This document shows positions 1 to 64,000 of a stretch of 64,000 nucleotides of DNA, in pieces. Under the pieces are notes generated by a model, which worked only from the letters and a program-made list of their open reading frames with translations, did no database searches and was not told where the DNA came from. How positions within the stretch are numbered: the first letter of the stretch is position 1; every line of letters starts with the position of its first letter. The position numbers and the translations under genes were made by a program. This DNA is from Saprospiraceae bacterium (lineage in GTDB: Bacteria > Bacteroidota > Bacteroidia > Chitinophagales > Saprospiraceae): contig JAEUUU010000175.1 in the NCBI GenBank assembly GCA_016787345.1, forward strand, positions 1 to 64,000, written 5' to 3'.

Positions 1-1
1 G

Positions 2-592
2 CTGGGACTGAAAGCCGGGGCTTTTTATTACAAATCACTGCTCGGCTCGGCGGTACTCGACGACAATGGCGACCCGGTGTATTCATCCGGCGATGTTCAA
101 GGCGTGGTGCCGCAGCTCGGCGTGGGGGCGTACTGGTACACACCCGATTTTTTTGCCGGGGTTTCCATGCCGACGTTGTTTGCTTTCGACAATCGCAACG
201 ACGGGCTGAATTTCACGCCCCTCGGCAACGGCATTCAGCGAATGCACCTCAATACCTATACCGGCTACGTGTTTCACCTCGACAACCGGATCGACCTCAA
301 GCCCTCCGTTTTGTTGAAATACCAGCCCTCGGCGCCGCTCGAAGCCGACATCAACCTGAACGTATGGTTCAATAACGTCATCGCTTTCGGCGCTTCCTAC
401 CGTACCAACGACGCCGTGTCGATCATGATCGAAGTGCCGATCAACAAACGCCTTTCGGTAGCTTATGCTTTCGACCATACGATCACGCCCATCCGGAATG
501 TGTCCGACGGCACACACGAGATCATGGTCGGGTATAATTTTATCAACGACCTGCGCGTCACCGGCGTGCGGCGCAATCCGGGCCGGTTCTGA
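2..592 (+). CDS. PorP/SprF family type IX secretion membrane protein, 3' end only
   Basis: The open frame is already running at the left edge (frame starting at base 2), so the N-terminus lies outside the window. The visible 196 residues are alternating amphipathic strands typical of an outer-membrane barrel. They end in a SHEIM-like segment (THEIMVGYNF) that I recognise from PorP/SprF proteins, which are partners of T9SS-exported surface proteins and gliding adhesins. The next gene, 27 bases downstream, is an OmpA/PD40 protein, the usual neighbour of PorP/SprF genes, so the two are probably co-transcribed. The family call rests on these late strands and on context; a different OprF-like barrel is less likely. 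Confidence 0.82.
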   Translation: MGLKAGAFYYKSLLGSAVLDDNGDPVYSSGDVQGVVPQLGVGAYWYTPDFFAGVSMPTLFAFDNRNDGLNFTPLGNGIQRMHLNTYTGYVFHLDNRIDLKPSVLLKYQPSAPLEADINLNVWFNNVIAFGASYRTNDAVSIMIEVPINKRLSVAYAFDHTITPIRNVSDGTHEIMVGYNFINDLRVTGVRRNPGRF

Positions 593-619
593 TTGTAGGA
601 ATTTTAAAACCTGTTGAAA

Positions 620-2782
620 ATGAAAAAGTTAGTATTTATATTTTGGCTGCTGTTGCCTCTGGGGCTTTTGGCCCAGCGCAACCTGGAAAAAGCCAATGAA
701 GCATACGAGCATTTCGAATACGCCCGCGCCATCGAGTTGTACCTGAAGGTGCTCGAAGAGGGCAATAATCCCGAGGCGGCTGAAAAACTGGCCCATAGTT
801 ACCGCCTTACCCAGCAGTATAAAAACGCCGTACAGTGGTATGCCGCGGTGGTCGAGTCGCCGTTCGGCAACCCCGACAACCGCCTCTACTATGCGCAAAT
901 GTTATTGTGTACCCAGCAACGTGAAGCCGCCGACCGGCAGGCCCAGCTGTTCCTGGAAAACAAACCCGGCGATCCGCGCGGACTGGCGCTCCGGCAGGCC
1001 GTTCACGAGATGGAACTTTTTTACAAAAATGAAGGCCGGTTCGAATTGCGCCCCGCGCCGTTCAATACGCCCGACGCGGCCGAATTTGCCCCTGTATGGT
1101 ATGCCGACGGGCTGGTATTCAGCTCCGATCGCAAAGGGGCTGGCGACCGCAACGATGCGGGTTCGGGGCGTTCGTTCACAGGGCTTTATTTTGCCCGGCA
1201 AGGAACTGCCCAGGCCGAACCCCTTCGTGGCGGCGTTAATGGCGCCTTCCACGACGCGGCAGCCGCTTTTTCGGCCGATGGACAAGTCATGTTTTTTACC
1301 CGCAACAGCCAGAATAAAAGCAGGAGCGACGTACTCTACCTCAGTTTGCAGCAAGCCGATCTGAATGGCGGAAAATGGCGGATCGGGGGCGCCTTGCCGT
1401 TCAATTCCAGAGAATTCAACAGCGGCTACCCCGCGCTCAGCCGCGATGGTCAAACCCTGATTTTCGCCAGCGACCGACCCGGCACACTCGGTTCTTTCGA
1501 CCTGTTTATCAGCCGAAAAACGGGCGGGGTATGGTCGGCCCCCCAATCGCTGGGGCCGGTGATCAATACACCCGGCGCCGAACTTTGGCCCTTTCTCACC
1601 GAAGACGGAAGCCTGGTTTTTGCCTCCGATGGGCACCCGGGGATCGGGGGGCTCGATCTGTTTCTCAGCAAATTTGAAAACGGCGCCTGGCAAAAGCCTC
1701 AAAACCTCGGTTTTCCGATCAATTCGCCGTTTGATGATTTCAGCCTGATTGGCAAGGGTGATCTTTCAGAAGGTTGGTTTGCCAGCAACCGCAACAACGA
1801 CAATGGCACCGATGATATTTACGCCTTCAAGCAGCTCCGCCCGGCCAATGAAATGACGGTGCAGGTAGTGGATAAATTTACCCGGATTCCGCTTCCGGGT
1901 GTCGAAGTGGAAGTGCGCGACCTCAGCAGCGGCGATGTCATGAAGGGCCTCACCAACGCCCAGGGACAATGCGTGGTACCGATAAAACCCAATCGTAAGT
2001 ACGAAATAAAAGGTCTGAAAAACGGCGTGGCGACCAATACCGTGCAAAAAGAAACCGGCCCTTTGCAGCCTGGCGACAAACTGTTTGCAGAATTGGAGCA
2101 CAACGACCCGCGCTTCACCCTGCGCGGACAGTGCATCGACGGCAAATCCAAATCGGGTGTGCCCGGCGTACTGGTACGCCTCACCGACCTGAAAACCATG
2201 AAGGTGGATTCCGTGCTGTCGGATGCCGGTGGGAATTTTTCGTTCCAGCTGGCGCAAAAGACAGATTATCAAATTCTTGGAGAAAAAGATGCCTATTTCA
2301 CCACCATCGGAACTGCGACGACAAAAGGCCTCGACCGGACGACCACTTTGTACGTCAAATTGTTCCTTTCGATCGACGTTATCGAGTTGCAAAAAGTCAA
2401 TGTCATCGATGAGAACCTGAGCATCAGCGGGTTCCAGTTCAAACCCATCCTGTACGACTACGATAAATCGAACATTCGCCCCGATGCCGCCAAAGAACTG
2501 GATAAAATCGTGGAGATCATGCGACTCAATCCCACGCTTGAAATCGAATTGCGCTCGCACACCGACAGTCGGGGCGACGACGATTACAACCAATTGTTGT
2601 CGCAGCGCCGTGCCGAATCGGCTGCTATATATATCATTAACAAGGGTATCAATGGCAAGCGGGTAGCCGCCAGGGGTTTCGGTGAAGGCCAATTGCGCAA
2701 TCGTTGCCGCGACGGGGTCAATTGCACCGAACAAGAACATCAAATGAATCGCCGAACCGAGTTTGTCGTGCTGAAATACTAA
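620..2782 (+). CDS. OmpA family protein with TPR, PD40 and carboxypeptidase-like domains
   Basis: This is a 720-residue periplasmic or outer-membrane-associated protein. A signal peptide (MKKLVFIFWLLLPLGLLAQ) is followed by TPR-like helices (about 25-110), five PD40 beta-propeller strands (about 150-400, each with an ASDR/ASNR-type motif), one or two carboxypeptidase-regulatory-like beta sandwiches (about 410-570), and a C-terminal OmpA peptidoglycan-binding domain with the HTDSRGDDDYNQ motif (about 605-720). This is the PorE-like architecture found beside PorP/SprF and thought to anchor T9SS machinery or substrates to peptidoglycan. I chose ATG at 620; a TTG at 614 is in frame, but ATG directly begins the signal peptide. 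The gene closes with a strong hairpin. Confidence 0.9.
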   Translation: MKKLVFIFWLLLPLGLLAQRNLEKANEAYEHFEYARAIELYLKVLEEGNNPEAAEKLAHSYRLTQQYKNAVQWYAAVVESPFGNPDNRLYYAQMLLCTQQREAADRQAQLFLENKPGDPRGLALRQAVHEMELFYKNEGRFELRPAPFNTPDAAEFAPVWYADGLVFSSDRKGAGDRNDAGSGRSFTGLYFARQGTAQAEPLRGGVNGAFHDAAAAFSADGQVMFFTRNSQNKSRSDVLYLSLQQADLNGGKWRIGGALPFNSREFNSGYPALSRDGQTLIFASDRPGTLGSFDLFISRKTGGVWSAPQSLGPVINTPGAELWPFLTEDGSLVFASDGHPGIGGLDLFLSKFENGAWQKPQNLGFPINSPFDDFSLIGKGDLSEGWFASNRNNDNGTDDIYAFKQLRPANEMTVQVVDKFTRIPLPGVEVEVRDLSSGDVMKGLTNAQGQCVVPIKPNRKYEIKGLKNGVATNTVQKETGPLQPGDKLFAELEHNDPRFTLRGQCIDGKSKSGVPGVLVRLTDLKTMKVDSVLSDAGGNFSFQLAQKTDYQILGEKDAYFTTIGTATTKGLDRTTTLYVKLFLSIDVIELQKVNVIDENLSISGFQFKPILYDYDKSNIRPDAAKELDKIVEIMRLNPTLEIELRSHTDSRGDDDYNQLLSQRRAESAAIYIINKGINGKRVAARGFGEGQLRNRCRDGVNCTEQEHQMNRRTEFVVLKY

Positions 2783-2794
2783 ATGTAAAAGCGC

Positions 2795-2822
2795 AAGAGC
2801 CACTCGTTTCGGAGTGGCTCTT
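2795..2822. terminator. Bidirectional intrinsic terminator
   Basis: An 11-bp perfect stem (2795-2805 with 2812-2822) has a 6-base loop. It sits between two convergent genes, the OmpA-family gene ending at 2782 and the esterase ending at 2833, with AT-rich flanks on both sides. It can serve either strand. Confidence 0.75.
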
Positions 2823-2832
2823 GTCGTATTTT

Positions 2833-3564
2833 TCAGAATCGGCTGGCAACATAATACGGCAGCATGGCGCGCCAGGTAGGCCAGTCGTGACGCATATCCG
2901 GGCCCCAGATGTCGAGTTCGTGGGGGATGCCTTTCGATGCCAGAATATTGGACAGTCGTTTCGAGGCTTCGGGGTCTTCGTAGTCGCCCGAACCGGTCAG
3001 AATATGCAGATGTCGGGCTTGTTGTAGCCTCGGCAGAAAATGTTCGTCGTTGAGCCCCGGCATGTAGTGGCAGGGCGAATTGAAATACACGTCTTCGTCA
3101 AAATAACCTTTTGTGTACGAAGTAAGGTCGTAAACACCCGACATGGCGATTGTGCCGTTGAACAAGTCGGGCCGGCGGAGGTACAGGTTGCAGGCATGCA
3201 GGGCGCCGAGCGAAGCGCCGGAGGTAATGATAGAGGTGTCGGCGCTGGTGTGCATCCGGATAAAGGGCACCACTTCCTCTTCCACGTAAGCATTGAACTG
3301 CTGGTGGCGGATCGCTTTGTGGCGCGGGTGCATGCGGTTGTTCAGCCAGGCCTCGGAGTTGATGCTGTTGATCGAAAATACTTTGACTTTGCCTGCTTCG
3401 ATATACGGTTCCAGTACGGAAATCAGGTGAAAGCGTTCGTATTCGAGGAAATCGGCGGCAGCTGTGGGCAACAGCAGCAATGCAAAGCCGAAATGGCCAT
3501 ACATGGCGATTTCCATGTTTTTGTTCAGTCGGGGAGAATACCACTGGTGGATTTCGCGATTCAT
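2833..3564 (-). CDS. Esterase-like alpha/beta hydrolase
   Basis: The 243-residue protein has the alpha/beta-hydrolase nucleophile elbow GASLG (Ser118), a later GSGDYEDP segment that can supply the acid, and RHDW near the C-terminus for the catalytic His. It resembles the enterochelin-esterase/Fes and putative-esterase family (DUF3089/esterase D-like). No signal peptide is seen, so a cytoplasmic location is likely. The frame stays open to 3657, but the upstream part has only a TTG start that lies inside the -7 promoter element at 3645-3652; the first ATG after it, at 3564, is therefore chosen, which leaves a leader of about 70 bases. The substrate is unknown. Confidence 0.75.
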   Translation of the reverse strand: MNREIHQWYSPRLNKNMEIAMYGHFGFALLLLPTAAADFLEYERFHLISVLEPYIEAGKVKVFSINSINSEAWLNNRMHPRHKAIRHQQFNAYVEEEVVPFIRMHTSADTSIITSGASLGALHACNLYLRRPDLFNGTIAMSGVYDLTSYTKGYFDEDVYFNSPCHYMPGLNDEHFLPRLQQARHLHILTGSGDYEDPEASKRLSNILASKGIPHELDIWGPDMRHDWPTWRAMLPYYVASRF

Positions 3565-3644
3565 CAGTTGGAGTGATTGCCTTTGGTGAAAAATGGATGT
3601 GTACCTGACATATTTGGCTTCTTTCGGGGAGAAACCTGTTTGGG

Positions 3645-3652
3645 CAAATGTA
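3645..3652 (-). promoter_or_regulatory. -7 promoter element for the esterase gene
   Basis: On the minus strand this reads TACATTTG, an exact match to the Bacteroidota -7 consensus TAnnTTTG. It lies in the AT-rich divergent spacer and implies a leader of about 70 bases before the ATG at 3564. Confidence 0.5.
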
Positions 3653-3684
3653 TACAAGATATAATTTCTTATTTAAAAAACAAA

Positions 3685-3717
3685 TTGTTTTTAATAAATA
3701 CAATTTGTTTATTTTTG
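3685..3717 (+). promoter_or_regulatory. Candidate promoter for the VOC gene at 3782
   Basis: TTG at 3685-3687 and TATTTTTG at 3710-3717 are 22 bases apart, matching the Bacteroidota -33/-7 layout. They lie in the AT-rich spacer between divergent genes, 64 bases before the start codon. Confidence 0.45.
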
Positions 3718-3781
3718 CCCTGGGATTTGAATAAATCAGGCCTGAAACCTTTATTATTTCACTAAATAAAATGATTAAGCT

Positions 3782-4165
3782 ATGGAAATGGTCAAAAATG
3801 CCATCAACTGGTTCGAAATTCCGGTAACCGATTTCGAACGCGCCAAACGGTTCTATTCACAAATTTTCGATTTCGATATGCCGGTCATGGAGATGGGGCA
3901 TATTCGCATGGGTATTCTGTTGTCCGACCAGAACGAAGGCGTCGGTGGCGCCATTTGTTACGGGGAAGGTTATCAGCCGGCCGGCGCCAACGGTCCGAAG
4001 GTGTACCTCAACGGCGGCAGCGATCTCAATATCGTATTGTCGCGGGTTGAGGCAGCCGGCGGACAGGTGATAATGCCCAAGGGACTCATTTCGGAAGAGA
4101 TTGGCTACATGGGCTTTTTCAACGACACCGAGGGCAACGTTGTGGCTTTGCATTCGCAGCACTGA
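3782..4165 (+). CDS. VOC superfamily (glyoxalase/bleomycin-resistance-like) protein
   Basis: This is a small 127-residue cytoplasmic protein with the paired beta-alpha-beta-beta-beta pattern of the vicinal oxygen chelate fold. The N-terminus NWFEIPVTDFERAKRFY is the typical first module of Bacteroidota VOC proteins, and it ends with the family-typical DTEGNVVALHS strand. VOC proteins bind a metal and act on small molecules or sequester drugs; nothing here identifies the ligand. The gene is monocistronic: it is divergent from the esterase and is followed by a terminator. A second, only distantly similar VOC gene lies at 17907. Confidence 0.85.
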   Translation: MEMVKNAINWFEIPVTDFERAKRFYSQIFDFDMPVMEMGHIRMGILLSDQNEGVGGAICYGEGYQPAGANGPKVYLNGGSDLNIVLSRVEAAGGQVIMPKGLISEEIGYMGFFNDTEGNVVALHSQH

Positions 4166-4310
4166 AAAATATTTTTTTTGACAACTATTGGCAAAAAGCT
4201 TGCGTAAGCCGGTCAGACTATCTTAAATTTGCCCATCGGAATTACGGAACGACTCGTCGTTTCTCCGAAAAATAAAAAGGGTTTTGTTTTGAATAGGTTT
4301 TTTAGGTGTG

Positions 4311-4349
4311 CCGCCTGTTGCCGTAATGGCGCAGGCGGTTTTTCTTTTT
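4311..4349 (+). terminator. Intrinsic terminator
   Basis: A CCGCCTG/CAGGCGG stem (4311-4317 with 4332-4338) is followed by an interrupted T-tract to 4349. It serves plus-strand transcription from the VOC gene, after a 145-base untranslated stretch in which I see nothing else. Confidence 0.65.
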
Positions 4350-6247
4350 CAACGCCTCAAAAAATCATCGTAAAGCATTTGTAAATAGGCTTTTGCGGTC
4401 GATTGCGCCGTTGAGTCGAGCGCTGTCCCGTAGAACTGCCAGGCTTGATCCTGAAACCTGTAAAACCCTTTTCCCGAAGGATCGATCCATCCCAAACCAT
4501 TTTCGTTGGCATAGCAGGCAAATCCATAGTCAACCCGCCTGAGTGGATTGGCATTGGTTTCCCATAGCCATAGATTGCGGCTCCACGGCAAGGGGTAGTT
4601 TGGAATACCCAGCATGTCGCCGACGGTTGCCGGAATGTCGTGGTGGTTGGCCAATCCCGTCCTGTGTTTGTTTTTCCAGCCTTCGTTGAAGCGCGGATGA
4701 AACAAAATCAGGGGGACATGCCTCGATTCGGGTTGATCCATTCCCAATCCGCCGGGCATGGAATTGCCGTGGTCGGCCACGAGTACGAACAAGGTGTTGT
4801 CGTACCAGGGCTGCTGCCGCGCTGCTTTGAAAAACTCGCCAATAGCGTAGTCGGCAAAAGCCGCGGAATGCCTGAATTTTTCAGAGTCGGTGGGACCGTT
4901 CCAGCTGCTTTCATACGGCACATCATAGGGCGGATGCAGGCTCAGAGTCATCAATGCGGCAAAAAACGGAGGACGAAGCCCGTTGATTTCATTGATCGAA
5001 CGTTGCAGCATGAGGTGGTCATCGACGCCCCAGCGTTGTGTTTTTTCCGCGCTGTTAAAATCTTTTTCCGACAGGATTTTTGAAAAATGCTGGTGCGTAA
5101 GCCAGACGCCGATATTGGCAAAAGTGAGTTCGCCGCCGTACACGTACAAGGTCTGATACCCCGAGTCTCTCAGCATTTTGGGCAGCGAAGGCAGTGTCGC
5201 CGCCTTGTCGTCGAGCAGAACGATCGACTGGTCGGGCTGCGCCGGGTAGCCGGCTAATACCGACACGAGGCCCTGGTCGGTTCGGTAGCCGCTGCTGTAC
5301 ATACTGTCGAACAGAATGCCTTCTCGAATCATGGCGCTGAGATTGGGGCACACGCCGACCTGTCCGCCGAGTTCTTCAATTACCTGGGCGGTCATGCTTT
5401 CCATGATGATAAACACTACGTTGGGCTTCGCGGCATTGCTGTCGGGCCACCAGTCATTGCGCAGGCCGACCGCACTGGGGGCCTGCATTCGTTGGTCAAA
5501 AAGACGTTTTGCTTCGCCATCGTCCATAAACCGGTAGTGGTTTTTGGTCGAGCGGGTTTCTACCAGGCTGTGCACCAAATGCCAGAATGTATTGGTCGCG
5601 GCGTGGTTGTTGAAGAGGTGCGGCGAGTAATACACCGCGCTTTCATTGATCGGCATCACACCCAGTCCGCCTCGGATGGCCAACAACAGCAAACCCAGCA
5701 GCGCGGGTACCCAAAGCGCATGCCAGCGATTCATTGCAACTGGATAAACCCGGATGCCGACAATTGCTTTGTACAAGCGCCACCACAGCCACACAAACAG
5801 CAGGTAGGCCAGCACGCTGCCCAGTTTGAACACGAAAGACATGGAGTCGAGCATGGCCGCCGGCGTCTTGAAATACGCGATCGCTCGATTATTCAAGGGG
5901 GTGTGCCATTCTTCGTACAGAAAAATATTGGCTCCGAATACAAAGACCAAAATGCTGAAAACCAGAATGTTGAAAACAAGGATGCTGCGAAGAGCGAATT
6001 GCCGTGTTTTATATCCCGATGCCAACCCGATTCCCCAAAGCAATACCGGTAACGACATCAAATACGCCGCTGTACTCAAATCGAGGGGCCATGCTTTCCA
6101 AAGTGCTGCCCATGGCGAATAGGGGGCTTCTTCGGGCCAGCGGTCGTGAAACCATCCGATGAACCAAATGCGGAACACGGCAAAAAACAGGAACCAGAAC
6201 GACAGCAGTCGTAGCGGAAAGGTGAAAACGGAAAGATGACGTCGCAA
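4349..6247 (-). CDS. LTA synthase/sulfatase-family membrane phosphotransferase
   Basis: The 632-residue inner-membrane enzyme has about five N-terminal transmembrane helices (residues 10-190) and a C-terminal alkaline-phosphatase-fold domain. The catalytic Thr is in FIIMESMT (Thr286), and metal-binding Asp/His are in VADHGN. The family includes LtaS, MdoB/OpgB and related enzymes that transfer phosphoglycerol or phosphoethanolamine to surface glycans; a Gram-negative host suggests a polysaccharide or lipid A target. The first ATG is at residue 63, inside the membrane region, so the start must be the TTG at 6247, 21 bases after the tilS stop and in the same reading frame. The two genes form a likely operon. 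Confidence 0.87.
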   Translation of the reverse strand: MRRHLSVFTFPLRLLSFWFLFFAVFRIWFIGWFHDRWPEEAPYSPWAALWKAWPLDLSTAAYLMSLPVLLWGIGLASGYKTRQFALRSILVFNILVFSILVFVFGANIFLYEEWHTPLNNRAIAYFKTPAAMLDSMSFVFKLGSVLAYLLFVWLWWRLYKAIVGIRVYPVAMNRWHALWVPALLGLLLLAIRGGLGVMPINESAVYYSPHLFNNHAATNTFWHLVHSLVETRSTKNHYRFMDDGEAKRLFDQRMQAPSAVGLRNDWWPDSNAAKPNVVFIIMESMTAQVIEELGGQVGVCPNLSAMIREGILFDSMYSSGYRTDQGLVSVLAGYPAQPDQSIVLLDDKAATLPSLPKMLRDSGYQTLYVYGGELTFANIGVWLTHQHFSKILSEKDFNSAEKTQRWGVDDHLMLQRSINEINGLRPPFFAALMTLSLHPPYDVPYESSWNGPTDSEKFRHSAAFADYAIGEFFKAARQQPWYDNTLFVLVADHGNSMPGGLGMDQPESRHVPLILFHPRFNEGWKNKHRTGLANHHDIPATVGDMLGIPNYPLPWSRNLWLWETNANPLRRVDYGFACYANENGLGWIDPSGKGFYRFQDQAWQFYGTALDSTAQSTAKAYLQMLYDDFLRR

Positions 6248-6268
6248 CAGGGTACAGAATTTATTCGC

Positions 6269-7600
6269 TCAGGGAAGGTCTTGCAGCCAACTGATTTTCA
6301 GGGCGTTTTGGGTGACGGGCGTGATTTTGAACCTTTCATCGGGGCGCCAGCCCAGGAGCCAGATAATCTGTCCGTCGGCATCCGTCAGTACCCAGGTTTT
6401 TTCCTTGTCCAGCCGGGATGCTTTTTGATTGGTAAAATAGTCCTGGATTTTCTGGTGTTGGCCGCCCATTCCGATTGGTTGAAAACTATCGCCCGGCTGC
6501 CAGGGCCGCAAAAGTAAGGGAAATCGCAATCGGTCGCTATCTACCAGTGTCGTCCGGCGGCCGTCGGGATAGGGGGGCGATGGGCTGGCGGGTGTTAGTA
6601 CAATGCTTGAGTTGTCGGGGAGTTTGCGCAACAGATCGTCCGCCTCGATCCGGATCGCCTGTGGCAAGGCCCTGTTGGGCGTGAGCAGGAGCGCCTCGCG
6701 GTCGTTGAGCAAGCGCAGACCGGAACTGCCCTGCCATTCCTGGCCGGTGTCTGAAAGCAATTCGGCGATTTGTCTGGCTTGCTCTGCCGTAAAACCATGC
6801 GGTTTCAGCAAGATGCGAAGGGCCTCTTCCGGTGAAGGCAGTGCTGTAAGCCTGGTTTTGTCAACCACCAGAGTATCGCCATTCCGCATGCCGAGCCATT
6901 GATGAAGCAAAAATTCCAGGTTGTCGGCAGCCGCCTGAAAACGTTCCATATTCCTGACAGCAGTAGACAAGAACTGCGGATTGAGCTGCTCGAAACGCGG
7001 TATGAGATGTTGCCGGACGGCATTTCGGACGTAGTCGTCTTTGTCGTTGCTGCTGTCTTCACGCCATTCGAGGCCCTGTTCGGCGGCGTATTCTTCCAGT
7101 TCTGCGCGTATGGCAAAAAGAAGGGGCCTGAGCAGATTACCTTGTCGGGGCCTGATGCCGCCGAGGCCTTTAAGCCCTGTTCCTCGGGCCAGATTCATCA
7201 GGAGGGTTTCCACGGCATCGTTGCGGTGGTGCGCCGTCACGATGGCTCCAAGTTGTTCTTTTTCGACCAGTGATTCAAACCAGGAATATCTCAATTGGCG
7301 TGCCGCCATTTGAATGGAAATACCGTGCTGTTCGGCAAAAGAAAGCGTGTCGAAGCGATTGACGCGCACGGGCATATCCAGTTGAGTAGCCAACCTGCAC
7401 ACAAACTTTTCATCTCCGTCCGATTCTTCGCCTCTCAGTTGAAAATTGGCATGTGCAATCACCGCGGGCCATTGCAGGGCGCTCCACAGATGCGCCAGAC
7501 AAACGGAGTCCAGCCCTCCGCTTACCGCGAGCAGGACCGGCCTGTTGTCCGGCAATGGCAAATGCAAGCGGCGGATATATTCGAGAAGGCGTTCCTGCAT
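6269..7600 (-). CDS. tilS: tRNA(Ile)-lysidine synthase
   Basis: TilS converts C34 of the tRNA-Ile CAU anticodon to lysidine, using ATP and lysine, so that AUA is read as isoleucine. The N-terminus carries the PP-loop ATP motif SGGLDS (near residue 25). It is followed by the MNLARGTGLKGLGG segment, an RNNA-type helical middle, and the C-terminal TilS domain ending near IIWLLGWRPDERFKI. The 443 residues are normal for the full-length form. I chose ATG 7600 over the TTG at 7621, because the latter overlaps a TAATTTTG promoter element. It is first in an operon with the LtaS-like gene. Confidence 0.94.
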   Translation of the reverse strand: MQERLLEYIRRLHLPLPDNRPVLLAVSGGLDSVCLAHLWSALQWPAVIAHANFQLRGEESDGDEKFVCRLATQLDMPVRVNRFDTLSFAEQHGISIQMAARQLRYSWFESLVEKEQLGAIVTAHHRNDAVETLLMNLARGTGLKGLGGIRPRQGNLLRPLLFAIRAELEEYAAEQGLEWREDSSNDKDDYVRNAVRQHLIPRFEQLNPQFLSTAVRNMERFQAAADNLEFLLHQWLGMRNGDTLVVDKTRLTALPSPEEALRILLKPHGFTAEQARQIAELLSDTGQEWQGSSGLRLLNDREALLLTPNRALPQAIRIEADDLLRKLPDNSSIVLTPASPSPPYPDGRRTTLVDSDRLRFPLLLRPWQPGDSFQPIGMGGQHQKIQDYFTNQKASRLDKEKTWVLTDADGQIIWLLGWRPDERFKITPVTQNALKISWLQDLP

Positions 7601-7618
7601 TACACTGATTTGAGCAAC

Positions 7619-7626
7619 CAAAATTA
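7619..7626 (-). promoter_or_regulatory. -7 promoter element of tilS
   Basis: On the minus strand this reads TAATTTTG (TAnnTTTG consensus), 19 bases before the chosen ATG. No clear -33 TTG is visible. Confidence 0.45.
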
Positions 7627-7732
7627 AGGGCTTATCGTCTTTTTAAGACTTTGGGTTAAAATCCTTTTAAACCAAAAACAAGGTTAGGTCGTTTGAACGT
7701 GCAATTTGATTTTTGACCTGCAAAATTTATTT

Positions 7733-10240
7733 ATGAAAGCAATCTTGCCAAAACTCAGCCTGTTCCTACTTTCCATTTTCCCCTCTTTGCTGCTGGCACA
7801 ATTGTCGGGCAAGGTGCTCGATGAAAACGGCGAACCCCTTCCGTTTGCATCAGTATACGTCCGAAACAGTACAACCGGTACCACGGCCAATGCCAACGGC
7901 GAATACCGCCTGCCGCTCGCGCCCGGCGATTATGAAGTTGTGTATCAATATATTGGATACCAGCAACATATAGAGCAAGTGAAGATGGAAAAATCGCCGG
8001 TGCGGCGCGACGTAACCCTGCAAGCCAGCAACCTGGAAATTACGGAGGTGGTCATCACGACCGAAGACCCGGCCGTTCGGATCATGCGCAATGTGATCGA
8101 ACGGCGCAAATATTACCGAAACAGGGTGCCTGATTATTCCTGCGACGTGTACATCAAGGGTTTTCACAAACTCATGGACGCCCCAGATAAAATAATGGGC
8201 GAAGAAGTCGGCGACATGGGCGGCATACTCGATACCAACCGGACGGGCGTGCTCTACCTTTCCGAATCCGTGTCGAAACTGTACGTACAAAGCCGGCCCG
8301 AACGCACCCGCGAAGTCATGGTTTCGAGCAAGGTCAGCGGCCGCGACAATGGTTTCAGCCTCAATCGGGCCACCCTCACCGATTTTAATTTGTACGACGA
8401 ACACCTCGAAATCGATCGCGAAATCCTTTCGCCGCTGGCCGACAACGCTTTTAACTACTACAATTTCAAGTTGTTAGGCAAATACAAGGACGAAAATGGT
8501 TATGATATCTACAAAATCAGCGTGATACCGCGCCGTGTCGGCGACCCGACGTTTTCGGGCAACCTCTACGTGGTCGACGAATGGTGGAACCTGGCCGGCG
8601 TTGATCTGGCCCTTACCGGAGCGGCAATCAAACAACCGGTATTGGATACCTTGCGTATCGTTCAGGAATTCGTGCCCGTTGAGCGACCCGACAAATGGTG
8701 CCTCCTGTCGCAGGTGACAACCTTCAAGTTTGGCGTGTTCGGTTTTAAAATTCAGGGTTTGTTTAATTCGGTTTTTTCCGGCTACAACATCAAACCCCAG
8801 TACGAATCGGGCTTTTTCGGCAGGGAAACGTTTAAAATTGAAAAAGACGCACCAGAACGGGATAGCTTGTATTGGGAACAGGTACGTCCTGTACCGCTAA
8901 CTGCCGAAGAATCCCGCGATTACGTCAGAAAGGATAGTTTGCAAAAAATCTGGGAATCAAAGGCTTATCTTGACAGCACCGATCGTAAGGACAACAAATT
9001 CAAGTTGAACAACCTGCTGTTTGGGTACACTTGGCGTAATTCTTACAAAAAGATATCGGTATCGTACCCGGCGGCTTTGCAGTGGATTCAGTTCAACACG
9101 GTGCAGGGCTGGGCGCTCAATGTGCAGCCCGAATTCAGCCGATATGAAGGGGAGCGGCGCAATAAATTCTGGCGGGCAGAGGGAACGCTCAACTACGGGT
9201 TTTCAGAAAAAAAATTCCGCGCAGGCGCCAAAATCCAGCGTCGTTTTGAAAGCGTTCGTTATTCCAATCTCGAAGTGTCGGGTGGAGTCTTGACGAGCCA
9301 ATTCAATCCGAACGACCCGATCAGTCCGGCCATCAACACCAGTTATTCCTTGTTCGACCGGCGCAACTACCTGAAATTGTATGAAAAATCTTTCGGCAGG
9401 GTAGAGTGGAGCCAGTACGCAACGCCCGGAATTTTCCTACGCGCCCGACTGGAATATGCCAACCGCCGGCCTTTGATCAACAACTCGACCGAAAGTTGGA
9501 CAAAAAAGGCCGATCACCGCTATACCAGCAACGATCCGCTTTTCCCCGAGGGCCCCAACGAACCCTCGTTTGAAGAAAACCAGGCATTCATTTTCGGCCT
9601 TACAGCTCGCTTCCGGTTTGGACAGACGTACAGCACTTATCCCGATTTCCGTTCGTACGACGATACGCCCTGGCCCGATGTGTTTGTGCAATACCGCAAG
9701 GCAATTGCCGGGGTAGCCGGCAGCGATGCAAATTTTGATTATGTGAGCGTACAAATTCGCCAGGACCACCTTTCCTGGGGGCTCGGCGGTTACACGGATT
9801 GGAACGTCGTGGCCGGTATGTTTATCCAGAAGGAACGACTGGCGTTTATGGATTTCCATCATGCCAACGGCAACCAGACCTTTCTGAATTCTCCGGTGGG
9901 ATACACCAACAGTTACTACCTCCTGCCGTACTACGCGTACAGCACCGACCAGCCTTTTGTCGAAGCGCACGTGCAACACCACTTGCAGGGCTGGCTGCTT
10001 GACAAGATCCCGCTGGTGCGCAAACTGAACTGGAAAGAGGTGATCGGACTCAATTTTTACTGGACCGAACAGGCGTTTGAACTTCCGGACTATCAGCGTC
10101 AATTGCCGTATTGGGAGGCGGCCTTCGGGTTTGAAAACATCGGGTTCGACTTTTTCCGTCCCTTCCGGGTGCACATCGCCTCTGCCTTTTTTGGCGGAAA
10201 TTATTACAAAACAGGGGTGCAGATCGGCATGAATTTCTGA
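7733..10240 (+). CDS. DUF5686 and carboxypeptidase-like regulatory domain surface protein
   Basis: The 835-residue protein starts with a signal peptide (MKAILPKLSLFLLSIFPSLL, then LAQ). It continues with a carboxypeptidase-regulatory-like beta sandwich (LSGKVLDENGEPLPFASVYV, about residues 22-110) and a long DUF5686 region predicted to be a C-terminal outer-membrane barrel with many aromatic-rich strands. The family is widespread in Bacteroidota, and no biochemical role is firmly established. The barrel end (GGNYYKTGVQIGMNF) with a terminal Phe fits BAM-dependent insertion. The ATG at 7733 is preferred over the TTG at 7706 because it opens the signal peptide. It is convergent with the next gene. 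Confidence 0.85.
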   Translation: MKAILPKLSLFLLSIFPSLLLAQLSGKVLDENGEPLPFASVYVRNSTTGTTANANGEYRLPLAPGDYEVVYQYIGYQQHIEQVKMEKSPVRRDVTLQASNLEITEVVITTEDPAVRIMRNVIERRKYYRNRVPDYSCDVYIKGFHKLMDAPDKIMGEEVGDMGGILDTNRTGVLYLSESVSKLYVQSRPERTREVMVSSKVSGRDNGFSLNRATLTDFNLYDEHLEIDREILSPLADNAFNYYNFKLLGKYKDENGYDIYKISVIPRRVGDPTFSGNLYVVDEWWNLAGVDLALTGAAIKQPVLDTLRIVQEFVPVERPDKWCLLSQVTTFKFGVFGFKIQGLFNSVFSGYNIKPQYESGFFGRETFKIEKDAPERDSLYWEQVRPVPLTAEESRDYVRKDSLQKIWESKAYLDSTDRKDNKFKLNNLLFGYTWRNSYKKISVSYPAALQWIQFNTVQGWALNVQPEFSRYEGERRNKFWRAEGTLNYGFSEKKFRAGAKIQRRFESVRYSNLEVSGGVLTSQFNPNDPISPAINTSYSLFDRRNYLKLYEKSFGRVEWSQYATPGIFLRARLEYANRRPLINNSTESWTKKADHRYTSNDPLFPEGPNEPSFEENQAFIFGLTARFRFGQTYSTYPDFRSYDDTPWPDVFVQYRKAIAGVAGSDANFDYVSVQIRQDHLSWGLGGYTDWNVVAGMFIQKERLAFMDFHHANGNQTFLNSPVGYTNSYYLLPYYAYSTDQPFVEAHVQHHLQGWLLDKIPLVRKLNWKEVIGLNFYWTEQAFELPDYQRQLPYWEAAFGFENIGFDFFRPFRVHIASAFFGGNYYKTGVQIGMNF

Positions 10241-10249
10241 GTCCCGCTA

Positions 10250-11653
10250 TTATTTCCTTCTGTAAAGTTCCATCCAGACGCCGGCCATCTCCTGCCGTCT
10301 GACCAGTTGCCAGTCCGTTTCAAGTTGCTTGTATTCCTCCACATCGATGTCGTTGAAGACGTTTGAACTGAGGATGTAGGTATTTGTTGAAAAATCCAGT
10401 TCGGCAAATTGGCGGTCATCACCGTCCAACATCAGGTTTTCACCCGTATTGAGGTTGGGGAAAGCGGAGCCGACTGTTTGGAAATCAATTTTTTCCCGCT
10501 CAAGAAAATCAACTGTCTCCGCTCGAAGCCGGTGATACGGCAGATGGGCCAGGGTGGCATCCCAGTCCATTGAAATACCGCGCGGGTAAATCCAAAGATT
10601 GCCGCTTGCCAGGCAGACAATGAGGGCTGTGTACAGCAATTTTCGGCGCAGATTGTCCAGGTCGCTATTGGCAACAACCTGAAATACAATCAAATGCAAG
10701 GCCATAAATGCCGGCAAAAAATACCGGTGTGCCGACAGGTTTTGATGCAACAAAGCGGAGGGAGTCAGAAAGACGACCAAAATTGCCCAAAGCCAGAATA
10801 GTTTACTCAGCCAGAATTTCCTTTTCTGGAAAAGCAAAATGAACAACAAAAACCATTCTGCGAAACGACCCAGATCGGTCCAACGCCAGCCAACAATCGC
10901 CGCGTTTCGCAACATTCCTGCCAGGCCGACTGGTTTAAACGCCGTTGCCCACGGCGAATCCGGGTGAAATCCGGTCCACCCCGTGTTTTTCTGATGCCAC
11001 CAAAGAAACCATGCAGCAAACAGGAAGCCCGGCAGAAAGGGTAGGGTAGACTGAAAAAAATACCGGATCGTCGCAAACCGGGCATCTCTGCGTACGCTCG
11101 ACCAGGCAAGGCAGATTCCGAAGACAAACACCGCGCCTGCCGTCATCATCCCGCGCATACTGATGCTGCACAGTCCCAGAATACCCAGCATTACCCACCA
11201 TCTTTTACCGTACATCAGGCCCGAAACCGACAACAGAAAACCAAAAGCCAGCACGACATCGGGGCTGACCAGTGCGGATTGGCCGGCCAGTACCGGATCG
11301 AGCAATACCAGCGGCAGCAGCCATGGGGCCCATTCCAGACTGCCGAGCCGTTTGCCGATATACCACAACAACATTGCGATACCAGCCAGGAATGGGAACA
11401 TCATCCAGTGGCTTACGGGCAGGGTTTTGCCGAAGAGGGTCCAGCAGGCTGCCAGCAGCCATCCGAATACGGGCGGGTGACCGCTATCGATCGCAGCGGG
11501 TAAGGGGCTCCATTGCAGGTCGTTTTCGTAGAAAAAATGCGCGTGTTTGGACCCCAGTTGTACGGTGTCCCAAAAGAAAGGATGATGCTGGTTGGACCAG
11601 ACGAAACCGGCAATCGCCAGCAGGGTCAGCAACATTGGCCATACGTTCCGCAT
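10250..11653 (-). CDS. Membrane glycosyltransferase, GT39/ArnT-like
   Basis: About 467 residues carry around ten transmembrane helices. An N-terminal periplasmic loop contains HPFFWDTVQLGSKHAHFFYE, the position where GT-C enzymes of the GT39/ArnT/PMT group carry their acidic catalytic motif. Such enzymes use a lipid-phosphate sugar to glycosylate lipids or proteins on the periplasmic side. The C-terminal 120 residues are soluble. ATG 11653 is preferred to the GTG at 11677. The gene diverges from the reductase gene and stands alone. The acceptor cannot be deduced. Confidence 0.72.
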   Translation of the reverse strand: MRNVWPMLLTLLAIAGFVWSNQHHPFFWDTVQLGSKHAHFFYENDLQWSPLPAAIDSGHPPVFGWLLAACWTLFGKTLPVSHWMMFPFLAGIAMLLWYIGKRLGSLEWAPWLLPLVLLDPVLAGQSALVSPDVVLAFGFLLSVSGLMYGKRWWVMLGILGLCSISMRGMMTAGAVFVFGICLAWSSVRRDARFATIRYFFQSTLPFLPGFLFAAWFLWWHQKNTGWTGFHPDSPWATAFKPVGLAGMLRNAAIVGWRWTDLGRFAEWFLLFILLFQKRKFWLSKLFWLWAILVVFLTPSALLHQNLSAHRYFLPAFMALHLIVFQVVANSDLDNLRRKLLYTALIVCLASGNLWIYPRGISMDWDATLAHLPYHRLRAETVDFLEREKIDFQTVGSAFPNLNTGENLMLDGDDRQFAELDFSTNTYILSSNVFNDIDVEEYKQLETDWQLVRRQEMAGVWMELYRRK

Positions 11654-11694
11654 TGGACAAATGTCCGGATTCCGCACTGGGTGTGCAACCTTTG

Positions 11695-11702
11695 TACCTT
11701 TG
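11695..11702 (+). promoter_or_regulatory. -7 promoter element of the reductase gene
   Basis: TACCTTTG matches TAnnTTTG exactly and lies 16 bases before the ATG at 11719. It supports that start over the much longer open frame reaching back to 11272. Confidence 0.5.
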
Positions 11703-11718
11703 CGTATATCCTAATGGT

Positions 11719-12264
11719 ATGAATTCAGATCGCAAATTGTTTCTCTTTATCGCCTGCAGCATCGACGGCTATATTGCTCGCCCCGATGGCGACATCTCCT
11801 GGCTATCGCGGGTAGAGGCGCCCGGTGAAGATTACGGCTATGCACGATTCATGGATCAGGTTGACACCGTCGTGCTGGGTCGAAAAACGTACGATAAAGT
11901 ATTGGAAATGGGTGTTGAAATGCCCTATACGGGCAAATCGGTGTATGTACTGACCAGACAACACCGAGTACCGGAAGGAAATGTCCGCTTTGTCAACCAA
12001 CCTGTCGACCGCTTACTCGACGACATCAGAAGCCAGCCCGGCAAGCATATTTATTGCGATGGGGGAGCCGAGCTTGTCCGTCAGTTTCTTGCTTTCGGGC
12101 TGGTGGATGAGATGATCATATCGATCATTCCTGTTTTGCTTGGCGACGGGATTCGACTCTTTCAAACGGGCACAATGGAATCGGGCTGGGAACTTCTGGA
12201 CACAAAATCATTTGCGAGCGGCCTGGTACAGCTGCATTACAGACAAGCACGTAAAAACAGTTAG
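11719..12264 (+). CDS. Dihydrofolate reductase family / RibD C-terminal-domain protein
   Basis: The 181-residue protein starts [23 protein letters not shown], the classic opening of YyaP/YwjB-type proteins with the RibD C-terminal fold. It also has [12 protein letters not shown] for nucleotide binding and [14 protein letters not shown] in the Rossmann-like second half. Members reduce folate- or pyrimidine-like substrates with NADPH, but many are uncharacterised, and this is not canonical FolA. Its stop codon overlaps the stop of the convergent folE gene by several bases, so the two mRNAs overlap at their 3' ends. The proximity to GTP cyclohydrolase is suggestive of pterin metabolism but is not proof. 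Confidence 0.82.
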
Positions 12265-12857
12265 TGTAGTCTGGCGCCGATCAGATTCATGAATTCGGCG
12301 CGCGTTTCAGCCTTCCTGAATTCTCCGGTAAAAGCGGAGGAAGTGGTTGAACTGTTTTGTTTTTGCACGCCGCGCATCATCATGCACATGTGTGAAGCTT
12401 CGATCACAACGGCTACGCCAAGCGGCTTGAGCGTTTCCTGAATCACGTCCCGGATTTCGATAGTTAGTCGTTCCTGAACCTGCAGGCGCCGGGCAAAGAC
12501 GTCGACAACACGCGGGATTTTACTCAGCCCGACGATATAGCCATTGGGGATGTAAGCGACATGGGCCTTCCCAAAAAACGGAAGCATGTGGTGTTCGCAT
12601 AACGAATAGAGTTCGATGTCTTTTACGATCACCATTTCGCTGTAATCTTCCTTGAACATGGCCGAACGCAGGATTTCGGCGGGGTCCTGGTCGTAGCCTT
12701 GCGTAAGGAACTGCATGGCTTTTGCAGCCCGCTCGGGGGTCTTCTGTAAGCCTTCGCGGCTGATGTTTTCGCCGATTCCGGTGAGAATATCGTGGTAGTT
12801 GAGCCGAAGTTTGTCGGTAAGCGCTTCGTCGTAACGGTCGGATTTTTTGTAAGCCAT
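12261..12857 (-). CDS. folE: GTP cyclohydrolase I
   Basis: FolE opens GTP to 7,8-dihydroneopterin triphosphate, the first step of folate (and biopterin or queuosine precursor) synthesis. The 198 residues show the zinc ligands in [11 protein letters not shown] and [10 protein letters not shown], the GTP-binding segment [10 protein letters not shown], and the C-terminal [12 protein letters not shown] signature that separates FolE1 from FolE2. Its length is typical for the bacterial homodecamer. It is expressed as a single gene, with a promoter element at 12892, and is convergent and overlapping with the reductase gene. Confidence 0.97.
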
Positions 12858-12891
12858 GTGCTTTGTAAAGGTTGGTCCGGTTCGGGAGACC

Positions 12892-12899
12892 CAAAATTA
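12892..12899 (-). promoter_or_regulatory. -7 promoter element of folE
   Basis: The minus strand reads TAATTTTG (TAnnTTTG), 34 bases upstream of the folE ATG. A -33 box is not evident. Confidence 0.42.
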
Positions 12900-13034
12900 T
12901 AAGCTTAAACGAAAAACTACCCGGAATGGTTTTCGGCTACTTTTTATGGCTTGCCGTTGTTGCTTTATCCTTGCATCGGCGATATTGATCGAAAAACCCG
13001 CACCTTGCCGGCGTCGATGTCTTGTTTTGCAACA

Positions 13035-14084
13035 ATGACCGCCAGGAATTTTTTCGATGTCATTTACCGCATTCTGACGCGCCGGCCTGTATACCACGGG
13101 TTGTTCTGGTTGCTCATGTTTGCCGTGGCCGTAGCTATTGGTCACAATCCCGCGGTTTCCATCTGGTTTACCTTGTCGAATGAGTTGATCAACCTGCTGT
13201 TTTATGCCGTGTTGGTGTACGTCAACATTCGATATCTGGTACCCAATTATCTGGCCCGTCACGTTCTGCTGTACACGGGCCTGGTGCTGGCGGCCTGCGC
13301 AGTCGTCACGCCCATCAAGGTGTTGGTTTTGTACCTGAAATTCAGCGGATTACCCTATTATCGGGTAAGGCTGGTGGAGAGCCAGGGTTTTCTGTTTATC
13401 GGTGCGATAGTCGTCACCTTGTTTTCGACCCTGCTGAAAGTTTTCACCGACTGGTGGCGGTACCAGCGTGAAAAACAACAATTGGTGACGCAAACCATGC
13501 AATCGGAACTGCGGTTTCTGAAAAGTCAGATCAACCCCCATTTTTTGTTCAATACCCTCAATAACCTTTACGCACTCACGCTGAAAAAAAGCGACAAAGC
13601 CCCCGAGATCGTACTGAAACTTTCCGAAATCATGCGTTACATGCTGTATGAATGCAATGAAAAACGCGTGTTGTTGTCCAAAGAAATCCAGTACATACAC
13701 AACTACCTCGATCTCGAACGTTTGCGCCAGACGGGTAACGCCGACATCCGGTTCGAAACGGAGGGCCACATCAGCGATCAGATGGTTGCACCTTTGCTGT
13801 TTGTCCCTTTTTTGGAAAACAGTTTCAAACACGGACTCAATCATTACGTTCAGGGCGGCGGCTTCGTGCGCGCCCGATTGAGCGTATCGGGTGAGGACCT
13901 GGAATTTTACATTGAAAACAGCAAAACCGAACACGCCCCGCGACAGGAACATCCCCGCAGTGGCGGCATCGGGCTGGCCAATGTGCGTCAACGGTTGAAC
14001 CTTTTATATCCCGACCAGCACGATCTGAGCGTCGACGATGCCCCCCACCGCTTTGCCGTGACGCTCCATCTTAAAATGACCTGA
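13035..14084 (+). CDS. LytS-type sensor histidine kinase
   Basis: The 349-residue protein has four N-terminal transmembrane helices (about 20-145), a short coiled segment, then a His_kinase domain of the LytS/YehU type. The phospho-acceptor His is in SQINPHFLFNTLNNLYAL, and the ATP-binding N and G boxes are in FLENSFKHG and GGIGLANVRQRL. There is no periplasmic sensor domain, so the signal is probably sensed in the membrane. It pairs with the LytTR regulator 81 bases downstream. ATG 13035 is chosen over 13017 and 12951, because it directly precedes the first helix and the extra residues are Cys/Pro-rich and unlike the family. Confidence 0.9.
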   Translation: MTARNFFDVIYRILTRRPVYHGLFWLLMFAVAVAIGHNPAVSIWFTLSNELINLLFYAVLVYVNIRYLVPNYLARHVLLYTGLVLAACAVVTPIKVLVLYLKFSGLPYYRVRLVESQGFLFIGAIVVTLFSTLLKVFTDWWRYQREKQQLVTQTMQSELRFLKSQINPHFLFNTLNNLYALTLKKSDKAPEIVLKLSEIMRYMLYECNEKRVLLSKEIQYIHNYLDLERLRQTGNADIRFETEGHISDQMVAPLLFVPFLENSFKHGLNHYVQGGGFVRARLSVSGEDLEFYIENSKTEHAPRQEHPRSGGIGLANVRQRLNLLYPDQHDLSVDDAPHRFAVTLHLKMT

Positions 14085-14165
14085 ACGCTGTAAAAAAAAC
14101 AAGACCGAATCTCCCGGAGATTATACCTTAGAGCCGTTTGACATCATAAAGCCCTGCTTCCCACT

Positions 14166-14891
14166 ATGCTGAAAGTTCTAATTGTCGACGATGAACCACT
14201 GGCACTGGACGTGCTGGAAACCTATATCGGTCAAATGCCCGAACTCCAACTCGTGCGCCGCTGTAGCAACGCCCTCGAAGCCAACGAAGCCCTCAAAGCC
14301 ACCGACATCGACCTCATGTTTCTCGATATCCAGATGCCCCAACTGACCGGTATCGACTTTGTCAAAACGCTTACCAAGCCGCCAATGGTGGTATTCACCA
14401 CGGCTTATCCGAACTACGCCATTCAAGGCTTCGACCTCAATGCGCTGGATTATTTGCTCAAGCCGATCTCGCTCGACCGTTTTATGAAAGCCGTCAACAA
14501 GGCCATCGATCAGGCAGGAAGCAATCACCGCGATCAGGGCGCCGCCGCTGCAGCCGATAATCAGGAGTTCTTCTTTGTCAAAGCCGATAAAAAACTGGTC
14601 AAAGTCAATTTTGACGACATCGTGTACATCGAAGGGCTCAAAGACTATGTCATCATCCGCCTGCTCCAGGGACGCGTCATCACCCTTCAAACGATGAAAA
14701 GCCTGGAAGACCGGCTGCCACAGGGCCGCTTCAAACGCATTCACCGCTCCTATATCGTCGCCATGGACAAAATCACGGCCATCGAGGGCAACATGGTGGA
14801 GGTCATGGAAAAAGACAAGCCGAAATTGTTGCCGATCGGTAAAAACTACCGGGACGATCTGTTGGAGTTGATCGAGAAAAACCGGTTGTAA
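14166..14891 (+). CDS. LytTR family response regulator
   Basis: The 241-residue regulator has a receiver domain (residues 1-120) with acidic pocket DDE at 8-10, phosphorylatable Asp54 in LMFLDIQMP, and switch Lys in LLKPIS. A LytTR DNA-binding domain (about 140-240) carries FVKADKKLVKVNFDDIVYIE and FKRIHRSYIVA. LytTR proteins bind paired direct repeats at promoters. It is translated from the same transcript as the upstream histidine kinase. The target genes are not obvious; the neighbouring PycTM-like gene is convergent and is not in this operon. Confidence 0.95.
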   Translation: MLKVLIVDDEPLALDVLETYIGQMPELQLVRRCSNALEANEALKATDIDLMFLDIQMPQLTGIDFVKTLTKPPMVVFTTAYPNYAIQGFDLNALDYLLKPISLDRFMKAVNKAIDQAGSNHRDQGAAAAADNQEFFFVKADKKLVKVNFDDIVYIEGLKDYVIIRLLQGRVITLQTMKSLEDRLPQGRFKRIHRSYIVAMDKITAIEGNMVEVMEKDKPKLLPIGKNYRDDLLELIEKNRL

Positions 14892-14904
14892 AGGCCCTTC
14901 CCGT

Positions 14905-15486
14905 TTATTGCGGTTTGATCTTTCGGGTTTTGCGCATTTTTCTCGCAGCGAAATAATAACTGTCGCTGGGATTGTAAAATAATTTGAAGACCAACACACT
15001 GACCGGGGTTGCGACGCCGGCGAACGTCCACAGTAATGCCAGGTTGAACAATCGGAATTTCCTCAGCGCGATTTGAGAAACAATGACGGTTTGCCGTGCT
15101 AAATCCAGTTCAAAAGACTCTTTTTCTGGTGCAAGCTTGTATTTTTCACAAAAGCGACGGTAAAACAGTTCCGGATCGTAATCTGCTATCGTACCGAAGA
15201 ACTGGAGGTTGTCGCCGGGCAAATGAACCGGCTTCCTTTCCCGAAACAAAATAAGGGCAGTCAGCGCCGTCATCGCCAGAAATAGCGAGACCAGGTTCAT
15301 GATAATGACAAATATCAGATAGCCGGCCAGCCATTTAATGTTGTACACATCTTTGAGCAACGCGACCATACCCACTATTACGGCGCCGTTAAAAGCAATC
15401 AAGCCTGCATTTTTAGCTTCGGCAAACTTGATCATATCTGTTGCATGCTGATAAATCAGATTGAGTTTTTCTTCAATTTCAGTCAT
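14905..15486 (-). CDS. PycTM/DUF5706-like membrane protein, orphan
   Basis: About 193 residues. An N-terminal amphipathic helix runs into MIKFAEAKNAGLIAFNG, which matches the (A)D/ExK-A-x-hh-x-NG pattern that opens Pycsar effector transmembrane proteins. It has two adjacent membrane helices (about 28-85), a cytosolic stretch with YDPELFYRRFCEKYKL, another membrane helix (about 150-170), and a very basic tail (ARKMRKTRKIKPQ). Family members are thought to open membranes on cyclic UMP or CMP binding. No pyrimidine cyclase is encoded nearby, so a defence role is unproven. ATG 15486 is preferred over TTG 15492. The gene is convergent with the LytTR regulator. Confidence 0.55.
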   Translation of the reverse strand: MTEIEEKLNLIYQHATDMIKFAEAKNAGLIAFNGAVIVGMVALLKDVYNIKWLAGYLIFVIIMNLVSLFLAMTALTALILFRERKPVHLPGDNLQFFGTIADYDPELFYRRFCEKYKLAPEKESFELDLARQTVIVSQIALRKFRLFNLALLWTFAGVATPVSVLVFKLFYNPSDSYYFAARKMRKTRKIKPQ

Positions 15487-15511
15487 TTTCAAGGAATTGG
15501 CTTATTGAAGG

Positions 15512-15550
15512 ATAAAAAAACACCCTTGCCTCAAATGTAAAGCAAGGGTG
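15512..15550 (-). terminator. Intrinsic terminator of the DUF1599-DoxX operon, with a promoter in its loop
   Basis: On the minus strand, a perfect 9-bp stem CACCCTTGC/GCAAGGGTG (15542-15550 with 15521-15529) is followed by seven T. The 12-base loop contains TACATTTG (minus strand, 15532-15539), an exact -7 consensus and the only good promoter candidate for the downstream PycTM-like gene. Confidence 0.75.
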
Positions 15551-15585
15551 TTGAACTTTTTGATCCTGTAAGATGCTCGCGGCGC

Positions 15586-17112
15586 TTACCTGTATTTCCC
15601 GATAAACGCATCGACCCCTGGCAAGTGCCTCCAGTGCAGCTGATCGACGACCTGACCGTCGCGCAGCACCACCAGCCCCGGGTTGGAACGGGTGATTGTT
15701 TTCAGCAGTTTGTCGTCGGCTTTGTAAAACGGATATTTCGCGTTGATTTTTTGCTGGAAGTCGGTCGCCACATCGCTGTCGGGGGTGCTGACGATGGCGT
15801 ACACTTTCCAGTTGGCCTTTTGGGCTGCTTCGGCGAGCGGATTGACTTTGGAGCGGAACACGTCGGCATAGTCGAGCGCGGGATCGATCACCATACGGGT
15901 TTCTTCCCGGGCATCGATGCTGGCAATACGGCGGCTGAGTTGTACGGAGTCCGGACTGATGCGGAGCGTGTCGGTCGCCCAGACGGTATCGCGAACCGTC
16001 ACGGTTTCTTCGCGCTTTTCGCCTTCCAGATGGAAGGCCACGATCATCAGGCTGTATCCTTTTTCTTCGAGCAGCTCTTCGGTCACTTCGCCGTTTTCAC
16101 CGTCTTCTACGGCAAAGTCGCTCACTTTGGTTTCGGTGATAATCTCTTTTTTGCCGTCTTTTTCGATGAAAGGCTCGGTTTTGATCTGATCTTTTACCTT
16201 CCAGCCCTGGTCTTTCGGGTACGTTTTAATGTACGAATAGGGTTTTTTCGGGTCGGGCTCCATAAAGGTCACGACCTGGCCGGTTTGGGTATTTTCCAGC
16301 ACATAACCCAGGATCTCCACATTGCTGCGGGCTTCGGCTTCGAGCGCGCGGCGTTCGCGGATGTTGGCGCCAATTTTAAACGGACGGAAATCGACCATCG
16401 GAAGATCCCAGTAGGTATTGCGCCAGCAAAACAGCAGCGTAACCAGCACCGTGCCGCCAACCAGCAGATTGCGGGTGCGGTCGGTCCAAAGCAGGTGCAT
16501 ATTGCGCGAACGGAAAAGGAACAGCAGCGCCGGAACCATCAGGCCGACGTCTTTGAAGAAGGATGTGCGCGGATTGAGTTTGATAAAATCACCGAAACAA
16601 CCGCAATCGGTCACGCGCATCTGGGTTTTGACGTACGGGCCCCACTTGGCGAAATCGAAGAAATTGGCCTCAGCAGGAACAAAGCCGGTGAGGAAGGTAA
16701 AGCCCGTCAGCAGGGTAAAGAATACCACGATCAGGAAAAACAGCCAGGCGGTCAGTTTGCGGCGATAACCGACGATCAGCATGACGCCGAGGGCGATCTC
16801 CAGCACGATCATGGTAATCGAAAAACCGGTGCTGAAATTTGATAGCCAGGGGAACAAAGGCGCCAGCCCTTTAAATGCATTGTTGAGGCCGGCGAAAGTG
16901 TTTTCAAATTCCCGGAAATAGTCCTGCATTTTGTAGGCAGTACCCACCGGGTCGACAGCTTTGACCAGGCCGGAAAAAACAAACCATACGCCGGTAAAAT
17001 GTTGCAGGAATGTCCAGAACACATTTTCCGTGCGTTTGGCCATGCGGGTCAGCACGGTAAATAAAAGGCCCACAAGGGCGAACGACAGGATCAGAGTAGA
17101 TAGAGAGGTCAT
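15586..17112 (-). CDS. BT_3928-type DoxX/MauE membrane protein with thioredoxin-like tail
   Basis: The 508-residue inner-membrane protein has a DoxX/MauE four-helix module in the N-terminal half (HFTGVWFVFSGLVKAVDPVGTAYK, cut here as HFTGVWFVFSGLVKAVDP, through the GCFGDF region at about 170). Cys pairs in DCGCFGDF resemble the MauE/DsbB redox group. After a charged linker, the last 130 residues look like a thioredoxin-fold module without a CxxC (LVVLRDGQVVDQLHWRH). The pairing with an upstream DUF1599 gene, 14 bases away, is a conserved arrangement in Bacteroidota. It may help oxidative protein folding; the substrate is unknown. Confidence 0.82.
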   Translation of the reverse strand: MTSLSTLILSFALVGLLFTVLTRMAKRTENVFWTFLQHFTGVWFVFSGLVKAVDPVGTAYKMQDYFREFENTFAGLNNAFKGLAPLFPWLSNFSTGFSITMIVLEIALGVMLIVGYRRKLTAWLFFLIVVFFTLLTGFTFLTGFVPAEANFFDFAKWGPYVKTQMRVTDCGCFGDFIKLNPRTSFFKDVGLMVPALLFLFRSRNMHLLWTDRTRNLLVGGTVLVTLLFCWRNTYWDLPMVDFRPFKIGANIRERRALEAEARSNVEILGYVLENTQTGQVVTFMEPDPKKPYSYIKTYPKDQGWKVKDQIKTEPFIEKDGKKEIITETKVSDFAVEDGENGEVTEELLEEKGYSLMIVAFHLEGEKREETVTVRDTVWATDTLRISPDSVQLSRRIASIDAREETRMVIDPALDYADVFRSKVNPLAEAAQKANWKVYAIVSTPDSDVATDFQQKINAKYPFYKADDKLLKTITRSNPGLVVLRDGQVVDQLHWRHLPGVDAFIGKYR

Positions 17113-17126
17113 TATCCTTGGAGATG

Positions 17127-17687
17127 TTAGGAGTGAACGGATTCGGCTTGGTTTTCCTGGAGTCGTATGAGGGCAAAGACGGCGTAGTTCAGAATGTCGC
17201 GGTAATTGGCTTCGAGGCCTTCCGAAACGATCGTCTGACCGGCGTTGTCTTCTATCTGTTTGATTCGCAGTATTTTTTGAAGGATAAGATCGGTCATACT
17301 GCTTACGCGCATCAGCCGCCAGGCTTCGCCATAGTCGTGATTTTTGGCGTCGAGCAACTGCAAATTTGCATTCACTTGTTCATCGTACAGTCCCGCTACC
17401 TGTTCCGCATCGAGTTGAAGCGGGGCTTCGGCGGGCAATTCAAGCTGTATGAGCGCAAGAATACTGTAATTCACCAGGCCGACAAATTCAGATTCGATGC
17501 TGTCTGATACTTTCTGCGTGCCTTTTTCCTCGATACTCCGGATGCGCAAGGCTTTGATATTGATCTGATCGGTGATGCTGGAAGGGCGCAGTATACGCCA
17601 GGCCGTACCGTAATCGGCAGTTTTTTTCAGAAACAAGGCGCGACAGTGCGCAATGACTTCTTTGAACTGAATAGTCGTCTGGCTCAT
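17127..17687 (-). CDS. DUF1599 domain protein
   Basis: The 186-residue cytoplasmic helical protein is built of two similar halves. Half one has FLKKTADYGTAWRILRPSSI and ALRIRSIEEKG; half two has LDAKNHDYGEAWRLMRVSSM and ILRIKQIEDNAG. DUF1599 is distantly related to MazG-like or nucleotide-modification-associated domains, which bind modified nucleotides, but no activity is known for these housekeeping Bacteroidota members. It is first gene of the operon with the DoxX protein, with a promoter element right before it. Confidence 0.9.
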   Translation of the reverse strand: MSQTTIQFKEVIAHCRALFLKKTADYGTAWRILRPSSITDQINIKALRIRSIEEKGTQKVSDSIESEFVGLVNYSILALIQLELPAEAPLQLDAEQVAGLYDEQVNANLQLLDAKNHDYGEAWRLMRVSSMTDLILQKILRIKQIEDNAGQTIVSEGLEANYRDILNYAVFALIRLQENQAESVHS

Positions 17688-17700
17688 AATTCCGTCGGGG

Positions 17701-17708
17701 CAAATGTA
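17701..17708 (-). promoter_or_regulatory. -7 promoter element of the DUF1599 operon
   Basis: The minus strand reads TACATTTG (TAnnTTTG), 13 bases before the ATG at 17687, which gives a very short leader. Confidence 0.48.
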
Positions 17709-17826
17709 ACAAAGTGATTTTGAGCCATTCTTTGGCTTTAAAAAATGTTAACGAGGCGGAATGAGGATTATTAACAATTGAGGCGGGCGCTGGCATGGGG
17801 GGCAATTATTTGCATAAAATATACAT

Positions 17827-17861
17827 TTTGTTTTAAAAGTATTGGTAAAAATGTACATTTG
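17827..17861 (+). promoter_or_regulatory. Promoter of the second VOC gene
   Basis: TTTG at 17827-17830 and TACATTTG at 17854-17861 lie 23 bases apart in an AT-rich stretch, consistent with the -33/-7 layout. The start codon is 45 bases downstream. Confidence 0.52.
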
Positions 17862-17906
17862 CCACGCAATTAATGTTCTGAAAACAAAACCTTACCCTGC
17901 TTTCCC

Positions 17907-18278
17907 ATGAAAAAAGTCACCGGAATCGGCGGAATATTTCTCAAATGCCGGGATCGCGATAAAACGCGCGAATGGTATCAAACACACCTTGGAATCAACA
18001 TGGACGAATGGGGCGCCCAGCTCAATTGGTCCGACGATACGCACTCGGCGCCGTATTCGGTGCTCAGTTTTTTCCGAAGAAGTACGGATTATTTCGATCC
18101 TTCCGATCAGCCCTTTATGCTCAATCTCAGGGTGGCCGATCTGGATAGCCTTGTTGCCGAACTGCGGTCGGCGGGCGTGCCGCTGATCGGCGAGCCGCTC
18201 AATGAAGAATACGGCAAATTTGCCTGGATCATGGACCCCGAAGGCAACAAGATCGAGCTCTGGGAGCAGGCCGGGTAG
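17907..18278 (+). CDS. VOC superfamily (glyoxalase-like) protein
   Basis: The 123-residue protein shows the two VOC modules: GIGGIFLKCRDRDKTREWYQ at the start and FAWIMDPEGNKIELWEQ at the end, with the Glu of IELWE a usual metal ligand. The tail is typical of glyoxalase/dioxygenase-like proteins of unknown substrate. It is monocistronic, with a consensus-like promoter, and is convergent with the TPR membrane protein gene. It differs from the VOC gene at 3782 in sequence and is not a recent duplicate. Confidence 0.85.
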   Translation: MKKVTGIGGIFLKCRDRDKTREWYQTHLGINMDEWGAQLNWSDDTHSAPYSVLSFFRRSTDYFDPSDQPFMLNLRVADLDSLVAELRSAGVPLIGEPLNEEYGKFAWIMDPEGNKIELWEQAG

Positions 18279-18313
18279 ATTAGAGGGTGATGTCCTGAAA
18301 ATTTTATTCTGGT

Positions 18314-18922
18314 TTACCGGACCCGAGGCTGGCGCCGTTTGCTGCCAGGGCGGAATCCTTTGGCCATCATACCGACCATGCTCGGATTCATGGATTGTTG
18401 CATCATTTTGAGTTGCTTTTCCATGTCCTTGATTTGCTCTCTCAACATCGGCTCGGTGATGTTCAGTTTTTTGATCTCGGCAATTTGGTTGATGGCCGAC
18501 TGGCGGTTGCCTTTGGAGCCGTATACCACGGCCAGCTGGAGCATAGCAGCGCCGCGTTCGTTATCGGAAGGCAAGCCCGAGGCAAGCGCTTTTTTGAGCC
18601 AGTTTTCGGCCCCGTTCATGTCTTTTTTTTGCATGGCCAGGGCGCCGTGCGTCATGTAGTACACCCCTTTGTAGCCCATGAGCAGTAAACCCGGGAACAG
18701 GGTCAGTTTGAGGCGTTTTTCAGCCTCTTCGAGTTGCATCTTACTCAACAATTGGTTGGTAGAGAGGATGGTTCCCAACAAAAGATACCCGATCAGCAAC
18801 ACGATAGCGATCAGCAGGAAAGGAAATCCGTACCAAAATCCGTATGCCGCCCACAAAATTGCGCCGGCTGCAAAACCGCCGGCGATCAGCGCCAGACGGA
18901 GATAAACATTGATTGTAAACAT
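18314..18922 (-). CDS. Two-helix membrane protein with TPR-like repeat
   Basis: The 202-residue protein is not matched to a named family. It has two membrane helices (about 8-50), then LNQLLSKM-type coiled helices and a short TPR-like region (GALAMQKKDMNGAENWLKKAL and AMLQLAVVYGSKGNRQSAI, about 95-150). A Met/Gln-rich helix leads to a basic tail (FRPGSKRRQPRVR). Such proteins often scaffold other membrane proteins, but no role can be assigned. The sequence CGAAGGTA at 18950-18957 reads TACCTTCG on the minus strand and may be its -7 box; the same variant lies upstream of gyrA. Confidence 0.65.
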   Translation of the reverse strand: MFTINVYLRLALIAGGFAAGAILWAAYGFWYGFPFLLIAIVLLIGYLLLGTILSTNQLLSKMQLEEAEKRLKLTLFPGLLLMGYKGVYYMTHGALAMQKKDMNGAENWLKKALASGLPSDNERGAAMLQLAVVYGSKGNRQSAINQIAEIKKLNITEPMLREQIKDMEKQLKMMQQSMNPSMVGMMAKGFRPGSKRRQPRVR

Positions 18923-19001
18923 GGAAGTGTTGTTTCAGAAATTGAGCCGCGAAGGTACGGAGCCCGGAGCATTCGCAACGACCCGGAGCAAATGCTTTTC
19001 C

Positions 19002-19451
19002 TTATTGTTTGACAAAACTCAGGGTCGCGGAAGAAGCGCCCAGCGGCGCGATGTCGAGCGATTTGCCGTTGCATTTCAACACAAGCATACATTGCTGCCC
19101 GTCGCCGGCTGTTTTTTCAACAAAACACCAGCCATCTTCGGGCCGCCCGCCGGCAGTGCAACTTTGAAGCGCACAAGTTGGATCGATCACGACCGTGCTG
19201 ATGCGCTGTTGCTGACCGTTGTGGTAGTGGATCATGGTGTCGTCGGCAAAAACAATCCGGTAAGCCGGATCTGAAATGCTTTGCCAGGAACCTCTCAGCG
19301 TTTCCAACAAATCGTTGGGATCGGGTATCGCAATCATGGTCGTGTCGATGGTTGCGACGTTTTCTTCGGGTTTGGCGGGTTGTGGGGTATTGTTTTGACA
19401 ACTGGAAAAGAGCAGCGCGAGGACGAACAGGATCAAATGGGATAATTTCAT
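19002..19451 (-). CDS. Small lipoprotein, unknown function
   Basis: The 149-residue protein has a lipoprotein signal peptide (MKLSHLILFVLALLFSSC, Cys18 acylated) followed by a Pro/Glu-rich linker and a compact beta-rich domain. The segment LRGSWQSISDPAYRIVFADD resembles the start of lipocalin-like domains (G-x-W). Four further Cys may form disulfides. It lies near a second lipoprotein gene in the same direction, with an 80-base gap. No function can be given. Confidence 0.65.
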   Translation of the reverse strand: MKLSHLILFVLALLFSSCQNNTPQPAKPEENVATIDTTMIAIPDPNDLLETLRGSWQSISDPAYRIVFADDTMIHYHNGQQQRISTVVIDPTCALQSCTAGGRPEDGWCFVEKTAGDGQQCMLVLKCNGKSLDIAPLGASSATLSFVKQ

Positions 19452-19531
19452 TTGAAAAGATTTTTTAAGGCTCGCGTAAGCGGACCTGTTTAGATTTTAT
19501 GGTTCGTAATCGGCCGGGAAATACCGGGAAT

Positions 19532-20083
19532 TTATTGACAATTGGCGCAACGCGCCGCCACGATGCCGTATTGGCCTTCGGGCGGAAGGATGTATTCGAT
19601 ACGCGGCCAGCCCTTCTCATCCACTACATTGACCTTGTATTTTATACCGCCGCCTTCGTTGTCGTACCCCCATTCCGAGGCATTTTCTTTCAAACTGATG
19701 TGTCTTTTACTGGAAAGGCAGATCGGGAATTGCGCGCTGCTGATTACCTCGATGGCTTTACCGGCCCCCCTTTTCAGCATAATGGACGAAACGCCCTTGC
19801 TTCCGTTGATCATGACCTTGTAATACCCTTCTTCGAGGATAAACCAGCGTTTGTTGAGGTCGCTCGCGTCGGGGTAGACCAGTACTTCTTTGGAAAATTC
19901 ACCGTTGCAGAGATCGCCGTCCTGCAAAGAGCCGTTTTTCATTTCAGCCTGACTGAACTGGAAATAATATCCGGCAGGCGGGGCTTTGTCAGGCGAGACG
20001 GGCGCCGATGCTTGTTGTTCCGAAGACTGGCAGCCTGCGAGCAGGTAAAACAAGGCGAGGAGTAGCGGGATGATATTTTTCAT
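19532..20083 (-). CDS. Lipoprotein, unknown function
   Basis: The 183-residue protein has a lipobox LLAGC (Cys18), a short Ser/Ala/Pro linker, then a globular beta-rich domain with Cys residues, including CANCQ at the very end. It is not recognised as a known family. It is transcribed in the same direction as the lipoprotein gene at 19002, and the upstream TonB receptor gene is closed off by a terminator, so the two lipoprotein genes may form their own unit. Confidence 0.6.
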   Translation of the reverse strand: MKNIIPLLLALFYLLAGCQSSEQQASAPVSPDKAPPAGYYFQFSQAEMKNGSLQDGDLCNGEFSKEVLVYPDASDLNKRWFILEEGYYKVMINGSKGVSSIMLKRGAGKAIEVISSAQFPICLSSKRHISLKENASEWGYDNEGGGIKYKVNVVDEKGWPRIEYILPPEGQYGIVAARCANCQ

Positions 20084-20093
20084 AACGGATCTG

Positions 20094-20130
20094 AAAAAAA
20101 GCGGAGCACAACTCGTAAGTCATGCCCCGC
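20094..20130 (-). terminator. Intrinsic terminator of the TonB receptor gene
   Basis: On the minus strand, GCGGGGCA (20123-20130) pairs with TGCTCCGC (20101-20108), with one G-U pair, and is followed by seven T (20094-20100). It lies 19 bases after the stop codon. Confidence 0.65.
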
Positions 20131-20148
20131 AGGGACAGGTTTCCCCAT

Positions 20149-22494
20149 TTAAATTTTCCAATCGAGCCGCAGGGTGAAATTGCGCGGGCCTTCCAGTAAA
20201 GCGGGTCGAAGCGAGTATTCTTCGTTCAACAAGTTTCCGCACAAAACGCTTGCGCGCAGATGATCGGAGATCTTGTAGGAGGTTCGCAGGTCAACCGTAG
20301 TAAATGCGCCGTGTGATTGGCGGAAACGTTTGACGGCTGCAAAGGATTCGATAATTTCGACCTCAAAGATAGCGTCAATTGCCTCCATTTTACTGTTATA
20401 ATTTACAGCGCCTCCGAAAGTGAATTTTTTCCAGGCATATTCTGCGTCCAGTTTCCAGGTTTCTTTAAAACGATATTTCAATACGTTATAATCTACCGAA
20501 GAGCCTTCATCGATCCGGTTGGTAAACTCTGTATATTTCGGGTCCGTCCAGGTATAACCGCCAAGAAGAGCCAGCGTTCCGCCACCCAGTTTGCCTTGTC
20601 CGGTTAGTGAAAACTCGAATCCCTTGATTTCGGTGTCGCCTACATTCTGCGATTCGAAACTGGCCAGGGGGACCAGCGCCGGCGGCGGACCGGGGTCGAT
20701 TCCAAAAGTCAATTCGGCCAAAACGAACTCCATCATGTCGAAATAACGCGACTGAAAGGCGGTCAGGTCGACAAAGCCCATCCATTCGCCTACCCGGAAG
20801 CCTTGTTTGACGCCCACTTCGGCGGTCCAGCCGGTTTCGGAAACGAGACTGGGATTTGGGCGTACCACGTTGCCCGTGCTGAAATCGGTGTTGATGAATT
20901 TTTCGGCGATCGTCGGGTAACGGTAGCCCTGTCCCCAGGAGGCGCGGAAATAGGTTGCCCGCCCGGCTTGGTAGTTGGCGCCCAGGCGGAATACCGGCTT
21001 GGATTCGCGGGTGACGCCATTGGGAATTGTGTCGGTACGGGTTGCCGTAATCGGGATAATTTCAGGGCTGTGTTGCACATTGCGCTCATAGCGAACGCCT
21101 GCCGATAAGTTGAGCCGGCGGAAGGCTTTATAATCGAGTTGAAGGTAGCCTGCGTAGTTTTCGTTGGTAAAGTCGCCATTGCTGTACAGGTTGGCATCCA
21201 CGGTGGTGTAAATGCCCACCACGCCGGCGGTAGCTACCAGTCCAATGTCGTCCATCTGGCGCTGGTACTGGTATTCGCCGTAGTACATGCGGCTGTCGTT
21301 GCTCTGGTTGCCACTGTTGTTGTTGTGCACGTAGAAATAACGGCCGAGGAATTTGTGTCGGTTGCCGCCTTTGTCGAAATACTGGAGGGAGGGGTCGATG
21401 GTGAAGCGAAGGCGGCCGTTGGAGCTGGATGCAGAGCCGAGGCCGGCCTGATAGGCGCCGGCGCCATCGTTGGCCCAAATAAAGAAGCTACCGCTGCGTC
21501 CGAAGTTGACATTGGTATTCAGGCCCAGAGTAAGCCGGTCGTTGACGCGATAGCGAACGTTGGGCGTGATGCGGCCATAGCGGCTGTACGTGTCGCGGTT
21601 GTAACTATCGCGGTAAAGCCCGAAGCCGCCGAGCACGAAGTCCCAACGACCGGCTTTGCGCTTGTGGTTGAAACTGAAACCGGTTTCGATCGGCAGGGCG
21701 ATGGAAGACGTATCGCGTCCCCACCATTTTTTGTTTTCGTCTCTGGGGGCGCCCCAGATTTTGCCAAAAACAGCGACCTCGGTTTCCGGCACATCGCGGG
21801 CGTAGCCCGTGCGCAGGTTGATGATGCCGTTCATGGCCGAAGAGCCGTATAGGGCAGAAGCGGCGCCTTTGAGCACCTCCACCTGGCTGATGTTTTCGAC
21901 CGGGAAATCGCCCCAGTTCGGAAAGCCGGCGTCGACCTGCAGGGCCGGCATGTCGTCGAGGAGCAGCAAAACACGGGTGCCGGCGCCATAAGAAAAACCT
22001 GCGCCGCTTCGGATACTGGCCTGTCCGTCGATGATACTCACGCCAGGCACCTTGCCCAGTACGTTGTCGATGGCGACCGTGTTGGTATTCTGGATCAGGC
22101 GGGGTTTCAAAACGTCGAGCGAAACGGTGACCTCGCCCAGCGGCTTTTCAAATTTGCCGGAGGTTACCGTGGCTTGCTGGAGCAGGTTGTTGGCATCGCC
22201 GAGCGTAACATCGAGGGTGGTTGTTTGTCCGGCGACCAACCTTACGGTCTGCCGGCGCGATTCGAAACCGGTGTACAAAAATTCAACTTCATAGTTGCCG
22301 GCGGGCAGGCTGATCGAATAGGCGCCGGTTTCGTTGGTCGATGAGCCGGTGCCGCCGGCTTTTACGGTGGCCCCGATGAGCGGTTCGCCGTTCGCAGCGT
22401 CGGTCACTACGCCTTGCAGGGTGCCGTTTTGGGCTGAGAGGTGTTGGAACAGGAAAAACAGGGGAAAAAACAAGAGGGGGAGTTTTTTGCGCAT
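20149..22494 (-). CDS. TonB-dependent receptor with carboxypeptidase-like N-terminal domain
   Basis: The 781-residue outer-membrane receptor starts with a signal peptide ending LSAQ. It has a carboxypeptidase-regulatory-like domain ([19 protein letters not shown], about 23-105), a plug ([16 protein letters not shown], then [14 protein letters not shown], about 120-240), and a 22-strand barrel ending FTLRLDWKI with an aromatic-rich last strand. The family takes up siderophores, cobalamin or glycans with TonB energy. No SusD gene is next to it, so a Sus-type glycan locus is unlikely; iron or another small ligand is more plausible. Confidence 0.93.
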
Positions 22495-22552
22495 AGCATG
22501 TTTTCTGTTTAAGGAAGTAAAAATGGGTCGGACCGAAGGCGGGGTAAATGTA

Positions 22553-22575
22553 TAAAAAGAAGCCGGACTGCTTCT
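22553..22575 (-). terminator. Intrinsic terminator of arfB
   Basis: The minus strand carries AGAAGC/GCTTCT (22570-22575 with 22558-22563), a 6-base loop, then a T-rich run. It begins directly at the arfB stop codon. Confidence 0.55.
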
Positions 22576-22980
22576 CTACTGCTCCCAATCTCCTCTGCGG
22601 TTGGCCTTGATGGCTGAACGTCGGCGTTTTTCTTCTGCTCTGGCTTGTTTGACCTCTTCCGGAATGGCGGTCGGTCGGCGTTTTTTTCGCGGACGAAGGG
22701 CTTTTTCAATGCGCGTGATCAGTTTGGCGGTGGCCAGGTCTTTGTTGGCGAGTTGGGAGCGGGCGGTTTGGTTGGTTACACTTAATATTCCTTCGGAAGA
22801 AATCAGGTGGGCGAGTTTTTCCTGTACTAGGATTTTTTCTGCGTCGCTCAGGGCATTCGATTCGGCGACGTTGAAACGCGCCTCAACCTTGGTTTCCAGT
22901 TTGTTGACGCTTTGACCGCCTTTGCCGCCCGATCGGGAAGTGCGGTATTCAAGTTCGGATTTCAGGAGATCGGTGTTCAT
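22576..22980 (-). CDS. arfB: Alternative ribosome-rescue factor / peptidyl-tRNA hydrolase
   Basis: ArfB enters the A site of ribosomes stalled on broken mRNAs and hydrolyses the peptidyl-tRNA with its GGQ loop. The 134-residue protein carries the release-factor-like SRSGGKGGQSVNKLETKVE at residues 15-33 and the basic C-terminal tail (RPRKKRRPTAIPEEVKQ and onwards) that fills the mRNA channel. Start: ATG 22980 gives the family-typical N-terminus; the open frame to 23217 overlaps the glycosyltransferase gene and is rejected. A glycosyltransferase gene lies 8 bases upstream, probably in the same transcript. Confidence 0.93.
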   Translation of the reverse strand: MNTDLLKSELEYRTSRSGGKGGQSVNKLETKVEARFNVAESNALSDAEKILVQEKLAHLISSEGILSVTNQTARSQLANKDLATAKLITRIEKALRPRKKRRPTAIPEEVKQARAEEKRRRSAIKANRRGDWEQ

Positions 22981-22988
22981 AATGGGCT

Positions 22989-23759
22989 TCAGTATTTGGG
23001 TTTTCCCATACGTCGAAATCGGTGCAAGATAGCCCGGAAAACAATACGTACATGGGCCCAAAACGTCGCCGCCAACCCGAAATGTTCCCGCATGACCTCG
23101 AACCGGTCCCGTAAACTCTGGCGATGCCTTTGTTTCGACATGCCGCCCATGAGGTAATCGCTCAGGATCAGACCGGTATGGATGTTTTCCTCGCTTTGTT
23201 TCAGTATTTTGATACACCAGTCGTAATCGGCGCAGAGGTTGCCCATGATGTATTCCGGCGCCAGGCTGCGCCGCGCGACAAACGACTGGTGTACCACCAG
23301 CATTCCGCCCAGGTAATCGCGCCAGCAGAGTTGTTGAGGTAGTGTGCGGGTGCTCAGTTCGCTCATGACGCCGGCTGGACGTCTGTTATCGTCGACCAAC
23401 AGTGTTTCTCCGTACAACACACCGGTTTGAGGCCGGGCCATGGCCGCCAGTTTTTCCACGGTATCCGGTGCGTGCAGGTGATCGCCGCCGTTGAGAAACC
23501 AGACAAAATCGCCCGTTGCCAGGCGCAGCCCTTTGTTCATGGCGTCGTACAGCCCTTTGTCGCGTTCAGAGATCCAGCGCAGATTAGGCATCTGTTCGGC
23601 AAATTGTTTGATAACCTCCACCGAGGTATCCTTTGAGCCGCCATCGATTACCCAGTATTCGATGTACGGGTAACTTTGCCGGCGCACGCTCTCCATGGTG
23701 CCTTCCAGCAGGGCAGCGCCGTTGTAATTGATCGTGATGATTGAAAAACGCGGTTGCAT
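22989..23759 (-). CDS. Family 2 glycosyltransferase
   Basis: The 256-residue inverting GT-A enzyme has the nucleotide-sugar site FSIITINYNGAALLEGTMES, VIDGGSKDTSVEV, and the metal-binding region WFLNGGDHLH. It resembles WcaA/WcaE-type enzymes that add a sugar to exopolysaccharide or O-antigen repeat units. The sugar is not predictable. It stands alone, not in a polysaccharide cluster, and is likely transcribed with arfB. The TTG at 23774 is rejected in favour of ATG 23759. A tandem repeat lies immediately upstream. Confidence 0.9.
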   Translation of the reverse strand: MQPRFSIITINYNGAALLEGTMESVRRQSYPYIEYWVIDGGSKDTSVEVIKQFAEQMPNLRWISERDKGLYDAMNKGLRLATGDFVWFLNGGDHLHAPDTVEKLAAMARPQTGVLYGETLLVDDNRRPAGVMSELSTRTLPQQLCWRDYLGGMLVVHQSFVARRSLAPEYIMGNLCADYDWCIKILKQSEENIHTGLILSDYLMGGMSKQRHRQSLRDRFEVMREHFGLAATFWAHVRIVFRAILHRFRRMGKPKY

Positions 23760-23769
23760 GGTAAAATTC

Positions 23770-23852
23770 GGCAATTATCAACCCAAGGCAATTATCAACC
23801 CAAGGCATCTATCAGCCCAAGGCATCTATCAGCCCAAGGCTTCAGCCTTGGG
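23770..23852. repeat. Four 17-bp tandem repeats plus palindrome
   Basis: Two identical 17-mers (23770-23786 and 23787-23803) are followed by two identical variant 17-mers (23804-23820 and 23821-23837). All end in CCCAA followed by GG of the next unit. The last joins a perfect 9-bp palindrome, CCCAAGGCT with AGCCTTGGG (23833-23841 with 23844-23852). Each unit contains CCCAAGGC, so any of them can pair with the AGCCTTGGG arm. Confidence 0.9.
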
Positions 23853-23892
23853 AAAAAAAAGGGCCGTCGCAGGTAGTATACCCGCGACGGCC
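23853..23892 (-). terminator. Intrinsic terminator of the gyrA-TPR unit
   Basis: On the minus strand, a perfect 9-bp stem GGCCGTCGC/GCGACGGCC (23884-23892 with 23862-23870) is followed by C and eight T (23853-23861). It stands 39 bases beyond the stop of the TPR gene. Confidence 0.85.
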
Positions 23893-23931
23893 AATCCGAT
23901 TCAAACCGAATGAATCCCTTCGGTCATTGAA

Positions 23932-25257
23932 TCAGTTTTTAAAATAGGATTTGGTGTTTTTGCCGCCGCCTTTAACCGTGTCGAGTCGCTTTTTAAACTC
24001 GGGCGAAAGGGTTTCGTCCTCCTTACGGGCGTAGATTTCGTTCAGAGCGATCAGGGTGTTGAGATCGTTGGCGTCGAGGCTTTCGGCTTTCTGGAAGTAG
24101 GGGAGGGCCTGATCGAACAGCGTATTGATCTCGTTCTTGATAGCGTCATATTTCTTGATGCCGGCAGCCGAAAAATCTTCGGGCATGGCATTCAGTTCCT
24201 GCGTGCGGATAGCGGCCTTGTTGTAGTACAAAGCACCGAGCGAGTAAACGGCGTCCACGTTTTTCGGGTCTTTTTCAACGCCTTGCGAGTAGTATTTCTT
24301 TGCTTCTTCGAAGTACTCGTTGGCTTTGGCATCGTTTTTCGCCTGCAATTCGCGCTGGTACAGGTTGTCGTACACATTGCCGAGGGTCACGTAGAGGCCT
24401 ACGTTGTTCGGCTCCTTGGCGATGGCCGTTTTCAGGCGGCCGGTGAGTTCGTCGAGTTTACCAGCTTTGAGGTAGGCGTTGATTTCGGCAAACAAAAGGC
24501 CCGAGTCTTCGGGGAATTTTTTGCGGCCTTCGTCCAGAACAGCCTGGGCGCCGGCCTCGTCGCCGCTTTCCAGTGTGCAGGTATACAAACCTTCGTAGGC
24601 CGTCGGCTGATCGGTACCGGCTTCGATCAGCTTTTTGAACAACGGAATCGCATCAGCGCAGCGCTGGGCCTGCCAGGCGGAAAGCGCCGTGATGTACAAC
24701 TGATTGTTGTAGCGTTCCTTTTCGTCAAAAATGCTTTTTTGATTGTTGGCTTTCAACAAGTCGTGGGCTTTGAGGGAGCCCTGAAACGACAGGAATGCTT
24801 TTTCGTACTGGCCGGCTTCATATTTGGCCACGCCAATGTCGACCAGATAGGCGTAAACCGTACCGACACCCTTGATCGCGTCGCTTTTTTCGTATTTTTT
24901 GGTCGCCAGGTCGAAAGCTTTATTGTACGATTCGAAGGAAACAAGCGCGTCGTTATCGCCGGAGAATGCGGCCTGCGGGTTGAGTACCTTCATGGCTGCT
25001 TCTTTTTGAATAATGGCGCTGTACACCTCGCCGCGGGTATACCAGGCGGTATAAAGTCCCTGGGCATCGGGCATTTGAACGGCCTGATCGATCTTTTCCT
25101 TGGCTTCTTTCAGGCTGGCGTCGTTGTTGCTCTGATCCTGGTAGTAGCGGGTCAAAAGTTTTCCGGCCGATTTGGCCAGTTTGGCGCCTTCATCCTGGGC
25201 CGTCGCGAAGCTGGCGGTAAACAGGAGGGTTAGAAGAGCAAAAAGCGTTTTTTTCAT
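23932..25257 (-). CDS. Periplasmic TPR protein
   Basis: The 441-residue protein has a signal peptide (MKKTLFALLTLLFTASFATA, then Q) and a solenoid of about nine TPR-type helix pairs. Examples are YNKAFDLATKKYEK, LYVTLGNVYDNLYQREL and VDAVYSLGALYYNKAA. There is no lipobox. It is probably a periplasmic scaffold; similar proteins lie next to gyrA in other Bacteroidota. It follows gyrA by 26 bases on the same strand, so the two are likely co-transcribed, and it is closed by a strong terminator. ATG 25257 is preferred over TTG 25266. Confidence 0.85.
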   Translation of the reverse strand: MKKTLFALLTLLFTASFATAQDEGAKLAKSAGKLLTRYYQDQSNNDASLKEAKEKIDQAVQMPDAQGLYTAWYTRGEVYSAIIQKEAAMKVLNPQAAFSGDNDALVSFESYNKAFDLATKKYEKSDAIKGVGTVYAYLVDIGVAKYEAGQYEKAFLSFQGSLKAHDLLKANNQKSIFDEKERYNNQLYITALSAWQAQRCADAIPLFKKLIEAGTDQPTAYEGLYTCTLESGDEAGAQAVLDEGRKKFPEDSGLLFAEINAYLKAGKLDELTGRLKTAIAKEPNNVGLYVTLGNVYDNLYQRELQAKNDAKANEYFEEAKKYYSQGVEKDPKNVDAVYSLGALYYNKAAIRTQELNAMPEDFSAAGIKKYDAIKNEINTLFDQALPYFQKAESLDANDLNTLIALNEIYARKEDETLSPEFKKRLDTVKGGGKNTKSYFKN

Positions 25258-25283
25258 GGTTTGCAAATTGTATTGGTAAAAAA

Positions 25284-27782
25284 TCAGGATGCCGTCTCTT
25301 CCGACTGGCCTTCTCCGTTGCCGTTTTCTTCGGGTTCAGCAGAGGCGACGACGGTTACATCTGCAATATCGTCGGCATCGTCGAGGCGAATGAGCTTGAC
25401 GCCCTGTGTGGCGCGGCCCATGACGCGCAGTTCGCTGGCGGCAGTACGGATGGTGATGCCCGAAGTAGTCGTAATCATCAGGTCGTCGTCGTCGGTGACG
25501 GATTTGATGGCAACCAGGTGACCGGTTTTAGACGTAACGTTGATCGTTTTGATACCTTTTCCGCCGCGACTTTGTGTGCGGTATTCATCCAGCGACGAGC
25601 GTTTGCCCATTCCTTTTTCCGAAACGACCAAAATGGTAGCGCTGGTATCGGCCGGATCGACACATACCATGCCCACTACGGCGTCGCCGCCCTCGTCGTC
25701 GACCTGAATACCACGCACGCCGGCGGCGGTACGGCCCATCGGGCGAACGTCGGACTCGTTGAAACGAATGGAACGGCCGCTTTGTACGGCCAGCAGGATT
25801 TCGTTGTTGCCGTTGGTCAGTTTGGCTTCGATCAATGCATCGCCGTCGTTGATGCCGATGGCGTTGATGCCGCCCTGGCGCGGACGCGAGTATTCTTCCA
25901 GCAGGGTTTTTTTGATCTGGCCCCGGCGCGTGCAGAAGATGATATAGTGGTTGTTGATAAATTCCTCGTCGTCGAGTTTTTTGACGATGATGTAGGCCCG
26001 GACTTTATCTTCTTTGGGAATATTGAGCAGGTTCTGGATCACGCGGCCGCCGGTGTTTTTGGCGCCCTCGGGAATTTCGTACACCTTGACCCAGAAGCAG
26101 CGTCCGCTTTCGGTAAACAGCAGCAGGGTCTGGTGGTTGGTGGCGGTAAACATGTGCTCCACAAAATCCTCCCCGCGGGTACGGACGCCCTGCGCCCCCC
26201 GTCCGCCACGGCCCTGGGCGCGGTATTCGGTGATGGGCGTGCGTTTGATGTAGCCGGCGTGGCTGATCGTGATGACGACCTCTTCGTCTTCGATCAGGTC
26301 TTCGATGCTGATGTCGGCTTCATCGACCTCGATGCTGGTACGGCGATCGTCGCCAAAGCGTTCGCGGATTTCGCCGAGTTCGGTTTTGATAATGCCGCGT
26401 TGCAGTCCCTCGTCGGCGAGGATGGCTTTCAATTCGCCGATCTTTTTCATCAACTCCTCGTATTCGAGTTTCACCTTGTCGCGTTCGAGGCCGGTGAGTT
26501 GCTGGAGGCGCATGGCCAGGATGGCTTTTGCCTGAATTTCGCTGAGGCCGAATTTGCTCATCAGGCCCTCGCGGGCTTCGTCGGCGTCTTTGGAGGCACG
26601 GATCAGCGCGATGACCTCGTCGAGGTGGTCGAGGGCGATCAGCAGGCCTTCGAGGATGTGTGCGCGCTCTTCGGCCTTGCGCAGTTCGTATTGGGTACGG
26701 CGCACGATCACTTCGAGGCGGAACTTGATAAACTCCTCGATCAGATCTTTGAGATTCAGCGTTTTAGGGCGGCCGTTGACCAGGGCGATGTTGTTGATCC
26801 CGTAGCTGGTTTGCAGCGGGGTGAGTTTGAACAACATGCTCAGGATCACGTTGGCAGCAGCATCGCGTTTGATTTCGATGACGATGCGTACACCCTCGCG
26901 GTTCGACTGGTCGCTGACGTCGGAAATACCCAGGATCTTTTTTTCATTGACCAGCTCGGCGATTTTCGCGATCAGCATGGCCTTGTTGATCTGGTAGGGA
27001 ATTTCGGTAATAATGATGCTTTCGCGGCCTTTATCGTCGGTTTCGATCTCCGTTTTGGCGCGCACCACAACGCGGCCGCGACCCGTACGCAAGCCCTCGC
27101 GCACACCTGAAAGGCCGTAAATGATACCGCCGGTAGGAAAATCGGGCGCTTTGACGAATTCGATCAACTCGTCCACGCTAATCTCCGGATTGTCGACCGT
27201 GGCCACCACCGCGTCGCACACTTCCCGAAGGTTGTGCGGCATCATGTTGGTGGCCATACCGACGGCGATACCCGAGGCGCCATTAATCAGCAGGTTAGGC
27301 AATTTGGAAGGCATGACCGAAGGCTCTTCGAGCGAGTCGTCGAAGTTGAGCTGGAAGTCGACGGTGTCTTTGTCGATATCGTCGAGCATCGAATCGGTAA
27401 TGCGGCGCAGGCGGGCTTCGGTATAACGCATGGCAGCCGGCGAGTCGCCGTCCATGGAGCCGAAGTTGCCCTGGCCGTCGACGAGCGGGTAGCGCAGGCT
27501 CCATTCCTGGGCCATACGCACCATGGTATCGTACACCGAGGCGTCGCCGTGCGGGTGGTATTTACCCAGCACTTCACCGACGATACGGGCCGATTTTTTG
27601 TAAGGTTTGTTGTAGTTGAGGCCGAGGTCGAGCATGCCGTAAAGCACGCGGCGATGTACGGGTTTCAGGCCGTCGCGCACATCGGGAAGGGCGCGCGAAA
27701 CAATGACGGACATCGAGTAGTCGATGTACGCGACTTTAAGTTCTTCCTCAATATTGATGGGGACAATCCGCGATTCTTGCAT
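25284..27782 (-). CDS. gyrA: DNA gyrase subunit A
   Basis: GyrA breaks and rejoins DNA within the A2B2 gyrase that adds negative supercoils. The 832 residues cover the winged-helix domain (catalytic Tyr in AMRYTEAR), the tower and coiled-coil, and a six-bladed C-terminal domain with GyrA box QGRGGRG plus a second QSRGGKG motif. The quinolone-determining region reads [17 protein letters not shown], so Ala81 replaces the Ser that is position 83 in E. coli GyrA, while Asp87 is kept. The acidic tail ends in [16 protein letters not shown] possible -7 box, TACCTTCG, lies on the minus strand at 27913-27920. Confidence 0.98.
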
Positions 27783-28103
27783 ACACTACTTTGGAACGAT
27801 GGACGGCAAACGGTACAGGGTGGACGGAGAGATTCTTTTGCGGTGAAAAAAGTATGGGTTAATAGCCCGTTTGGGTCGCTTGCCGTCGTCCGTCCACCGG
27901 AAAAACGGTGCGCGAAGGTACGAAAGTTAGTACAGTTAACCCGCAAGAAAGCGGAATAAAACATACCGTAAAATCACCTTGGCTTAACGCTATTTAATGC
28001 CCCCGCTTTTACTTTAAGTTTCCCCTAACAAGCCCCTAACACCACTTAACAACCCACTGCCGGGATATTTGTCCCGTCAGTTTAAGCCACTGACCTGCAA
28101 AAT
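27783..28103. other. Intergenic region between gyrA and the PorT-like gene
   Basis: This 321-base divergent spacer holds no gene that I can support. It includes the minus-strand TACCTTCG box (27913-27920) with a TTG 23 bases further upstream (27944-27946), a likely gyrA promoter with a long leader. Near the plus-strand gene it has a small CGGGA/TCCCG hairpin (about 28061-28076). Confidence 0.5.
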
Positions 28104-28805
28104 ATGAAAACCACGAAGCAAATCCTTTTGGCCGCTGTGCTGGCCCTGTTCTGTCAACAAATCGCAATTGCCCAAATCGCCGTCGGGCTCAAAACCGGCG
28201 GTCACTTTTCTACCGTCGGCGTAACCGAAACACTCGATCAACTCACGCCTGATTTCAAATTTTCGCCCGGATTTACGGCGGGTGTTGTTTCCGAAATCAA
28301 TTTCGGCGATTATTTCGCCTTGCAACCGGAGTTGAATTGGGTGCAAAAAGGTTTTCGCTGGGACGAATCGCTGGGCGTACCAATCGGCAATATTGACATA
28401 CCCATAGGCGCCGAAGCGCTTATCCGGACCAATTATCTTGAAATCCCCCTGTTGGCCAAAGGCAAACTGGGCAATGATTTCGTCCAGGGCTATGTGGCCG
28501 TTGGTCCGGCCTTCGGCTATGCCCTGAATGGCAAATTGATCACCAAACCGCGCCTGTTAGTCGAACTCGATCCCATCAAAACCGACCTGAACCTCGATAA
28601 TCTCGATTACGAGCGCTTCGAAGTGTCGGCCGTAGGCGCTTTGGGCGTACAGTTCAATTTCAACCATGTAAAACTGTTTGCCGACGCGCGCTATACCCAC
28701 GGTTTTACAGAATTGTACAATTTCCCGATTGTCAATGAAAAGGTCCGCCATCGCGGCATCTCCGCCAGTCTGGGCGTCATGTATGATTTGACCGACGGCG
28801 ACTGA
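28104..28805 (+). CDS. PorT-family outer-membrane beta-barrel protein
   Basis: The 233-residue protein has a signal peptide ending IAIAQ and about eight amphipathic strands of an OmpA-like or PorT-like barrel. AVGLKTGGHFSTVG starts strand one, and FNFNHVKLFADARYTHGFTEL is a long late strand. PorT-type barrels are common in Bacteroidota with mostly unknown roles; only the real PorT is tied to T9SS, and this need not be it. The gene is monocistronic, with a terminator 96 bases after the stop. Confidence 0.75.
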   Translation: MKTTKQILLAAVLALFCQQIAIAQIAVGLKTGGHFSTVGVTETLDQLTPDFKFSPGFTAGVVSEINFGDYFALQPELNWVQKGFRWDESLGVPIGNIDIPIGAEALIRTNYLEIPLLAKGKLGNDFVQGYVAVGPAFGYALNGKLITKPRLLVELDPIKTDLNLDNLDYERFEVSAVGALGVQFNFNHVKLFADARYTHGFTELYNFPIVNEKVRHRGISASLGVMYDLTDGD

Positions 28806-28838
28806 CCCGGAATGCATCATACCACCAGATTTTGTTCA

Positions 28839-28873
28839 ATAAACCCTTATAAACCCTATAAACCTTATAAACC
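28839..28873. repeat. Short tandem repeat ATAAACCCT
   Basis: About four degenerate copies of a 9-10-base unit (ATAAACCCTT, ATAAACCCT, ATAAACCTT, ATAAACC) lie between the barrel gene and its terminator. Confidence 0.8.
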
Positions 28874-28900
28874 ATTTAGTTGATAACTTGTCGTTGAGAG

Positions 28901-28934
28901 GGTGGGCAACCGAGGTTGTCCGCCTTCTTTTTTT
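28901..28934 (+). terminator. Intrinsic terminator
   Basis: GGTGGGCAACC (28901-28911) pairs with GGTTGTCCGCC (28914-28924), with two G-U pairs, and is followed by a T-rich run. It ends the PorT-like transcript before the subtilase gene. Confidence 0.7.
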
Positions 28935-28967
28935 GTACGTAAGCGCATCTCCCTGTTATTTTGCACA

Positions 28968-30641
28968 ATGAATCGATTGTTTCTTTCCTGCCTCTTTTTC
29001 TTCATTGCGGCCCAATTCGCAGCAGTTTTTTCCCAAAAACCGCCTGCTTTGAAAAAATACTGGGTCGAATTGACGGACAAAAACAACTCGCCTTACTGCC
29101 TGTGCCATCCGGAAGAGTTCCTCTCCGCCCGTACGCTCGATCGTCGCGCACTTGCGGGTATTCCCGTGGAAGAAAACGACCTGCCCGTCAATCCGGTTTA
29201 CCTTGACGGACTGCGGGCAAAAGGAGCGCTGGTGCACAATACCTCCCGTTGGCTGAATGCCGCGACGGTGATCGCCGACTCGGCTACGGCCGCCGACTTG
29301 TCCGGTTTGGCATTTGTCAAAAAAGTAAGCTATCTGGGGCCGCATATCCGCATCAAAAATGCGCCCGACCGGCTGCCCAAAAAACGAACGCCACTCACCG
29401 AAGTGCCGCAAGTGAAGGGCCGCAACAGTGTCTGGGGCTATGCAGGCCGGCAAAATTCCCTTCTGGGCCTCGATTTGCTGCACGCAGCCGGCAACCGCGG
29501 CGAGGGTATCTGGATTGCTGTAATGGACGGCGGTTTTACCAATGCCGATACGGTTGCCTTGTTCGACAGCATAGCGCTTGATCACCGCTTGTTTCAGGGA
29601 CGCGATTTTGTGGAGCGCGACGGCGCCGTGTACGAAAGCGCTGCGCACGGCACCTCTGTGCTCGGCGTTATGGCCGGGAATATTCCGGGCTGGTTTGTCG
29701 GCGGCGCGCCCGATGCGACTTATTTTTTATTAAAAACGGAGGATACCGGCGGCGAATTTCCGGTAGAAGAGGCCAACTGGATCGCCGGGGTGGAGTGGGC
29801 CGACAGCATGGGAATCGACCTGGTCAATGCCTCGCTGGGTTATACGCAGTTCAACGACACGACGCTCGGGCACTGGTACCGCGAACTCGACGGACGAACG
29901 GCCATCGGTTCGCGCGGGGCTGCAATCGCGGCGACCAAAGGCATGATTATCTGCAACAGCGCCGGCAACGAAGGTGACGGCCCCTGGCGGTACATCGGCG
30001 TTCCGGCCGATGCCCCCGGGTTGATCGCCGTGGGCGCTGTTGATCTCGACGGCCGGCGCGCCGAATTCAGTTCACAAGGCCCTACGGCCGACGGCCGCAT
30101 CAAGCCGGATTTATCTGCCCCGGGGGCGCCGGTCATCTCCACGGCCGGCCGCGGCGCGGAGCTTGATCTGGCTTTCGGTACTTCCCTGGCTTCGCCAATG
30201 TTGTGCGGTGGCTTGGCGGCCCTTTGGAGTGCCAACAGGGATAAAACAGCCAATGAAATATTGAAAACAGTGCTGGCTAACGCCGATCAGAGCAATCGCC
30301 CCGACAACCTGAAAGGCTATGGCATTCCCGATCTCGACCGGGCCTGGCTGCAACTCGCAGGCTTTGCCTCCGGGCCATCGATCAATGATTGCCGGGAGGG
30401 CTTTTTTGCTTCCAGGGATAATCAGTTGCAGTTTTTGATCTTCAACCAACCCGGAAATATTGAGGCCGTGTATTTGCACGACGGCCTGGGGAACCGTGTT
30501 CCGGTTCAGTTGCTGAACTATAAACAGGACAAGGTCAGCACACTATCAGTTGTTTTTCCTGAAAATACGCCGCCCGGCTCGTGCCGTCTAACCGTGGTGA
30601 CAGATGCCGGTTGCTGGCGGCTTTGGGCGGTGGTTTTTTAG
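28968..30641 (+). CDS. Subtilisin-like serine protease (S8)
   Basis: The 557-residue secreted protease has a signal peptide (MNRLFLSCLFFFIAAQFAAV, then FSQ), a propeptide-like N-terminal part (about 25-160), and the S8 catalytic domain. The triad is Asp187 (IAVMDGGF), His227 (AAHGTSVLG) and Ser406 (GTSLASPM). The last 90 residues form a beta-rich domain with a GLGNRV turn that could be a divergent T9SS sorting domain. ATG 28968 is chosen, 66 bases inside the open frame, because it starts the signal peptide. It is convergent with pgk, with a long inverted repeat between. Confidence 0.92.
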   Translation: MNRLFLSCLFFFIAAQFAAVFSQKPPALKKYWVELTDKNNSPYCLCHPEEFLSARTLDRRALAGIPVEENDLPVNPVYLDGLRAKGALVHNTSRWLNAATVIADSATAADLSGLAFVKKVSYLGPHIRIKNAPDRLPKKRTPLTEVPQVKGRNSVWGYAGRQNSLLGLDLLHAAGNRGEGIWIAVMDGGFTNADTVALFDSIALDHRLFQGRDFVERDGAVYESAAHGTSVLGVMAGNIPGWFVGGAPDATYFLLKTEDTGGEFPVEEANWIAGVEWADSMGIDLVNASLGYTQFNDTTLGHWYRELDGRTAIGSRGAAIAATKGMIICNSAGNEGDGPWRYIGVPADAPGLIAVGAVDLDGRRAEFSSQGPTADGRIKPDLSAPGAPVISTAGRGAELDLAFGTSLASPMLCGGLAALWSANRDKTANEILKTVLANADQSNRPDNLKGYGIPDLDRAWLQLAGFASGPSINDCREGFFASRDNQLQFLIFNQPGNIEAVYLHDGLGNRVPVQLLNYKQDKVSTLSVVFPENTPPGSCRLTVVTDAGCWRLWAVVF

Positions 30642-30651
30642 GTTTTGGGTG

Positions 30652-30803
30652 TTGGGTTTTGGGTAAAAGGGTTGTTGCTGCTCTCGGGTTACGTGGCGAT
30701 ACAGCCCTGATTTTGACAGCAATTTCAGGATTTGCTCGGACGAAGCTTACTTGCCTCGTAACTCAACCCGAGAGCAGCAACAACCCTTTTACCCAAAACC
30801 CAA
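30652..30803. repeat. Perfect 39-bp inverted repeat with 74-base centre
   Basis: Arms at 30652-30690 and 30765-30803 are exact reverse complements over 39 bases. Pairing continues imperfectly inward (GTTACG..GGC) and outward. The right flank holds about two copies of a 15-base unit of the form CCAACTCCCAACACC. It lies between the convergent subtilase and pgk genes and carries no reading frame of note. Confidence 0.92.
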
Positions 30804-30827
30804 CTCCCAACACCCAACTCCCAACAC

Positions 30828-32033
30828 CTAACTCCCGATCGCCTTGATACCCGGCAGTTCTTTTCCTTCGAGGAATTCGAGCATGGCGCCGCCGCCGGTG
30901 CTGACGAAGCTGACTTTTTTAGCCAGTTTCAATTGGTTGACCGCGGCTACCGAGTCACCGCCACCTACCATGGTGAAGGCGCCTTTTTTCGTTGCGGAGG
31001 CTACGGCTTTGGCGACCACTTTGGTACCGTCGGCAAAAGCGGGCATTTCAAACACGCCCATGGGGCCGTTCCAGATCACGGTTTGGCTTTTGCGGATCAC
31101 CGAGGCAAAGGCACGCGCGGCAGCCGGGCCGATATCGAGGCCCATCCAACCGTCGGGAATCTGGTGGCTGGGGCAGACCTGCGTCTGGGCATCGGCAGCG
31201 AACTTGTCGCCGCAAACCGAGTCCTTCGGCAGCAGGACTTTCACGCCGGCCGCTTTGGCTTTTTTCAAAAAATCCTTGGCGATTTTCAATTTGTCGGCTT
31301 CCACGAGCGAATTGCCAACGGTGGCGCCTTTTTTGGCCAGCATAAAAGTGTAGGCCATGGCGCCGCCGATCAGGATATTGTCGGCGTAGTCGAGGAATTT
31401 TTCCAGCAAAAGAATCTTGTCGCTGACCTTGGCGCCGCCGGTGACGCAGGTGACCGGCTTGGCAGGGTTGTGGATGGCGCGGGATGCATTCAGAATCTCG
31501 CGCTCCATCAAAAGCCCGAAGCTTTTGTGGCTTTTATCGAAATAATGCGCCACGATGGTCGTGCTGGCATGCGCCCGGTGCGCGGTGCCGAATGCGTCGT
31601 TGATGTACACGTCGCCCAGTGCGGCCAGTTTTTTGGCAAATGCCTCGTCGCCGGCTTCTTCTTCGGGGTGGAAACGCGTGTTTTCGAGCAACAGGACTTC
31701 GCCCGGTTTCAGGGCAGCCGCTTTTTTCTCGGCGGGTTTGCCCACGCAGTCTTCGGCAAAATGAACCTTGGCTTTCAGTTTTTTGCGCAGGTGTTTGACC
31801 AGGTGTTTCAGTGTAAACTTTTCCCGGTTGATGCTGCCGTCAGGGTTCTTTTTCTCCAGCGGCCGGCCCAGGTGCGACATCAGAATGGCGGAGCCGCCCT
31901 GGTCGAGAATTTGCCGGATGGTCGGTACCGCTTCGCGGATACGCGTATCGTCGGTAATGTTATAAGCCTTGTCGAGCGGCACGTTAAAATCCACCCGGAC
32001 CAGGGCTTTTTTGCCTTTGAAGTTGATGTTCAT
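30828..32033 (-). CDS. pgk: Phosphoglycerate kinase
   Basis: Pgk transfers phosphate between 1,3-bisphosphoglycerate and ADP in glycolysis. The 401-residue protein has the signature KKALVRVDFNVPLDK at the N-terminus, substrate-binding SHLGRP, the hinge region, and the nucleotide site GGGDSVAAVNQL near the end. Length is standard. ATG 32033 matches the family start; the longer frame is made of spacer repeats. It follows gap on the same strand across a 109-base spacer of octamer repeats. Confidence 0.97.
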   Translation of the reverse strand: MNINFKGKKALVRVDFNVPLDKAYNITDDTRIREAVPTIRQILDQGGSAILMSHLGRPLEKKNPDGSINREKFTLKHLVKHLRKKLKAKVHFAEDCVGKPAEKKAAALKPGEVLLLENTRFHPEEEAGDEAFAKKLAALGDVYINDAFGTAHRAHASTTIVAHYFDKSHKSFGLLMEREILNASRAIHNPAKPVTCVTGGAKVSDKILLLEKFLDYADNILIGGAMAYTFMLAKKGATVGNSLVEADKLKIAKDFLKKAKAAGVKVLLPKDSVCGDKFAADAQTQVCPSHQIPDGWMGLDIGPAAARAFASVIRKSQTVIWNGPMGVFEMPAFADGTKVVAKAVASATKKGAFTMVGGGDSVAAVNQLKLAKKVSFVSTGGGAMLEFLEGKELPGIKAIGS

Positions 32034-32047
32034 GGATGGGAAAGTTT

Positions 32048-32136
32048 GAGGATTCGAAGATTTGAGGATTCGAGGATTCGAGGATTCGATTGAGTTTTGC
32101 ATTCAAATCTTCGAATCTTCAAATCCTCGAATCCTC
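32048..32136. repeat. Inverted arrays of the octamer GARGATTY in the gap-pgk spacer
   Basis: Five 8-base units run from 32048 to 32087 (GAGGATTC, GAAGATTT, then three GAGGATTC). After 17 bases, four units run in reverse complement from 32105 to 32136. The halves can fold into a long imperfect stem. A 17-base part of the right half (32116-32132) recurs exactly at 52411-52427. Confidence 0.88.
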
Positions 32137-32142
32137 ACCAAT

Positions 32143-33135
32143 TCATACCATTGCAGCCAGTTGCGCCAGACGGGCCGAGTAGCCCGATTCGTTGTCGTAC
32201 CAGCCCACGATGCGCACGGTGTTGCCGTTGGCTTGCGTCAGCGGAGCGTCGAACACGACAGAGTGTTTGTTGCCCACGATGTCGGAGCTGACGATTTCGT
32301 CGGTATTGTACTCCAGAATGCCTTTGAGGTGGCTGTCGGCGGCAGCTTTGAAAGCGGCGTTGACCTGCTCGACGGTAGCGGCAGTTTTGAGCGTCGCCAC
32401 AACGTCGGTTACCGAGCCGGTGGCGACGGGTACGCGCATGGAGTGCGCTGCAATTTTGCCTTTGAGGTGCGGAGCAACCAGTACAACGGCCTTGGCGGCG
32501 CCGGTGCTGGTGGGCACGATGTTCTGAGCGGCGGCGCGGGCGCGGCGAAGGTCGCGGTGCGGTCCGTCCTGCAGGTTTTGGTCGGCCGTGTAGGCGTGGA
32601 TGGTGTTCATGAAGAACTGTTCTACGCCGAAGGCTTTATCGAGCACCATAATCATGGGCACGAGGCAGTTGGTGGTGCAGGAGGCGTTGGACAGGATGGT
32701 GTCGCTGTCTTTGATCTGATCGGCATTGGCGCCGATGACGAAGGTGGGCACGTCGTCGGCCTTGGGCGGCGCGGAAAGCACCACGCGGCGGGCGCCTGCC
32801 TGGAGGTGAAGGCCTGCTTTTTCTTTGTCGAGGAAAATGCCGGTGCATTCGAGCACGACGTCGACGCCCATGTCTTTCCAGGGCAGTTCGGCGGGATTTT
32901 TCACGGCGAGACCCGCGATGCGGTTGCCATTGACGGTGATGCTGGTATCGTCGGCAGTGACGGTGCCGTCGAAACGGCCGTGCATCGTATCGTATTTGAG
33001 CAGGTGGGCGAGGGTCTGGTTGTCGGTGAGGTCATTAATGGCGACGACTTCCACATTGGGGTCTTTGACCAGGTTGCGGAAAGTGAGGCGGCCGATACGG
33101 CCGAAACCATTGATGGCGATGCGTTTCTTAGCCAT
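32143..33135 (-). CDS. gap: Glyceraldehyde-3-phosphate dehydrogenase, type I
   Basis: Gap oxidises glyceraldehyde-3-phosphate with NAD to 1,3-bisphosphoglycerate. The 330-residue protein starts with the Rossmann motif MAKKRIAINGFGRIGRL, has catalytic Cys153 in NASCTTNC, and ends with GWYDNESGYSARLAQLA. It is first in the gap-pgk glycolytic unit. A -7 box lies at 33189-33196, upstream of the chosen ATG. Confidence 0.97.
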   Translation of the reverse strand: MAKKRIAINGFGRIGRLTFRNLVKDPNVEVVAINDLTDNQTLAHLLKYDTMHGRFDGTVTADDTSITVNGNRIAGLAVKNPAELPWKDMGVDVVLECTGIFLDKEKAGLHLQAGARRVVLSAPPKADDVPTFVIGANADQIKDSDTILSNASCTTNCLVPMIMVLDKAFGVEQFFMNTIHAYTADQNLQDGPHRDLRRARAAAQNIVPTSTGAAKAVVLVAPHLKGKIAAHSMRVPVATGSVTDVVATLKTAATVEQVNAAFKAAADSHLKGILEYNTDEIVSSDIVGNKHSVVFDAPLTQANGNTVRIVGWYDNESGYSARLAQLAAMV

Positions 33136-33188
33136 TTGTTTTCGATATGTTGATGAACGATTTTTGTGTATTTTCCTGGTAGAAGGCA

Positions 33189-33196
33189 CAAAATTA
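33189..33196 (-). promoter_or_regulatory. -7 promoter element of gap
   Basis: The minus strand reads TAATTTTG (TAnnTTTG), 53 bases before the gap ATG. The in-frame upstream start at 33189 falls inside this box and is therefore unlikely. Confidence 0.45.
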
Positions 33197-33240
33197 GGCC
33201 TTTGGCGGCAAAGGAAGCACTTAGATCACGTTTAAATTTC

Positions 33241-33353
33241 ATTTGCCGGGCCGCAAGCGGCAAATTTTATTTCAATCTGCGCTGGATTTTTTTCGCAGGC
33301 TTCTTGCTATGGCTGCAAAATTTGTTTTACCTGAAATAAAATTTGCCCGCTTG
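33241..33353. repeat. Nested inverted repeats upstream of gap
   Basis: A 21/22-base near-perfect inverted repeat has arms at 33254-33274 and 33332-33353, differing by one inserted G. A second, overlapping palindrome, ATTTGCCG with CGGCAAAT (33241-33248 with 33258-33265), shares part of the left arm, so the two folds compete. It lies between gap and the SbtA-like gene. Confidence 0.85.
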
Positions 33354-33399
33354 TGCCACTGTGCTCTAATTTAAATATGCCTGGGGCCGGTCCAAAATA

Positions 33400-34371
33400 T
33401 TATCCGGTATATTGAATGATCGACCAGTAAAGCGGTATTCCAATGGTTATGTTGAACGGAAAAGTAACGCCGAGCGCCATGGGTATGTAAAGACCCGGAT
33501 CGGCTTGAGGAATCGTAAATCGCATGGCTGCCGGTACGGCAATGTAGGATGCGCTCGCTGCCAGAACAGTGAGCATGAGCCGGTCGGCGGGATTCATGCT
33601 CATCAAACCGGTTATCAGGATGCAAATCAGCCCGTTCAACATGGGAAGCAAAAGGGCAAATAGCGTAGCCGTTCGGCCATAATGACGAAATGTTTTGAAA
33701 CGCTGTGCGGCTACCATACCCATATCCAGCAGAAAGACAGCCAGGAATCCTTGAAAAATATCGGATGTAAAGGGTTTGATACCTGCCGCCTGTTTGCTGC
33801 TGGTCAGCATACCGATGATCAGGCTTCCGAGCACCATGAGCACTGAACCGTTGGTAAGGGCTTCGCGCGCAACGTACCAAAGGCTGTGCTTGGGATGCGC
33901 TACGTCATCTTCTGCAAATCGCCGCACCAGAAACAAACCGATCATGATAGCAGGCGCTTCCATGAGCGCCATGGCAGCCACCATATGTCCTCCATAGTGG
34001 GCCCCTTCCGATTCAAGAAAACCGGAGGCAGTAATAAAGGTCACCGCACTCACAGAACCATACGTCGCGGCAACCGCGGCCGCATTGTAAATGCCAAATC
34101 GCTTTTTGAGCAGGAAAAACGCAACGATCGGGGTCAGCACCGAAAACAACAGCGCGAGAAATAGCGTGCTGAAAATATCAGCCATGTTTCCGCCGTGCGA
34201 CAACTCCTGCCCCCCGCGAAACCCGATCGAAAAGAGCAGATAAATAGACAAAAATTTAGAGGTGTTGGAGGGTACCTCGAGATCGCTTTTCAGCAGGGTG
34301 GCAACTACTCCTAAAATAAAAAAGAGCAGGGTGGGGTTGGTAAGGTTGTTGTATAAAAGGTCAATATTCAT
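33400..34371 (-). CDS. SbtA-like sodium-dependent bicarbonate permease
   Basis: The 323-residue inner-membrane protein has about ten helices. It opens LTNPTLLFFILGVVATLLKSD and contains YLLFSIGFRGGQELSHGG, both typical of the SbtA/DUF897 family, which imports bicarbonate with sodium. A repeated half-structure is visible, with KPFTSDIFQGFLAVFLLDMG in the second half. No SbtB (PII-like) regulator gene lies nearby. In a heterotroph the bicarbonate would feed carboxylases. The gene for an endonuclease/phosphatase-family protein lies just upstream on the same strand. Confidence 0.88.
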   Translation of the reverse strand: MNIDLLYNNLTNPTLLFFILGVVATLLKSDLEVPSNTSKFLSIYLLFSIGFRGGQELSHGGNMADIFSTLFLALLFSVLTPIVAFFLLKKRFGIYNAAAVAATYGSVSAVTFITASGFLESEGAHYGGHMVAAMALMEAPAIMIGLFLVRRFAEDDVAHPKHSLWYVAREALTNGSVLMVLGSLIIGMLTSSKQAAGIKPFTSDIFQGFLAVFLLDMGMVAAQRFKTFRHYGRTATLFALLLPMLNGLICILITGLMSMNPADRLMLTVLAASASYIAVPAAMRFTIPQADPGLYIPMALGVTFPFNITIGIPLYWSIIQYTG

Positions 34372-34385
34372 TCACCTTGTTTTGG

Positions 34386-35480
34386 TTAATTCAATTCTGC
34401 TTCCAGCCAGACGGGCTGGTGATCTGAAAACTGAAAATCCTGGCCGACGGTTTGAACCTTTTTTATTTGAACATTCGGCGAGACCAGGAAAAAGTCGATC
34501 AGTGTGACAAAGGTTTCCCCTTTTTTATACGGATCTCGCGCTTTCCTGTTGGTTGGCTGCGTGGCGTCGTAGGCAAAATGCCAGTCGTCGGGGAAAAAAC
34601 CGGCCGGAATGTTGCCTTGTTCGTAACCCTGTGTATTGCCGGGCATAAACGTATCGAAGCGGAAATAGGGCGGGCATTGATTCCAGTCGCCGCCAAGTAC
34701 CACGTAATTGCCTTTTTCGTATTCCCGGAGGGCCAAATCGCGGAGATAGGGCAGTTGAATCGCCTTGATTTTGTCGCCCGGATCGTAAGCGGCATTGTGC
34801 AGATTGATGACAACCAACTCCTTGCCCCGGTTGGTTGGGAAGCGATGTATGGCCAGGCAACGGTCCAGTTGAAACATACGATCGGGCATCGGATAGTGCC
34901 CGGGGAGTTGCTCCCTGATCGATGTTTCCGGATGCCACCTGCTGAAAGTTGCCAGCCCGGAGTTGACCTTGCCGTAGGCATTCCAGGGCTCCAGCAGCGG
35001 AATCGGGACACGGCGGCAGATGTAATTTTGGGCGTAGGTGGAAGCATAGCCGCTAAGTGTACTACAATAGGCGCTGTATTGATCGATCCCATAACTGCGA
35101 TCGGACGAGACGTCTACTTCCTGAAGAAGGTAAAAGTCAGCCGTTTTTTGCTGGAAAAAATCGAGTGCGCCGCGCAGGTTTTTCTCCACCAGCGGGCGGG
35201 GCGAATGCACCATGCTGTTGCCCGAGTACCACATACCCTGATCGTCGTAGAAAAAATCGGACTCGGCGCCCAGACCGCCAAAACCTACATTCCAGGTGAC
35301 AAACCGGAATACACTGTCGGACAGAATGGTAATGGGCAAGAACTGGTGCGGTTCCAGTTTTACTGTTTGTTCGGGTTCCCAGTCGGTGGCCCAGCCAAAT
35401 GCAAAAACGCCGGCCAGATAGAGGAAGACAACGAGCAGCAAGCCAATCAGGCTTCTGCGTATCGGACGTGACATTTTCAT
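34386..35480 (-). CDS. Endonuclease/exonuclease/phosphatase family protein
   Basis: The 364-residue protein has one N-terminal membrane anchor (SLIGLLLVVFLYLAGVFAF) and the EEP catalytic fold: FRFVTWNVG, LLQEVDVSSDRS, VINLHNAAYDPG, VVLGGDWNQCP and FQFSDHQPVWLE supply the metal-binding and catalytic Asn, Glu, Asp and His. Family members cut nucleic acids or phosphoesters; a membrane-anchored, exported form suggests a periplasmic phosphodiesterase or nuclease. Its ATG overlaps the stop of the upstream DUF1573 gene in TGATG, so translation is probably coupled. Confidence 0.9.
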   Translation of the reverse strand: MKMSRPIRRSLIGLLLVVFLYLAGVFAFGWATDWEPEQTVKLEPHQFLPITILSDSVFRFVTWNVGFGGLGAESDFFYDDQGMWYSGNSMVHSPRPLVEKNLRGALDFFQQKTADFYLLQEVDVSSDRSYGIDQYSAYCSTLSGYASTYAQNYICRRVPIPLLEPWNAYGKVNSGLATFSRWHPETSIREQLPGHYPMPDRMFQLDRCLAIHRFPTNRGKELVVINLHNAAYDPGDKIKAIQLPYLRDLALREYEKGNYVVLGGDWNQCPPYFRFDTFMPGNTQGYEQGNIPAGFFPDDWHFAYDATQPTNRKARDPYKKGETFVTLIDFFLVSPNVQIKKVQTVGQDFQFSDHQPVWLEAELN

Positions 35481-35905
35481 CAGTTGCCGCTTTCAGGTTT
35501 GGGAATCACTTTGCCGCGCAGTATCAGGGCGGTGCCCTGTCCGACGCTGTCGGCAGAGGTGCTAACCGGTACGAACCGGTAGAATTCTTCGGCTTTTTCC
35601 GCATCGAACGTGATGCGCACCCAGCCGCTTTTGCCGGGCGGAATGGGTTCGCGGAGCCAATCGGTCGTGATACAATGACAGGTGACCAATGCTTCGCGAA
35701 TGCTCAGGGGGGAGCCACCGGTATTGTTGACAATGAATTCGCGGGTAACGGGTGTGCCCTGTGGGATTTCGCCCAAGTCCAGTTGTTTAACGGGCCATTC
35801 TGCCCTGGCGGGGCCACTGGCAGTAGTTGGTTGCTGGCCGGGTTGTGTATGAGAACAAGCAGCAAAAAGCCACAGTGCTGGTATGAAGAAAAGGATTTTT
35901 TTCAC
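35480..35905 (-). CDS. DUF1573 lipoprotein
   Basis: The roughly 141-residue lipoprotein has a signal peptide KKILFFIPALWLFAAC (Cys at the lipobox end) and a DUF1573 immunoglobulin-like domain (LDLGEIPQGTPVTREFIVNN, then TCHCITTDW), common in Bacteroidota surface proteins of unknown role. The frame is open to a TTG at 35923, but that codon lies in the TACCTTTG promoter box, so the GTG at 35905 is the likely start. Translation is coupled to the next gene. Confidence 0.82.
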   Translation of the reverse strand: MKKILFFIPALWLFAACSHTQPGQQPTTASGPARAEWPVKQLDLGEIPQGTPVTREFIVNNTGGSPLSIREALVTCHCITTDWLREPIPPGKSGWVRITFDAEKAEEFYRFVPVSTSADSVGQGTALILRGKVIPKPESGN

Positions 35906-35920
35906 CGCGCAAATTTTGGC

Positions 35921-35928
35921 CAAAGGTA
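35921..35928 (-). promoter_or_regulatory. -7 promoter element of the DUF1573 unit
   Basis: The minus strand reads TACCTTTG, an exact TAnnTTTG match, 15 bases before the GTG start. It lies just after the terminator of the upstream protease gene. Confidence 0.48.
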
Positions 35929-35929
35929 A

Positions 35930-35965
35930 ATAAAAACAGCAGGGCGGGTCATTGACCCGCCCTGC
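35930..35965 (-). terminator. Intrinsic terminator of the PKD metalloprotease gene
   Basis: A perfect 12-bp stem GCAGGGCGGGTC/GACCCGCCCTGC (35939-35950 with 35954-35965) has a 3-base loop and a T-rich tail on the minus strand. It lies 29 bases after the protease stop. Confidence 0.85.
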
Positions 35966-35994
35966 CGATTACTGTATTTGAAGTGAAAACCTTC

Positions 35995-38900
35995 TTACTG
36001 CTGTACGACTACTTTAACAAAGATCGTTCGGTCGCCGCGGCGTACGCCAAGGGAGTAGACCGAGGCTGGCAGGTCGCCGTAGTCGAACTGATACAACAAG
36101 TGCCCGGTACCAAAATCAGCCTGGTCACGACGGACCAGTTCGCCGATGCTGTTGAACAGGAAAAATTCGATTTTCTCTTCCGGCAGGCCGCTCATTTCGA
36201 TACTGAACTTGCCATCGTTCGGGTTCGGGAACAGACGGAAGCTTTCCAGCCAGCTCAGGTCGCTGGCGCCCGATACGATCACCTGGATCGTCTGTTGCAG
36301 GGTACTGGCGCCGCAAAGATTCACCACGGTGAGTTCGACGGTGTATGTGCCGCTGGCTGAGTAAGTGTGCGTCGGGTTTTCTTCATTACTGAAGCTGCCG
36401 TCGCCGAAATTCCAGGAATAACTGAGTCCGTTGAGCGACTGGTTGGCAAACAGGATGGTACTGCCGAAGCTTTGGTAAGTGAAACCTGCATTCGGCAGGC
36501 TGTTGACAACAATGTCCTGGGTGGTCGTGTTGCTGCCAAAAGCGTTGGTAGCCGTCAGGGTAACCGTATAAGTTCCCGGCGAATTGAAGGTTGTCGTCGG
36601 GTTCTGCTGTGTCGAAACAGGCGGATTACCACCTTCGAAGGTCCAGTTCCAACTGGTTGGGTCGCCGGCCGATTGGTCGGTGAATTGTACCGCCAGCGGC
36701 GCGCAACCTTCATTCCAGTTGGCGCTGAACGCTGCGAGCGGAGCTGAACCAGCAATTTCAATGGTCTGGCTGATTTCTACGGTGCCGCAGGCATTGGTAG
36801 CAAACAGGGTAATGTTGTACATGCCCGGGGTGCCGTAGTCGTGCGAGGGGTTGGTTTCATTGCTGAAACTGCCGTCGCCGAAAGCCCATTGGTATGACGT
36901 TGCTCCGGTAGTCGTGTTGGTCAGCACCACGCCGAAGCCGGCGGTCTGGATGCTGAAACCGGCTGTCGGAGTGGTATTGACCGTTACAGTTTGCGTCGTT
37001 GTGGCGCTGCCAGCCGAGTTGGTCGCCACCAGGGTCACCGTGTAGGTTCCGGCTTGCGACCAGCTTGCTGTCGGGTTTTCATCCGAAGACGTTGCAGGCG
37101 AGCCCCCTTCGAAGGTCCAGGCAAAGGTTGTCGCATTGTCGCTGGAAGTATTGGTAAACTGTACTTCAAACGGAGCGCAACCATTGTTGGCGCTCAAACT
37201 GAAACCGGCTGTCGGGGGCGTAACGACGGTTACCTGCTGGGTAGTTGTGTTGCTGCCACAGTTGTTGGTTGCAGTGAGCGTTACCGTATACACGCCGTCG
37301 GTTGCATACGTGTGGTTCGGGTTGGCCTCGCCGCTGGTGCTGCCGTCGCCGAAGTTCCAGACGTAGGTCGTGGCATTGGACGAGTTGTTGGTAAAGCTGG
37401 CGTTTGCGCCGTTCACGCTCGAGGTAAAACCGGCCGTCGGTTCGGGCAATACCGTGATAAAGTCGTTTTGGGTGTACGTGCTGCTGCCACCGGCAGAAAC
37501 AGCCACCAACGTGACGTCGTAAGTGCCCGGATTGTCAAAAACAACCTCCGGGTTTTGCAGTGTGGACGTAGCGGGCGTGCCACCCTCAAAAGTCCAGTTC
37601 CACTCCGTTGTATTGCCGGACGACAAATCGGTAAATTGAACGAGCAAAGGACCGCAACCGGAAGTAGTGGCAGCCGTAAACCCGGCATTGGGCGATGTAA
37701 TCACAACGACCTGCTGGGTAGCCGTACTGGTACCGCATGCATTGGTAGCCGTGAGCACGACCGTATAAGTGCCGTCGGTCGCATACGTGTGCGTAGGCTC
37801 GGCATCTGTGCTGGAATTGCCGTCGCCGAAATCCCAACTATACGTGCTGGCATTGGACGACGTGTTGTCAAAGTTGGCTGTCGCTCCTGCTACCGACGAA
37901 CTGAAATTGGCATTCGGACCGGCATTTACAACAATCACGTCGGTTTGAGTAGCCGTGCTGCTGCCAGCGGCATTGCTGACCGTCAGTGTGACGGAGTAGG
38001 TGCCAGGTACGCTGTACGTAACCGTGGGGTTTTCTTCATTCGACGAAGACGGACTGCCGCCGGGGAATTGCCAGTTGAAACTGGTGGCATTGGCCGTGGA
38101 GGCATCGGTGAATTGTACCGTCAGGGGGCCGCAACCGGAAGTCGGACTGGCCGTGAAAGCTGCCGTCGGAGCGGTTGACACAGTAACCGTCTGGGTAGAG
38201 GTAGCCGTGCCGCAGGGGCCTGTTGCAGTAAGCACTACCGTGTAAGTACCGTCGGTAGCATACGTGTGGTCCGGGTCGCTTTGCGAACTGTTGTTGCCGT
38301 CGCCGAAATCCCAGGAATAGCTGGTCGCATTGGCCGACGTATTGGTAAAGCTGACGTCGAGTCCGTTGGCCGAGCTGGTGAAGCCGGCTGTAGCGGCGGG
38401 TTCAACCGTAATCGTAAAGTTTTCACCCGAGCCGGTGCATCCGTTGAGGCTGGGCGCTGCGGAGATCGTTCCCGTTTGGGTGCTGCTCACGTTGGCCGCT
38501 GTAAACGAAAGATTTCCGCTTCCGGAGGCGCCAAGACCGATATTGGTGTTGCTGTTGTTCCAGCTGACCGAAGCGCCGGCGGGCGTGCTGTTGAAATTGA
38601 CGATGACCGTCTCTCCAGCGCATACCGTTTGATTGGCAGGGTCGCTGATCGAGGGCGTGGGATTGACGGTAACCGTAAAGTTTTGCGCCACGCCGTTGCA
38701 ACCGTCGAGCGAGGGCGTTACCGCGATCGTGCCGGTTTGAGCGCTGTTTACATTGGCAGTGGTAAATGCAATATCACCTGTGCCGTTGGCGCTCAGGCCG
38801 ATATTGGTATTGTTGTTGGTCCAGGCATAGCTGGCGCCATTAGTACCGTTGAAATTGATGGCAACCGGGGCGCCGCCACAGGCGGTTTGATCGGCCGGGT

Positions 38901-41853
38901 CTGTCATCGACGGCGTCGGGTTGATGGTAATGTCGAAACTGGCTGCGCTGCCTGTACAACCGGCCAGGCTGGGTACGACGGATATCGTGCCGCTGGTGGG
39001 TGCGCTGACATTGGCAGAAGTAAAGATGATATTACCCGTTCCGTTTGCCGCAAGTCCAATGTCGGTATTGCTGTTGGTCCAGGCATAGCTGGCGCCGTTG
39101 GTACCGTTGAACGGAATATTTACCGAAGTCCCGCCGCAGGCGCTGGCGTCGCCGGGGTTGGAAACCGTCGGTGTGGGATTTATGGTAATGGTAAAATTCA
39201 CCGGCGTGCCAACACAACCCGGCAGCGACGGCGTTACCGTGATGGTCGCTGTTTGCGTATTGCTGACATTAGCCGAAGTAAAGTTCAGGTTGCCCGAGCC
39301 GCTGGCAGCCAGGCCAATTGCCGTATTGGAGTTGGTCCAGGCATAGCTGGCGCCGCTGGTGCCATTGAAGGCGACGGAAACCGGGGCGCCTCCGCATGCG
39401 TTTTGCGCCGCCGGCGTATTCATGGTCGGCGCCTGCGTGACGGTGATAAAGTTGGTTTGGGAGGCCGTATTGCTGCCGGCTGCATTCGTAACCGTCAGGG
39501 TGACCGTGTAGGAACCGGTATTATTGTACACGACAACCGGATTCGGATCGGTAGAGGTGCCTGGGTTGCCACCCGGGAACAGCCAGTTGTATGTCGACGG
39601 ATCGCCTGAAGAAGTACTGGTAAACTGAACCGTCAGAGGGCCGCAACCGACGGTTGGAGTAGCTGTGAAACTGGCAACCGGAGGGGCAAGCACTGTTACG
39701 GTTTGGGTTTCAGTATTGGTGCCGCAATCGTTGGTTACCGTGAGGGTTACGGTATAGGTGCCTTCTTCGGCATACGTGTGCGTCGGGCTCGTCTGGGTAC
39801 TGGTATTGCCGTCGCCAAAATCCCAAAGCGAAGAAGCAGCGCCGTTGGAGGTGTTGCTAAAGTTCACGGTCAGGCCGTTTACCGCTTGTGTAAAATTGGC
39901 ATTCGGCGTGGTTTGCACCGTGATGTAAGACGTCTTGGTAATCGTGTTGGAGCCCACGGCGTTGGTGGCGGTTAGGGTCACCGGGAAAGTTCCGGAGAAA
40001 TTATACAGCACCAGTGGGTTTTGAGCCGTGGACGTCGACGGGATGCCGCCCGGGAATTGCCAGTTGTATGCAATGGTATTGGGCGACGACTCATTGGTGA
40101 ACTGGACGGCCAATTGTGCACAACCGCTTGTGGGTGATCCCGAAAAATCAGCGGTGGGGGCTGTGTTCACAAATGCGGTTTTGGTGGAAGTTCCGCACTC
40201 GTTTTCCACCGTCAGTGTTACGAAATAATTGCCCCCGAAGTCGTACGTGTGAACCGGGTCTTCGTCAAAACTACTCTGGCCGTCGCCAAAATCCCAAACA
40301 AAGGAAGTCGCGTTGCTGGAGGTATTGGTAAACGTAACTGTTGTACCATCAACCGTGTAGGTAAAATTAGCAACCGGCTTGGCTTTGATTTCGACCTGTT
40401 TGGTAATGCTTACCGGGCCCCCGGTGCCTTGAAGCGTTAGTTTTACACTGTAAGTACCCGGATTAGCCCAGGTGACTGTGGGGTTTTGCTGTGTGGACGT
40501 GGGCGGTGTGCCGCTCGGGAACATCCATGCGTAGCTGGTGATATTGCCACTGGAAAGATCGGTGAACTGAACGGGGCTGTCTTCACAAGCCGGATTGGGC
40601 GACCATTCGAAATCGGCAATCAGCGGCGGCGGCGGCGGTCCGCAGGGGGTCAGGCAGTTGCTGTTGATTTTTCCGGGCAAATAGTTGTTGACTGCAGTGA
40701 TCGAGGCATTGCTCCAGGAGTTGGAAGTGTTTACCGAGGGGCACATGATCCAGGAGTTCGGGCAACCGGAAGCATCGTGGTTGCAGTTGAAGTTGTGTCC
40801 GATCTCGTGGGCCGTCAGTACGCGAAGGAAATCGGCGTTGTTGCTGAAATCCTGCAAACAGTGGTATTTGATGCTGTTGCAAACGCCGCCCAGCCAGGCA
40901 ATACCGATGGTGCCGCCCTGAAAATCGCGGTCGGTCCAGAGTTCGCCGACGTCGAACGTGACGCCGAAGTTGCCGGCGTTGCCCCAGGCCGTAAAACTGT
41001 CGAGCAGTGCACTAGCGCTGGTCGAGGTCGTCCAGGGATCGCTGTTCTGGCTCGTCACGACAAACTGAGTTACGATCACAAATTCCAGGTCGTGGTTGAA
41101 TACGCCGGTGTAATTGGTCTGTACGTTGTTGATAACGCCAATATTGTGGTTTTCAACGGCGTCAACAGAGCCGTATTTGTCAAACATCAGCCAGTCGGAG
41201 GCGATAGCCAGGTCGACTTCGTAGCAGGCCATTGCATCGGCGACCAACTCTTCGGGCTCATTTTGAAACTGGTCCTGAATGTGCTGAAATTCCTCGTTGG
41301 CTTCCCGCAAAGCACATTTGTTTTCATCGGTATGAATCACCGCGCTGGCCGGGTAAACGATGTAAAGCCCAAACGGCGCGTTCTGGTCGAGATACCACAG
41401 CGGTTCGATGTACCAGGTATCATTGTTTTTTTCAACGAAGCCGTAAATAAAGTCGTTGTCGAGCGTCAAACGGACATGCCCGTTACTCCCCACTTCGAAG
41501 CCAAAGAACGCTTTTTGTTCCGTGGGAGTGATGTACTGGATGCCGTCGTCGCTCACGACCTGCAGACGGTAGTTTTCAGACAATACCCGGCTGGGCGACA
41601 AATAAAACGTCCAATCGTGCCCGTCCAGTTGAAGAGAAATAGGCGCCGGGTTGAACATGGTACTCTTCGCAGCTTCGTGGATAGGCTCGGCATCGATGCT
41701 GAAAACTTCCCAGCTGGTAAACTTCTTTTTCAGGCTCAGAGAGGTATACTCAACCTTCTCACCTGAAAAATTTTGTGCCGTCAGTTGACCCGTTCCGGCA
41801 AGAAACACAAGGGTCAGGAGCCAACAGCAAAACAGACGTAAACGACAAAGCAT
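35995..41853 (-). CDS. Giant secreted reprolysin-like metalloprotease with PKD repeats and T9SS sorting domain
   Basis: The 1952-residue protein has a signal peptide (ending LTAQ), a propeptide-like beta domain, and a metzincin catalytic domain with zinc site HEIGHNFNCNHD (His349, His353, His359). A Pro-rich joint follows. Next come about 14 PKD domains that alternate strictly between an FPGG/FEGG type (with CGPLTVQFT) and a DFGDG type. After the fifth, four roughly 85-residue PKD-like repeats (ASYAWTNSNTxIGLAA) interrupt the series. A type A T9SS domain (FRLFPNPNDGKFSIEMSG, then SVYSLGVRRGDRTIFVKVVV) ends it. It is likely exported to the surface as a long-stalked protease. Confidence 0.93.
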   Translation of the reverse strand: MLCRLRLFCCWLLTLVFLAGTGQLTAQNFSGEKVEYTSLSLKKKFTSWEVFSIDAEPIHEAAKSTMFNPAPISLQLDGHDWTFYLSPSRVLSENYRLQVVSDDGIQYITPTEQKAFFGFEVGSNGHVRLTLDNDFIYGFVEKNNDTWYIEPLWYLDQNAPFGLYIVYPASAVIHTDENKCALREANEEFQHIQDQFQNEPEELVADAMACYEVDLAIASDWLMFDKYGSVDAVENHNIGVINNVQTNYTGVFNHDLEFVIVTQFVVTSQNSDPWTTSTSASALLDSFTAWGNAGNFGVTFDVGELWTDRDFQGGTIGIAWLGGVCNSIKYHCLQDFSNNADFLRVLTAHEIGHNFNCNHDASGCPNSWIMCPSVNTSNSWSNASITAVNNYLPGKINSNCLTPCGPPPPPLIADFEWSPNPACEDSPVQFTDLSSGNITSYAWMFPSGTPPTSTQQNPTVTWANPGTYSVKLTLQGTGGPVSITKQVEIKAKPVANFTYTVDGTTVTFTNTSSNATSFVWDFGDGQSSFDEDPVHTYDFGGNYFVTLTVENECGTSTKTAFVNTAPTADFSGSPTSGCAQLAVQFTNESSPNTIAYNWQFPGGIPSTSTAQNPLVLYNFSGTFPVTLTATNAVGSNTITKTSYITVQTTPNANFTQAVNGLTVNFSNTSNGAASSLWDFGDGNTSTQTSPTHTYAEEGTYTVTLTVTNDCGTNTETQTVTVLAPPVASFTATPTVGCGPLTVQFTSTSSGDPSTYNWLFPGGNPGTSTDPNPVVVYNNTGSYTVTLTVTNAAGSNTASQTNFITVTQAPTMNTPAAQNACGGAPVSVAFNGTSGASYAWTNSNTAIGLAASGSGNLNFTSANVSNTQTATITVTPSLPGCVGTPVNFTITINPTPTVSNPGDASACGGTSVNIPFNGTNGASYAWTNSNTDIGLAANGTGNIIFTSANVSAPTSGTISVVPSLAGCTGSAASFDITINPTPSMTDPADQTACGGAPVAINFNGTNGASYAWTNNNTNIGLSANGTGDIAFTTANVNSAQTGTIAVTPSLDGCNGVAQNFTVTVNPTPSISDPANQTVCAGETVIVNFNSTPAGASVSWNNSNTNIGLGASGSGNLSFTAANVSSTQTGTISAAPSLNGCTGSGENFTITVEPAATAGFTSSANGLDVSFTNTSANATSYSWDFGDGNNSSQSDPDHTYATDGTYTVVLTATGPCGTATSTQTVTVSTAPTAAFTASPTSGCGPLTVQFTDASTANATSFNWQFPGGSPSSSNEENPTVTYSVPGTYSVTLTVSNAAGSSTATQTDVIVVNAGPNANFSSSVAGATANFDNTSSNASTYSWDFGDGNSSTDAEPTHTYATDGTYTVVLTATNACGTSTATQQVVVITSPNAGFTAATTSGCGPLLVQFTDLSSGNTTEWNWTFEGGTPATSTLQNPEVVFDNPGTYDVTLVAVSAGGSSTYTQNDFITVLPEPTAGFTSSVNGANASFTNNSSNATTYVWNFGDGSTSGEANPNHTYATDGVYTVTLTATNNCGSNTTTQQVTVVTPPTAGFSLSANNGCAPFEVQFTNTSSDNATTFAWTFEGGSPATSSDENPTASWSQAGTYTVTLVATNSAGSATTTQTVTVNTTPTAGFSIQTAGFGVVLTNTTTGATSYQWAFGDGSFSNETNPSHDYGTPGMYNITLFATNACGTVEISQTIEIAGSAPLAAFSANWNEGCAPLAVQFTDQSAGDPTSWNWTFEGGNPPVSTQQNPTTTFNSPGTYTVTLTATNAFGSNTTTQDIVVNSLPNAGFTYQSFGSTILFANQSLNGLSYSWNFGDGSFSNEENPTHTYSASGTYTVELTVVNLCGASTLQQTIQVIVSGASDLSWLESFRLFPNPNDGKFSIEMSGLPEEKIEFFLFNSIGELVRRDQADFGTGHLLYQFDYGDLPASVYSLGVRRGDRTIFVKVVVQQ

Positions 41854-42186
41854 GGTCTGGATTGTAGTTTAATAATGATGAGGAAAATACGAATGTAGGG
41901 GGAGGATTACCTGTATCGGAAATGGGACAACCGGGAGAGCCCCGGAATAAAACCGGATAGGTATTTTTCAGCACGCGAAAGTACTATTTGTGCATAATTC
42001 ATTTACAAAACCGTATAAAAATTGCATGATTGTGCAAATAACGGACGTTTGTTCAGTCGAGTGCGCAACCCCTTCGGAAGGTTTTCGTTACAGGGTTATT
42101 TGAATCCTGACGCCTTGTCTGGTTCGGCTCGATCACAACGCATACCTTTGCCAGCTCCTTTTTTCTGACACAACCTTGTCCTGCTC
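41854..42186. other. Divergent promoter region
   Basis: These 333 bases separate the divergent protease and barrel genes. I see no gene. The plus-strand -7 box at 42143-42150 is annotated separately. The middle part (about 41980-42050) is AT-rich and probably holds the protease promoter, but no clear TAnnTTTG was found on the minus strand. Confidence 0.5.
42143..42150 (+). promoter_or_regulatory. -7 promoter element of the small barrel gene
   Basis: TACCTTTG matches TAnnTTTG, 36 bases before the ATG at 42187. The -33 box is weak. Confidence 0.47.
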
Positions 42187-42816
42187 ATGCTGCTTAAAAA
42201 AAGCCTTTTTGCTCTCTTCCTTTGCCTGCTGGGCGCCACCGCCATACAGGCGCAAGACGACGACCGCTCCTACCGCGGCCCCGACCGGGGCGAGCGCGAA
42301 GAACCCCGCGCCACCGGTTTTGCTTCCAAACTTTGGTATGGCGGCAGCCTCAACCTCGGCTTCAACGCTTTTAATGGCCAGAACGCATTCGGCGTAGGCC
42401 TGGCGCCCATGGTCGGTTACAAGTTTTGGGGACCTTTATCGGCCGGCCCCAGGGTTTCCTTCACCTTTACCTCACTCAAAATCCCGGGCGCCCGCGCCGT
42501 AGCCTTGTTCGATACCGAAGCCGGTGCGTTCCTGCGTTGCAGGGCCTTCAAAGGCTTTTTCCTTCAGGGCGAATTGTCGAACAGCTGGCGCCAGGACCCC
42601 TACGAACAGGTCGGCACCAAAATCCTGAAACGCACAGTATCGCGCTTCAATCAATACGCCGGAATCGGTTACAATTTCTCGAATGGCAGCGGCGGCCCCG
42701 GTACGGAAATCAGTGTCATGTACAACTTCGCAATTGCCAACGACATCGATAACAGCAACACCTTGTGGGATGAAAATCCCTTGCTCTACCGCTTCGCTTT
42801 TACCTACGGCTTTTGA
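42187..42816 (+). CDS. Small outer-membrane barrel protein, unknown function
   Basis: The 209-residue protein has a signal peptide (LLKKSLFALFLCLLGATAIQ, then AQ), a charged Asp/Arg-rich segment (DDDRSYRGPDRGEREEPRA) and about eight amphipathic strands ending LLYRFAFTYGF. The final Phe and strand pattern fit an OmpX/OmpW-size barrel. The family is not recognised. It has its own promoter, and the aldolase gene 98 bases downstream has a separate one. Confidence 0.65.
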   Translation: MLLKKSLFALFLCLLGATAIQAQDDDRSYRGPDRGEREEPRATGFASKLWYGGSLNLGFNAFNGQNAFGVGLAPMVGYKFWGPLSAGPRVSFTFTSLKIPGARAVALFDTEAGAFLRCRAFKGFFLQGELSNSWRQDPYEQVGTKILKRTVSRFNQYAGIGYNFSNGSGGPGTEISVMYNFAIANDIDNSNTLWDENPLLYRFAFTYGF

Positions 42817-42835
42817 GATTTGAGACAAATAAAAA

Positions 42836-42865
42836 TTGGCTACAAGGGTTGTTGTTATATCTTTG
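42836..42865 (+). promoter_or_regulatory. Consensus promoter of the aldolase gene
   Basis: TTG at 42836-42838 and TATCTTTG at 42858-42865 are separated by 19 bases, the best complete Bacteroidota-type -33/-7 pair in the window. The ATG lies 49 bases further on. Confidence 0.65.
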
Positions 42866-42914
42866 CAACTAATTTAGCCAAATTTTTATTCTCTAACCAA
42901 ATTGTATTTTCCAA

Positions 42915-43973
42915 ATGGCGAATGCTAAAATTGTCGGGCTGCTCGGCGACAAGGCTGCTTACTACCTTGAACACGAGTGCCGCACCATCGACAAAAAACA
43001 ACTGCATGCCCCCTCGCGCAACCACGTGGACGAAAGCTGGGCTGGTTCCAACCGCAATCCGCAAACCCTACGCAGCCTCCAGCAAATTCTCGGTACCGGC
43101 CGTCTGGCCAATACCGGATATGTGAGCATCCTGCCCGTCGATCAGGGTATCGAACACTCTGCCGGTGCGTCTTTTGCCCCGAACCCGGCCTATTTCGACC
43201 CGGAAAACATCGTCCGGCTCGCCATCGAGGGCGGCTGCAATGCCGTGGCTTCCACCTACGGCGTATTGGGCTCCGTTGCGCGCAAATACGCCCACAAAAT
43301 TCCGTTTGTGGTCAAAATCAACCACAACGAGTTTCTTTCCTATCCCAACAAGTTTGACCAGATCATGTTTGGCTCCGTCAAAAATGCCTGGGATATGGGC
43401 GCCGTAGCCGTCGGTGCCACCATTTATTTCGGCTCCGATGAAAGCAGCCGCCAAATCCAGGAAGTGGGCGAGGCTTTCGAACTGGCACACGAACTGGGCA
43501 TGGCCACTATCTTGTGGTGTTACCTGCGCAACAACAGCTTCAAAAAAGACGGCGTCGATTACCACACCGCCGCCGACCTCACCGGCCAGGCCAATCACCT
43601 GGGCGTGACAATTCAGGCCGATATCATCAAACAAAAACTGCCGACCAACAACGGCGGCTATACGGCCATCAATTTTGGTAAAACCCATGCCAAAGTCTAC
43701 TCCGAACTCAGCAGCGATCACCCGATCGACCTTTGCCGTTACCAGGTGGCCAACTGCTACATGGGCCGAGTAGGCCTCATCAACTCGGGCGGCGAATCCA
43801 AAGGCGCCACCGACCTGCAGGAGGCCGTTATCACGGCCGTGGTGAACAAACGCGCCGGCGGCATGGGGCTTATTTCCGGTCGTAAAGCTTTCCAAAAGCC
43901 CGTCAAGGAAGGTGTGGCGCTGCTCAACGCTATTCAGGACGTGTACCTCGACAAATCGATCAAACTGGCCTGA
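42915..43973 (+). CDS. fbaB: Class I fructose-bisphosphate aldolase, DhnA/FbaB type
   Basis: This Schiff-base aldolase cleaves fructose-1,6-bisphosphate to glyceraldehyde-3-phosphate and dihydroxyacetone phosphate. The 352 residues show [43 protein letters not shown], and a C-terminal segment with [20 protein letters not shown], all hallmarks of the DhnA family, unrelated in sequence to class II FbaA. It has a strong promoter and a strong terminator, so is a single highly regulated gene. Together with gap and pgk it makes glycolysis the main recognisable pathway in the window. Confidence 0.95.
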
Positions 43974-44002
43974 TCTGCCGGTTTTTGAAGAATTGTGGCT
44001 AC

Positions 44003-44039
44003 AAAGGCGATTTCAACCGCGGTTGAAATCGCCTTTTTT
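44003..44039 (+). terminator. Perfect 34-bp palindromic terminator
   Basis: Two 17-base arms (44003-44019 and 44020-44036) are exact reverse complements without a spacer, and the structure ends in a T-run. In RNA it folds with a small loop. It ends the aldolase transcript. Confidence 0.88.
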
Positions 44040-44075
44040 CATTGCTTTACACTCCACAAGCCATTCTTTTCTGCC

Positions 44076-46535
44076 ATGAATCGCATCCTTCTTCTTTGTA
44101 TGGCCGTATTAGGGCACCTTTCGCCGTTTGCCCAGGTACAACGCGCGCCGGCTTATCCCTTGCTCGTCAATGATCCGTATTTCAGCGTCTGGTCGTTCGA
44201 CGACACCCTTTTTGCATCGCCCACCCGCCATTGGACCGGCAGCGAACATCCATTGGTAGGCATGTTGAGGGTCGACGGCAAAACCTACCGCTTCATGGGG
44301 CGGCCGGATGTCCCGCTGGAAACAGTGCTGCCGACCGCTTCGGAATCTTCGTGGACCGGCCGTTTTACGACGATTGCGCCGCGCAGCGCGCTCTGGATAC
44401 AGCCCGCTTTCGACGATCGAAAATGGAACGCCGGCCCCGCTCAATTCGGCACCCCAGAACAGAACCCGGCAACACCATGGACGGAAAAGGAAATCTGGGT
44501 GCGCAGAAGTTTTGATCTGCCGGCCGGGCAATCGCTCAACAACCTTTATCTCCGGATACGCTACGACGACGATGTTGAGGTATTTCTCAACGGGACAAAA
44601 ATCTTCGCCGGCAATTGCTGCGCCAACTCGTATCAAAGCATCGAAATCAAAGCCAAATGGAAAACGCTGCTGAAACCCAAAGGCAACCTGCTGGCCGTAC
44701 ACGTGACGAATACGGGCGGACTGGGTTTTCTCGATTTTGGCCTGGCTACGCGCCCCGCCGGCGTTTCGACATTGCCCGCCGTGCAACTAAACCGCTGGAT
44801 GACCGCCACCCAAACCAATTACTATTTTCAATGCGGTCCGGTCGGGCTGCACGTCGATTTTCTTTCTCCGCTGTTGCCGCAAGACCTGGAATTGTGCGCT
44901 CGCCCGCTATCCTATGTCCGGTTTTCCGTACGCTCCGAAGACGGTGACGCACATAAAGTGCAGTTGTATTTCGGCGTATCCACCGATCTGGCCGTACACG
45001 AAACGATTCAACCGGTTGCAGCGACCGCCCGCAACAGTATGCAAATCAACTATTTGCGGGCCGGTACGCAGTCTCAGCCGGTGCTACAGCGCTCAGGCGA
45101 CGATGTGCGCATCGATTGGGGGCATGTGTTTGTCGCATCCGGACCCGACACCCGGCAAAGCGTAGGCGAAGCCAAAACGATCTGGCCCTTTTTCGTCAAT
45201 GCAGGTGTGTTGGTGGGTTCCGATACGGCAGCCGGGCGTTCGCTTTTTCTCAACACTTTTGTCGATTACAGTCTGGTGGGTAGTGATTTGCCCCGTGAGA
45301 CGCTTGTGGCGATGGCTTACGACGACCAGTATTCGGCGCAGTTTTTTGGCCAAAATTGCCAGCCCTGGTGGAAGCAGGGTGGGAGCGTGGAGATGCTGAC
45401 TTTGTTAAAAAACGGCCTGCGGGAATATCCGCGCCTGCTGGAACGCTGCGATCGCTTCGACGTTCAATTGTATCAGGATGCGATGGCCGCAGGTGGTGAA
45501 CCCTATCCGGAATTGTGCGTTTTGGCGTTCCGGCAATCGATTGCAGCCCATAAAATCGTGCGCGGCCCGAATGGTGAACTCCTTTTTTTGAGCAAGGAAA
45601 ATTTTTCCAACGGTTCGATCGGGACCGTGGATGTGACCTATCCTTCGGCTCCGCTGTATCTCTGCTACAATCCGGATTTGCTCAAAGGCATGTTGAACGG
45701 CATTTTTTACTACGTGGAGCGTGGAAAATGGACCAAGCCCTTTGCGCCCCACGATCTAGGCACCTATCCGCTGGCCAACGGCCAAACGTATCCGGCCGAT
45801 ATGCCGGTGGAAGAAAGCGCCAATATGATCATTCTTACTGCGGCGATCGTGAAAGCAGAGGGCAAGCCGGATTATGCGCGGCAACACTGGCGGGTATTGA
45901 GCCAATGGGCGCAATACCTTGAAAAAGAAGGGCTTGATCCGACCAATCAATTATGTACCGACGATTTTGCCGGACACCTGGCCCGCAACGCCAATCTTTC
46001 GGTAAAAGCCATAGTGGCCCTGGGCGCCTACGCCCAAATGGCCGCCGACCTGGGCGAAAAAGAGACTGCCGACAAATACCATGCTCTCGCCGCCGCCTAC
46101 GCTGCCCAGTGGCAAAAACTGGCCGCCGACGGTGAGCATTATTCGCTTGCTTTCGGGCAAAAAAATACCTGGAGCCAGAAATACAATCTGGTATGGGACA
46201 AACTGCTTGGGCTTGGCCTTTTTCCACACGAACTGTATCAGAAAGAACTGAAGTATTACGCCGGCCAACAACAGACCTACGGCCTTCCGCTCGACAATCG
46301 CCGAGGCTACACCAAGTCCGACTGGATTCTCTGGACGGCGACTTTGGCTGATACAAGGGAGGATTTTGGATTTTTTATCCTTCCGGTGCACAAATTTGCC
46401 ATGGAAACGCCCGATCGGGTACCGCTTTCCGACTGGCATGAAACGACCGACGGCAGGGCCGTGGGTTTTCGTGCCCGGTCGGTAGTCGGCGGGTATTTTA
46501 TAAAAATGCTCGACTGGAAGTGGAGCAAGCGCTGA
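44076..46535 (+). CDS. Glutaminase-A-like protein (DUF4964/DUF5127/DUF4965/DUF1793)
   Basis: The 819-residue protein has a signal peptide (MNRILLLCMAVLGHLSPFAQ). The order of parts is DUF4964 (PAYPLLVNDPYFSVWSFDD), an inserted carbohydrate-binding-like sandwich (VRRSFDLPAGQSLNNLYLRI, about 145-230), DUF5127, and the glutaminase A (alpha/alpha-type) domain with YPSAPLYLCYNPDLLKGMLN, ANMIILTAAIVKAEG and YNLVWDKLLGLGLFP. Fungal members are called glutaminase A; in Bacteroidota they may act on glycans or amides. It is convergent with mutS2, with one base between the stops. ATG 44076 opens the signal peptide. Confidence 0.88.
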   Translation: MNRILLLCMAVLGHLSPFAQVQRAPAYPLLVNDPYFSVWSFDDTLFASPTRHWTGSEHPLVGMLRVDGKTYRFMGRPDVPLETVLPTASESSWTGRFTTIAPRSALWIQPAFDDRKWNAGPAQFGTPEQNPATPWTEKEIWVRRSFDLPAGQSLNNLYLRIRYDDDVEVFLNGTKIFAGNCCANSYQSIEIKAKWKTLLKPKGNLLAVHVTNTGGLGFLDFGLATRPAGVSTLPAVQLNRWMTATQTNYYFQCGPVGLHVDFLSPLLPQDLELCARPLSYVRFSVRSEDGDAHKVQLYFGVSTDLAVHETIQPVAATARNSMQINYLRAGTQSQPVLQRSGDDVRIDWGHVFVASGPDTRQSVGEAKTIWPFFVNAGVLVGSDTAAGRSLFLNTFVDYSLVGSDLPRETLVAMAYDDQYSAQFFGQNCQPWWKQGGSVEMLTLLKNGLREYPRLLERCDRFDVQLYQDAMAAGGEPYPELCVLAFRQSIAAHKIVRGPNGELLFLSKENFSNGSIGTVDVTYPSAPLYLCYNPDLLKGMLNGIFYYVERGKWTKPFAPHDLGTYPLANGQTYPADMPVEESANMIILTAAIVKAEGKPDYARQHWRVLSQWAQYLEKEGLDPTNQLCTDDFAGHLARNANLSVKAIVALGAYAQMAADLGEKETADKYHALAAAYAAQWQKLAADGEHYSLAFGQKNTWSQKYNLVWDKLLGLGLFPHELYQKELKYYAGQQQTYGLPLDNRRGYTKSDWILWTATLADTREDFGFFILPVHKFAMETPDRVPLSDWHETTDGRAVGFRARSVVGGYFIKMLDWKWSKR

Positions 46536-46536
46536 A

Positions 46537-48930
46537 TCAGGCCAGTTCCACAATGGTCACGCCATCGCCGCCTTCGTTTTGCTCCGGATGATAAACCTGG
46601 GCAATGTTGCCGCCGTATTCGCGCAATTTCTGCCGCACTACTCTCCGGAGGATACCGTCGCCTTTGCCGTGCAGGATACGCAGGGAATTGGCATTGGCCA
46701 GCAAGGCATTGTCGACAAAACGTTCGATGACTTTCAGGGCTTCGTCTTTCGACATGCCGCGCAGATCGAGTTTTGCGTCGAAAGTGGCGGTTTTTTGCAG
46801 GTCTGTATTGCCTATAGACGCCGTTTGGCGCAAGGGTTCGGCCGCGGGGTGTAGGTCGCGCAGCAGTACGGTGACTTTTAGTTCGCCGAGTTCTACAATG
46901 GCTTTTTGCCCTTTTATGCTTTCGATTCTGCCTGTGGCGCCGCCGGCGCGCAGGCGGACAAAATCGCCGGGTGCTAGTGGCCGGGCGGCGGCCGAGGGCG
47001 CATTTTTTTCTTCAAGGCGCACCACTTCGGCATTTACGTCGTCGACCTGACGCGCTTTTTCAGCCCGGTCCTGGCGAAGTTGAGCGGCGACCTGTTTGGC
47101 TTTGTCGAGGTTTTTTTCGGATTGCAATTGCCGGATCAGTTTCTCCACTTCCCGCGAAGTATTGGCGCTTTGGCGGAGTTCGAACTCTTTTTGTTCGAGT
47201 TTGAGTCGTTTGCGGCGCACTTCCAGGTCGCTGTGCAGGCTGTCGTAGGTCTTGATCAGGCGATCGAGCGATTGTTCTTTTTCGTACAGGGCGCGCAGTT
47301 TTTCCTCAAGTTCCTGTTTTTCGCGCTGCAACTCGATGAGAATATCATCGACGGCTGTTTCGCTACCGGAGCGTTGACGGGCATAGTCGATCAGTTCTTT
47401 GGGCAACTGGTTTTTCGCGGCGATTTCGAAAGCGTAGCTGCTGCCGGGTCGGCCCACGCGAAGTTCGTAGGTCGGCGACAGGCTGTCTTTATCAAAATTC
47501 ATATTGGCATTCAGGATACCCGGGTTCCGGAACGCGAATACTTTGAGGTTGGAATAGTGCGTCGTGATTACGGCATATACTCCTTTGCGGTGCAGGGCGC
47601 GCAGCACGGCTTCGGCGATGGCTCCGCCCGGCTTGGGGTCGGTTCCGCTGCCCATTTCGTCGATCAGGACGAGGGTTTGCGGGGTGGCTTTTTCCAGAAA
47701 TACCCTGGCGTTTTGGAGGCGGGAAGAATAGGTCGACAGGTCGTCGTCGAGGCTCTGCTGATCGCCGATATCGGCAAAAAACTGCCTGAAAATACCGAAT
47801 TCGCTCAGTTCATGTACCGGGACGAGCAGTCCGCACTGCACCATGATCTGGAGAAGCCCGACCGATTTCATGGCCACTGACTTACCGCCAGCGTTGGGGC
47901 CGGAGAGGATCAGGATATGGTTTTCGGCATTGAGGCGAAGGTCGAACGGGATGGTTTTTCGGCCCAGCGTTTTGTTCTTGAGAAAAAGCAGCGGATGGTA
48001 GCCTTTGCGGATGCCAATCACCGGTTTCTCCTTTAATATAGGCATGTTGGCCCGCAGCGCCATGGCCAGGCGGGCTTTGGCCTGAATCACATCGAAGCGG
48101 ATGAGCGCGTCGAGGTAATGGTGCAGAAGCTCGCCGTAGGGGCGAAGTTGTTCGCTGAGTGCTTTCAGGATGCGGAATATTTCCCGGCGTTCTTCCAGTT
48201 CGAGGTCGAACAGGTCGTTATTAATTTCAACGATGGCGTCGGGTTCGATAAAGGCGGTTCGGCCGGTATCGGATTCGTCGTGGATGATACCCCGAACTTT
48301 GCGTTTGTGTTCTGCCGGCACAGCCAGTACGCGGCGGTTGTTGCGGAAGGTTTCGGGGGTGTCGGACAGCCAGCCTTTGGCGCGGTACTCCTGAATAATC
48401 TGGCGGAAGCGGGAATCCAGTTCGCGCAGTTTATGCTGCATTTCGCGGCGGATGCGCTGTAATTCGGGCGAGGCATCGGGTCGGATATCGCCTTTTTCGT
48501 CGAAAACGGCGAGGATGGCTTTAATCAGGCCTTCGTCGAACGAAAGCGGTCGGATAATTTCGTATAGTTTGGGGTAGATTTCTTTTTTAGGTCCGCCGCC
48601 AAAATATTTAAAAATATCCCTGACAATCAGCAGGATACGGAGAATTGCCTGGAAAGATTCAGCCGAAAGGGTGTAGCCTTCGATGTCCAGCATGCGCAGA
48701 TCGGGACGAATATCGGCGTAGGCATCCAGCGGAAACCGATCGTTTTTTTCAAGGGCGAGTTTGAATTCCCGGGTTTCGCGCAGGCGTTGGTCAATTTCTT
48801 CAAAACGCTGGAACGGGGAGAGTGCGGCAAGTTCCTGGGCCGCCAATGGGGTAAGCGCTTCTTTTTCCAGCAAGGCCAGCACCTTGTCGAACTCCAGTTT
48901 TTGAAAAACGTCTTTGGGCTCAAATAGCAT
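46537..48930 (-). CDS. mutS2: Endonuclease MutS2
   Basis: MutS2 is a MutS-like ATPase lacking the mismatch-reading domain; in other bacteria it limits recombination or rescues collided ribosomes. The 797 residues begin LFEPKDVFQKLEFDKVLALL. The ATPase has Walker A GPNAGGKS, Walker B LVLIDEMGSGTDP and a later ITTHYSNLKVFA. A coiled coil (about 520-630) precedes a KOW-like and a C-terminal Smr nuclease domain (LDLRGMSKDEAL, LHGKGDG). Start: ATG 48930 fits the family and has a TACTTTTG box just upstream; the open frame to 49011 is rejected. Confidence 0.95.
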   Translation of the reverse strand: MLFEPKDVFQKLEFDKVLALLEKEALTPLAAQELAALSPFQRFEEIDQRLRETREFKLALEKNDRFPLDAYADIRPDLRMLDIEGYTLSAESFQAILRILLIVRDIFKYFGGGPKKEIYPKLYEIIRPLSFDEGLIKAILAVFDEKGDIRPDASPELQRIRREMQHKLRELDSRFRQIIQEYRAKGWLSDTPETFRNNRRVLAVPAEHKRKVRGIIHDESDTGRTAFIEPDAIVEINNDLFDLELEERREIFRILKALSEQLRPYGELLHHYLDALIRFDVIQAKARLAMALRANMPILKEKPVIGIRKGYHPLLFLKNKTLGRKTIPFDLRLNAENHILILSGPNAGGKSVAMKSVGLLQIMVQCGLLVPVHELSEFGIFRQFFADIGDQQSLDDDLSTYSSRLQNARVFLEKATPQTLVLIDEMGSGTDPKPGGAIAEAVLRALHRKGVYAVITTHYSNLKVFAFRNPGILNANMNFDKDSLSPTYELRVGRPGSSYAFEIAAKNQLPKELIDYARQRSGSETAVDDILIELQREKQELEEKLRALYEKEQSLDRLIKTYDSLHSDLEVRRKRLKLEQKEFELRQSANTSREVEKLIRQLQSEKNLDKAKQVAAQLRQDRAEKARQVDDVNAEVVRLEEKNAPSAAARPLAPGDFVRLRAGGATGRIESIKGQKAIVELGELKVTVLLRDLHPAAEPLRQTASIGNTDLQKTATFDAKLDLRGMSKDEALKVIERFVDNALLANANSLRILHGKGDGILRRVVRQKLREYGGNIAQVYHPEQNEGGDGVTIVELA

Positions 48931-48950
48931 ATCAAAATCAATATAAGGGG

Positions 48951-48958
48951 CAAAAGTA
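48951..48958 (-). promoter_or_regulatory. -7 promoter element of mutS2
   Basis: The minus strand reads TACTTTTG (TAnnTTTG), 20 bases before the ATG at 48930. Confidence 0.42.
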
Positions 48959-49124
48959 TGGGGCAAAAACCAATCCTGTAGCGCTTGGGCAATGCTTGGT
49001 CGCTCAAACAATTAAAGGTCATGCAAGTTCCGCCGAGTGCCGATTTATCACAGGTTTTGGAAAAAATGAATTGTCGTGAATCGACATTTTTTTTCAAAAT
49101 GACAGGCAACCCGATATGTGTTAA

Positions 49125-49132
49125 TACATTTG
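49125..49132 (+). promoter_or_regulatory. -7 promoter element of the Omp28-like gene
   Basis: TACATTTG is an exact TAnnTTTG match, 82 bases before the ATG at 49215, which leaves a long leader. No -33 TTG at the right distance. Confidence 0.42.
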
Positions 49133-49214
49133 CATACTGCCTCGATCATTCAACGGGGTAATCTTGAACCGTATCCTTCTCATTTTCGCAAACTTAACCA
49201 AGCTACAGTTCTCC

Positions 49215-51101
49215 ATGAAGAAACTTGCACTTCTGTTGACCCTGGCGTTCGGCCTGTCGTTGACCGCTTATGCGCAGCACAACCGCCGCGTTATGGTGGA
49301 AGAATTCACGAATGCCTCCTGCGGCCCCTGCGCAGCCAACAACCCGGCTTTCAACGCTACGCTCGCAGCCAATGCCGACTTCGTTACCCCGCTCAAATAC
49401 CAGGTTTGGTGGCCGGGCTTCGACCCGATGTACAACCAGACCAAAGCCGACGTTGATCCGCGCGTTGCTTACTACGGTGTAAGCGGCGTGCCGAACGGCA
49501 TCGAAAACGGTGTTAACTTCGGTGTCCCCGGCGGCTATTCGGCCAGCGATATCCAGGCAGCGTACAACACCCTGACGCCGGTGACGATGACGCTGACGCA
49601 CTCGCTTTCTGCCGACTTCAAAACGGTGAACGTTACGGTAAACGTAACCTCCGACGCGGCCTTGTCCGGCAACCTCAAACTGCGCGTGGCTGTTGCTGAA
49701 CGCGAAATCATCTTCGCTGCCGCTCCCGGCTCCAACGGTGAAAAGGAATTCACCAATGTTATGCGCAAAATGCTGCCCGACGCCGACGGTACGGCTACAG
49801 GCGCTTTTGCAGCAGGCGAAACCAAAACCTACAATTTCAGCTGGCAGCTGGCCAACTACTACAACCTGAACGAAGTAGAAGTAGTCGCCTGGCTGCAAGA
49901 CGATGACAGCAAAGAAGTATGGCAGTCGGAAGTCTCCGAACCGAACACGACGATCCCCGGCGGCAACTTCGCCAAAGTGAGCCTCAGCGCCGCTGCCGGT
50001 TACAAACTCATCTGCGAAGACAACATCGCTCCTTCTTTCAACCTGAAAAACGTAGGTACCCAGCCGCTGACTTCGGCTGACATCCAGTACCGCGTCGACG
50101 ACGGCCCCTGGAGCACCTACACCTGGACGGGCAACCTGAATGCCAACCTGACGACGGCCGTTTCGCTGCCGGCAGTTTCTTTCACCTCGCCTGGCACACA
50201 CCTGATCAATATCTTTATCGCCTCCACCAACAACGGTACGCAAATTAACCAGGTAGACGCTTCCGGTACGATCACGGTGAATACTTTCTACGAAGCCTTC
50301 AATCCGCCGGTTTCTGACGACTTTGAATCCACGTTCCCCTCTGCCGGCTGGGCCTTGAAACCCACCAGCACCGGCGCCGTGTGGCAACAGGTAACCGGCG
50401 GTTTTGGCGCCTACGGTTCCAGCGACGCTTCCCTGGTGGCCAATTTCTATTCCATCCAGTCGGGTACGCTCGAAATGTACATGCCGAAGATTGACCTCAG
50501 CAATGCAATCAGCGCGACGCTCAACTTCGACTATGCCTACGCCTACTACGTAAGCGGCGCCGATGTGTTCAAAGACCGCTTGATCATCGAGGTGTCGACC
50601 AACTGCGGTTCTACCTGGACGTCCGTTTACAACAAAGAAGGCGACGACCTGGCTACGGCTGATCCCTCCGCCAACAGCTTCGTACCGACCGAAAATGACT
50701 GGATTACCGAATCCATTGACCTGAGCGCCTATGCCGGCGTGGAAGTGATGGTTCGTTTCAAAGGTCAGAGCGGCTATGGTAACAACCTCTGGATGGACAA
50801 CGTCAACTTCGCCGTGACCACCGGTACGAAAGAACTGACTTCGCTGACCAACTTCGCTATCCAGCCGAACCCGACCCGCACCAGCGCCGAAGTTCGCATC
50901 AACCTGGATCAGCCGGAAGCGCTCACCATGCAGGTATTCGGCATGGATGGCGCCCTTGTAGAAAGCCGTATCCTCGGCGACCTCGTTGCCGGCCAGCATG
51001 TCATCAACCTCGACGCCGCCCGTTACAACTCCGGCAGCTACCGTGTAGTACTGCAGGGAAAAGCCGGTATGGCTCAAATGCAGTGGATCGTAGTGAAGTA
51101 A
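49215..51101 (+). CDS. Omp28-related secreted protein with T9SS type A sorting domain
   Basis: The 628-residue protein has a signal peptide (KKLALLLTLAFGLSLTAYAQ), then a thioredoxin-fold Omp28 domain with a CGPC redox motif (EEFTNASCGPCAANNPAF, about residue 40). Long beta-rich domains follow, including a MAM/jelly-roll-like segment (SDDFESTFPSAGWALKP), and the type A sorting domain (FAIQPNPTRTSAEVRINLD through YRVVLQGKAGMAQMQWIVVK). Codon choice is markedly uniform (CTG, AAC, GGC, GAA), pointing to high expression. It is a probable abundant surface or secreted protein; whether CGPC is redox-active outside the cell is unknown. Confidence 0.9.
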   Translation: MKKLALLLTLAFGLSLTAYAQHNRRVMVEEFTNASCGPCAANNPAFNATLAANADFVTPLKYQVWWPGFDPMYNQTKADVDPRVAYYGVSGVPNGIENGVNFGVPGGYSASDIQAAYNTLTPVTMTLTHSLSADFKTVNVTVNVTSDAALSGNLKLRVAVAEREIIFAAAPGSNGEKEFTNVMRKMLPDADGTATGAFAAGETKTYNFSWQLANYYNLNEVEVVAWLQDDDSKEVWQSEVSEPNTTIPGGNFAKVSLSAAAGYKLICEDNIAPSFNLKNVGTQPLTSADIQYRVDDGPWSTYTWTGNLNANLTTAVSLPAVSFTSPGTHLINIFIASTNNGTQINQVDASGTITVNTFYEAFNPPVSDDFESTFPSAGWALKPTSTGAVWQQVTGGFGAYGSSDASLVANFYSIQSGTLEMYMPKIDLSNAISATLNFDYAYAYYVSGADVFKDRLIIEVSTNCGSTWTSVYNKEGDDLATADPSANSFVPTENDWITESIDLSAYAGVEVMVRFKGQSGYGNNLWMDNVNFAVTTGTKELTSLTNFAIQPNPTRTSAEVRINLDQPEALTMQVFGMDGALVESRILGDLVAGQHVINLDAARYNSGSYRVVLQGKAGMAQMQWIVVK

Positions 51102-51127
51102 TCAATCCTTGATCTTTTGCCCATACG

Positions 51128-51163
51128 ATGCGGCTGCCGAAACCCGGCAGCCGCATTTTTTTT
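51128..51163 (+). terminator. Intrinsic terminator
   Basis: A perfect 12-bp stem (51128-51139 with 51145-51156) has a 5-base loop and eight T. It closes the Omp28-like gene. Confidence 0.9.
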
Positions 51164-51221
51164 GTGCGTCCGGCGAAAACCCCGTCCTTAGCTCATCCCC
51201 CCGCACTGATCGATTCTTCTT

Positions 51222-52382
51222 ATGAAACTTTACATTATTGCCGGCGAAGCGTCGGGCGATTTACACGGTTCCAATTTGATGAAAGCGCTGTATACCCTGG
51301 AACCCTCGTTGCAATGCCGCGTATGGGGAGGCGACCTGATGGAATCCGCCGGGGGCGCCCTGGTAAAGCATTACCGCGACCTGGCATTTATGGGATTTTG
51401 GGAGGTGCTGACGAATTTGCGCACCATTCTGGGCAATCTGGACTTCTGCAAGAAAGACATCCTGCAATTTCAACCCGATGCACTGGTCTTGATCGACTAC
51501 CCCGGTTTTAATCTCAGGATGGCTAAATGGGCAAAAAAACAGGGCATTAAAGTCATCTATTACATATCTCCCCAGATATGGGCCTGGCATACTTCAAGGG
51601 TGCATGCCATCAGGCGGGATGTGGATAAAATGCTGGTTATTCTGCCCTTTGAAAAGGATTTTTATCAAAAATATGGCATGGACGTGGAGTTTGTAGGGCA
51701 TCCGCTGCTGGATGGCCTTGCCAGCCTCCCCCCCCGGTCCCCTCTCCAAAGGAGAGGGAGCGTCGATATCAACCCGGGGGCGCTCTCCCCCTTTCCTTTG
51801 GAGAGGGGGCCGGGGGGTGAGGCGCTCGTCGCCCTCCTTCCCGGCAGCCGCCGGCAGGAGGTATCCCGGATTTTACCCAGAATGCTCGAGGTCACGAATG
51901 ATTTTCCGGGCGTAAGCTTTGTCATCGCAGGCGCCACGTCGTTACCGGACACGTTTTATCAAACTTTTCTTGCAGGCTATCCAGCTGTCAGTCTGGTAAA
52001 AGGAGAAACGTACAGCCTGCTTCAGCGAGCCGATGCGGCGCTTGTTAAATCCGGCACATCGACGCTTGAAACGGCGCTGATCGGCACGCCGCAAGTGGTA
52101 TGTTATGCTGGCAGCCCAATGTCGTATGCAATTGCGCGAAGAGTGGTACAAGTGCCGTACATTTCGCTCGTCAATCTGGTGCTCAACCGGCCTCTGGTTA
52201 AGGAGCTGATTCAGGATAATTTGAACCGCAACAATCTTCGTTTGGCGCTTGAAGAAATCCTGGATACGCAAAAAGCCGCTGAAATTCGTGCCGGCTACGA
52301 CGAACTCCGTACCCTGCTCGGCTCGGGCGGCGCTTCGGAAAGAGCGGCAAAATCCGTTTTGGCACAGGCCAAATCAGATTAA
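51222..52382 (+). CDS. lpxB: Lipid-A-disaccharide synthase with in-frame repeat insertion
   Basis: LpxB joins UDP-2,3-diacylglucosamine and lipid X to form the lipid A disaccharide on the inner membrane. The 386-residue protein shows IIAGEASGDLHGSNL, VWGGDLMESAG, VLIDYPGFNLRMAKW, YYISPQIWAWH, VEFVGHPLLD, LLPGSRRQEV and LVKSGTSTLETAL, so all core motifs are present. Between GHPLLD and LLPGSR there are about 40 residues; residues 168-201 are the translation of a 98-bp palindromic element at 51725-51822. The reading frame stays intact, so function is probably preserved. It sits alone, upstream of the ABC genes. Confidence 0.94.
   Translation: MKLYIIAGEASGDLHGSNLMKALYTLEPSLQCRVWGGDLMESAGGALVKHYRDLAFMGFWEVLTNLRTILGNLDFCKKDILQFQPDALVLIDYPGFNLRMAKWAKKQGIKVIYYISPQIWAWHTSRVHAIRRDVDKMLVILPFEKDFYQKYGMDVEFVGHPLLDGLASLPPRSPLQRRGSVDINPGALSPFPLERGPGGEALVALLPGSRRQEVSRILPRMLEVTNDFPGVSFVIAGATSLPDTFYQTFLAGYPAVSLVKGETYSLLQRADAALVKSGTSTLETALIGTPQVVCYAGSPMSYAIARRVVQVPYISLVNLVLNRPLVKELIQDNLNRNNLRLALEEILDTQKAAEIRAGYDELRTLLGSGGASERAAKSVLAQAKSD
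51725..51822. repeat. Palindromic repeat element inside lpxB
   Basis: Two 28-base arms (51725-51752 and 51795-51822) are reverse complements at 26 of 28 positions, rich in C or G runs. Each arm plus its neighbour forms a smaller palindrome of the type CCCTCTCC-AAA-GGAGAGGG (51740-51758 and the mirrored 51788-51808 region). This is REP/MITE-like in form. Composition is very different from the surrounding lpxB. Confidence 0.9.
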
Positions 52383-52410
52383 ATTTGGGGCCCAAAATCG
52401 CATCTACGCA

Positions 52411-52427
52411 TCTTCAAATCCTCGAAT
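52411..52427. repeat. Second copy of the GARGATTY-type repeat motif
   Basis: A 17-base sequence identical to 32116-32132 lies in the 52-base gap between lpxB and the permease gene, directly before its start. With one mismatch the match extends to 21 bases (52407-52427). Confidence 0.85.
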
Positions 52428-52434
52428 ACGCAAT

Positions 52435-53526
52435 ATGTTTCAACTTCGCGGTCAGTTATCCCGCACTCAAAGTATCCTTTTTGGCATCATCGGCGGCGCA
52501 TTGCTGATCGCCTTTTGGTGGCTTTTGGCTGAATGGCTTGCCGTGCCGGCGCTCGATTACAGAGCGCCTGCGCTGGATGACCCTTCTTTGCAGCACCTCA
52601 ACCGGGATTCTCTGCTGCGGGCCGACAGTATCCAGTTTGCCAATGCCAAAACCGTCGGCAAGATTTACAAAATACTGCCGACGCCGATGCAAGTGGTTCA
52701 GGCGTACCCCAAACTGACCGAAGACGACAAACTGGTTGCGCATACTTTTCACTCCGTCTGGCTGAATTTTAAAGGCTATTTCTGGGCCATTCTCCTGTCC
52801 ATTTTGCTGGGCTGCGCAATCGGCTTTATTCCTTTGTTCAATGGCCTGTTTTCCAGACCGATCGATGCCTTGCGTTATTTGCCGATTTCTGCGCTGACCG
52901 GTCTTTTTATGCTTTGGTTCGGGCTGGGAGACGGGATGAAAGTGGCGTTTCTGGCCTTCGGTATTCTCGTTTACATGATCCCTGTGGTCGTTCAGAGAAT
53001 ACGTGAGGTGGAGGATGTGCACGTACAAACAGCCTACACGCTTGGCGCCAGCAACTGGCAATCACTTCGAACGGTCTTTTTGCCTTCTGTTTTTTCCAAA
53101 TTTATGGAAGACCTGCGGGTGCTGACGGCAATTTCGTGGACCTACATCATTATCGCCGAAATTCTGAACAATACCGGGGGACTCGGTTCGCTGTTATACT
53201 GGATGGCGCGACGCGACAAAACTGACAAGGTGTTCGCCGTATTACTTTTAGTTATTTTAATCGGGATAATTCAAGACCGCCTTTTTGTCTACCTCGACAA
53301 ACGCCTTTTTCCGCATAAATACTACAAGACCAAGGTGGACGGCCAGAAAGAAGTTCAACTGGGTATTGCCATTATTCTGGGCGTTTTTGCACTGGCAATC
53401 CTGATCCCCTTGTTCGCAGAGGGCGGCGACTGGCTTTGGCAGGGCGCAGGGCTTGTTTCGTTGGCGGCCTTTGGTATGATCGTTATGGGAGAGTTGAAAT
53501 TGATGAAAAACCTTCAACGCAATTAA
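52435..53526 (+). CDS. ABC transporter permease, SsuC/TauC-like
   Basis: The 363-residue inner-membrane permease has the binding-protein-dependent transport fold: about six core helices and the EAA-type loop EDVHVQTAYTLGASNWQSLRTV (cut: VQTAYTLGASNWQSLRTVF). An N-terminal periplasmic extension of about 60 residues (after AEWLAVPALDYRA) and two extra C-terminal helices are unusual. It is followed 25 bases later by its ATPase. Relatives import nitrate, sulfonates, taurine or riboflavin precursors. No substrate-binding protein gene is present in the window. ATG 52435 is chosen; the longer frame runs through the repeat motif. Confidence 0.88.
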   Translation: MFQLRGQLSRTQSILFGIIGGALLIAFWWLLAEWLAVPALDYRAPALDDPSLQHLNRDSLLRADSIQFANAKTVGKIYKILPTPMQVVQAYPKLTEDDKLVAHTFHSVWLNFKGYFWAILLSILLGCAIGFIPLFNGLFSRPIDALRYLPISALTGLFMLWFGLGDGMKVAFLAFGILVYMIPVVVQRIREVEDVHVQTAYTLGASNWQSLRTVFLPSVFSKFMEDLRVLTAISWTYIIIAEILNNTGGLGSLLYWMARRDKTDKVFAVLLLVILIGIIQDRLFVYLDKRLFPHKYYKTKVDGQKEVQLGIAIILGVFALAILIPLFAEGGDWLWQGAGLVSLAAFGMIVMGELKLMKNLQRN

Positions 53527-53551
53527 TAAACCTCAACAGACTTGCACCATT

Positions 53552-54361
53552 ATGGTAACATTCAAGGATACTGCGTTGCCCAATATCATCGAGTTCAGAA
53601 ACCTTAGTCAAACGTACGACGGAGGTAAATCGATGATTCTCAAAGACCTGAATTTTTTGGTGGAGGACAAACCCGGTCAGGGTCAGTTTGTCGTAATCCT
53701 GGGCGCTTCGGGTTGCGGAAAAAGCACCTTGCTCCGTTACATCGCCGGTTTGCAAAAGCCAACTTCGGGAGAAGTGCTGTTGCGCGACAAACCCGTCGAA
53801 CAATCGGGGGTACGCGCCGGAATGGTATTTCAGCAATATTCGTCCCTCCCCTGGCGTACGGTCCTGGAAAACGTGGAACTCGGACTCGATTACAAGGGTG
53901 TTGAGGAAAAAGAACGTCGTTTGAAAGCGCAGGAAATGCTCGAACTGGTCGGTCTGGCTGGCCATGAACACAAATACGCTGTGTATCCGACGCTTTCCGG
54001 CGGCCAATTGCAACGGGTGGCCATTGCGCGTAGTCTTATTGCAAACCCCGAAATTTTGCTCATGGACGAACCTTTCGGCGCACTCGACATCAATACCCGC
54101 CTGCAAATGCAGGATATGCTGGAAGAGGTGTGGCTGAAATTCCAGCCAACTATCGTTTTTGTAACCCACGATATCGAAGAAGCAGTATACCTCGGCGATG
54201 ATATCTACATCATGGCTGCCAATCCGGGGCGATTTGTGCACCACGTGACGGTGGATCTGCCATTCAACCGGAATCTGGAAGTAAAACACAGTGTGCATTT
54301 CAACGAACTGGTACGGCAGGTGGAAGACAAAATGATCGAGGTGTCTGCCATGTCAAAGTGA
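53552..54361 (+). CDS. ABC transporter ATP-binding protein, SsuB/TauB-like
   Basis: The 269-residue ATPase has Walker A GASGCGKST, Q-loop VFQQYSSLPW, signature LSGGQLQRVAIARSL, Walker B ILLMDEPFGALD and switch His in FVTHDIEEA. This arrangement (GMVFQQ..PWR and THDI.EA) is typical of nitrate/sulfonate/taurine importers. It is translated with the permease upstream. Downstream is a complex stem-loop and then ccmE, which has its own promoter. Substrate unknown. Confidence 0.92.
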   Translation: MVTFKDTALPNIIEFRNLSQTYDGGKSMILKDLNFLVEDKPGQGQFVVILGASGCGKSTLLRYIAGLQKPTSGEVLLRDKPVEQSGVRAGMVFQQYSSLPWRTVLENVELGLDYKGVEEKERRLKAQEMLELVGLAGHEHKYAVYPTLSGGQLQRVAIARSLIANPEILLMDEPFGALDINTRLQMQDMLEEVWLKFQPTIVFVTHDIEEAVYLGDDIYIMAANPGRFVHHVTVDLPFNRNLEVKHSVHFNELVRQVEDKMIEVSAMSK

Positions 54362-54377
54362 TTTAAAGTTTTTAATC

Positions 54378-54440
54378 CGTCTAAATAAAGACGCAAGGGC
54401 CGAGTTGTCGTTTTTGACAATTCGACAACCATTTGCCCTT
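54378..54440. repeat. Stem-loop cluster between the ABC ATPase gene and ccmE
   Basis: CGTCT/AGACG (54378-54382 with 54389-54393) is followed by a larger two-part stem: AAGGGC with GCCCTT (54395-54400 with 54435-54440) enclosing GTTGTCG with CGACAAC (54404-54410 with 54423-54429). No T-run follows, so it is not a plain terminator. It ends at the ccmE -33 region. Confidence 0.75.
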
Positions 54441-54459
54441 CAAAAACGTCTTAATTTTG
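54432..54459 (+). promoter_or_regulatory. Promoter of ccmE
   Basis: TTTG (54432-54435) and TAATTTTG (54452-54459), 16 bases apart, form a reasonable -33/-7 pair 18 bases before the ccmE ATG. The right side of the upstream stem overlaps the -33 box. Confidence 0.45.
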
Positions 54460-54477
54460 CGCCAAAATTGAACGAAC

Positions 54478-54873
54478 ATGAAAAAAACACACATCATAGC
54501 CATTATCGTGGTTGCGCTTGGCATCGGGATTTTGATTTCCGCCAGCCGCGACGTGACGACGTATGCCAATTTTGAACAGGCTGCCGCCAGCGGCGATCAG
54601 GTAAAACTGGTTGGCCAACTTGCCAAGGACCGCCCGGTTGAGTACAACCCGGAAAAAGACCCCAACTATCTGTCTTTTTACGTACAGGACGATGCCGGCG
54701 AAGTTCGGCAGGTTGTTTTGCATGCCGGTAAACCGCAGGATTTCGAGCGCTCGGAACAAATTGTCCTGACCGGCGAAATGAAAGGCGAGGTGTTCGAAGC
54801 CTCGGATATGCTCTTGAAATGCCCCTCCAAATACAAGGATCAGGAGGTGTACGTGCGGGAGAAAAAGTCCTGA
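54478..54873 (+). CDS. ccmE: Cytochrome c maturation heme chaperone CcmE, CxxxY type
   Basis: CcmE binds heme covalently in the periplasm and passes it to the CcmF/H ligase. The 131-residue protein has one N-terminal membrane helix (IIAIIVVALGIGILI) and an OB-fold. The heme-binding site is normally HxxxY; here residues 115-119 read CPSKY, so Cys115 and Tyr119 form the CxxxY variant known from archaea and some sulfate reducers. It is followed directly by the CcmF/CcsA gene, whose start lies 44 bases after the ccmE stop. It belongs to system I in a streamlined form. Confidence 0.88.
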   Translation: MKKTHIIAIIVVALGIGILISASRDVTTYANFEQAAASGDQVKLVGQLAKDRPVEYNPEKDPNYLSFYVQDDAGEVRQVVLHAGKPQDFERSEQIVLTGEMKGEVFEASDMLLKCPSKYKDQEVYVREKKS

Positions 54874-54917
54874 TTTCTGCTTATCCTGATGGGTGGCACT
54901 TTGAAAAAGACAAATTT

Positions 54918-57900
54918 ATGGCTTACGTAGGCGAACATCTTTTGCCCGGTCAATTAGGGCATTTCTTCGCAGTGTTGTCGTTTGTGGCGGCACTGCTTTC
55001 GTTTTTTTCCTATTTTCTGGCTACTCAGGCCCGCTCCGAAACGGAGTATCCGAGTGTAGTCGATTCCTGGAAGCCTTCCTGGCTGTCTGTAGCGGTACTG
55101 GCCGTATTGTCGGGGATATTCCTGCTTTCAGCCGCTATTTTCGGAGCGGAGCCGGGTTCGTCATTGAGTGTCCCCTTCATCGACGGTTTGATTACCGGAA
55201 GCGAAAAACCGGTGTTTCAGGGCGAGTTTTTTCATAAAAAATACACTGCCGCAGCCATTGCCGGTTTTATCTCATTCGGATTGGGGACTGTTGCGGTTTT
55301 GTTGTTGCTGGCCAGGCCGGCCTTATTCCTTCTGGATCGTTTCAGAGGCAATCCGGCCCGGCAAGATGGCTGGCGCACCTTGGGACGATTTTCGTTTCTC
55401 GTACACGGGGTAGCCACCATGGCCATCATCGGCACCCTGTTTTTTATTTTGGTCAATAAGTACTACGAATACCAGTATGCCTGGTCGAACGTGTCGGACG
55501 ATCTTCCGTTCCGTTACACGTTCTCTGCGTTCTGGAAGGAACAGCAGGGCAGTTTTTTGCTGTGGAGTTTTTGGCATATTGCCTTGTCGCTGGTTGTGGT
55601 CGTTCGGGCAGGCCGCTGGGAAATGCCGGTTATGACCGTAATCATGCTGGCGGAAGCGATTATTGCTTCGATGATTCTGGGGCTGTATTTCGGCGAATTC
55701 CGTTTCGGAGCAAGCCCATTCGACCTGTTGCGAAACACAATGGACGCTCCGATCTTCAAAGAGGCGGATTATTTAAGCAAAATTCAGGGTAACGGACTTA
55801 ATCCTTTGCTTCAGAATTACTGGATGACCATCCACCCGCCTACACTTTTCCTCGGTTTCGCATCTACGATTTTGCCCTTTGCCTACGCAGTATCGGGCCT
55901 TTGGCTGCGTTTGCACAAAGACTGGCTACGGCCCGCACTGAAATGGGCGCTGTTTTCCGGCGCTATTCTGGGGCTTGGTATTCTTATGGGTGGCGCCTGG
56001 GCGTATGAGGCCCTTTCTTTTGGCGGTTATTGGGCCTGGGACCCGGTTGAAAATACCTCTTTGGTGCCCTGGATCATGCTCGTCGGCGGCATTCACAGTA
56101 ATTTGGTGGCGCGTTCAACCGGGCATTCCATACGGGCTGCTTACGGTTTTTACCTGGGAACCTTTGTCCTGATTCTTTATTCAACGTATCTGACCCGTTC
56201 CGGTGTATTGGGCGAGTCGTCGGTACACGCTTTTACCGAAATCGGCCTGGGGGTACAATTGATTCTCATGGGAGTAGTTTTTTTCCTGGTCGGCTTTTTG
56301 CCCTGGGTTGCCCGATGGAACAACGTGCCCCAGATAACCACTCAAAAGAAGGTAACCCGTAAAAACGGCGCAGAAGATACCATTGAAGTTGCAGAAGAAG
56401 AGTCGACTGGATCGAGGGAGTTTTGGATGTTTGTCGGCGCGCTGGTGCTGTTGTTTTCTTCGATACTGATCACACTTGCTACCTCGCTGCCGGTCTGGAA
56501 TAAAATCACGCAGATATTTTACCCCGACTACATGGGGGCGGCCCTGGAAGATCAGGTCGTACACCACAACCGTTATCAACTTTGGATCGCGGTGTTTATA
56601 GGGTTGCTTACCGGCATTGCCCAATGGCTCCGTTATGGCGAACGTAACTGGAAAGGCTGGACGAAAAAATTCGTTTTCCACATTGGTGTCGCCATCGTAG
56701 GCGCCGGCATTCTGACCGCCGTAAACCTGAGTTGGATCGATACCCAGGCCTGGCAGTTTTATATCCTGCTCTTTTCTGCCATGTTCGCTTTCGTGGCGAA
56801 TACGGATTATATCGTTGCCGTCATCAAGGGAAATTTGAAACTGGCAGGATCGGCTATTTCACACCTCGGTTTTGGGATTCTGATCCTCGGCGTATTGGGC
56901 ACTGGTCTCAACAAGCGCTGGATTTCGTCCAATACCTTCGCCATGGACGGCCTGATTGAAGGCGCTACGGGTGAAGACATGAAAAAAACGGTGCTGCTGC
57001 TGAAAGAGGCGCCCATGCCGATTCAGGATCGATTTGAGGCAACTTATCTGGCAGACTCCATCGAGCGGCAAACCCGGACATTTACCGTAAAAATCCGCCG
57101 GTTCGATAAAGATGGTAACCCGAAACGGGATTCATTTCTGGTTTATCCCAACGTGATGTACGACCGGCAGTTCAAAAAGATTGTCGCACAGAATCCCTCG
57201 ACAGAGCATTACTGGACGCACGACATTTTTACCCTGGTAGCTGCTTTGCCCAGGGGTGAAACCGATCAGGAATTCGCCAGGGCGCAGGAGGATAGCCTGC
57301 GTTATTTGCCGTATGAAGCCAAAGTCGGCGATACGATTTTTACACAAAAGCACTACGTCGTTGTAAAAGGTCTGACGAAGCGCCCCGAACACCCCGAGTA
57401 CAAACACAAAGACGACGATCTTGCCTTCGGCGTTCAGCTGGAAGCCAGGAGTTTGGAAGATACATCGGCGTACGAAACCCAACCGGTGATGTTCATCCGG
57501 CCTGGCGAGGGCGCCTTCGCTTTGCCAGCCGTCATTAATCCGTTGAAAATGAAGATCCGGCTTGGCGAGCGGGCGATGGATAGAATACTGAAAACCGAGG
57601 AATCGCTCGATTACCAGCCGGTCCGGTTCAAGGATGGGGAAGAAAAAAGCGTGCTGGGTTACCGCATCAAATTTGCCCGACCGGAAAGAGAGTTCAATCA
57701 CCCGAACTATACCGCTCAACCCGGCGACATTGCCGTTGCCGCGGCGCTCGAGATTACGGCGCCCAATGGCGAAAAAGCGGAGGCGCATCCGGTGTACCTC
57801 ATCCGCGGCAACCAACCGTACAGCCTGAAAGACGAACTTCCTCAATTCGGACTGCATCTCAACTTTGCCAATATCGATCCGAATGCCGGTGAGTTTACGA

Positions 57901-58088
57901 TCGGTGTGGCCCAGGCCTCCGAAGAACAGCGCAAAATCCCCCTTGAAATTGCCGAGAATGTGACGCGTTCCGACTATATCGTACTGGAAGCGATTATTTT
58001 CCCGGGCATCAATCTGGTTTGGGCAGGCTCCCTGCTGATGCTGTTTGGTCTGGCGCTGAGCCTGTTGCGTCGTTTTTCCGGCCAATAA
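54918..58088 (+). CDS. ccmF: CcmF/CcsA-type cytochrome c heme lyase
   Basis: The 1056-residue inner-membrane protein has about fifteen helices. The heme-binding WWD domain reads FGGYWAWDPVENTSLVPWIM (near residue 365-385), with flanking His in HPPTLFLGF and TGHSIRAAYGFYLGTF. It joins heme to apocytochrome c after CcmE delivery. The C-terminal 380 residues are a large periplasmic part with charged beta strands and a final helix (LVWAGSLLMLFGLALSLLRR). The length exceeds classical CcmF (about 650) but fits the Bacteroidota fused form. ATG 54918 is the family-like start. Confidence 0.93.
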   Translation: MAYVGEHLLPGQLGHFFAVLSFVAALLSFFSYFLATQARSETEYPSVVDSWKPSWLSVAVLAVLSGIFLLSAAIFGAEPGSSLSVPFIDGLITGSEKPVFQGEFFHKKYTAAAIAGFISFGLGTVAVLLLLARPALFLLDRFRGNPARQDGWRTLGRFSFLVHGVATMAIIGTLFFILVNKYYEYQYAWSNVSDDLPFRYTFSAFWKEQQGSFLLWSFWHIALSLVVVVRAGRWEMPVMTVIMLAEAIIASMILGLYFGEFRFGASPFDLLRNTMDAPIFKEADYLSKIQGNGLNPLLQNYWMTIHPPTLFLGFASTILPFAYAVSGLWLRLHKDWLRPALKWALFSGAILGLGILMGGAWAYEALSFGGYWAWDPVENTSLVPWIMLVGGIHSNLVARSTGHSIRAAYGFYLGTFVLILYSTYLTRSGVLGESSVHAFTEIGLGVQLILMGVVFFLVGFLPWVARWNNVPQITTQKKVTRKNGAEDTIEVAEEESTGSREFWMFVGALVLLFSSILITLATSLPVWNKITQIFYPDYMGAALEDQVVHHNRYQLWIAVFIGLLTGIAQWLRYGERNWKGWTKKFVFHIGVAIVGAGILTAVNLSWIDTQAWQFYILLFSAMFAFVANTDYIVAVIKGNLKLAGSAISHLGFGILILGVLGTGLNKRWISSNTFAMDGLIEGATGEDMKKTVLLLKEAPMPIQDRFEATYLADSIERQTRTFTVKIRRFDKDGNPKRDSFLVYPNVMYDRQFKKIVAQNPSTEHYWTHDIFTLVAALPRGETDQEFARAQEDSLRYLPYEAKVGDTIFTQKHYVVVKGLTKRPEHPEYKHKDDDLAFGVQLEARSLEDTSAYETQPVMFIRPGEGAFALPAVINPLKMKIRLGERAMDRILKTEESLDYQPVRFKDGEEKSVLGYRIKFARPEREFNHPNYTAQPGDIAVAAALEITAPNGEKAEAHPVYLIRGNQPYSLKDELPQFGLHLNFANIDPNAGEFTIGVAQASEEQRKIPLEIAENVTRSDYIVLEAIIFPGINLVWAGSLLMLFGLALSLLRRFSGQ

Positions 58089-58220
58089 CCACTTGTCGGA
58101 TCGATCACAGAGCGTGTTAATCCCTTTGCCCTGTCGAAGCAAAGCCATTGTGTTCAATTATCTTGCCTGCCATGAATGGCTTGGCATGATTCTTATGTTA
58201 CACGAACCAAAGGCAAAGGA

Positions 58221-60326
58221 ATGGGTTTTTCTAAAACGTTTTACCGTGCTGGTGTTTCCTCATGGCTAATGATATGGATGGCCGTGTGCCCGTGTACTCT
58301 GTCGGCTCAGTACACGGTTGCCTGGGATGCGACCATTGGCGGTGAACGGTATGAAGAACTCAACGGACTTTTGGTAGTGCCTGACGGGATTGTAATTGGC
58401 GGTTCTACCCAATCAAATCTGACTTTTGGCGATCCCGCCGATTTTTCCTGGAACATACTTTTACAAAAAACAGATTTTGATGGCAACCTGATCTGGGAGG
58501 CTCATTTCGGCGGCGATCAGGACGAACGTCTCTGGATGCTGATCCCCACATCAGACGGCGGGTTATTGTGTGGCGGGTATTCGTATTCGGGGGTCAGCGG
58601 CGACAAAACAGAACCCTCTCGTGGCGATATGGACGTATGGATACTCCGCCTCGATGAAACAGGAGCCCTGCTCTGGGACAAAGCCTTCGGCGGAGCGGGG
58701 CGCGACGAATTGTTTTCTGCACTGGAGATGCCCGACGGCGGTTTTTTGCTGGGGTGTCATTCCGATTCCGGAGCCGGCGGCGATAAAACCGAACCATCGA
58801 GAGGAGGGCAGGATTTCTGGCTGATCCGCACAGCTGCCGACGGCAGTTTAATTTGGGATAAAACCCTGGGGGGCGATAATTATGACCAGGTACAAGATCT
58901 TTTGTGGGCGCCTGACGGCAATATTTTGATTTCCGGCGGTACTTTTTCCAGCCCCGGCTCGGGTGAAATCGCACAGGACTCTGCCCGTGGCGGCCTCGAT
59001 TTTTGGCTGGGCCTTTTTGACCCGGATGCCCGGCAATTGTTATGGAACCATCGTTATGGCGGCGACAACGAAGATTTTCCCTACGCACTAACCTTGTCCG
59101 GCTCGGGAAAAATATACCTCGGCGGACGCTCCGCTTCCGATACCGCTCAGCCAACGGTCTTCAACAATGGGAAAAATACGCCCAAATATGGCGGGTACAG
59201 CGATTTTTGGCTCCTTGAACTGGATCTGAATGGATGGAAAACAAATGAATGGAGTTTTGGTGGGAGTGGGCTGGACGATCTGTATTTTATTCAGGAAAAC
59301 AAACGAGGAGAGCTGGTGCTTGGCGGGGTAAGCGACTCCGGGGTATCAGGCAATAAAACAGCCGTTCCGCGCGGCGGCTTTGACTTTTGGGTTGTAACAC
59401 TGGCGCCCCAAACGGGCATCGTCAGGGGACAAAGCGCCTTCGGCGGAAGTGGAAACGACGCCCCGACCCGTATCGCCATGCTGCCCGATGGCGCTTTTGT
59501 CATGGGAGGGCATTCCGATTCAGGCATTGGTTTTGAAAAATCAGCGGCATCTTTTGGCGTCAACGACTTTTGGGTCCTGACAACCGAATGTGATTTGCAG
59601 GTGAATATTGGCGAACCTGCATTGTCTTGTGAGGAACAAATGTTGAGCCTGACAGCAGTATCTCCTGCCTGCGACTCCTGTCTTTACTTCTGGAGTAACG
59701 GACACGCTTCGGCGACCCTGGAAGTGCCGGCCGGAACAAACGGTACGTTTTCCGTTATGGCTATCGATCTTCTGGGTTGTATGGCTGCTGATACGATGGT
59801 TGTAGAGGCAACAAACGCATTGGCATTCGACCTGGGTCCGCCGGATACGCTAATTCAGGCAGGGGCGCAGATTAGTCTGGGCGGCGGCGCTCCGGGTTGG
59901 CAGTATCAATGGAATACCGGCAGCACCAGCGACCAGATAGTCGTTTCGGAACCGGGTCTTTATTCCGTCACCGTCACCGGCGAAGGGGGCTGTACCGCCG
60001 TAGATCAGATACTCGTACGGGTTTTGAACCGCAAATCCGTATATGTCCCGAATGTGTTTACACCCAACGACGATGGCTGGCACGACGTCGTGGGTATTCA
60101 AACTGGTGAAGGCGTTCGTATGGTCCGACATTTTAGTATTTATGACCGATGGGGAGAGTTGTGTTACCGGCGGCAACAATTCAATTTCGCGGATGAATTT
60201 GAAGGTTGGGATGGCCGGTACCGCGGGCTTAGACTCAGCCCGGGTGTGTTTACCTGGGTGGCGCTTGTAGAGTACACGGATGACACTGTCGAGCTGCTTA
60301 CAGGCACGATAACTTTACTGCGTTGA
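58221..60326 (+). CDS. T9SS type B secreted protein with repeated propeller-like domain
   Basis: The 701-residue protein has a signal peptide (ending TLSAQ). It contains about eight imperfect 50-residue repeats with a DxW...GG core (for example DVWILRLDETGALLWDKAFG, GGFLLGCHSDSGAGGDKTEP, FWLIRTAADGSLIWDKTLGG), as in beta-propeller-like surface proteins. An Ig-like region follows, then a gliding-motility-associated (type B) C-terminal domain (VPNVFTPNDDGWHDVVGI, then FSIYDRWGELCY and GLRLSPGVFTWVALVEY). Type B proteins are exported by T9SS and often need a PorP/SprF partner, such as the one at the left edge. Confidence 0.9.
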   Translation: MGFSKTFYRAGVSSWLMIWMAVCPCTLSAQYTVAWDATIGGERYEELNGLLVVPDGIVIGGSTQSNLTFGDPADFSWNILLQKTDFDGNLIWEAHFGGDQDERLWMLIPTSDGGLLCGGYSYSGVSGDKTEPSRGDMDVWILRLDETGALLWDKAFGGAGRDELFSALEMPDGGFLLGCHSDSGAGGDKTEPSRGGQDFWLIRTAADGSLIWDKTLGGDNYDQVQDLLWAPDGNILISGGTFSSPGSGEIAQDSARGGLDFWLGLFDPDARQLLWNHRYGGDNEDFPYALTLSGSGKIYLGGRSASDTAQPTVFNNGKNTPKYGGYSDFWLLELDLNGWKTNEWSFGGSGLDDLYFIQENKRGELVLGGVSDSGVSGNKTAVPRGGFDFWVVTLAPQTGIVRGQSAFGGSGNDAPTRIAMLPDGAFVMGGHSDSGIGFEKSAASFGVNDFWVLTTECDLQVNIGEPALSCEEQMLSLTAVSPACDSCLYFWSNGHASATLEVPAGTNGTFSVMAIDLLGCMAADTMVVEATNALAFDLGPPDTLIQAGAQISLGGGAPGWQYQWNTGSTSDQIVVSEPGLYSVTVTGEGGCTAVDQILVRVLNRKSVYVPNVFTPNDDGWHDVVGIQTGEGVRMVRHFSIYDRWGELCYRRQQFNFADEFEGWDGRYRGLRLSPGVFTWVALVEYTDDTVELLTGTITLLR

Positions 60327-60463
60327 GCCCGGCATTTCAACTTCCTTTGTAAATCTTATTTTTTCCCTTGCCGGTTTTAACTTTTGCGTACTTTTCGGCC
60401 GAAATTCAGACAAAATGTACTCTTGGGACTTTTAATCTGGCCTTTAATCACCATTGTAACCAT

Positions 60464-61255
60464 ATGCGCATCCAGTTTAGTCTTTCTTGTCAGAAGGGCA
60501 CTATTATTCCAATTAACTACCAATCCGAAATCTCGAATTGGATCTTTACTGTTCTTTCCAAATCCGGCGCCGAGCTGTCACAATGGGTGCAGCAGCGCGG
60601 TTTTGATTTGACTTCGAGAAATTTCAAGTTGTTCACTTTCAGTCCATTGGCGATCTATCCGTACGAAATGGACCAGGTGAAGCAGGAATTCAAGTTATTG
60701 GGTAATCAGGTAAAACTCAGTATTGCCCTTTACATCGACCAGGCTTTCGAACAGCAGGTCGTTCATCTTTTTCGTCAGGTGCCACTACAGTTGGGTACTC
60801 TCGACGGACGCCCGGCCCAATTCGAAGTCAAGCACTGGCAAATCATGCCCCGGCCGAACTTTAAGGATAGTATGCAGTTCAAAGCTGTTTCGCCCATATC
60901 TGTAACAACCGTGGAAGAGGGCAAAGTGGCCAATCTGTACCTGTTACCGGATGCCGAAAACTACGACGTCAGCTTTTTTCATCATGTCGTGCGCCGGTTC
61001 AAGGCAGCATACCAGTACAAGTCGTTGGTTAACCTGAAATTGCTCGACCCTTCTTTTCCGATGGAGTTCAAGTTGCTGGGGCAGGCCAAATCGCGATTGA
61101 TTCACCTCAAGCCCAATCCGGAAGGTATTACACAGCTGCGCGGTTTTGTGTACGAATTTGAAGTCAAATTGCCTGTGCCGCTGGTTGAATTCTGTTACTA
61201 TGCCGGTTTTGGAGAATTTCCACATCTGGGTTTCGGTTTTGTTGAGATGAAATAA
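60464..61255 (+). CDS. cas6: Cas6 family CRISPR RNA endoribonuclease, solitary
   Basis: The 263-residue protein has the double ferredoxin-like (RAMP) outline of Cas6: MRIQFSLS first strand, PINYQSEISNWIF helix, NFKLFTFSPLAI strand, and the C-terminal Gly-rich loop YAGFGEFPHLGFGFVEMK. Cas6 binds CRISPR repeats and cuts them to crRNA. The general His found in the first helix (LHxxGF) reads Gln43 in WVQQRGF, so cleavage may be lost or use another residue. No other cas gene or CRISPR array is in the window. ATG 60464 is the family start; the frame is open to 60368. Confidence 0.85.
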   Translation: MRIQFSLSCQKGTIIPINYQSEISNWIFTVLSKSGAELSQWVQQRGFDLTSRNFKLFTFSPLAIYPYEMDQVKQEFKLLGNQVKLSIALYIDQAFEQQVVHLFRQVPLQLGTLDGRPAQFEVKHWQIMPRPNFKDSMQFKAVSPISVTTVEEGKVANLYLLPDAENYDVSFFHHVVRRFKAAYQYKSLVNLKLLDPSFPMEFKLLGQAKSRLIHLKPNPEGITQLRGFVYEFEVKLPVPLVEFCYYAGFGEFPHLGFGFVEMK

Positions 61256-61301
61256 AACCCTGTGTCACCCGGATTCTTAAACTAAAGATAAACTTGCCAA
61301 A

Positions 61302-61757
61302 ATGCCCTTGCGTCCCCTCTCATTTGCCGCGGTTGCCGGCTTGTATTTCTCTCTTCTGACGGTTGCATGCCAACCTGATACCGGTATTCAGGCCAATGCT
61401 CTGCTGGGTCGTTGGGAGTTGCAAAAAGCCTTGCGCAATCAGAAAGAGACCGGAAACCTCGACGGGACATTTTTTGCTTTTCGCGAAGACGGAAAAATGA
61501 CCACTAATTTGACAGGCAGCGAGATAACCACGGATTACGGCCTTCAAAAGAATGAAATCATTCAAAAAGGAGCGCAGGCGACCAATTATCAAATCAAGTC
61601 TTTTACCGACTCCACGCTGGTTTTAGTCACGACCATGCGAGGTATCGAGTTTCAGGTCGAACTCGTGCGCGCACCGGAACCTGCCCCTCAGGAAGAGCCC
61701 ACGACGCCCGATTCTATCCTGATCCTGGAAATGGATACCCTGGCGGGCGAACGCTAA
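61302..61757 (+). CDS. Lipocalin-like lipoprotein, unknown function
   Basis: The 151-residue protein has a lipoprotein signal (LTVAC, Cys near 24) and a small beta barrel beginning LLGRWELQKALRNQ, with GKMTTNLTGSEITTDYGL typical of lipocalin-like DUF4488/DUF5004-type domains of Bacteroidota. An acidic, Pro-rich tail follows (APEPAPQEEPTTPDS). It follows cas6 by 46 bases in the same direction and may share its transcript, but no functional link is known. Confidence 0.68.
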   Translation: MPLRPLSFAAVAGLYFSLLTVACQPDTGIQANALLGRWELQKALRNQKETGNLDGTFFAFREDGKMTTNLTGSEITTDYGLQKNEIIQKGAQATNYQIKSFTDSTLVLVTTMRGIEFQVELVRAPEPAPQEEPTTPDSILILEMDTLAGER

Positions 61758-61773
61758 GCGCGTGTTCTGGAAT

Positions 61774-62991
61774 TCATTCCATTCGTTCGATTACAATCGC
61801 ATAACCTTGCCCTACGCCGATACACATGGTACACAGGGCGTATCGGCCGCCGTTGCGCTGTAGTTGTCGCGCGGCAGCAAGGATAATGCGAGCCCCCGAC
61901 ATGCCCAGCGGATGCCCGAGTGCAATAGCGCCGCCGTTCTGATTGATTCTGGGGTCGTTGTCGGCTAAACCGAGGCGACGTGTGCAAGCCAGCACTTGGG
62001 CGGCAAACGCTTCATTCAGCTCGATGACGTCTACATCGTCCAGTTTTAGTCCCGCTTTGGCCAATGCCTTCTGCGATGCCGCCACCGGGCCAATGCCCAT
62101 GATGCGCGGCTCGACGCCAACAACGGCCGTACTCACCAGACGGGCCAGGGGGCGCAGATTGTGGCGATTCAGCGCCGCTTCGGACGCAATCAGCAGGGCG
62201 GCAGCACCGTCGTTCAGCCCTGAAGCATTGCCGGCCGTCACGGAGCCGTCTTTCTTAAAAGCTGGCTTGAGTTTGGCTAAAATATCAGGAGAGGTGCCTG
62301 GTTTTATAAATTCATCTGCTGAAAAAAGCACCGTTTCGCCCTTCGATTGTGGAATGGGCACCGGTGCGATTTCTTCGGCCAGAAGCCCTTCGGCACGGGC
62401 GCGGGTTGCTTTTTGCTGACTGGCAAATGCGAATTGATCCTGGTCTTCGCGGCTAATGCCGTCCAGATCAGCCAGATTTTCCGCTGTTTGCCCCATAGCA
62501 TCCGTGCCGTACATCTGCTGCATTTTGGGATTGATAAAACGCCAGCCAAAACTGGAGTCGTACATCTGGGCATCGGTACCGAAGGGTTTTGCACTTTTGC
62601 TGATGACGTATGGCCCCCGGGTCATGTTTTCCACCCCGCCCGCCAGGAAAAGATCGCCATCGCCACACTCGACAGCGCGTTTTGCGTGAATGGCCGCCGC
62701 CATACCACTGGCGCAAAGTCGATTGATGGTTTCGCCGGGGACCGACCAGGGCAAGCCTGCCAGTAAAAGCGCCATACGGGCGACATTCCGGTTGTCTTCT
62801 CCCGCCTGATTGGCGCAACCCATTATCACGTCGTCGATCAGTGCGGGATCGAGATTGGGATGACGCTGAATCAATTCGCGAAGAACATGCGCCGCCAGAT
62901 CGTCGGTACGAATGCCGGACAAACTGCCGCCAAAGTTTCCGATGGGCGTTCGTATGCCATCGACGAGATATGCTGATGTTAGAGTAGCCAT
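61774..62991 (-). CDS. Acetyl-CoA acyltransferase, 3-oxoadipyl-CoA thiolase-like
   Basis: The 405-residue thiolase has catalytic Cys93 (INRLCASG), ELNEAFAAQV, GHPLGMSGAR (catalytic His), and CIGVGQGYA with the second Cys. The opening IRTPIGNFGGSLSGIRTDDL and the CANQAGEDNRNVARMALLLA stretch are closer to PcaF/PaaJ (beta-ketoadipyl-CoA thiolases) than to FadA, suggesting aromatic acid or phenylacetate breakdown, though a general beta-oxidation role is possible. No other catabolic gene is near. It is divergent from the cysteine-leader gene, with a -7 box at 63018. Confidence 0.9.
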   Translation of the reverse strand: MATLTSAYLVDGIRTPIGNFGGSLSGIRTDDLAAHVLRELIQRHPNLDPALIDDVIMGCANQAGEDNRNVARMALLLAGLPWSVPGETINRLCASGMAAAIHAKRAVECGDGDLFLAGGVENMTRGPYVISKSAKPFGTDAQMYDSSFGWRFINPKMQQMYGTDAMGQTAENLADLDGISREDQDQFAFASQQKATRARAEGLLAEEIAPVPIPQSKGETVLFSADEFIKPGTSPDILAKLKPAFKKDGSVTAGNASGLNDGAAALLIASEAALNRHNLRPLARLVSTAVVGVEPRIMGIGPVAASQKALAKAGLKLDDVDVIELNEAFAAQVLACTRRLGLADNDPRINQNGGAIALGHPLGMSGARIILAAARQLQRNGGRYALCTMCIGVGQGYAIVIERME

Positions 62992-63017
62992 GTGACCGTA
63001 CTTTTCTGTTTGGGCGG

Positions 63018-63025
63018 CAAAGGTA
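63018..63025 (-). promoter_or_regulatory. -7 promoter element of the thiolase gene
   Basis: The minus strand reads TACCTTTG, an exact TAnnTTTG match, 26 bases before the thiolase ATG. Confidence 0.48.
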
Positions 63026-63134
63026 ATCCCCGCGGTTTGATAAGACGGAAGTTCGGAACGCGTTAAAAAATTGTATTTTTTTGCAACCCTTACTTGTCGA
63101 CTGCGTTAAAGCCATACATTCACTGCCGATAAAC

Positions 63135-63227
63135 ATGATGTCGCCCAATACTTTGCATATGACTTGTTGCTGTTGTTGTCTTTCCGCCCCGGAAAGGCGA
63201 TGCGGTTATTGGTCTACTGTGCTTTAA
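63135..63227 (+). CDS. Cysteine-run leader peptide of the serine acetyltransferase gene
   Basis: A 30-codon open frame starts at ATG 63135 (or the next ATG at 63138) and ends at TAA 63225-63227. It encodes MMSPNTLHMT, then five Cys in a row (codons TGT TGC TGT TGT TGT at 63165-63179), then LSAPERRCGYWSTVL. Five cysteine codons in succession are extremely rare. Directly after the run the sequence folds into competing hairpins, ending in a terminator before the serine O-acetyltransferase gene. The role proposed is translation-coupled sensing of Cys-tRNA; the peptide itself is probably unstable. No Shine-Dalgarno is evident, which is normal in Bacteroidota. Confidence 0.8.
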   Translation: MMSPNTLHMTCCCCCLSAPERRCGYWSTVL

Positions 63228-63290
63228 GTACAACGGCGCATTTGGTCATTCAACCGAAAACCCTTTCCCGACAATGTTCGTGAAAGGGTT
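63180..63290 (+). promoter_or_regulatory. Cysteine-responsive transcription attenuator
   Basis: Four segments form exclusive pairs. Segment 1, CTTTCC (63180-63185), directly follows the Cys codons. Segment 2, GGAAAGG (63191-63197), pairs with segment 1 across a 5-base loop. Segment 3, CCTTTCC (63262-63268), pairs perfectly with segment 2 (antiterminator). Segment 4, GAAAGGGTT (63282-63290), pairs with AACCCTTTC (63259-63267, overlapping segment 3) to form the terminator. A ribosome stalled at the Cys codons would cover segment 1 and free segment 2 to pair with 3, allowing read-through into the acetyltransferase gene. Confidence 0.78.
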
Positions 63291-63295
63291 TTTTT
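63259..63295 (+). terminator. Attenuator terminator upstream of serine O-acetyltransferase
   Basis: A perfect 9-bp stem (63259-63267 with 63282-63290) has a 14-base loop, followed by seven T in total from the stem end. It lies in the 5' leader, 14 bases before the start codon, where no full gene precedes it on this strand. Confidence 0.85.
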
Positions 63296-63308
63296 ATTTC
63301 CCTTGCTT

Positions 63309-64000
63309 ATGTTTTCCATTAGTCCGACACTCGATGCATTTTTTACCCGCCTGGACCAGGAAAGGGATCTTTTTTCCGTGCGAATACCTCCCAAAACCGA
63401 GGCGCAGCGCCTTGCCGACGGCTTATTCGAATTGCTTTTTCCGATCAATGAATCCGATCACTACCCGGCAGCCGTCCGATATGGCCATTTACGAAGCGAT
63501 TTGTTCAAATTATTGTCCGAATTGCTCGCGGGAAGAAACGATATAAGCGTGTTGGCAGACCGCTTTTTTGAACAATTGCCCGAAATACACCAGCAATTGC
63601 TGGAAGATGCTGCGGCGATCTTGCAGTTTGATCCTGCGGCTACATGTATGGAGGAGGTAGTAGCAACCTATCCTGGATTTTACGCTATCGCTAATTACCG
63701 GATTGCCAATTTGTTGCATCGTCTGGGTGTGCCGCTTTTGCCCAGGGTTTTCTCTGAATATGTGCACGGGAAGACGGGGATAGACATCCACCCCTCTGCG
63801 ACGATCGGCAGGTCTTTCTTTATCGACCACGGCACCGGGGTCGTGATTGGCGCGACTGCCGTGATTGGCAATCAGGTCAAAATCTATCAGGGGGTAACAT
63901 TGGGCGCCTTACAGGTCGACAAATCGCTGGCAAACACCAAACGACATCCTACCATCGAAGATAATTGCGTGTTGTACGCCAATTGTACCATTCTGGGCGG
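63309..64000 (+). CDS. cysE: Serine O-acetyltransferase (EpsC/CysE type), 5' part
   Basis: This enzyme acetylates serine with acetyl-CoA to give O-acetylserine, the direct precursor of cysteine. The visible 230 codons show an N-terminal helical part (DAFFTRLDQERDLFSVRIPP) and FYAIANYRIANLLHRLGVPL. Hexapeptide left-handed helix repeats follow: GIDIHPSATIGRSFFIDHGT, GVVIGATAVIGNQVKIYQGV, TLGALQVDKS, and HPTIEDNCVLYANCTILGG. His in DHGTG and in HPT are catalytic in the family. The gene runs off the right edge. Expression is predicted to depend on the Cys leader attenuator upstream. Confidence 0.95.
   Translation, partial: MFSISPTLDAFFTRLDQERDLFSVRIPPKTEAQRLADGLFELLFPINESDHYPAAVRYGHLRSDLFKLLSELLAGRNDISVLADRFFEQLPEIHQQLLEDAAAILQFDPAATCMEEVVATYPGFYAIANYRIANLLHRLGVPLLPRVFSEYVHGKTGIDIHPSATIGRSFFIDHGTGVVIGATAVIGNQVKIYQGVTLGALQVDKSLANTKRHPTIEDNCVLYANCTILG

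What the first reader, a model, noticed from the sequence alone, without database searches (positions are those of the whole stretch)
63135..63308. Poly-cysteine leader peptide and competing hairpins upstream of serine O-acetyltransferase: a cysteine attenuator
Seen: a 30-codon frame with five consecutive Cys codons (63165-63179); segment 1 CTTTCC directly after it; segment 2 GGAAAGG able to pair with segment 1 or with segment 3 CCTTTCC; and segment 3 overlapping the 5' arm of a perfect terminator stem with T-run, 14 bases before the start of a gene for the first dedicated step of cysteine synthesis. Known: trp/his-type attenuators use this 1:2, 2:3, 3:4 logic, and cysteine-run leader ORFs are described in mycobacterial sulfur genes. 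I know of no described case in Bacteroidota. Inference: low Cys-tRNA stalls the ribosome at the Cys run, covers segment 1, allows 2:3 pairing and read-through.
Basis: partly seen in the sequence, partly recalled or inferred. Interest (0 to 1): 0.93.

Follow-up and report, generated by a model that had tools for sequence, protein, structure and literature searches.

The report
Poly-cysteine attenuator for cysteine genes
In front of this bacterium's cysteine-making genes lies a short reading frame with five cysteine codons in a row followed by an RNA hairpin of the kind predicted to stop transcription; the same arrangement sits before many sulfur genes in related Bacteroidota, often twice in series, and it likely lets a ribosome that runs short of cysteine switch those genes on.

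Summary
Observation confirmed. The window has a 30-codon ORF (63135-63227) with Cys5 (63165-63179), segments 1/2/3 and a predicted intrinsic terminator (63257-63295), 13 nt before cysE, which cysK follows. It is not isolated. Cys4-7 leaders precede cysE in 16 of 19 examinable genomes of the genus. Covariance models made from such leaders led to the same unit before cysK, cysM-like, cysH, sulfite reductase, O-acetylhomoserine sulfhydrylase, peroxiredoxin and other genes, in this family and (some with only 2-3 Cys) in eight others; 25 tandem pairs were found. In 108 non-redundant units segment 2 pairs better with its own segment 3 than with those of other units (-16.0 against -11.3 kcal/mol; 0 of 20,000 permutations). 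Of 109 runs taken without asking for an ORF, 107 have an in-frame ATG in the Cys frame, 23 in the Leu frame. Best reading: trp-type, ribosome-sensed cysteine attenuation. Against: helix 1:2 is weakly supported, distribution is patchy (1 of 70 regions before cysE elsewhere in the family), and nothing was measured in cells. No Rfam family reaches its cut-off. Poly-Cys leaders are in print for Actinobacteria and Rhodobacterales cysS; my searches found none for Bacteroidota. New variant of a known kind.

The parts
63135..63227 (+). leader ORF, 30 codons plus stop: MMSPNTLHMTCCCCCLSAPERRCGYWSTVL
   Evidence: Cys frame opened by an in-frame ATG in 107 of 109 such runs
63165..63179 (+). five consecutive Cys codons, the predicted stall site
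   Evidence: Cys4-7 in 16 of 19 genomes of the genus
63180..63186 (+). segment 1 (CTTTCCG), can pair with 63190-63196
   Evidence: -7.9 kcal/mol hairpin; helix 1:2 weakly supported across units
63191..63197 (+). segment 2 (GGAAAGG), pairs with segment 1 or segment 3
63262..63268 (+). segment 3 (CCTTTCC), overlaps the 5' arm of the terminator
63257..63295 (+). predicted intrinsic terminator: arms 63257-63267 and 63282-63292 (segment 4), T-run 63289-63295
63309..64000 (+). cysE, serine O-acetyltransferase (continues to 64145 on the contig; cysK at 64178-65122 lies outside the window)
   Evidence: best NCBIfam match cysE, 156.4 bits full length, under its cut-off of 210.65; the next gene is CysK, 398.9 bits, over its cut-off of 350.95

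Best explanation
The leader of the cysE-cysK operon encodes a short peptide with five cysteines followed by RNA segments that can pair in mutually exclusive ways, and it likely works as a ribosome-sensed transcription attenuator that would raise expression when Cys-tRNA is short. Inferred steps: when cysteine is plentiful the ribosome reads through the Cys run, segment 2 is covered by it or re-pairs with segment 1, segment 3 pairs with segment 4, and RNA polymerase stops before cysE. When charged Cys-tRNA is short the ribosome stalls on the run and covers segment 1; segment 2 pairs with segment 3 before segment 4 is made, and transcription continues into cysE and cysK. Shown by comparison: the same kind of unit stands before many sulfur-assimilation genes of this genus and of other Bacteroidota, often two in series, so the window copy belongs to a widespread set.
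For: Conserved Cys4-7 leader plus terminator before cysE in 16 of 19 genomes of the genus. Only the Cys frame is kept open: ATG in 107 of 109, against 23 (Leu) and 6 (Val/Ala). Segments 2 and 3 change together: -16.03 own against -11.3 swapped, 0 of 20,000 permutations, 108 units; in the 22 cysE leaders found by protein anchor -15.05 against -12.96, 5 of 20,000; no effect for the 30 nt before the terminator or before the Cys run. Before segment 4 is made the terminator's 5' arm pairs to segment 2 in 105 of 108. The same unit precedes cysK, cysM-like, cysH, sulfite reductase, metY-type, peroxiredoxin and sulfur-transport genes: target genes fit cysteine.
Against: Nothing was measured in cells. 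At equilibrium the window's terminator beats the antiterminator (-33.5 against -27.8 kcal/mol), so the switch must be kinetic. Helix 1:2 is weak at single loci. Segment 2 read backwards also shows a small own-partner effect (-11.19 against -10.06, 0 of 5000), so part of the signal is composition, and relatedness of the sequences was not corrected for; swapped segment-2 windows still pair in 80-89 of 108. Patchy: absent before cysE in 3 of 19 genomes of the genus, in 69 of 70 regions elsewhere in the family, and before cysH in 24 of 30 Flavobacterium loci. No other Cys leader was found in the window's own genome. No TAnnTTTG promoter box in window 63040-63134.
Confidence: 0.85

Rival explanations
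1. Translational rather than transcriptional control: ribosome stalling on the poly-Cys ORF changes access to the cysE start, as reported for mycobacteria, and the hairpin works as a start-site block rather than a terminator.
For: Cysteine genes of M. smegmatis are said to be under translation attenuation (passage in PMC13236596). The terminator stem ends 17 nt before the cysE ATG.
Against: Stem followed by a T-run in the units collected (T-rich tail demanded by the detector, so partly by selection); in the first member of each of 25 tandem pairs the hairpin is followed by another leader, not by the gene.
Confidence: 0.08
2. The peptide itself is the product (a Cys-rich thiol or metal-binding peptide) and the hairpin is only a terminator behind it.
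For: The Cys frame is a real ORF with start and stop.
Against: Outside the Cys run the peptides share little, and segments 2 and 3 change together, which a peptide does not explain.
Confidence: 0.04
3. Metabolite-binding riboswitch or T-box with a chance ORF.
For: Structured leader with a terminator before a biosynthetic gene.
Against: No Rfam family at its gathering score in the window or, tRNA apart, in 20 related loci; with permissive settings only a PyrR match of 22.4 bits, far under its cut-off of 54. The Cys frame is kept open.
Confidence: 0.02
4. Chance Cys run beside an ordinary terminator.
For: TGY-x4 is common in this genome (92 hits).
Against: Conservation, frame and co-change tests; the neighbouring upstream gene runs on the other strand (61774-62991), so the terminator does not serve it.
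Confidence: 0.01

Closest known systems
trp/his-type ribosome-mediated transcription attenuators (recalled; named as a class in PMC8632094, passages)
   Same: Leader ORF with a run of codons for the pathway's product, competing antiterminator and terminator, intrinsic-type terminator before the first gene.
   Different: Cysteine as the sensed amino acid, Bacteroidota hosts, many operons, tandem units; helix 1:2 only weakly supported.
Poly-Cys leader ORFs of Actinobacteria (PMC1262725 section 6; Canestrari 2020, title only, seen in the reference list of PMC13236596)
   Same: Runs of Cys codons before cysteine genes.
   Different: The Actinobacteria paper reports no conserved terminator hairpins there; here a terminator and a matching antiterminator are present.
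uORFC-8-2 motif of Rhodobacterales cysS (PMC8632094, passages)
   Same: uORF with adjacent Cys codons and a terminator; stalling at the Cys codons proposed.
   Different: Two Cys codons, before cysteinyl-tRNA synthetase, in Alphaproteobacteria; here mostly 4-7 Cys (up to 11) before sulfur-assimilation genes, often in pairs.
Leader-peptide attenuation inferred in Flavobacterium psychrophilum (PMC9723704 section 19)
   Same: Same phylum, same general mechanism proposed from a transcriptome.
   Different: The text names no cysteine leader; its supplementary tables could not be read here.

Membership tests
trp-type ribosome-mediated transcription attenuator | leader ORF with codons for the amino acid made by the operon | tested here: met
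   Cys5 before cysE-cysK; Cys frame 107 of 109
trp-type ribosome-mediated transcription attenuator | predicted intrinsic terminator between leader ORF and gene | tested here: met
   63257-63295; present in all 16 genus leaders before cysE
trp-type ribosome-mediated transcription attenuator | antiterminator 2:3 exclusive with terminator 3:4 | tested here: met
   by computation only:
trp-type ribosome-mediated transcription attenuator | helix 1:2 that frees segment 3 | tested here: inconclusive
   mean z -1.1, se 0.12 over 108 units; weak at single cysE loci
trp-type ribosome-mediated transcription attenuator | leader is translated and read-through rises on starvation for that amino acid | not testable with these tools
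   needs expression data
Mycobacterial poly-Cys leaderless ORFs | transcript starts at the ORF's start codon | tested here: inconclusive
   no mapped 5' ends; a TAnnTTTG box lies a median 21 nt before the ATG in the 44 of 107 units that have one, none in the window
Mycobacterial poly-Cys leaderless ORFs | no conserved terminator hairpin (as in PMC1262725 section 6) | tested here: not met
   terminator present
uORFC-8-2 motif | upstream of cysS in Rhodobacterales | tested here: not met
   before cysE-cysK; the paper places the motif only in Rhodobacterales
Rfam cis-regulatory families (T-box, SAM riboswitches and others) | match at the Rfam gathering score | tested here: not met

The most novel reading that the evidence does not exclude
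Bacteroidota control much of cysteine and sulfur assimilation through a phylum-wide regulon of ribosome-sensed poly-Cys attenuators, with up to 11 Cys codons and often two complete attenuators in series before cysteine synthase, sulfite reductase or PAPS reductase, giving a steeper or two-step response to falling Cys-tRNA; this would mean that transcription and translation are coupled in this phylum.
Probability: 0.6. Interest if true: 0.85.

Novelty: new variant of a known kind. Interest (0 to 1): 0.77.

Why it matters
It would give a control system for cysteine and sulfur assimilation to a phylum where my searches found none described. The tandem pairs would be natural two-step switches. The mechanism needs a ribosome close behind RNA polymerase, so it makes transcription-translation coupling in Bacteroidota directly testable. 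The leader also flags candidate genes of cysteine homeostasis, such as an ATP-grasp ligase, DUF4395 proteins and odd PAPS-reductase relatives.

Tried and rejected
The TGY run as a detector by itself was dropped: it is common DNA, and five other TGY-x5 runs of the genome sit in other-frame open frames. Other Cys leaders in the window's own genome: none found around its one PAPS-reductase-family gene or its other five PALP-family genes, and the one further R1 hit that I fetched (G000:C109) has no Cys-run ORF. A family-wide cysE leader was looked for and not found (1 of 70 regions). Phylum CM hits were mostly bare terminators: 19 of 29 inspected loci had no Cys ORF with a terminator, and one of the ten others (L384) looks like chance. 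Of the 52 R1 hits inspected, 9 had no Cys-run ORF. A tRNA gene beside one cysH leader is tRNA-Lys, not Cys. A paper search on transcription-translation coupling in Bacteroidota gave nothing useful. Stop-codon position did not track helix 1:2 strength (correlation -0.14).

Full report
WHAT IS THERE. The window holds, on the plus strand, an ORF at 63135-63227 with five Cys codons at 63165-63179, then CTTTCC (63180-63185), GGAAAGG (63191-63197), a spacer of about 60 nt, and a predicted terminator with an 11-bp outer stem (63257-63267 / 63282-63292) and T7 (63289-63295). cysE begins at 63309. The 201-nt leader folds at -62.1 kcal/mol against a shuffle mean of -44.4 (z -4.6; 0 of 200). On the contig cysE ends at 64145 and cysK follows at 64178-65122. 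NCBIfam: the first gene's best match is cysE at 156.4 bits, under the cut-off of 210.65; the second is cysK at 398.9, over its cut-off of 350.95. The upstream gene (61774-62991, minus strand) points away.

CONSERVATION BEFORE cysE. Of 37 genomes of the genus, the own one included, 20 have a CysE match and 19 of these have readable upstream DNA (one contig ends too close). Sixteen of 19 carry a Cys4-7 leader plus terminator: G000, G003, G005, G006, G010, G012, G014, G015, G016, G021, G023, G025, G028, G031, G032, G034. G017, G029 and G030 do not. The peptides share little outside the Cys run. G017 and G029 instead carry the leader before a separate cysK. Elsewhere it is patchy: 1 of 70 regions (69 genera, three regions short) chosen from the 118 of 199 family genomes with a match; 6 of 80 named loci with a terminator (L028 and L030 Runella, L055, L060, L063 Flavobacterium suaedae, L077), plus L031 without one; and 2 of the 29 best-scoring loci of a phylum sample (L215 with Cys4; L230 with adjacent Cys2).

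A SET OF OPERONS. A covariance model from 15 cysE leaders (A1, R1) was searched in 42 genomes of the genus, and a second from 28 non-cysE units (A2, R2) in genus, family and phylum samples. Many hits of both are bare terminators; counts of genomes with any hit are therefore not used as evidence. Of 52 R1 hits that I picked for inspection 43 had a Cys-run ORF, as had all 14 loci inspected. Downstream genes there include cysE, cysK, cysM-like synthases, cysH, O-acetylhomoserine sulfhydrylase, 1-Cys peroxiredoxin and DUF4395 (representatives named by Pfam and NCBIfam). In the family all 28 fetched best hits (L337-L364) have at least one Cys4-or-longer leader with a terminator; 20 of the 28 stand before cysteine synthase or sulfite reductase genes. 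In the phylum sample 10 of 29 inspected loci have a Cys-rich leader with a terminator, eight of them before cysteine synthase or sulfite reductase genes; L390's gene was not resolved and L384 looks like chance. Families f20, f24, f29, f33, f36, f46, f50 and f54 besides f1 carry it, with only two or three adjacent Cys in f24, f36 and f50.

TANDEM UNITS. Twenty-five pairs of complete units lie in series, 143-257 nt between Cys runs, mostly before cysM-like, sulfite reductase or cysH/DUF4395 operons. A named example is Flavobacterium urocaniciphilum, with two leaders and two terminator hairpins before cysH. Of the 30 best Flavobacterium cysH loci (47 of 81 genomes have a match), 6 have a CC-type leader with a terminator upstream (one, L409, doubtful), three of them as pairs; reverse-strand control 1 of 30, downstream control 0 of 30.

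TESTS OF MECHANISM. Of 138 extracted units 123 have Cys4 or more, and 108 remain after removing near-duplicates; 81 of these were assigned by short recalled motifs to sulfur-related classes (cysM-like 24, cysE 17, cysH 15, cysI 11, cysK 5, metY 3, peroxiredoxin 3, ATP-grasp 2, DUF4395 1), 15 had no gene within reach and 12 fell outside the motifs. (a) Frame: in 109 TGY4-or-longer runs followed by a terminator and outside long ORFs, taken without asking for start or stop, an in-frame ATG opens the Cys frame in 107, the Leu frame in 23 and the Val/Ala frame in 6; a stop follows within 60 nt in 108, 64 and 66. (b) Co-change of segments 2 and 3: own -16.03, swapped -11.3, 0 of 20,000 permutations. 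For the 22 cysE leaders found by protein anchor: -15.05 against -12.96, 5 of 20,000; single loci are often not significant, the window's among them (45 of 300 shuffles as good). Controls before the terminator or before the Cys run give no effect; segment 2 read backwards gives a small one (-11.19 against -10.06, 0 of 5000), so some of the signal is composition. (c) Order of folding: with the Cys run plus 6 nt masked and arm 4 absent, the terminator's 5' arm pairs to segment 2 in 105 of 108; a slightly different count gave 106, against 31-47 with the middle shuffled and 80-89 with swapped windows. (d) Helix 1:2: mean z -1.1, se 0.12, 80% below zero, weak at single cysE loci. (e) Geometry: medians from the end of the Cys run are segment 2 +11.5 to +24, stop +39, terminator +73; a ribosome on the stop codon (assumed -15 to +15 nt) would overlap segment 2 in 61 of 108. 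(f) A TAnnTTTG box, the Bacteroidota -7 element (recalled), lies within 90 nt of the ATG in 44 of 107 units against 5.7% in shuffles; none in the window. Caveat: most of the 108 units came from models that contain the Cys run and terminator, so (a) and (c) are partly conditioned; the 22 cysE leaders are not. Relatedness was not corrected for.

MECHANISM. Cysteine-rich: the ribosome passes the Cys run, segment 2 is covered or re-pairs with 1, 3:4 forms, transcription stops. Cysteine-poor: the stalled ribosome covers segment 1, 2:3 forms before arm 4, RNA polymerase continues. In the window 2:3 is the minimum-energy fold before arm 4 is made (-24.1), while at equilibrium 3:4 wins (-33.5 against -27.8), so the choice would be kinetic. 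Stalling, coupling and the response are inferred.

KNOWN OR NEW. No Rfam family reaches its gathering score in the window or, tRNA apart, in 20 related loci; a permissive scan gave only sub-threshold matches. Poly-Cys leaders are in print for Actinobacteria without terminators (PMC1262725, section 6) and Cys-Cys leaders with a terminator for Rhodobacterales cysS (PMC8632094, passages). For Bacteroidota my searches turned up only a general statement of leader-peptide attenuation before amino-acid operons in F. psychrophilum (PMC9723704, section 19). Passages only were seen of PMC2965389, PMC4833913, PMC13236596 and PMC4974804. The library lacks most subscription papers and supplements could not be read, so an earlier report cannot be excluded. 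It works like a trp-type attenuator; as a family it is a new variant.

Noticed in passing
L087 about 7820 (uncultured Coprococcus MAG): A CCCCC leader (MYNDIKTIRENQNCCCCCMMDEFNTVSLSCVL) with a terminator directly before cysK in a Lachnospiraceae record, outside Bacteroidota.
   Followed up: partly
L341, L348, L355, L402, L406: Several leaders before sulfite reductase or cysH have Met codons beside the Cys run (MMCCCC, MMMCMCC), which might sense methionine as well.
   Followed up: no
L359, L364: Poly-Cys leaders before an ATP-grasp ligase with RimK-like and weak glutathione-synthetase-like Pfam matches, possibly a thiol-compound maker.
   Followed up: partly
L285, L286, L299, L327: Diverged PAPS-reductase-like proteins carry their own Cys leader; L285 matches PF01507 only weakly and L299 matches no Pfam family.
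   Followed up: partly
L291 (G009), reverse strand: One cluster holds peroxiredoxin, cysM-like, three genes that look like JAMM-type peptidase, small sulfur-carrier and ThiF-like proteins (recognised by eye, not searched), cysH and a GTPase-like start; it carries three Cys leaders.
   Followed up: no
L307 (G004:C463): A strong R2 match (75.3 bits) whose leader has only two Cys codons (HCCWPIRTTEV) stands before an acyl-CoA-thioesterase-like gene: a decayed or retargeted unit.
   Followed up: no
L010 (G029) and L013 (G017): cysE without the leader keeps a promoter-like stretch (AACCTTTTCTTTGG) seen also in L011 and L012: natural loss of the attenuator, while cysK keeps one.
   Followed up: partly
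window 3468-3479, minus strand: Another short ORF with four Cys codons (MAISALHCCCCPQLPPISSNTNAFT) but no terminator; probably chance.
   Followed up: yes
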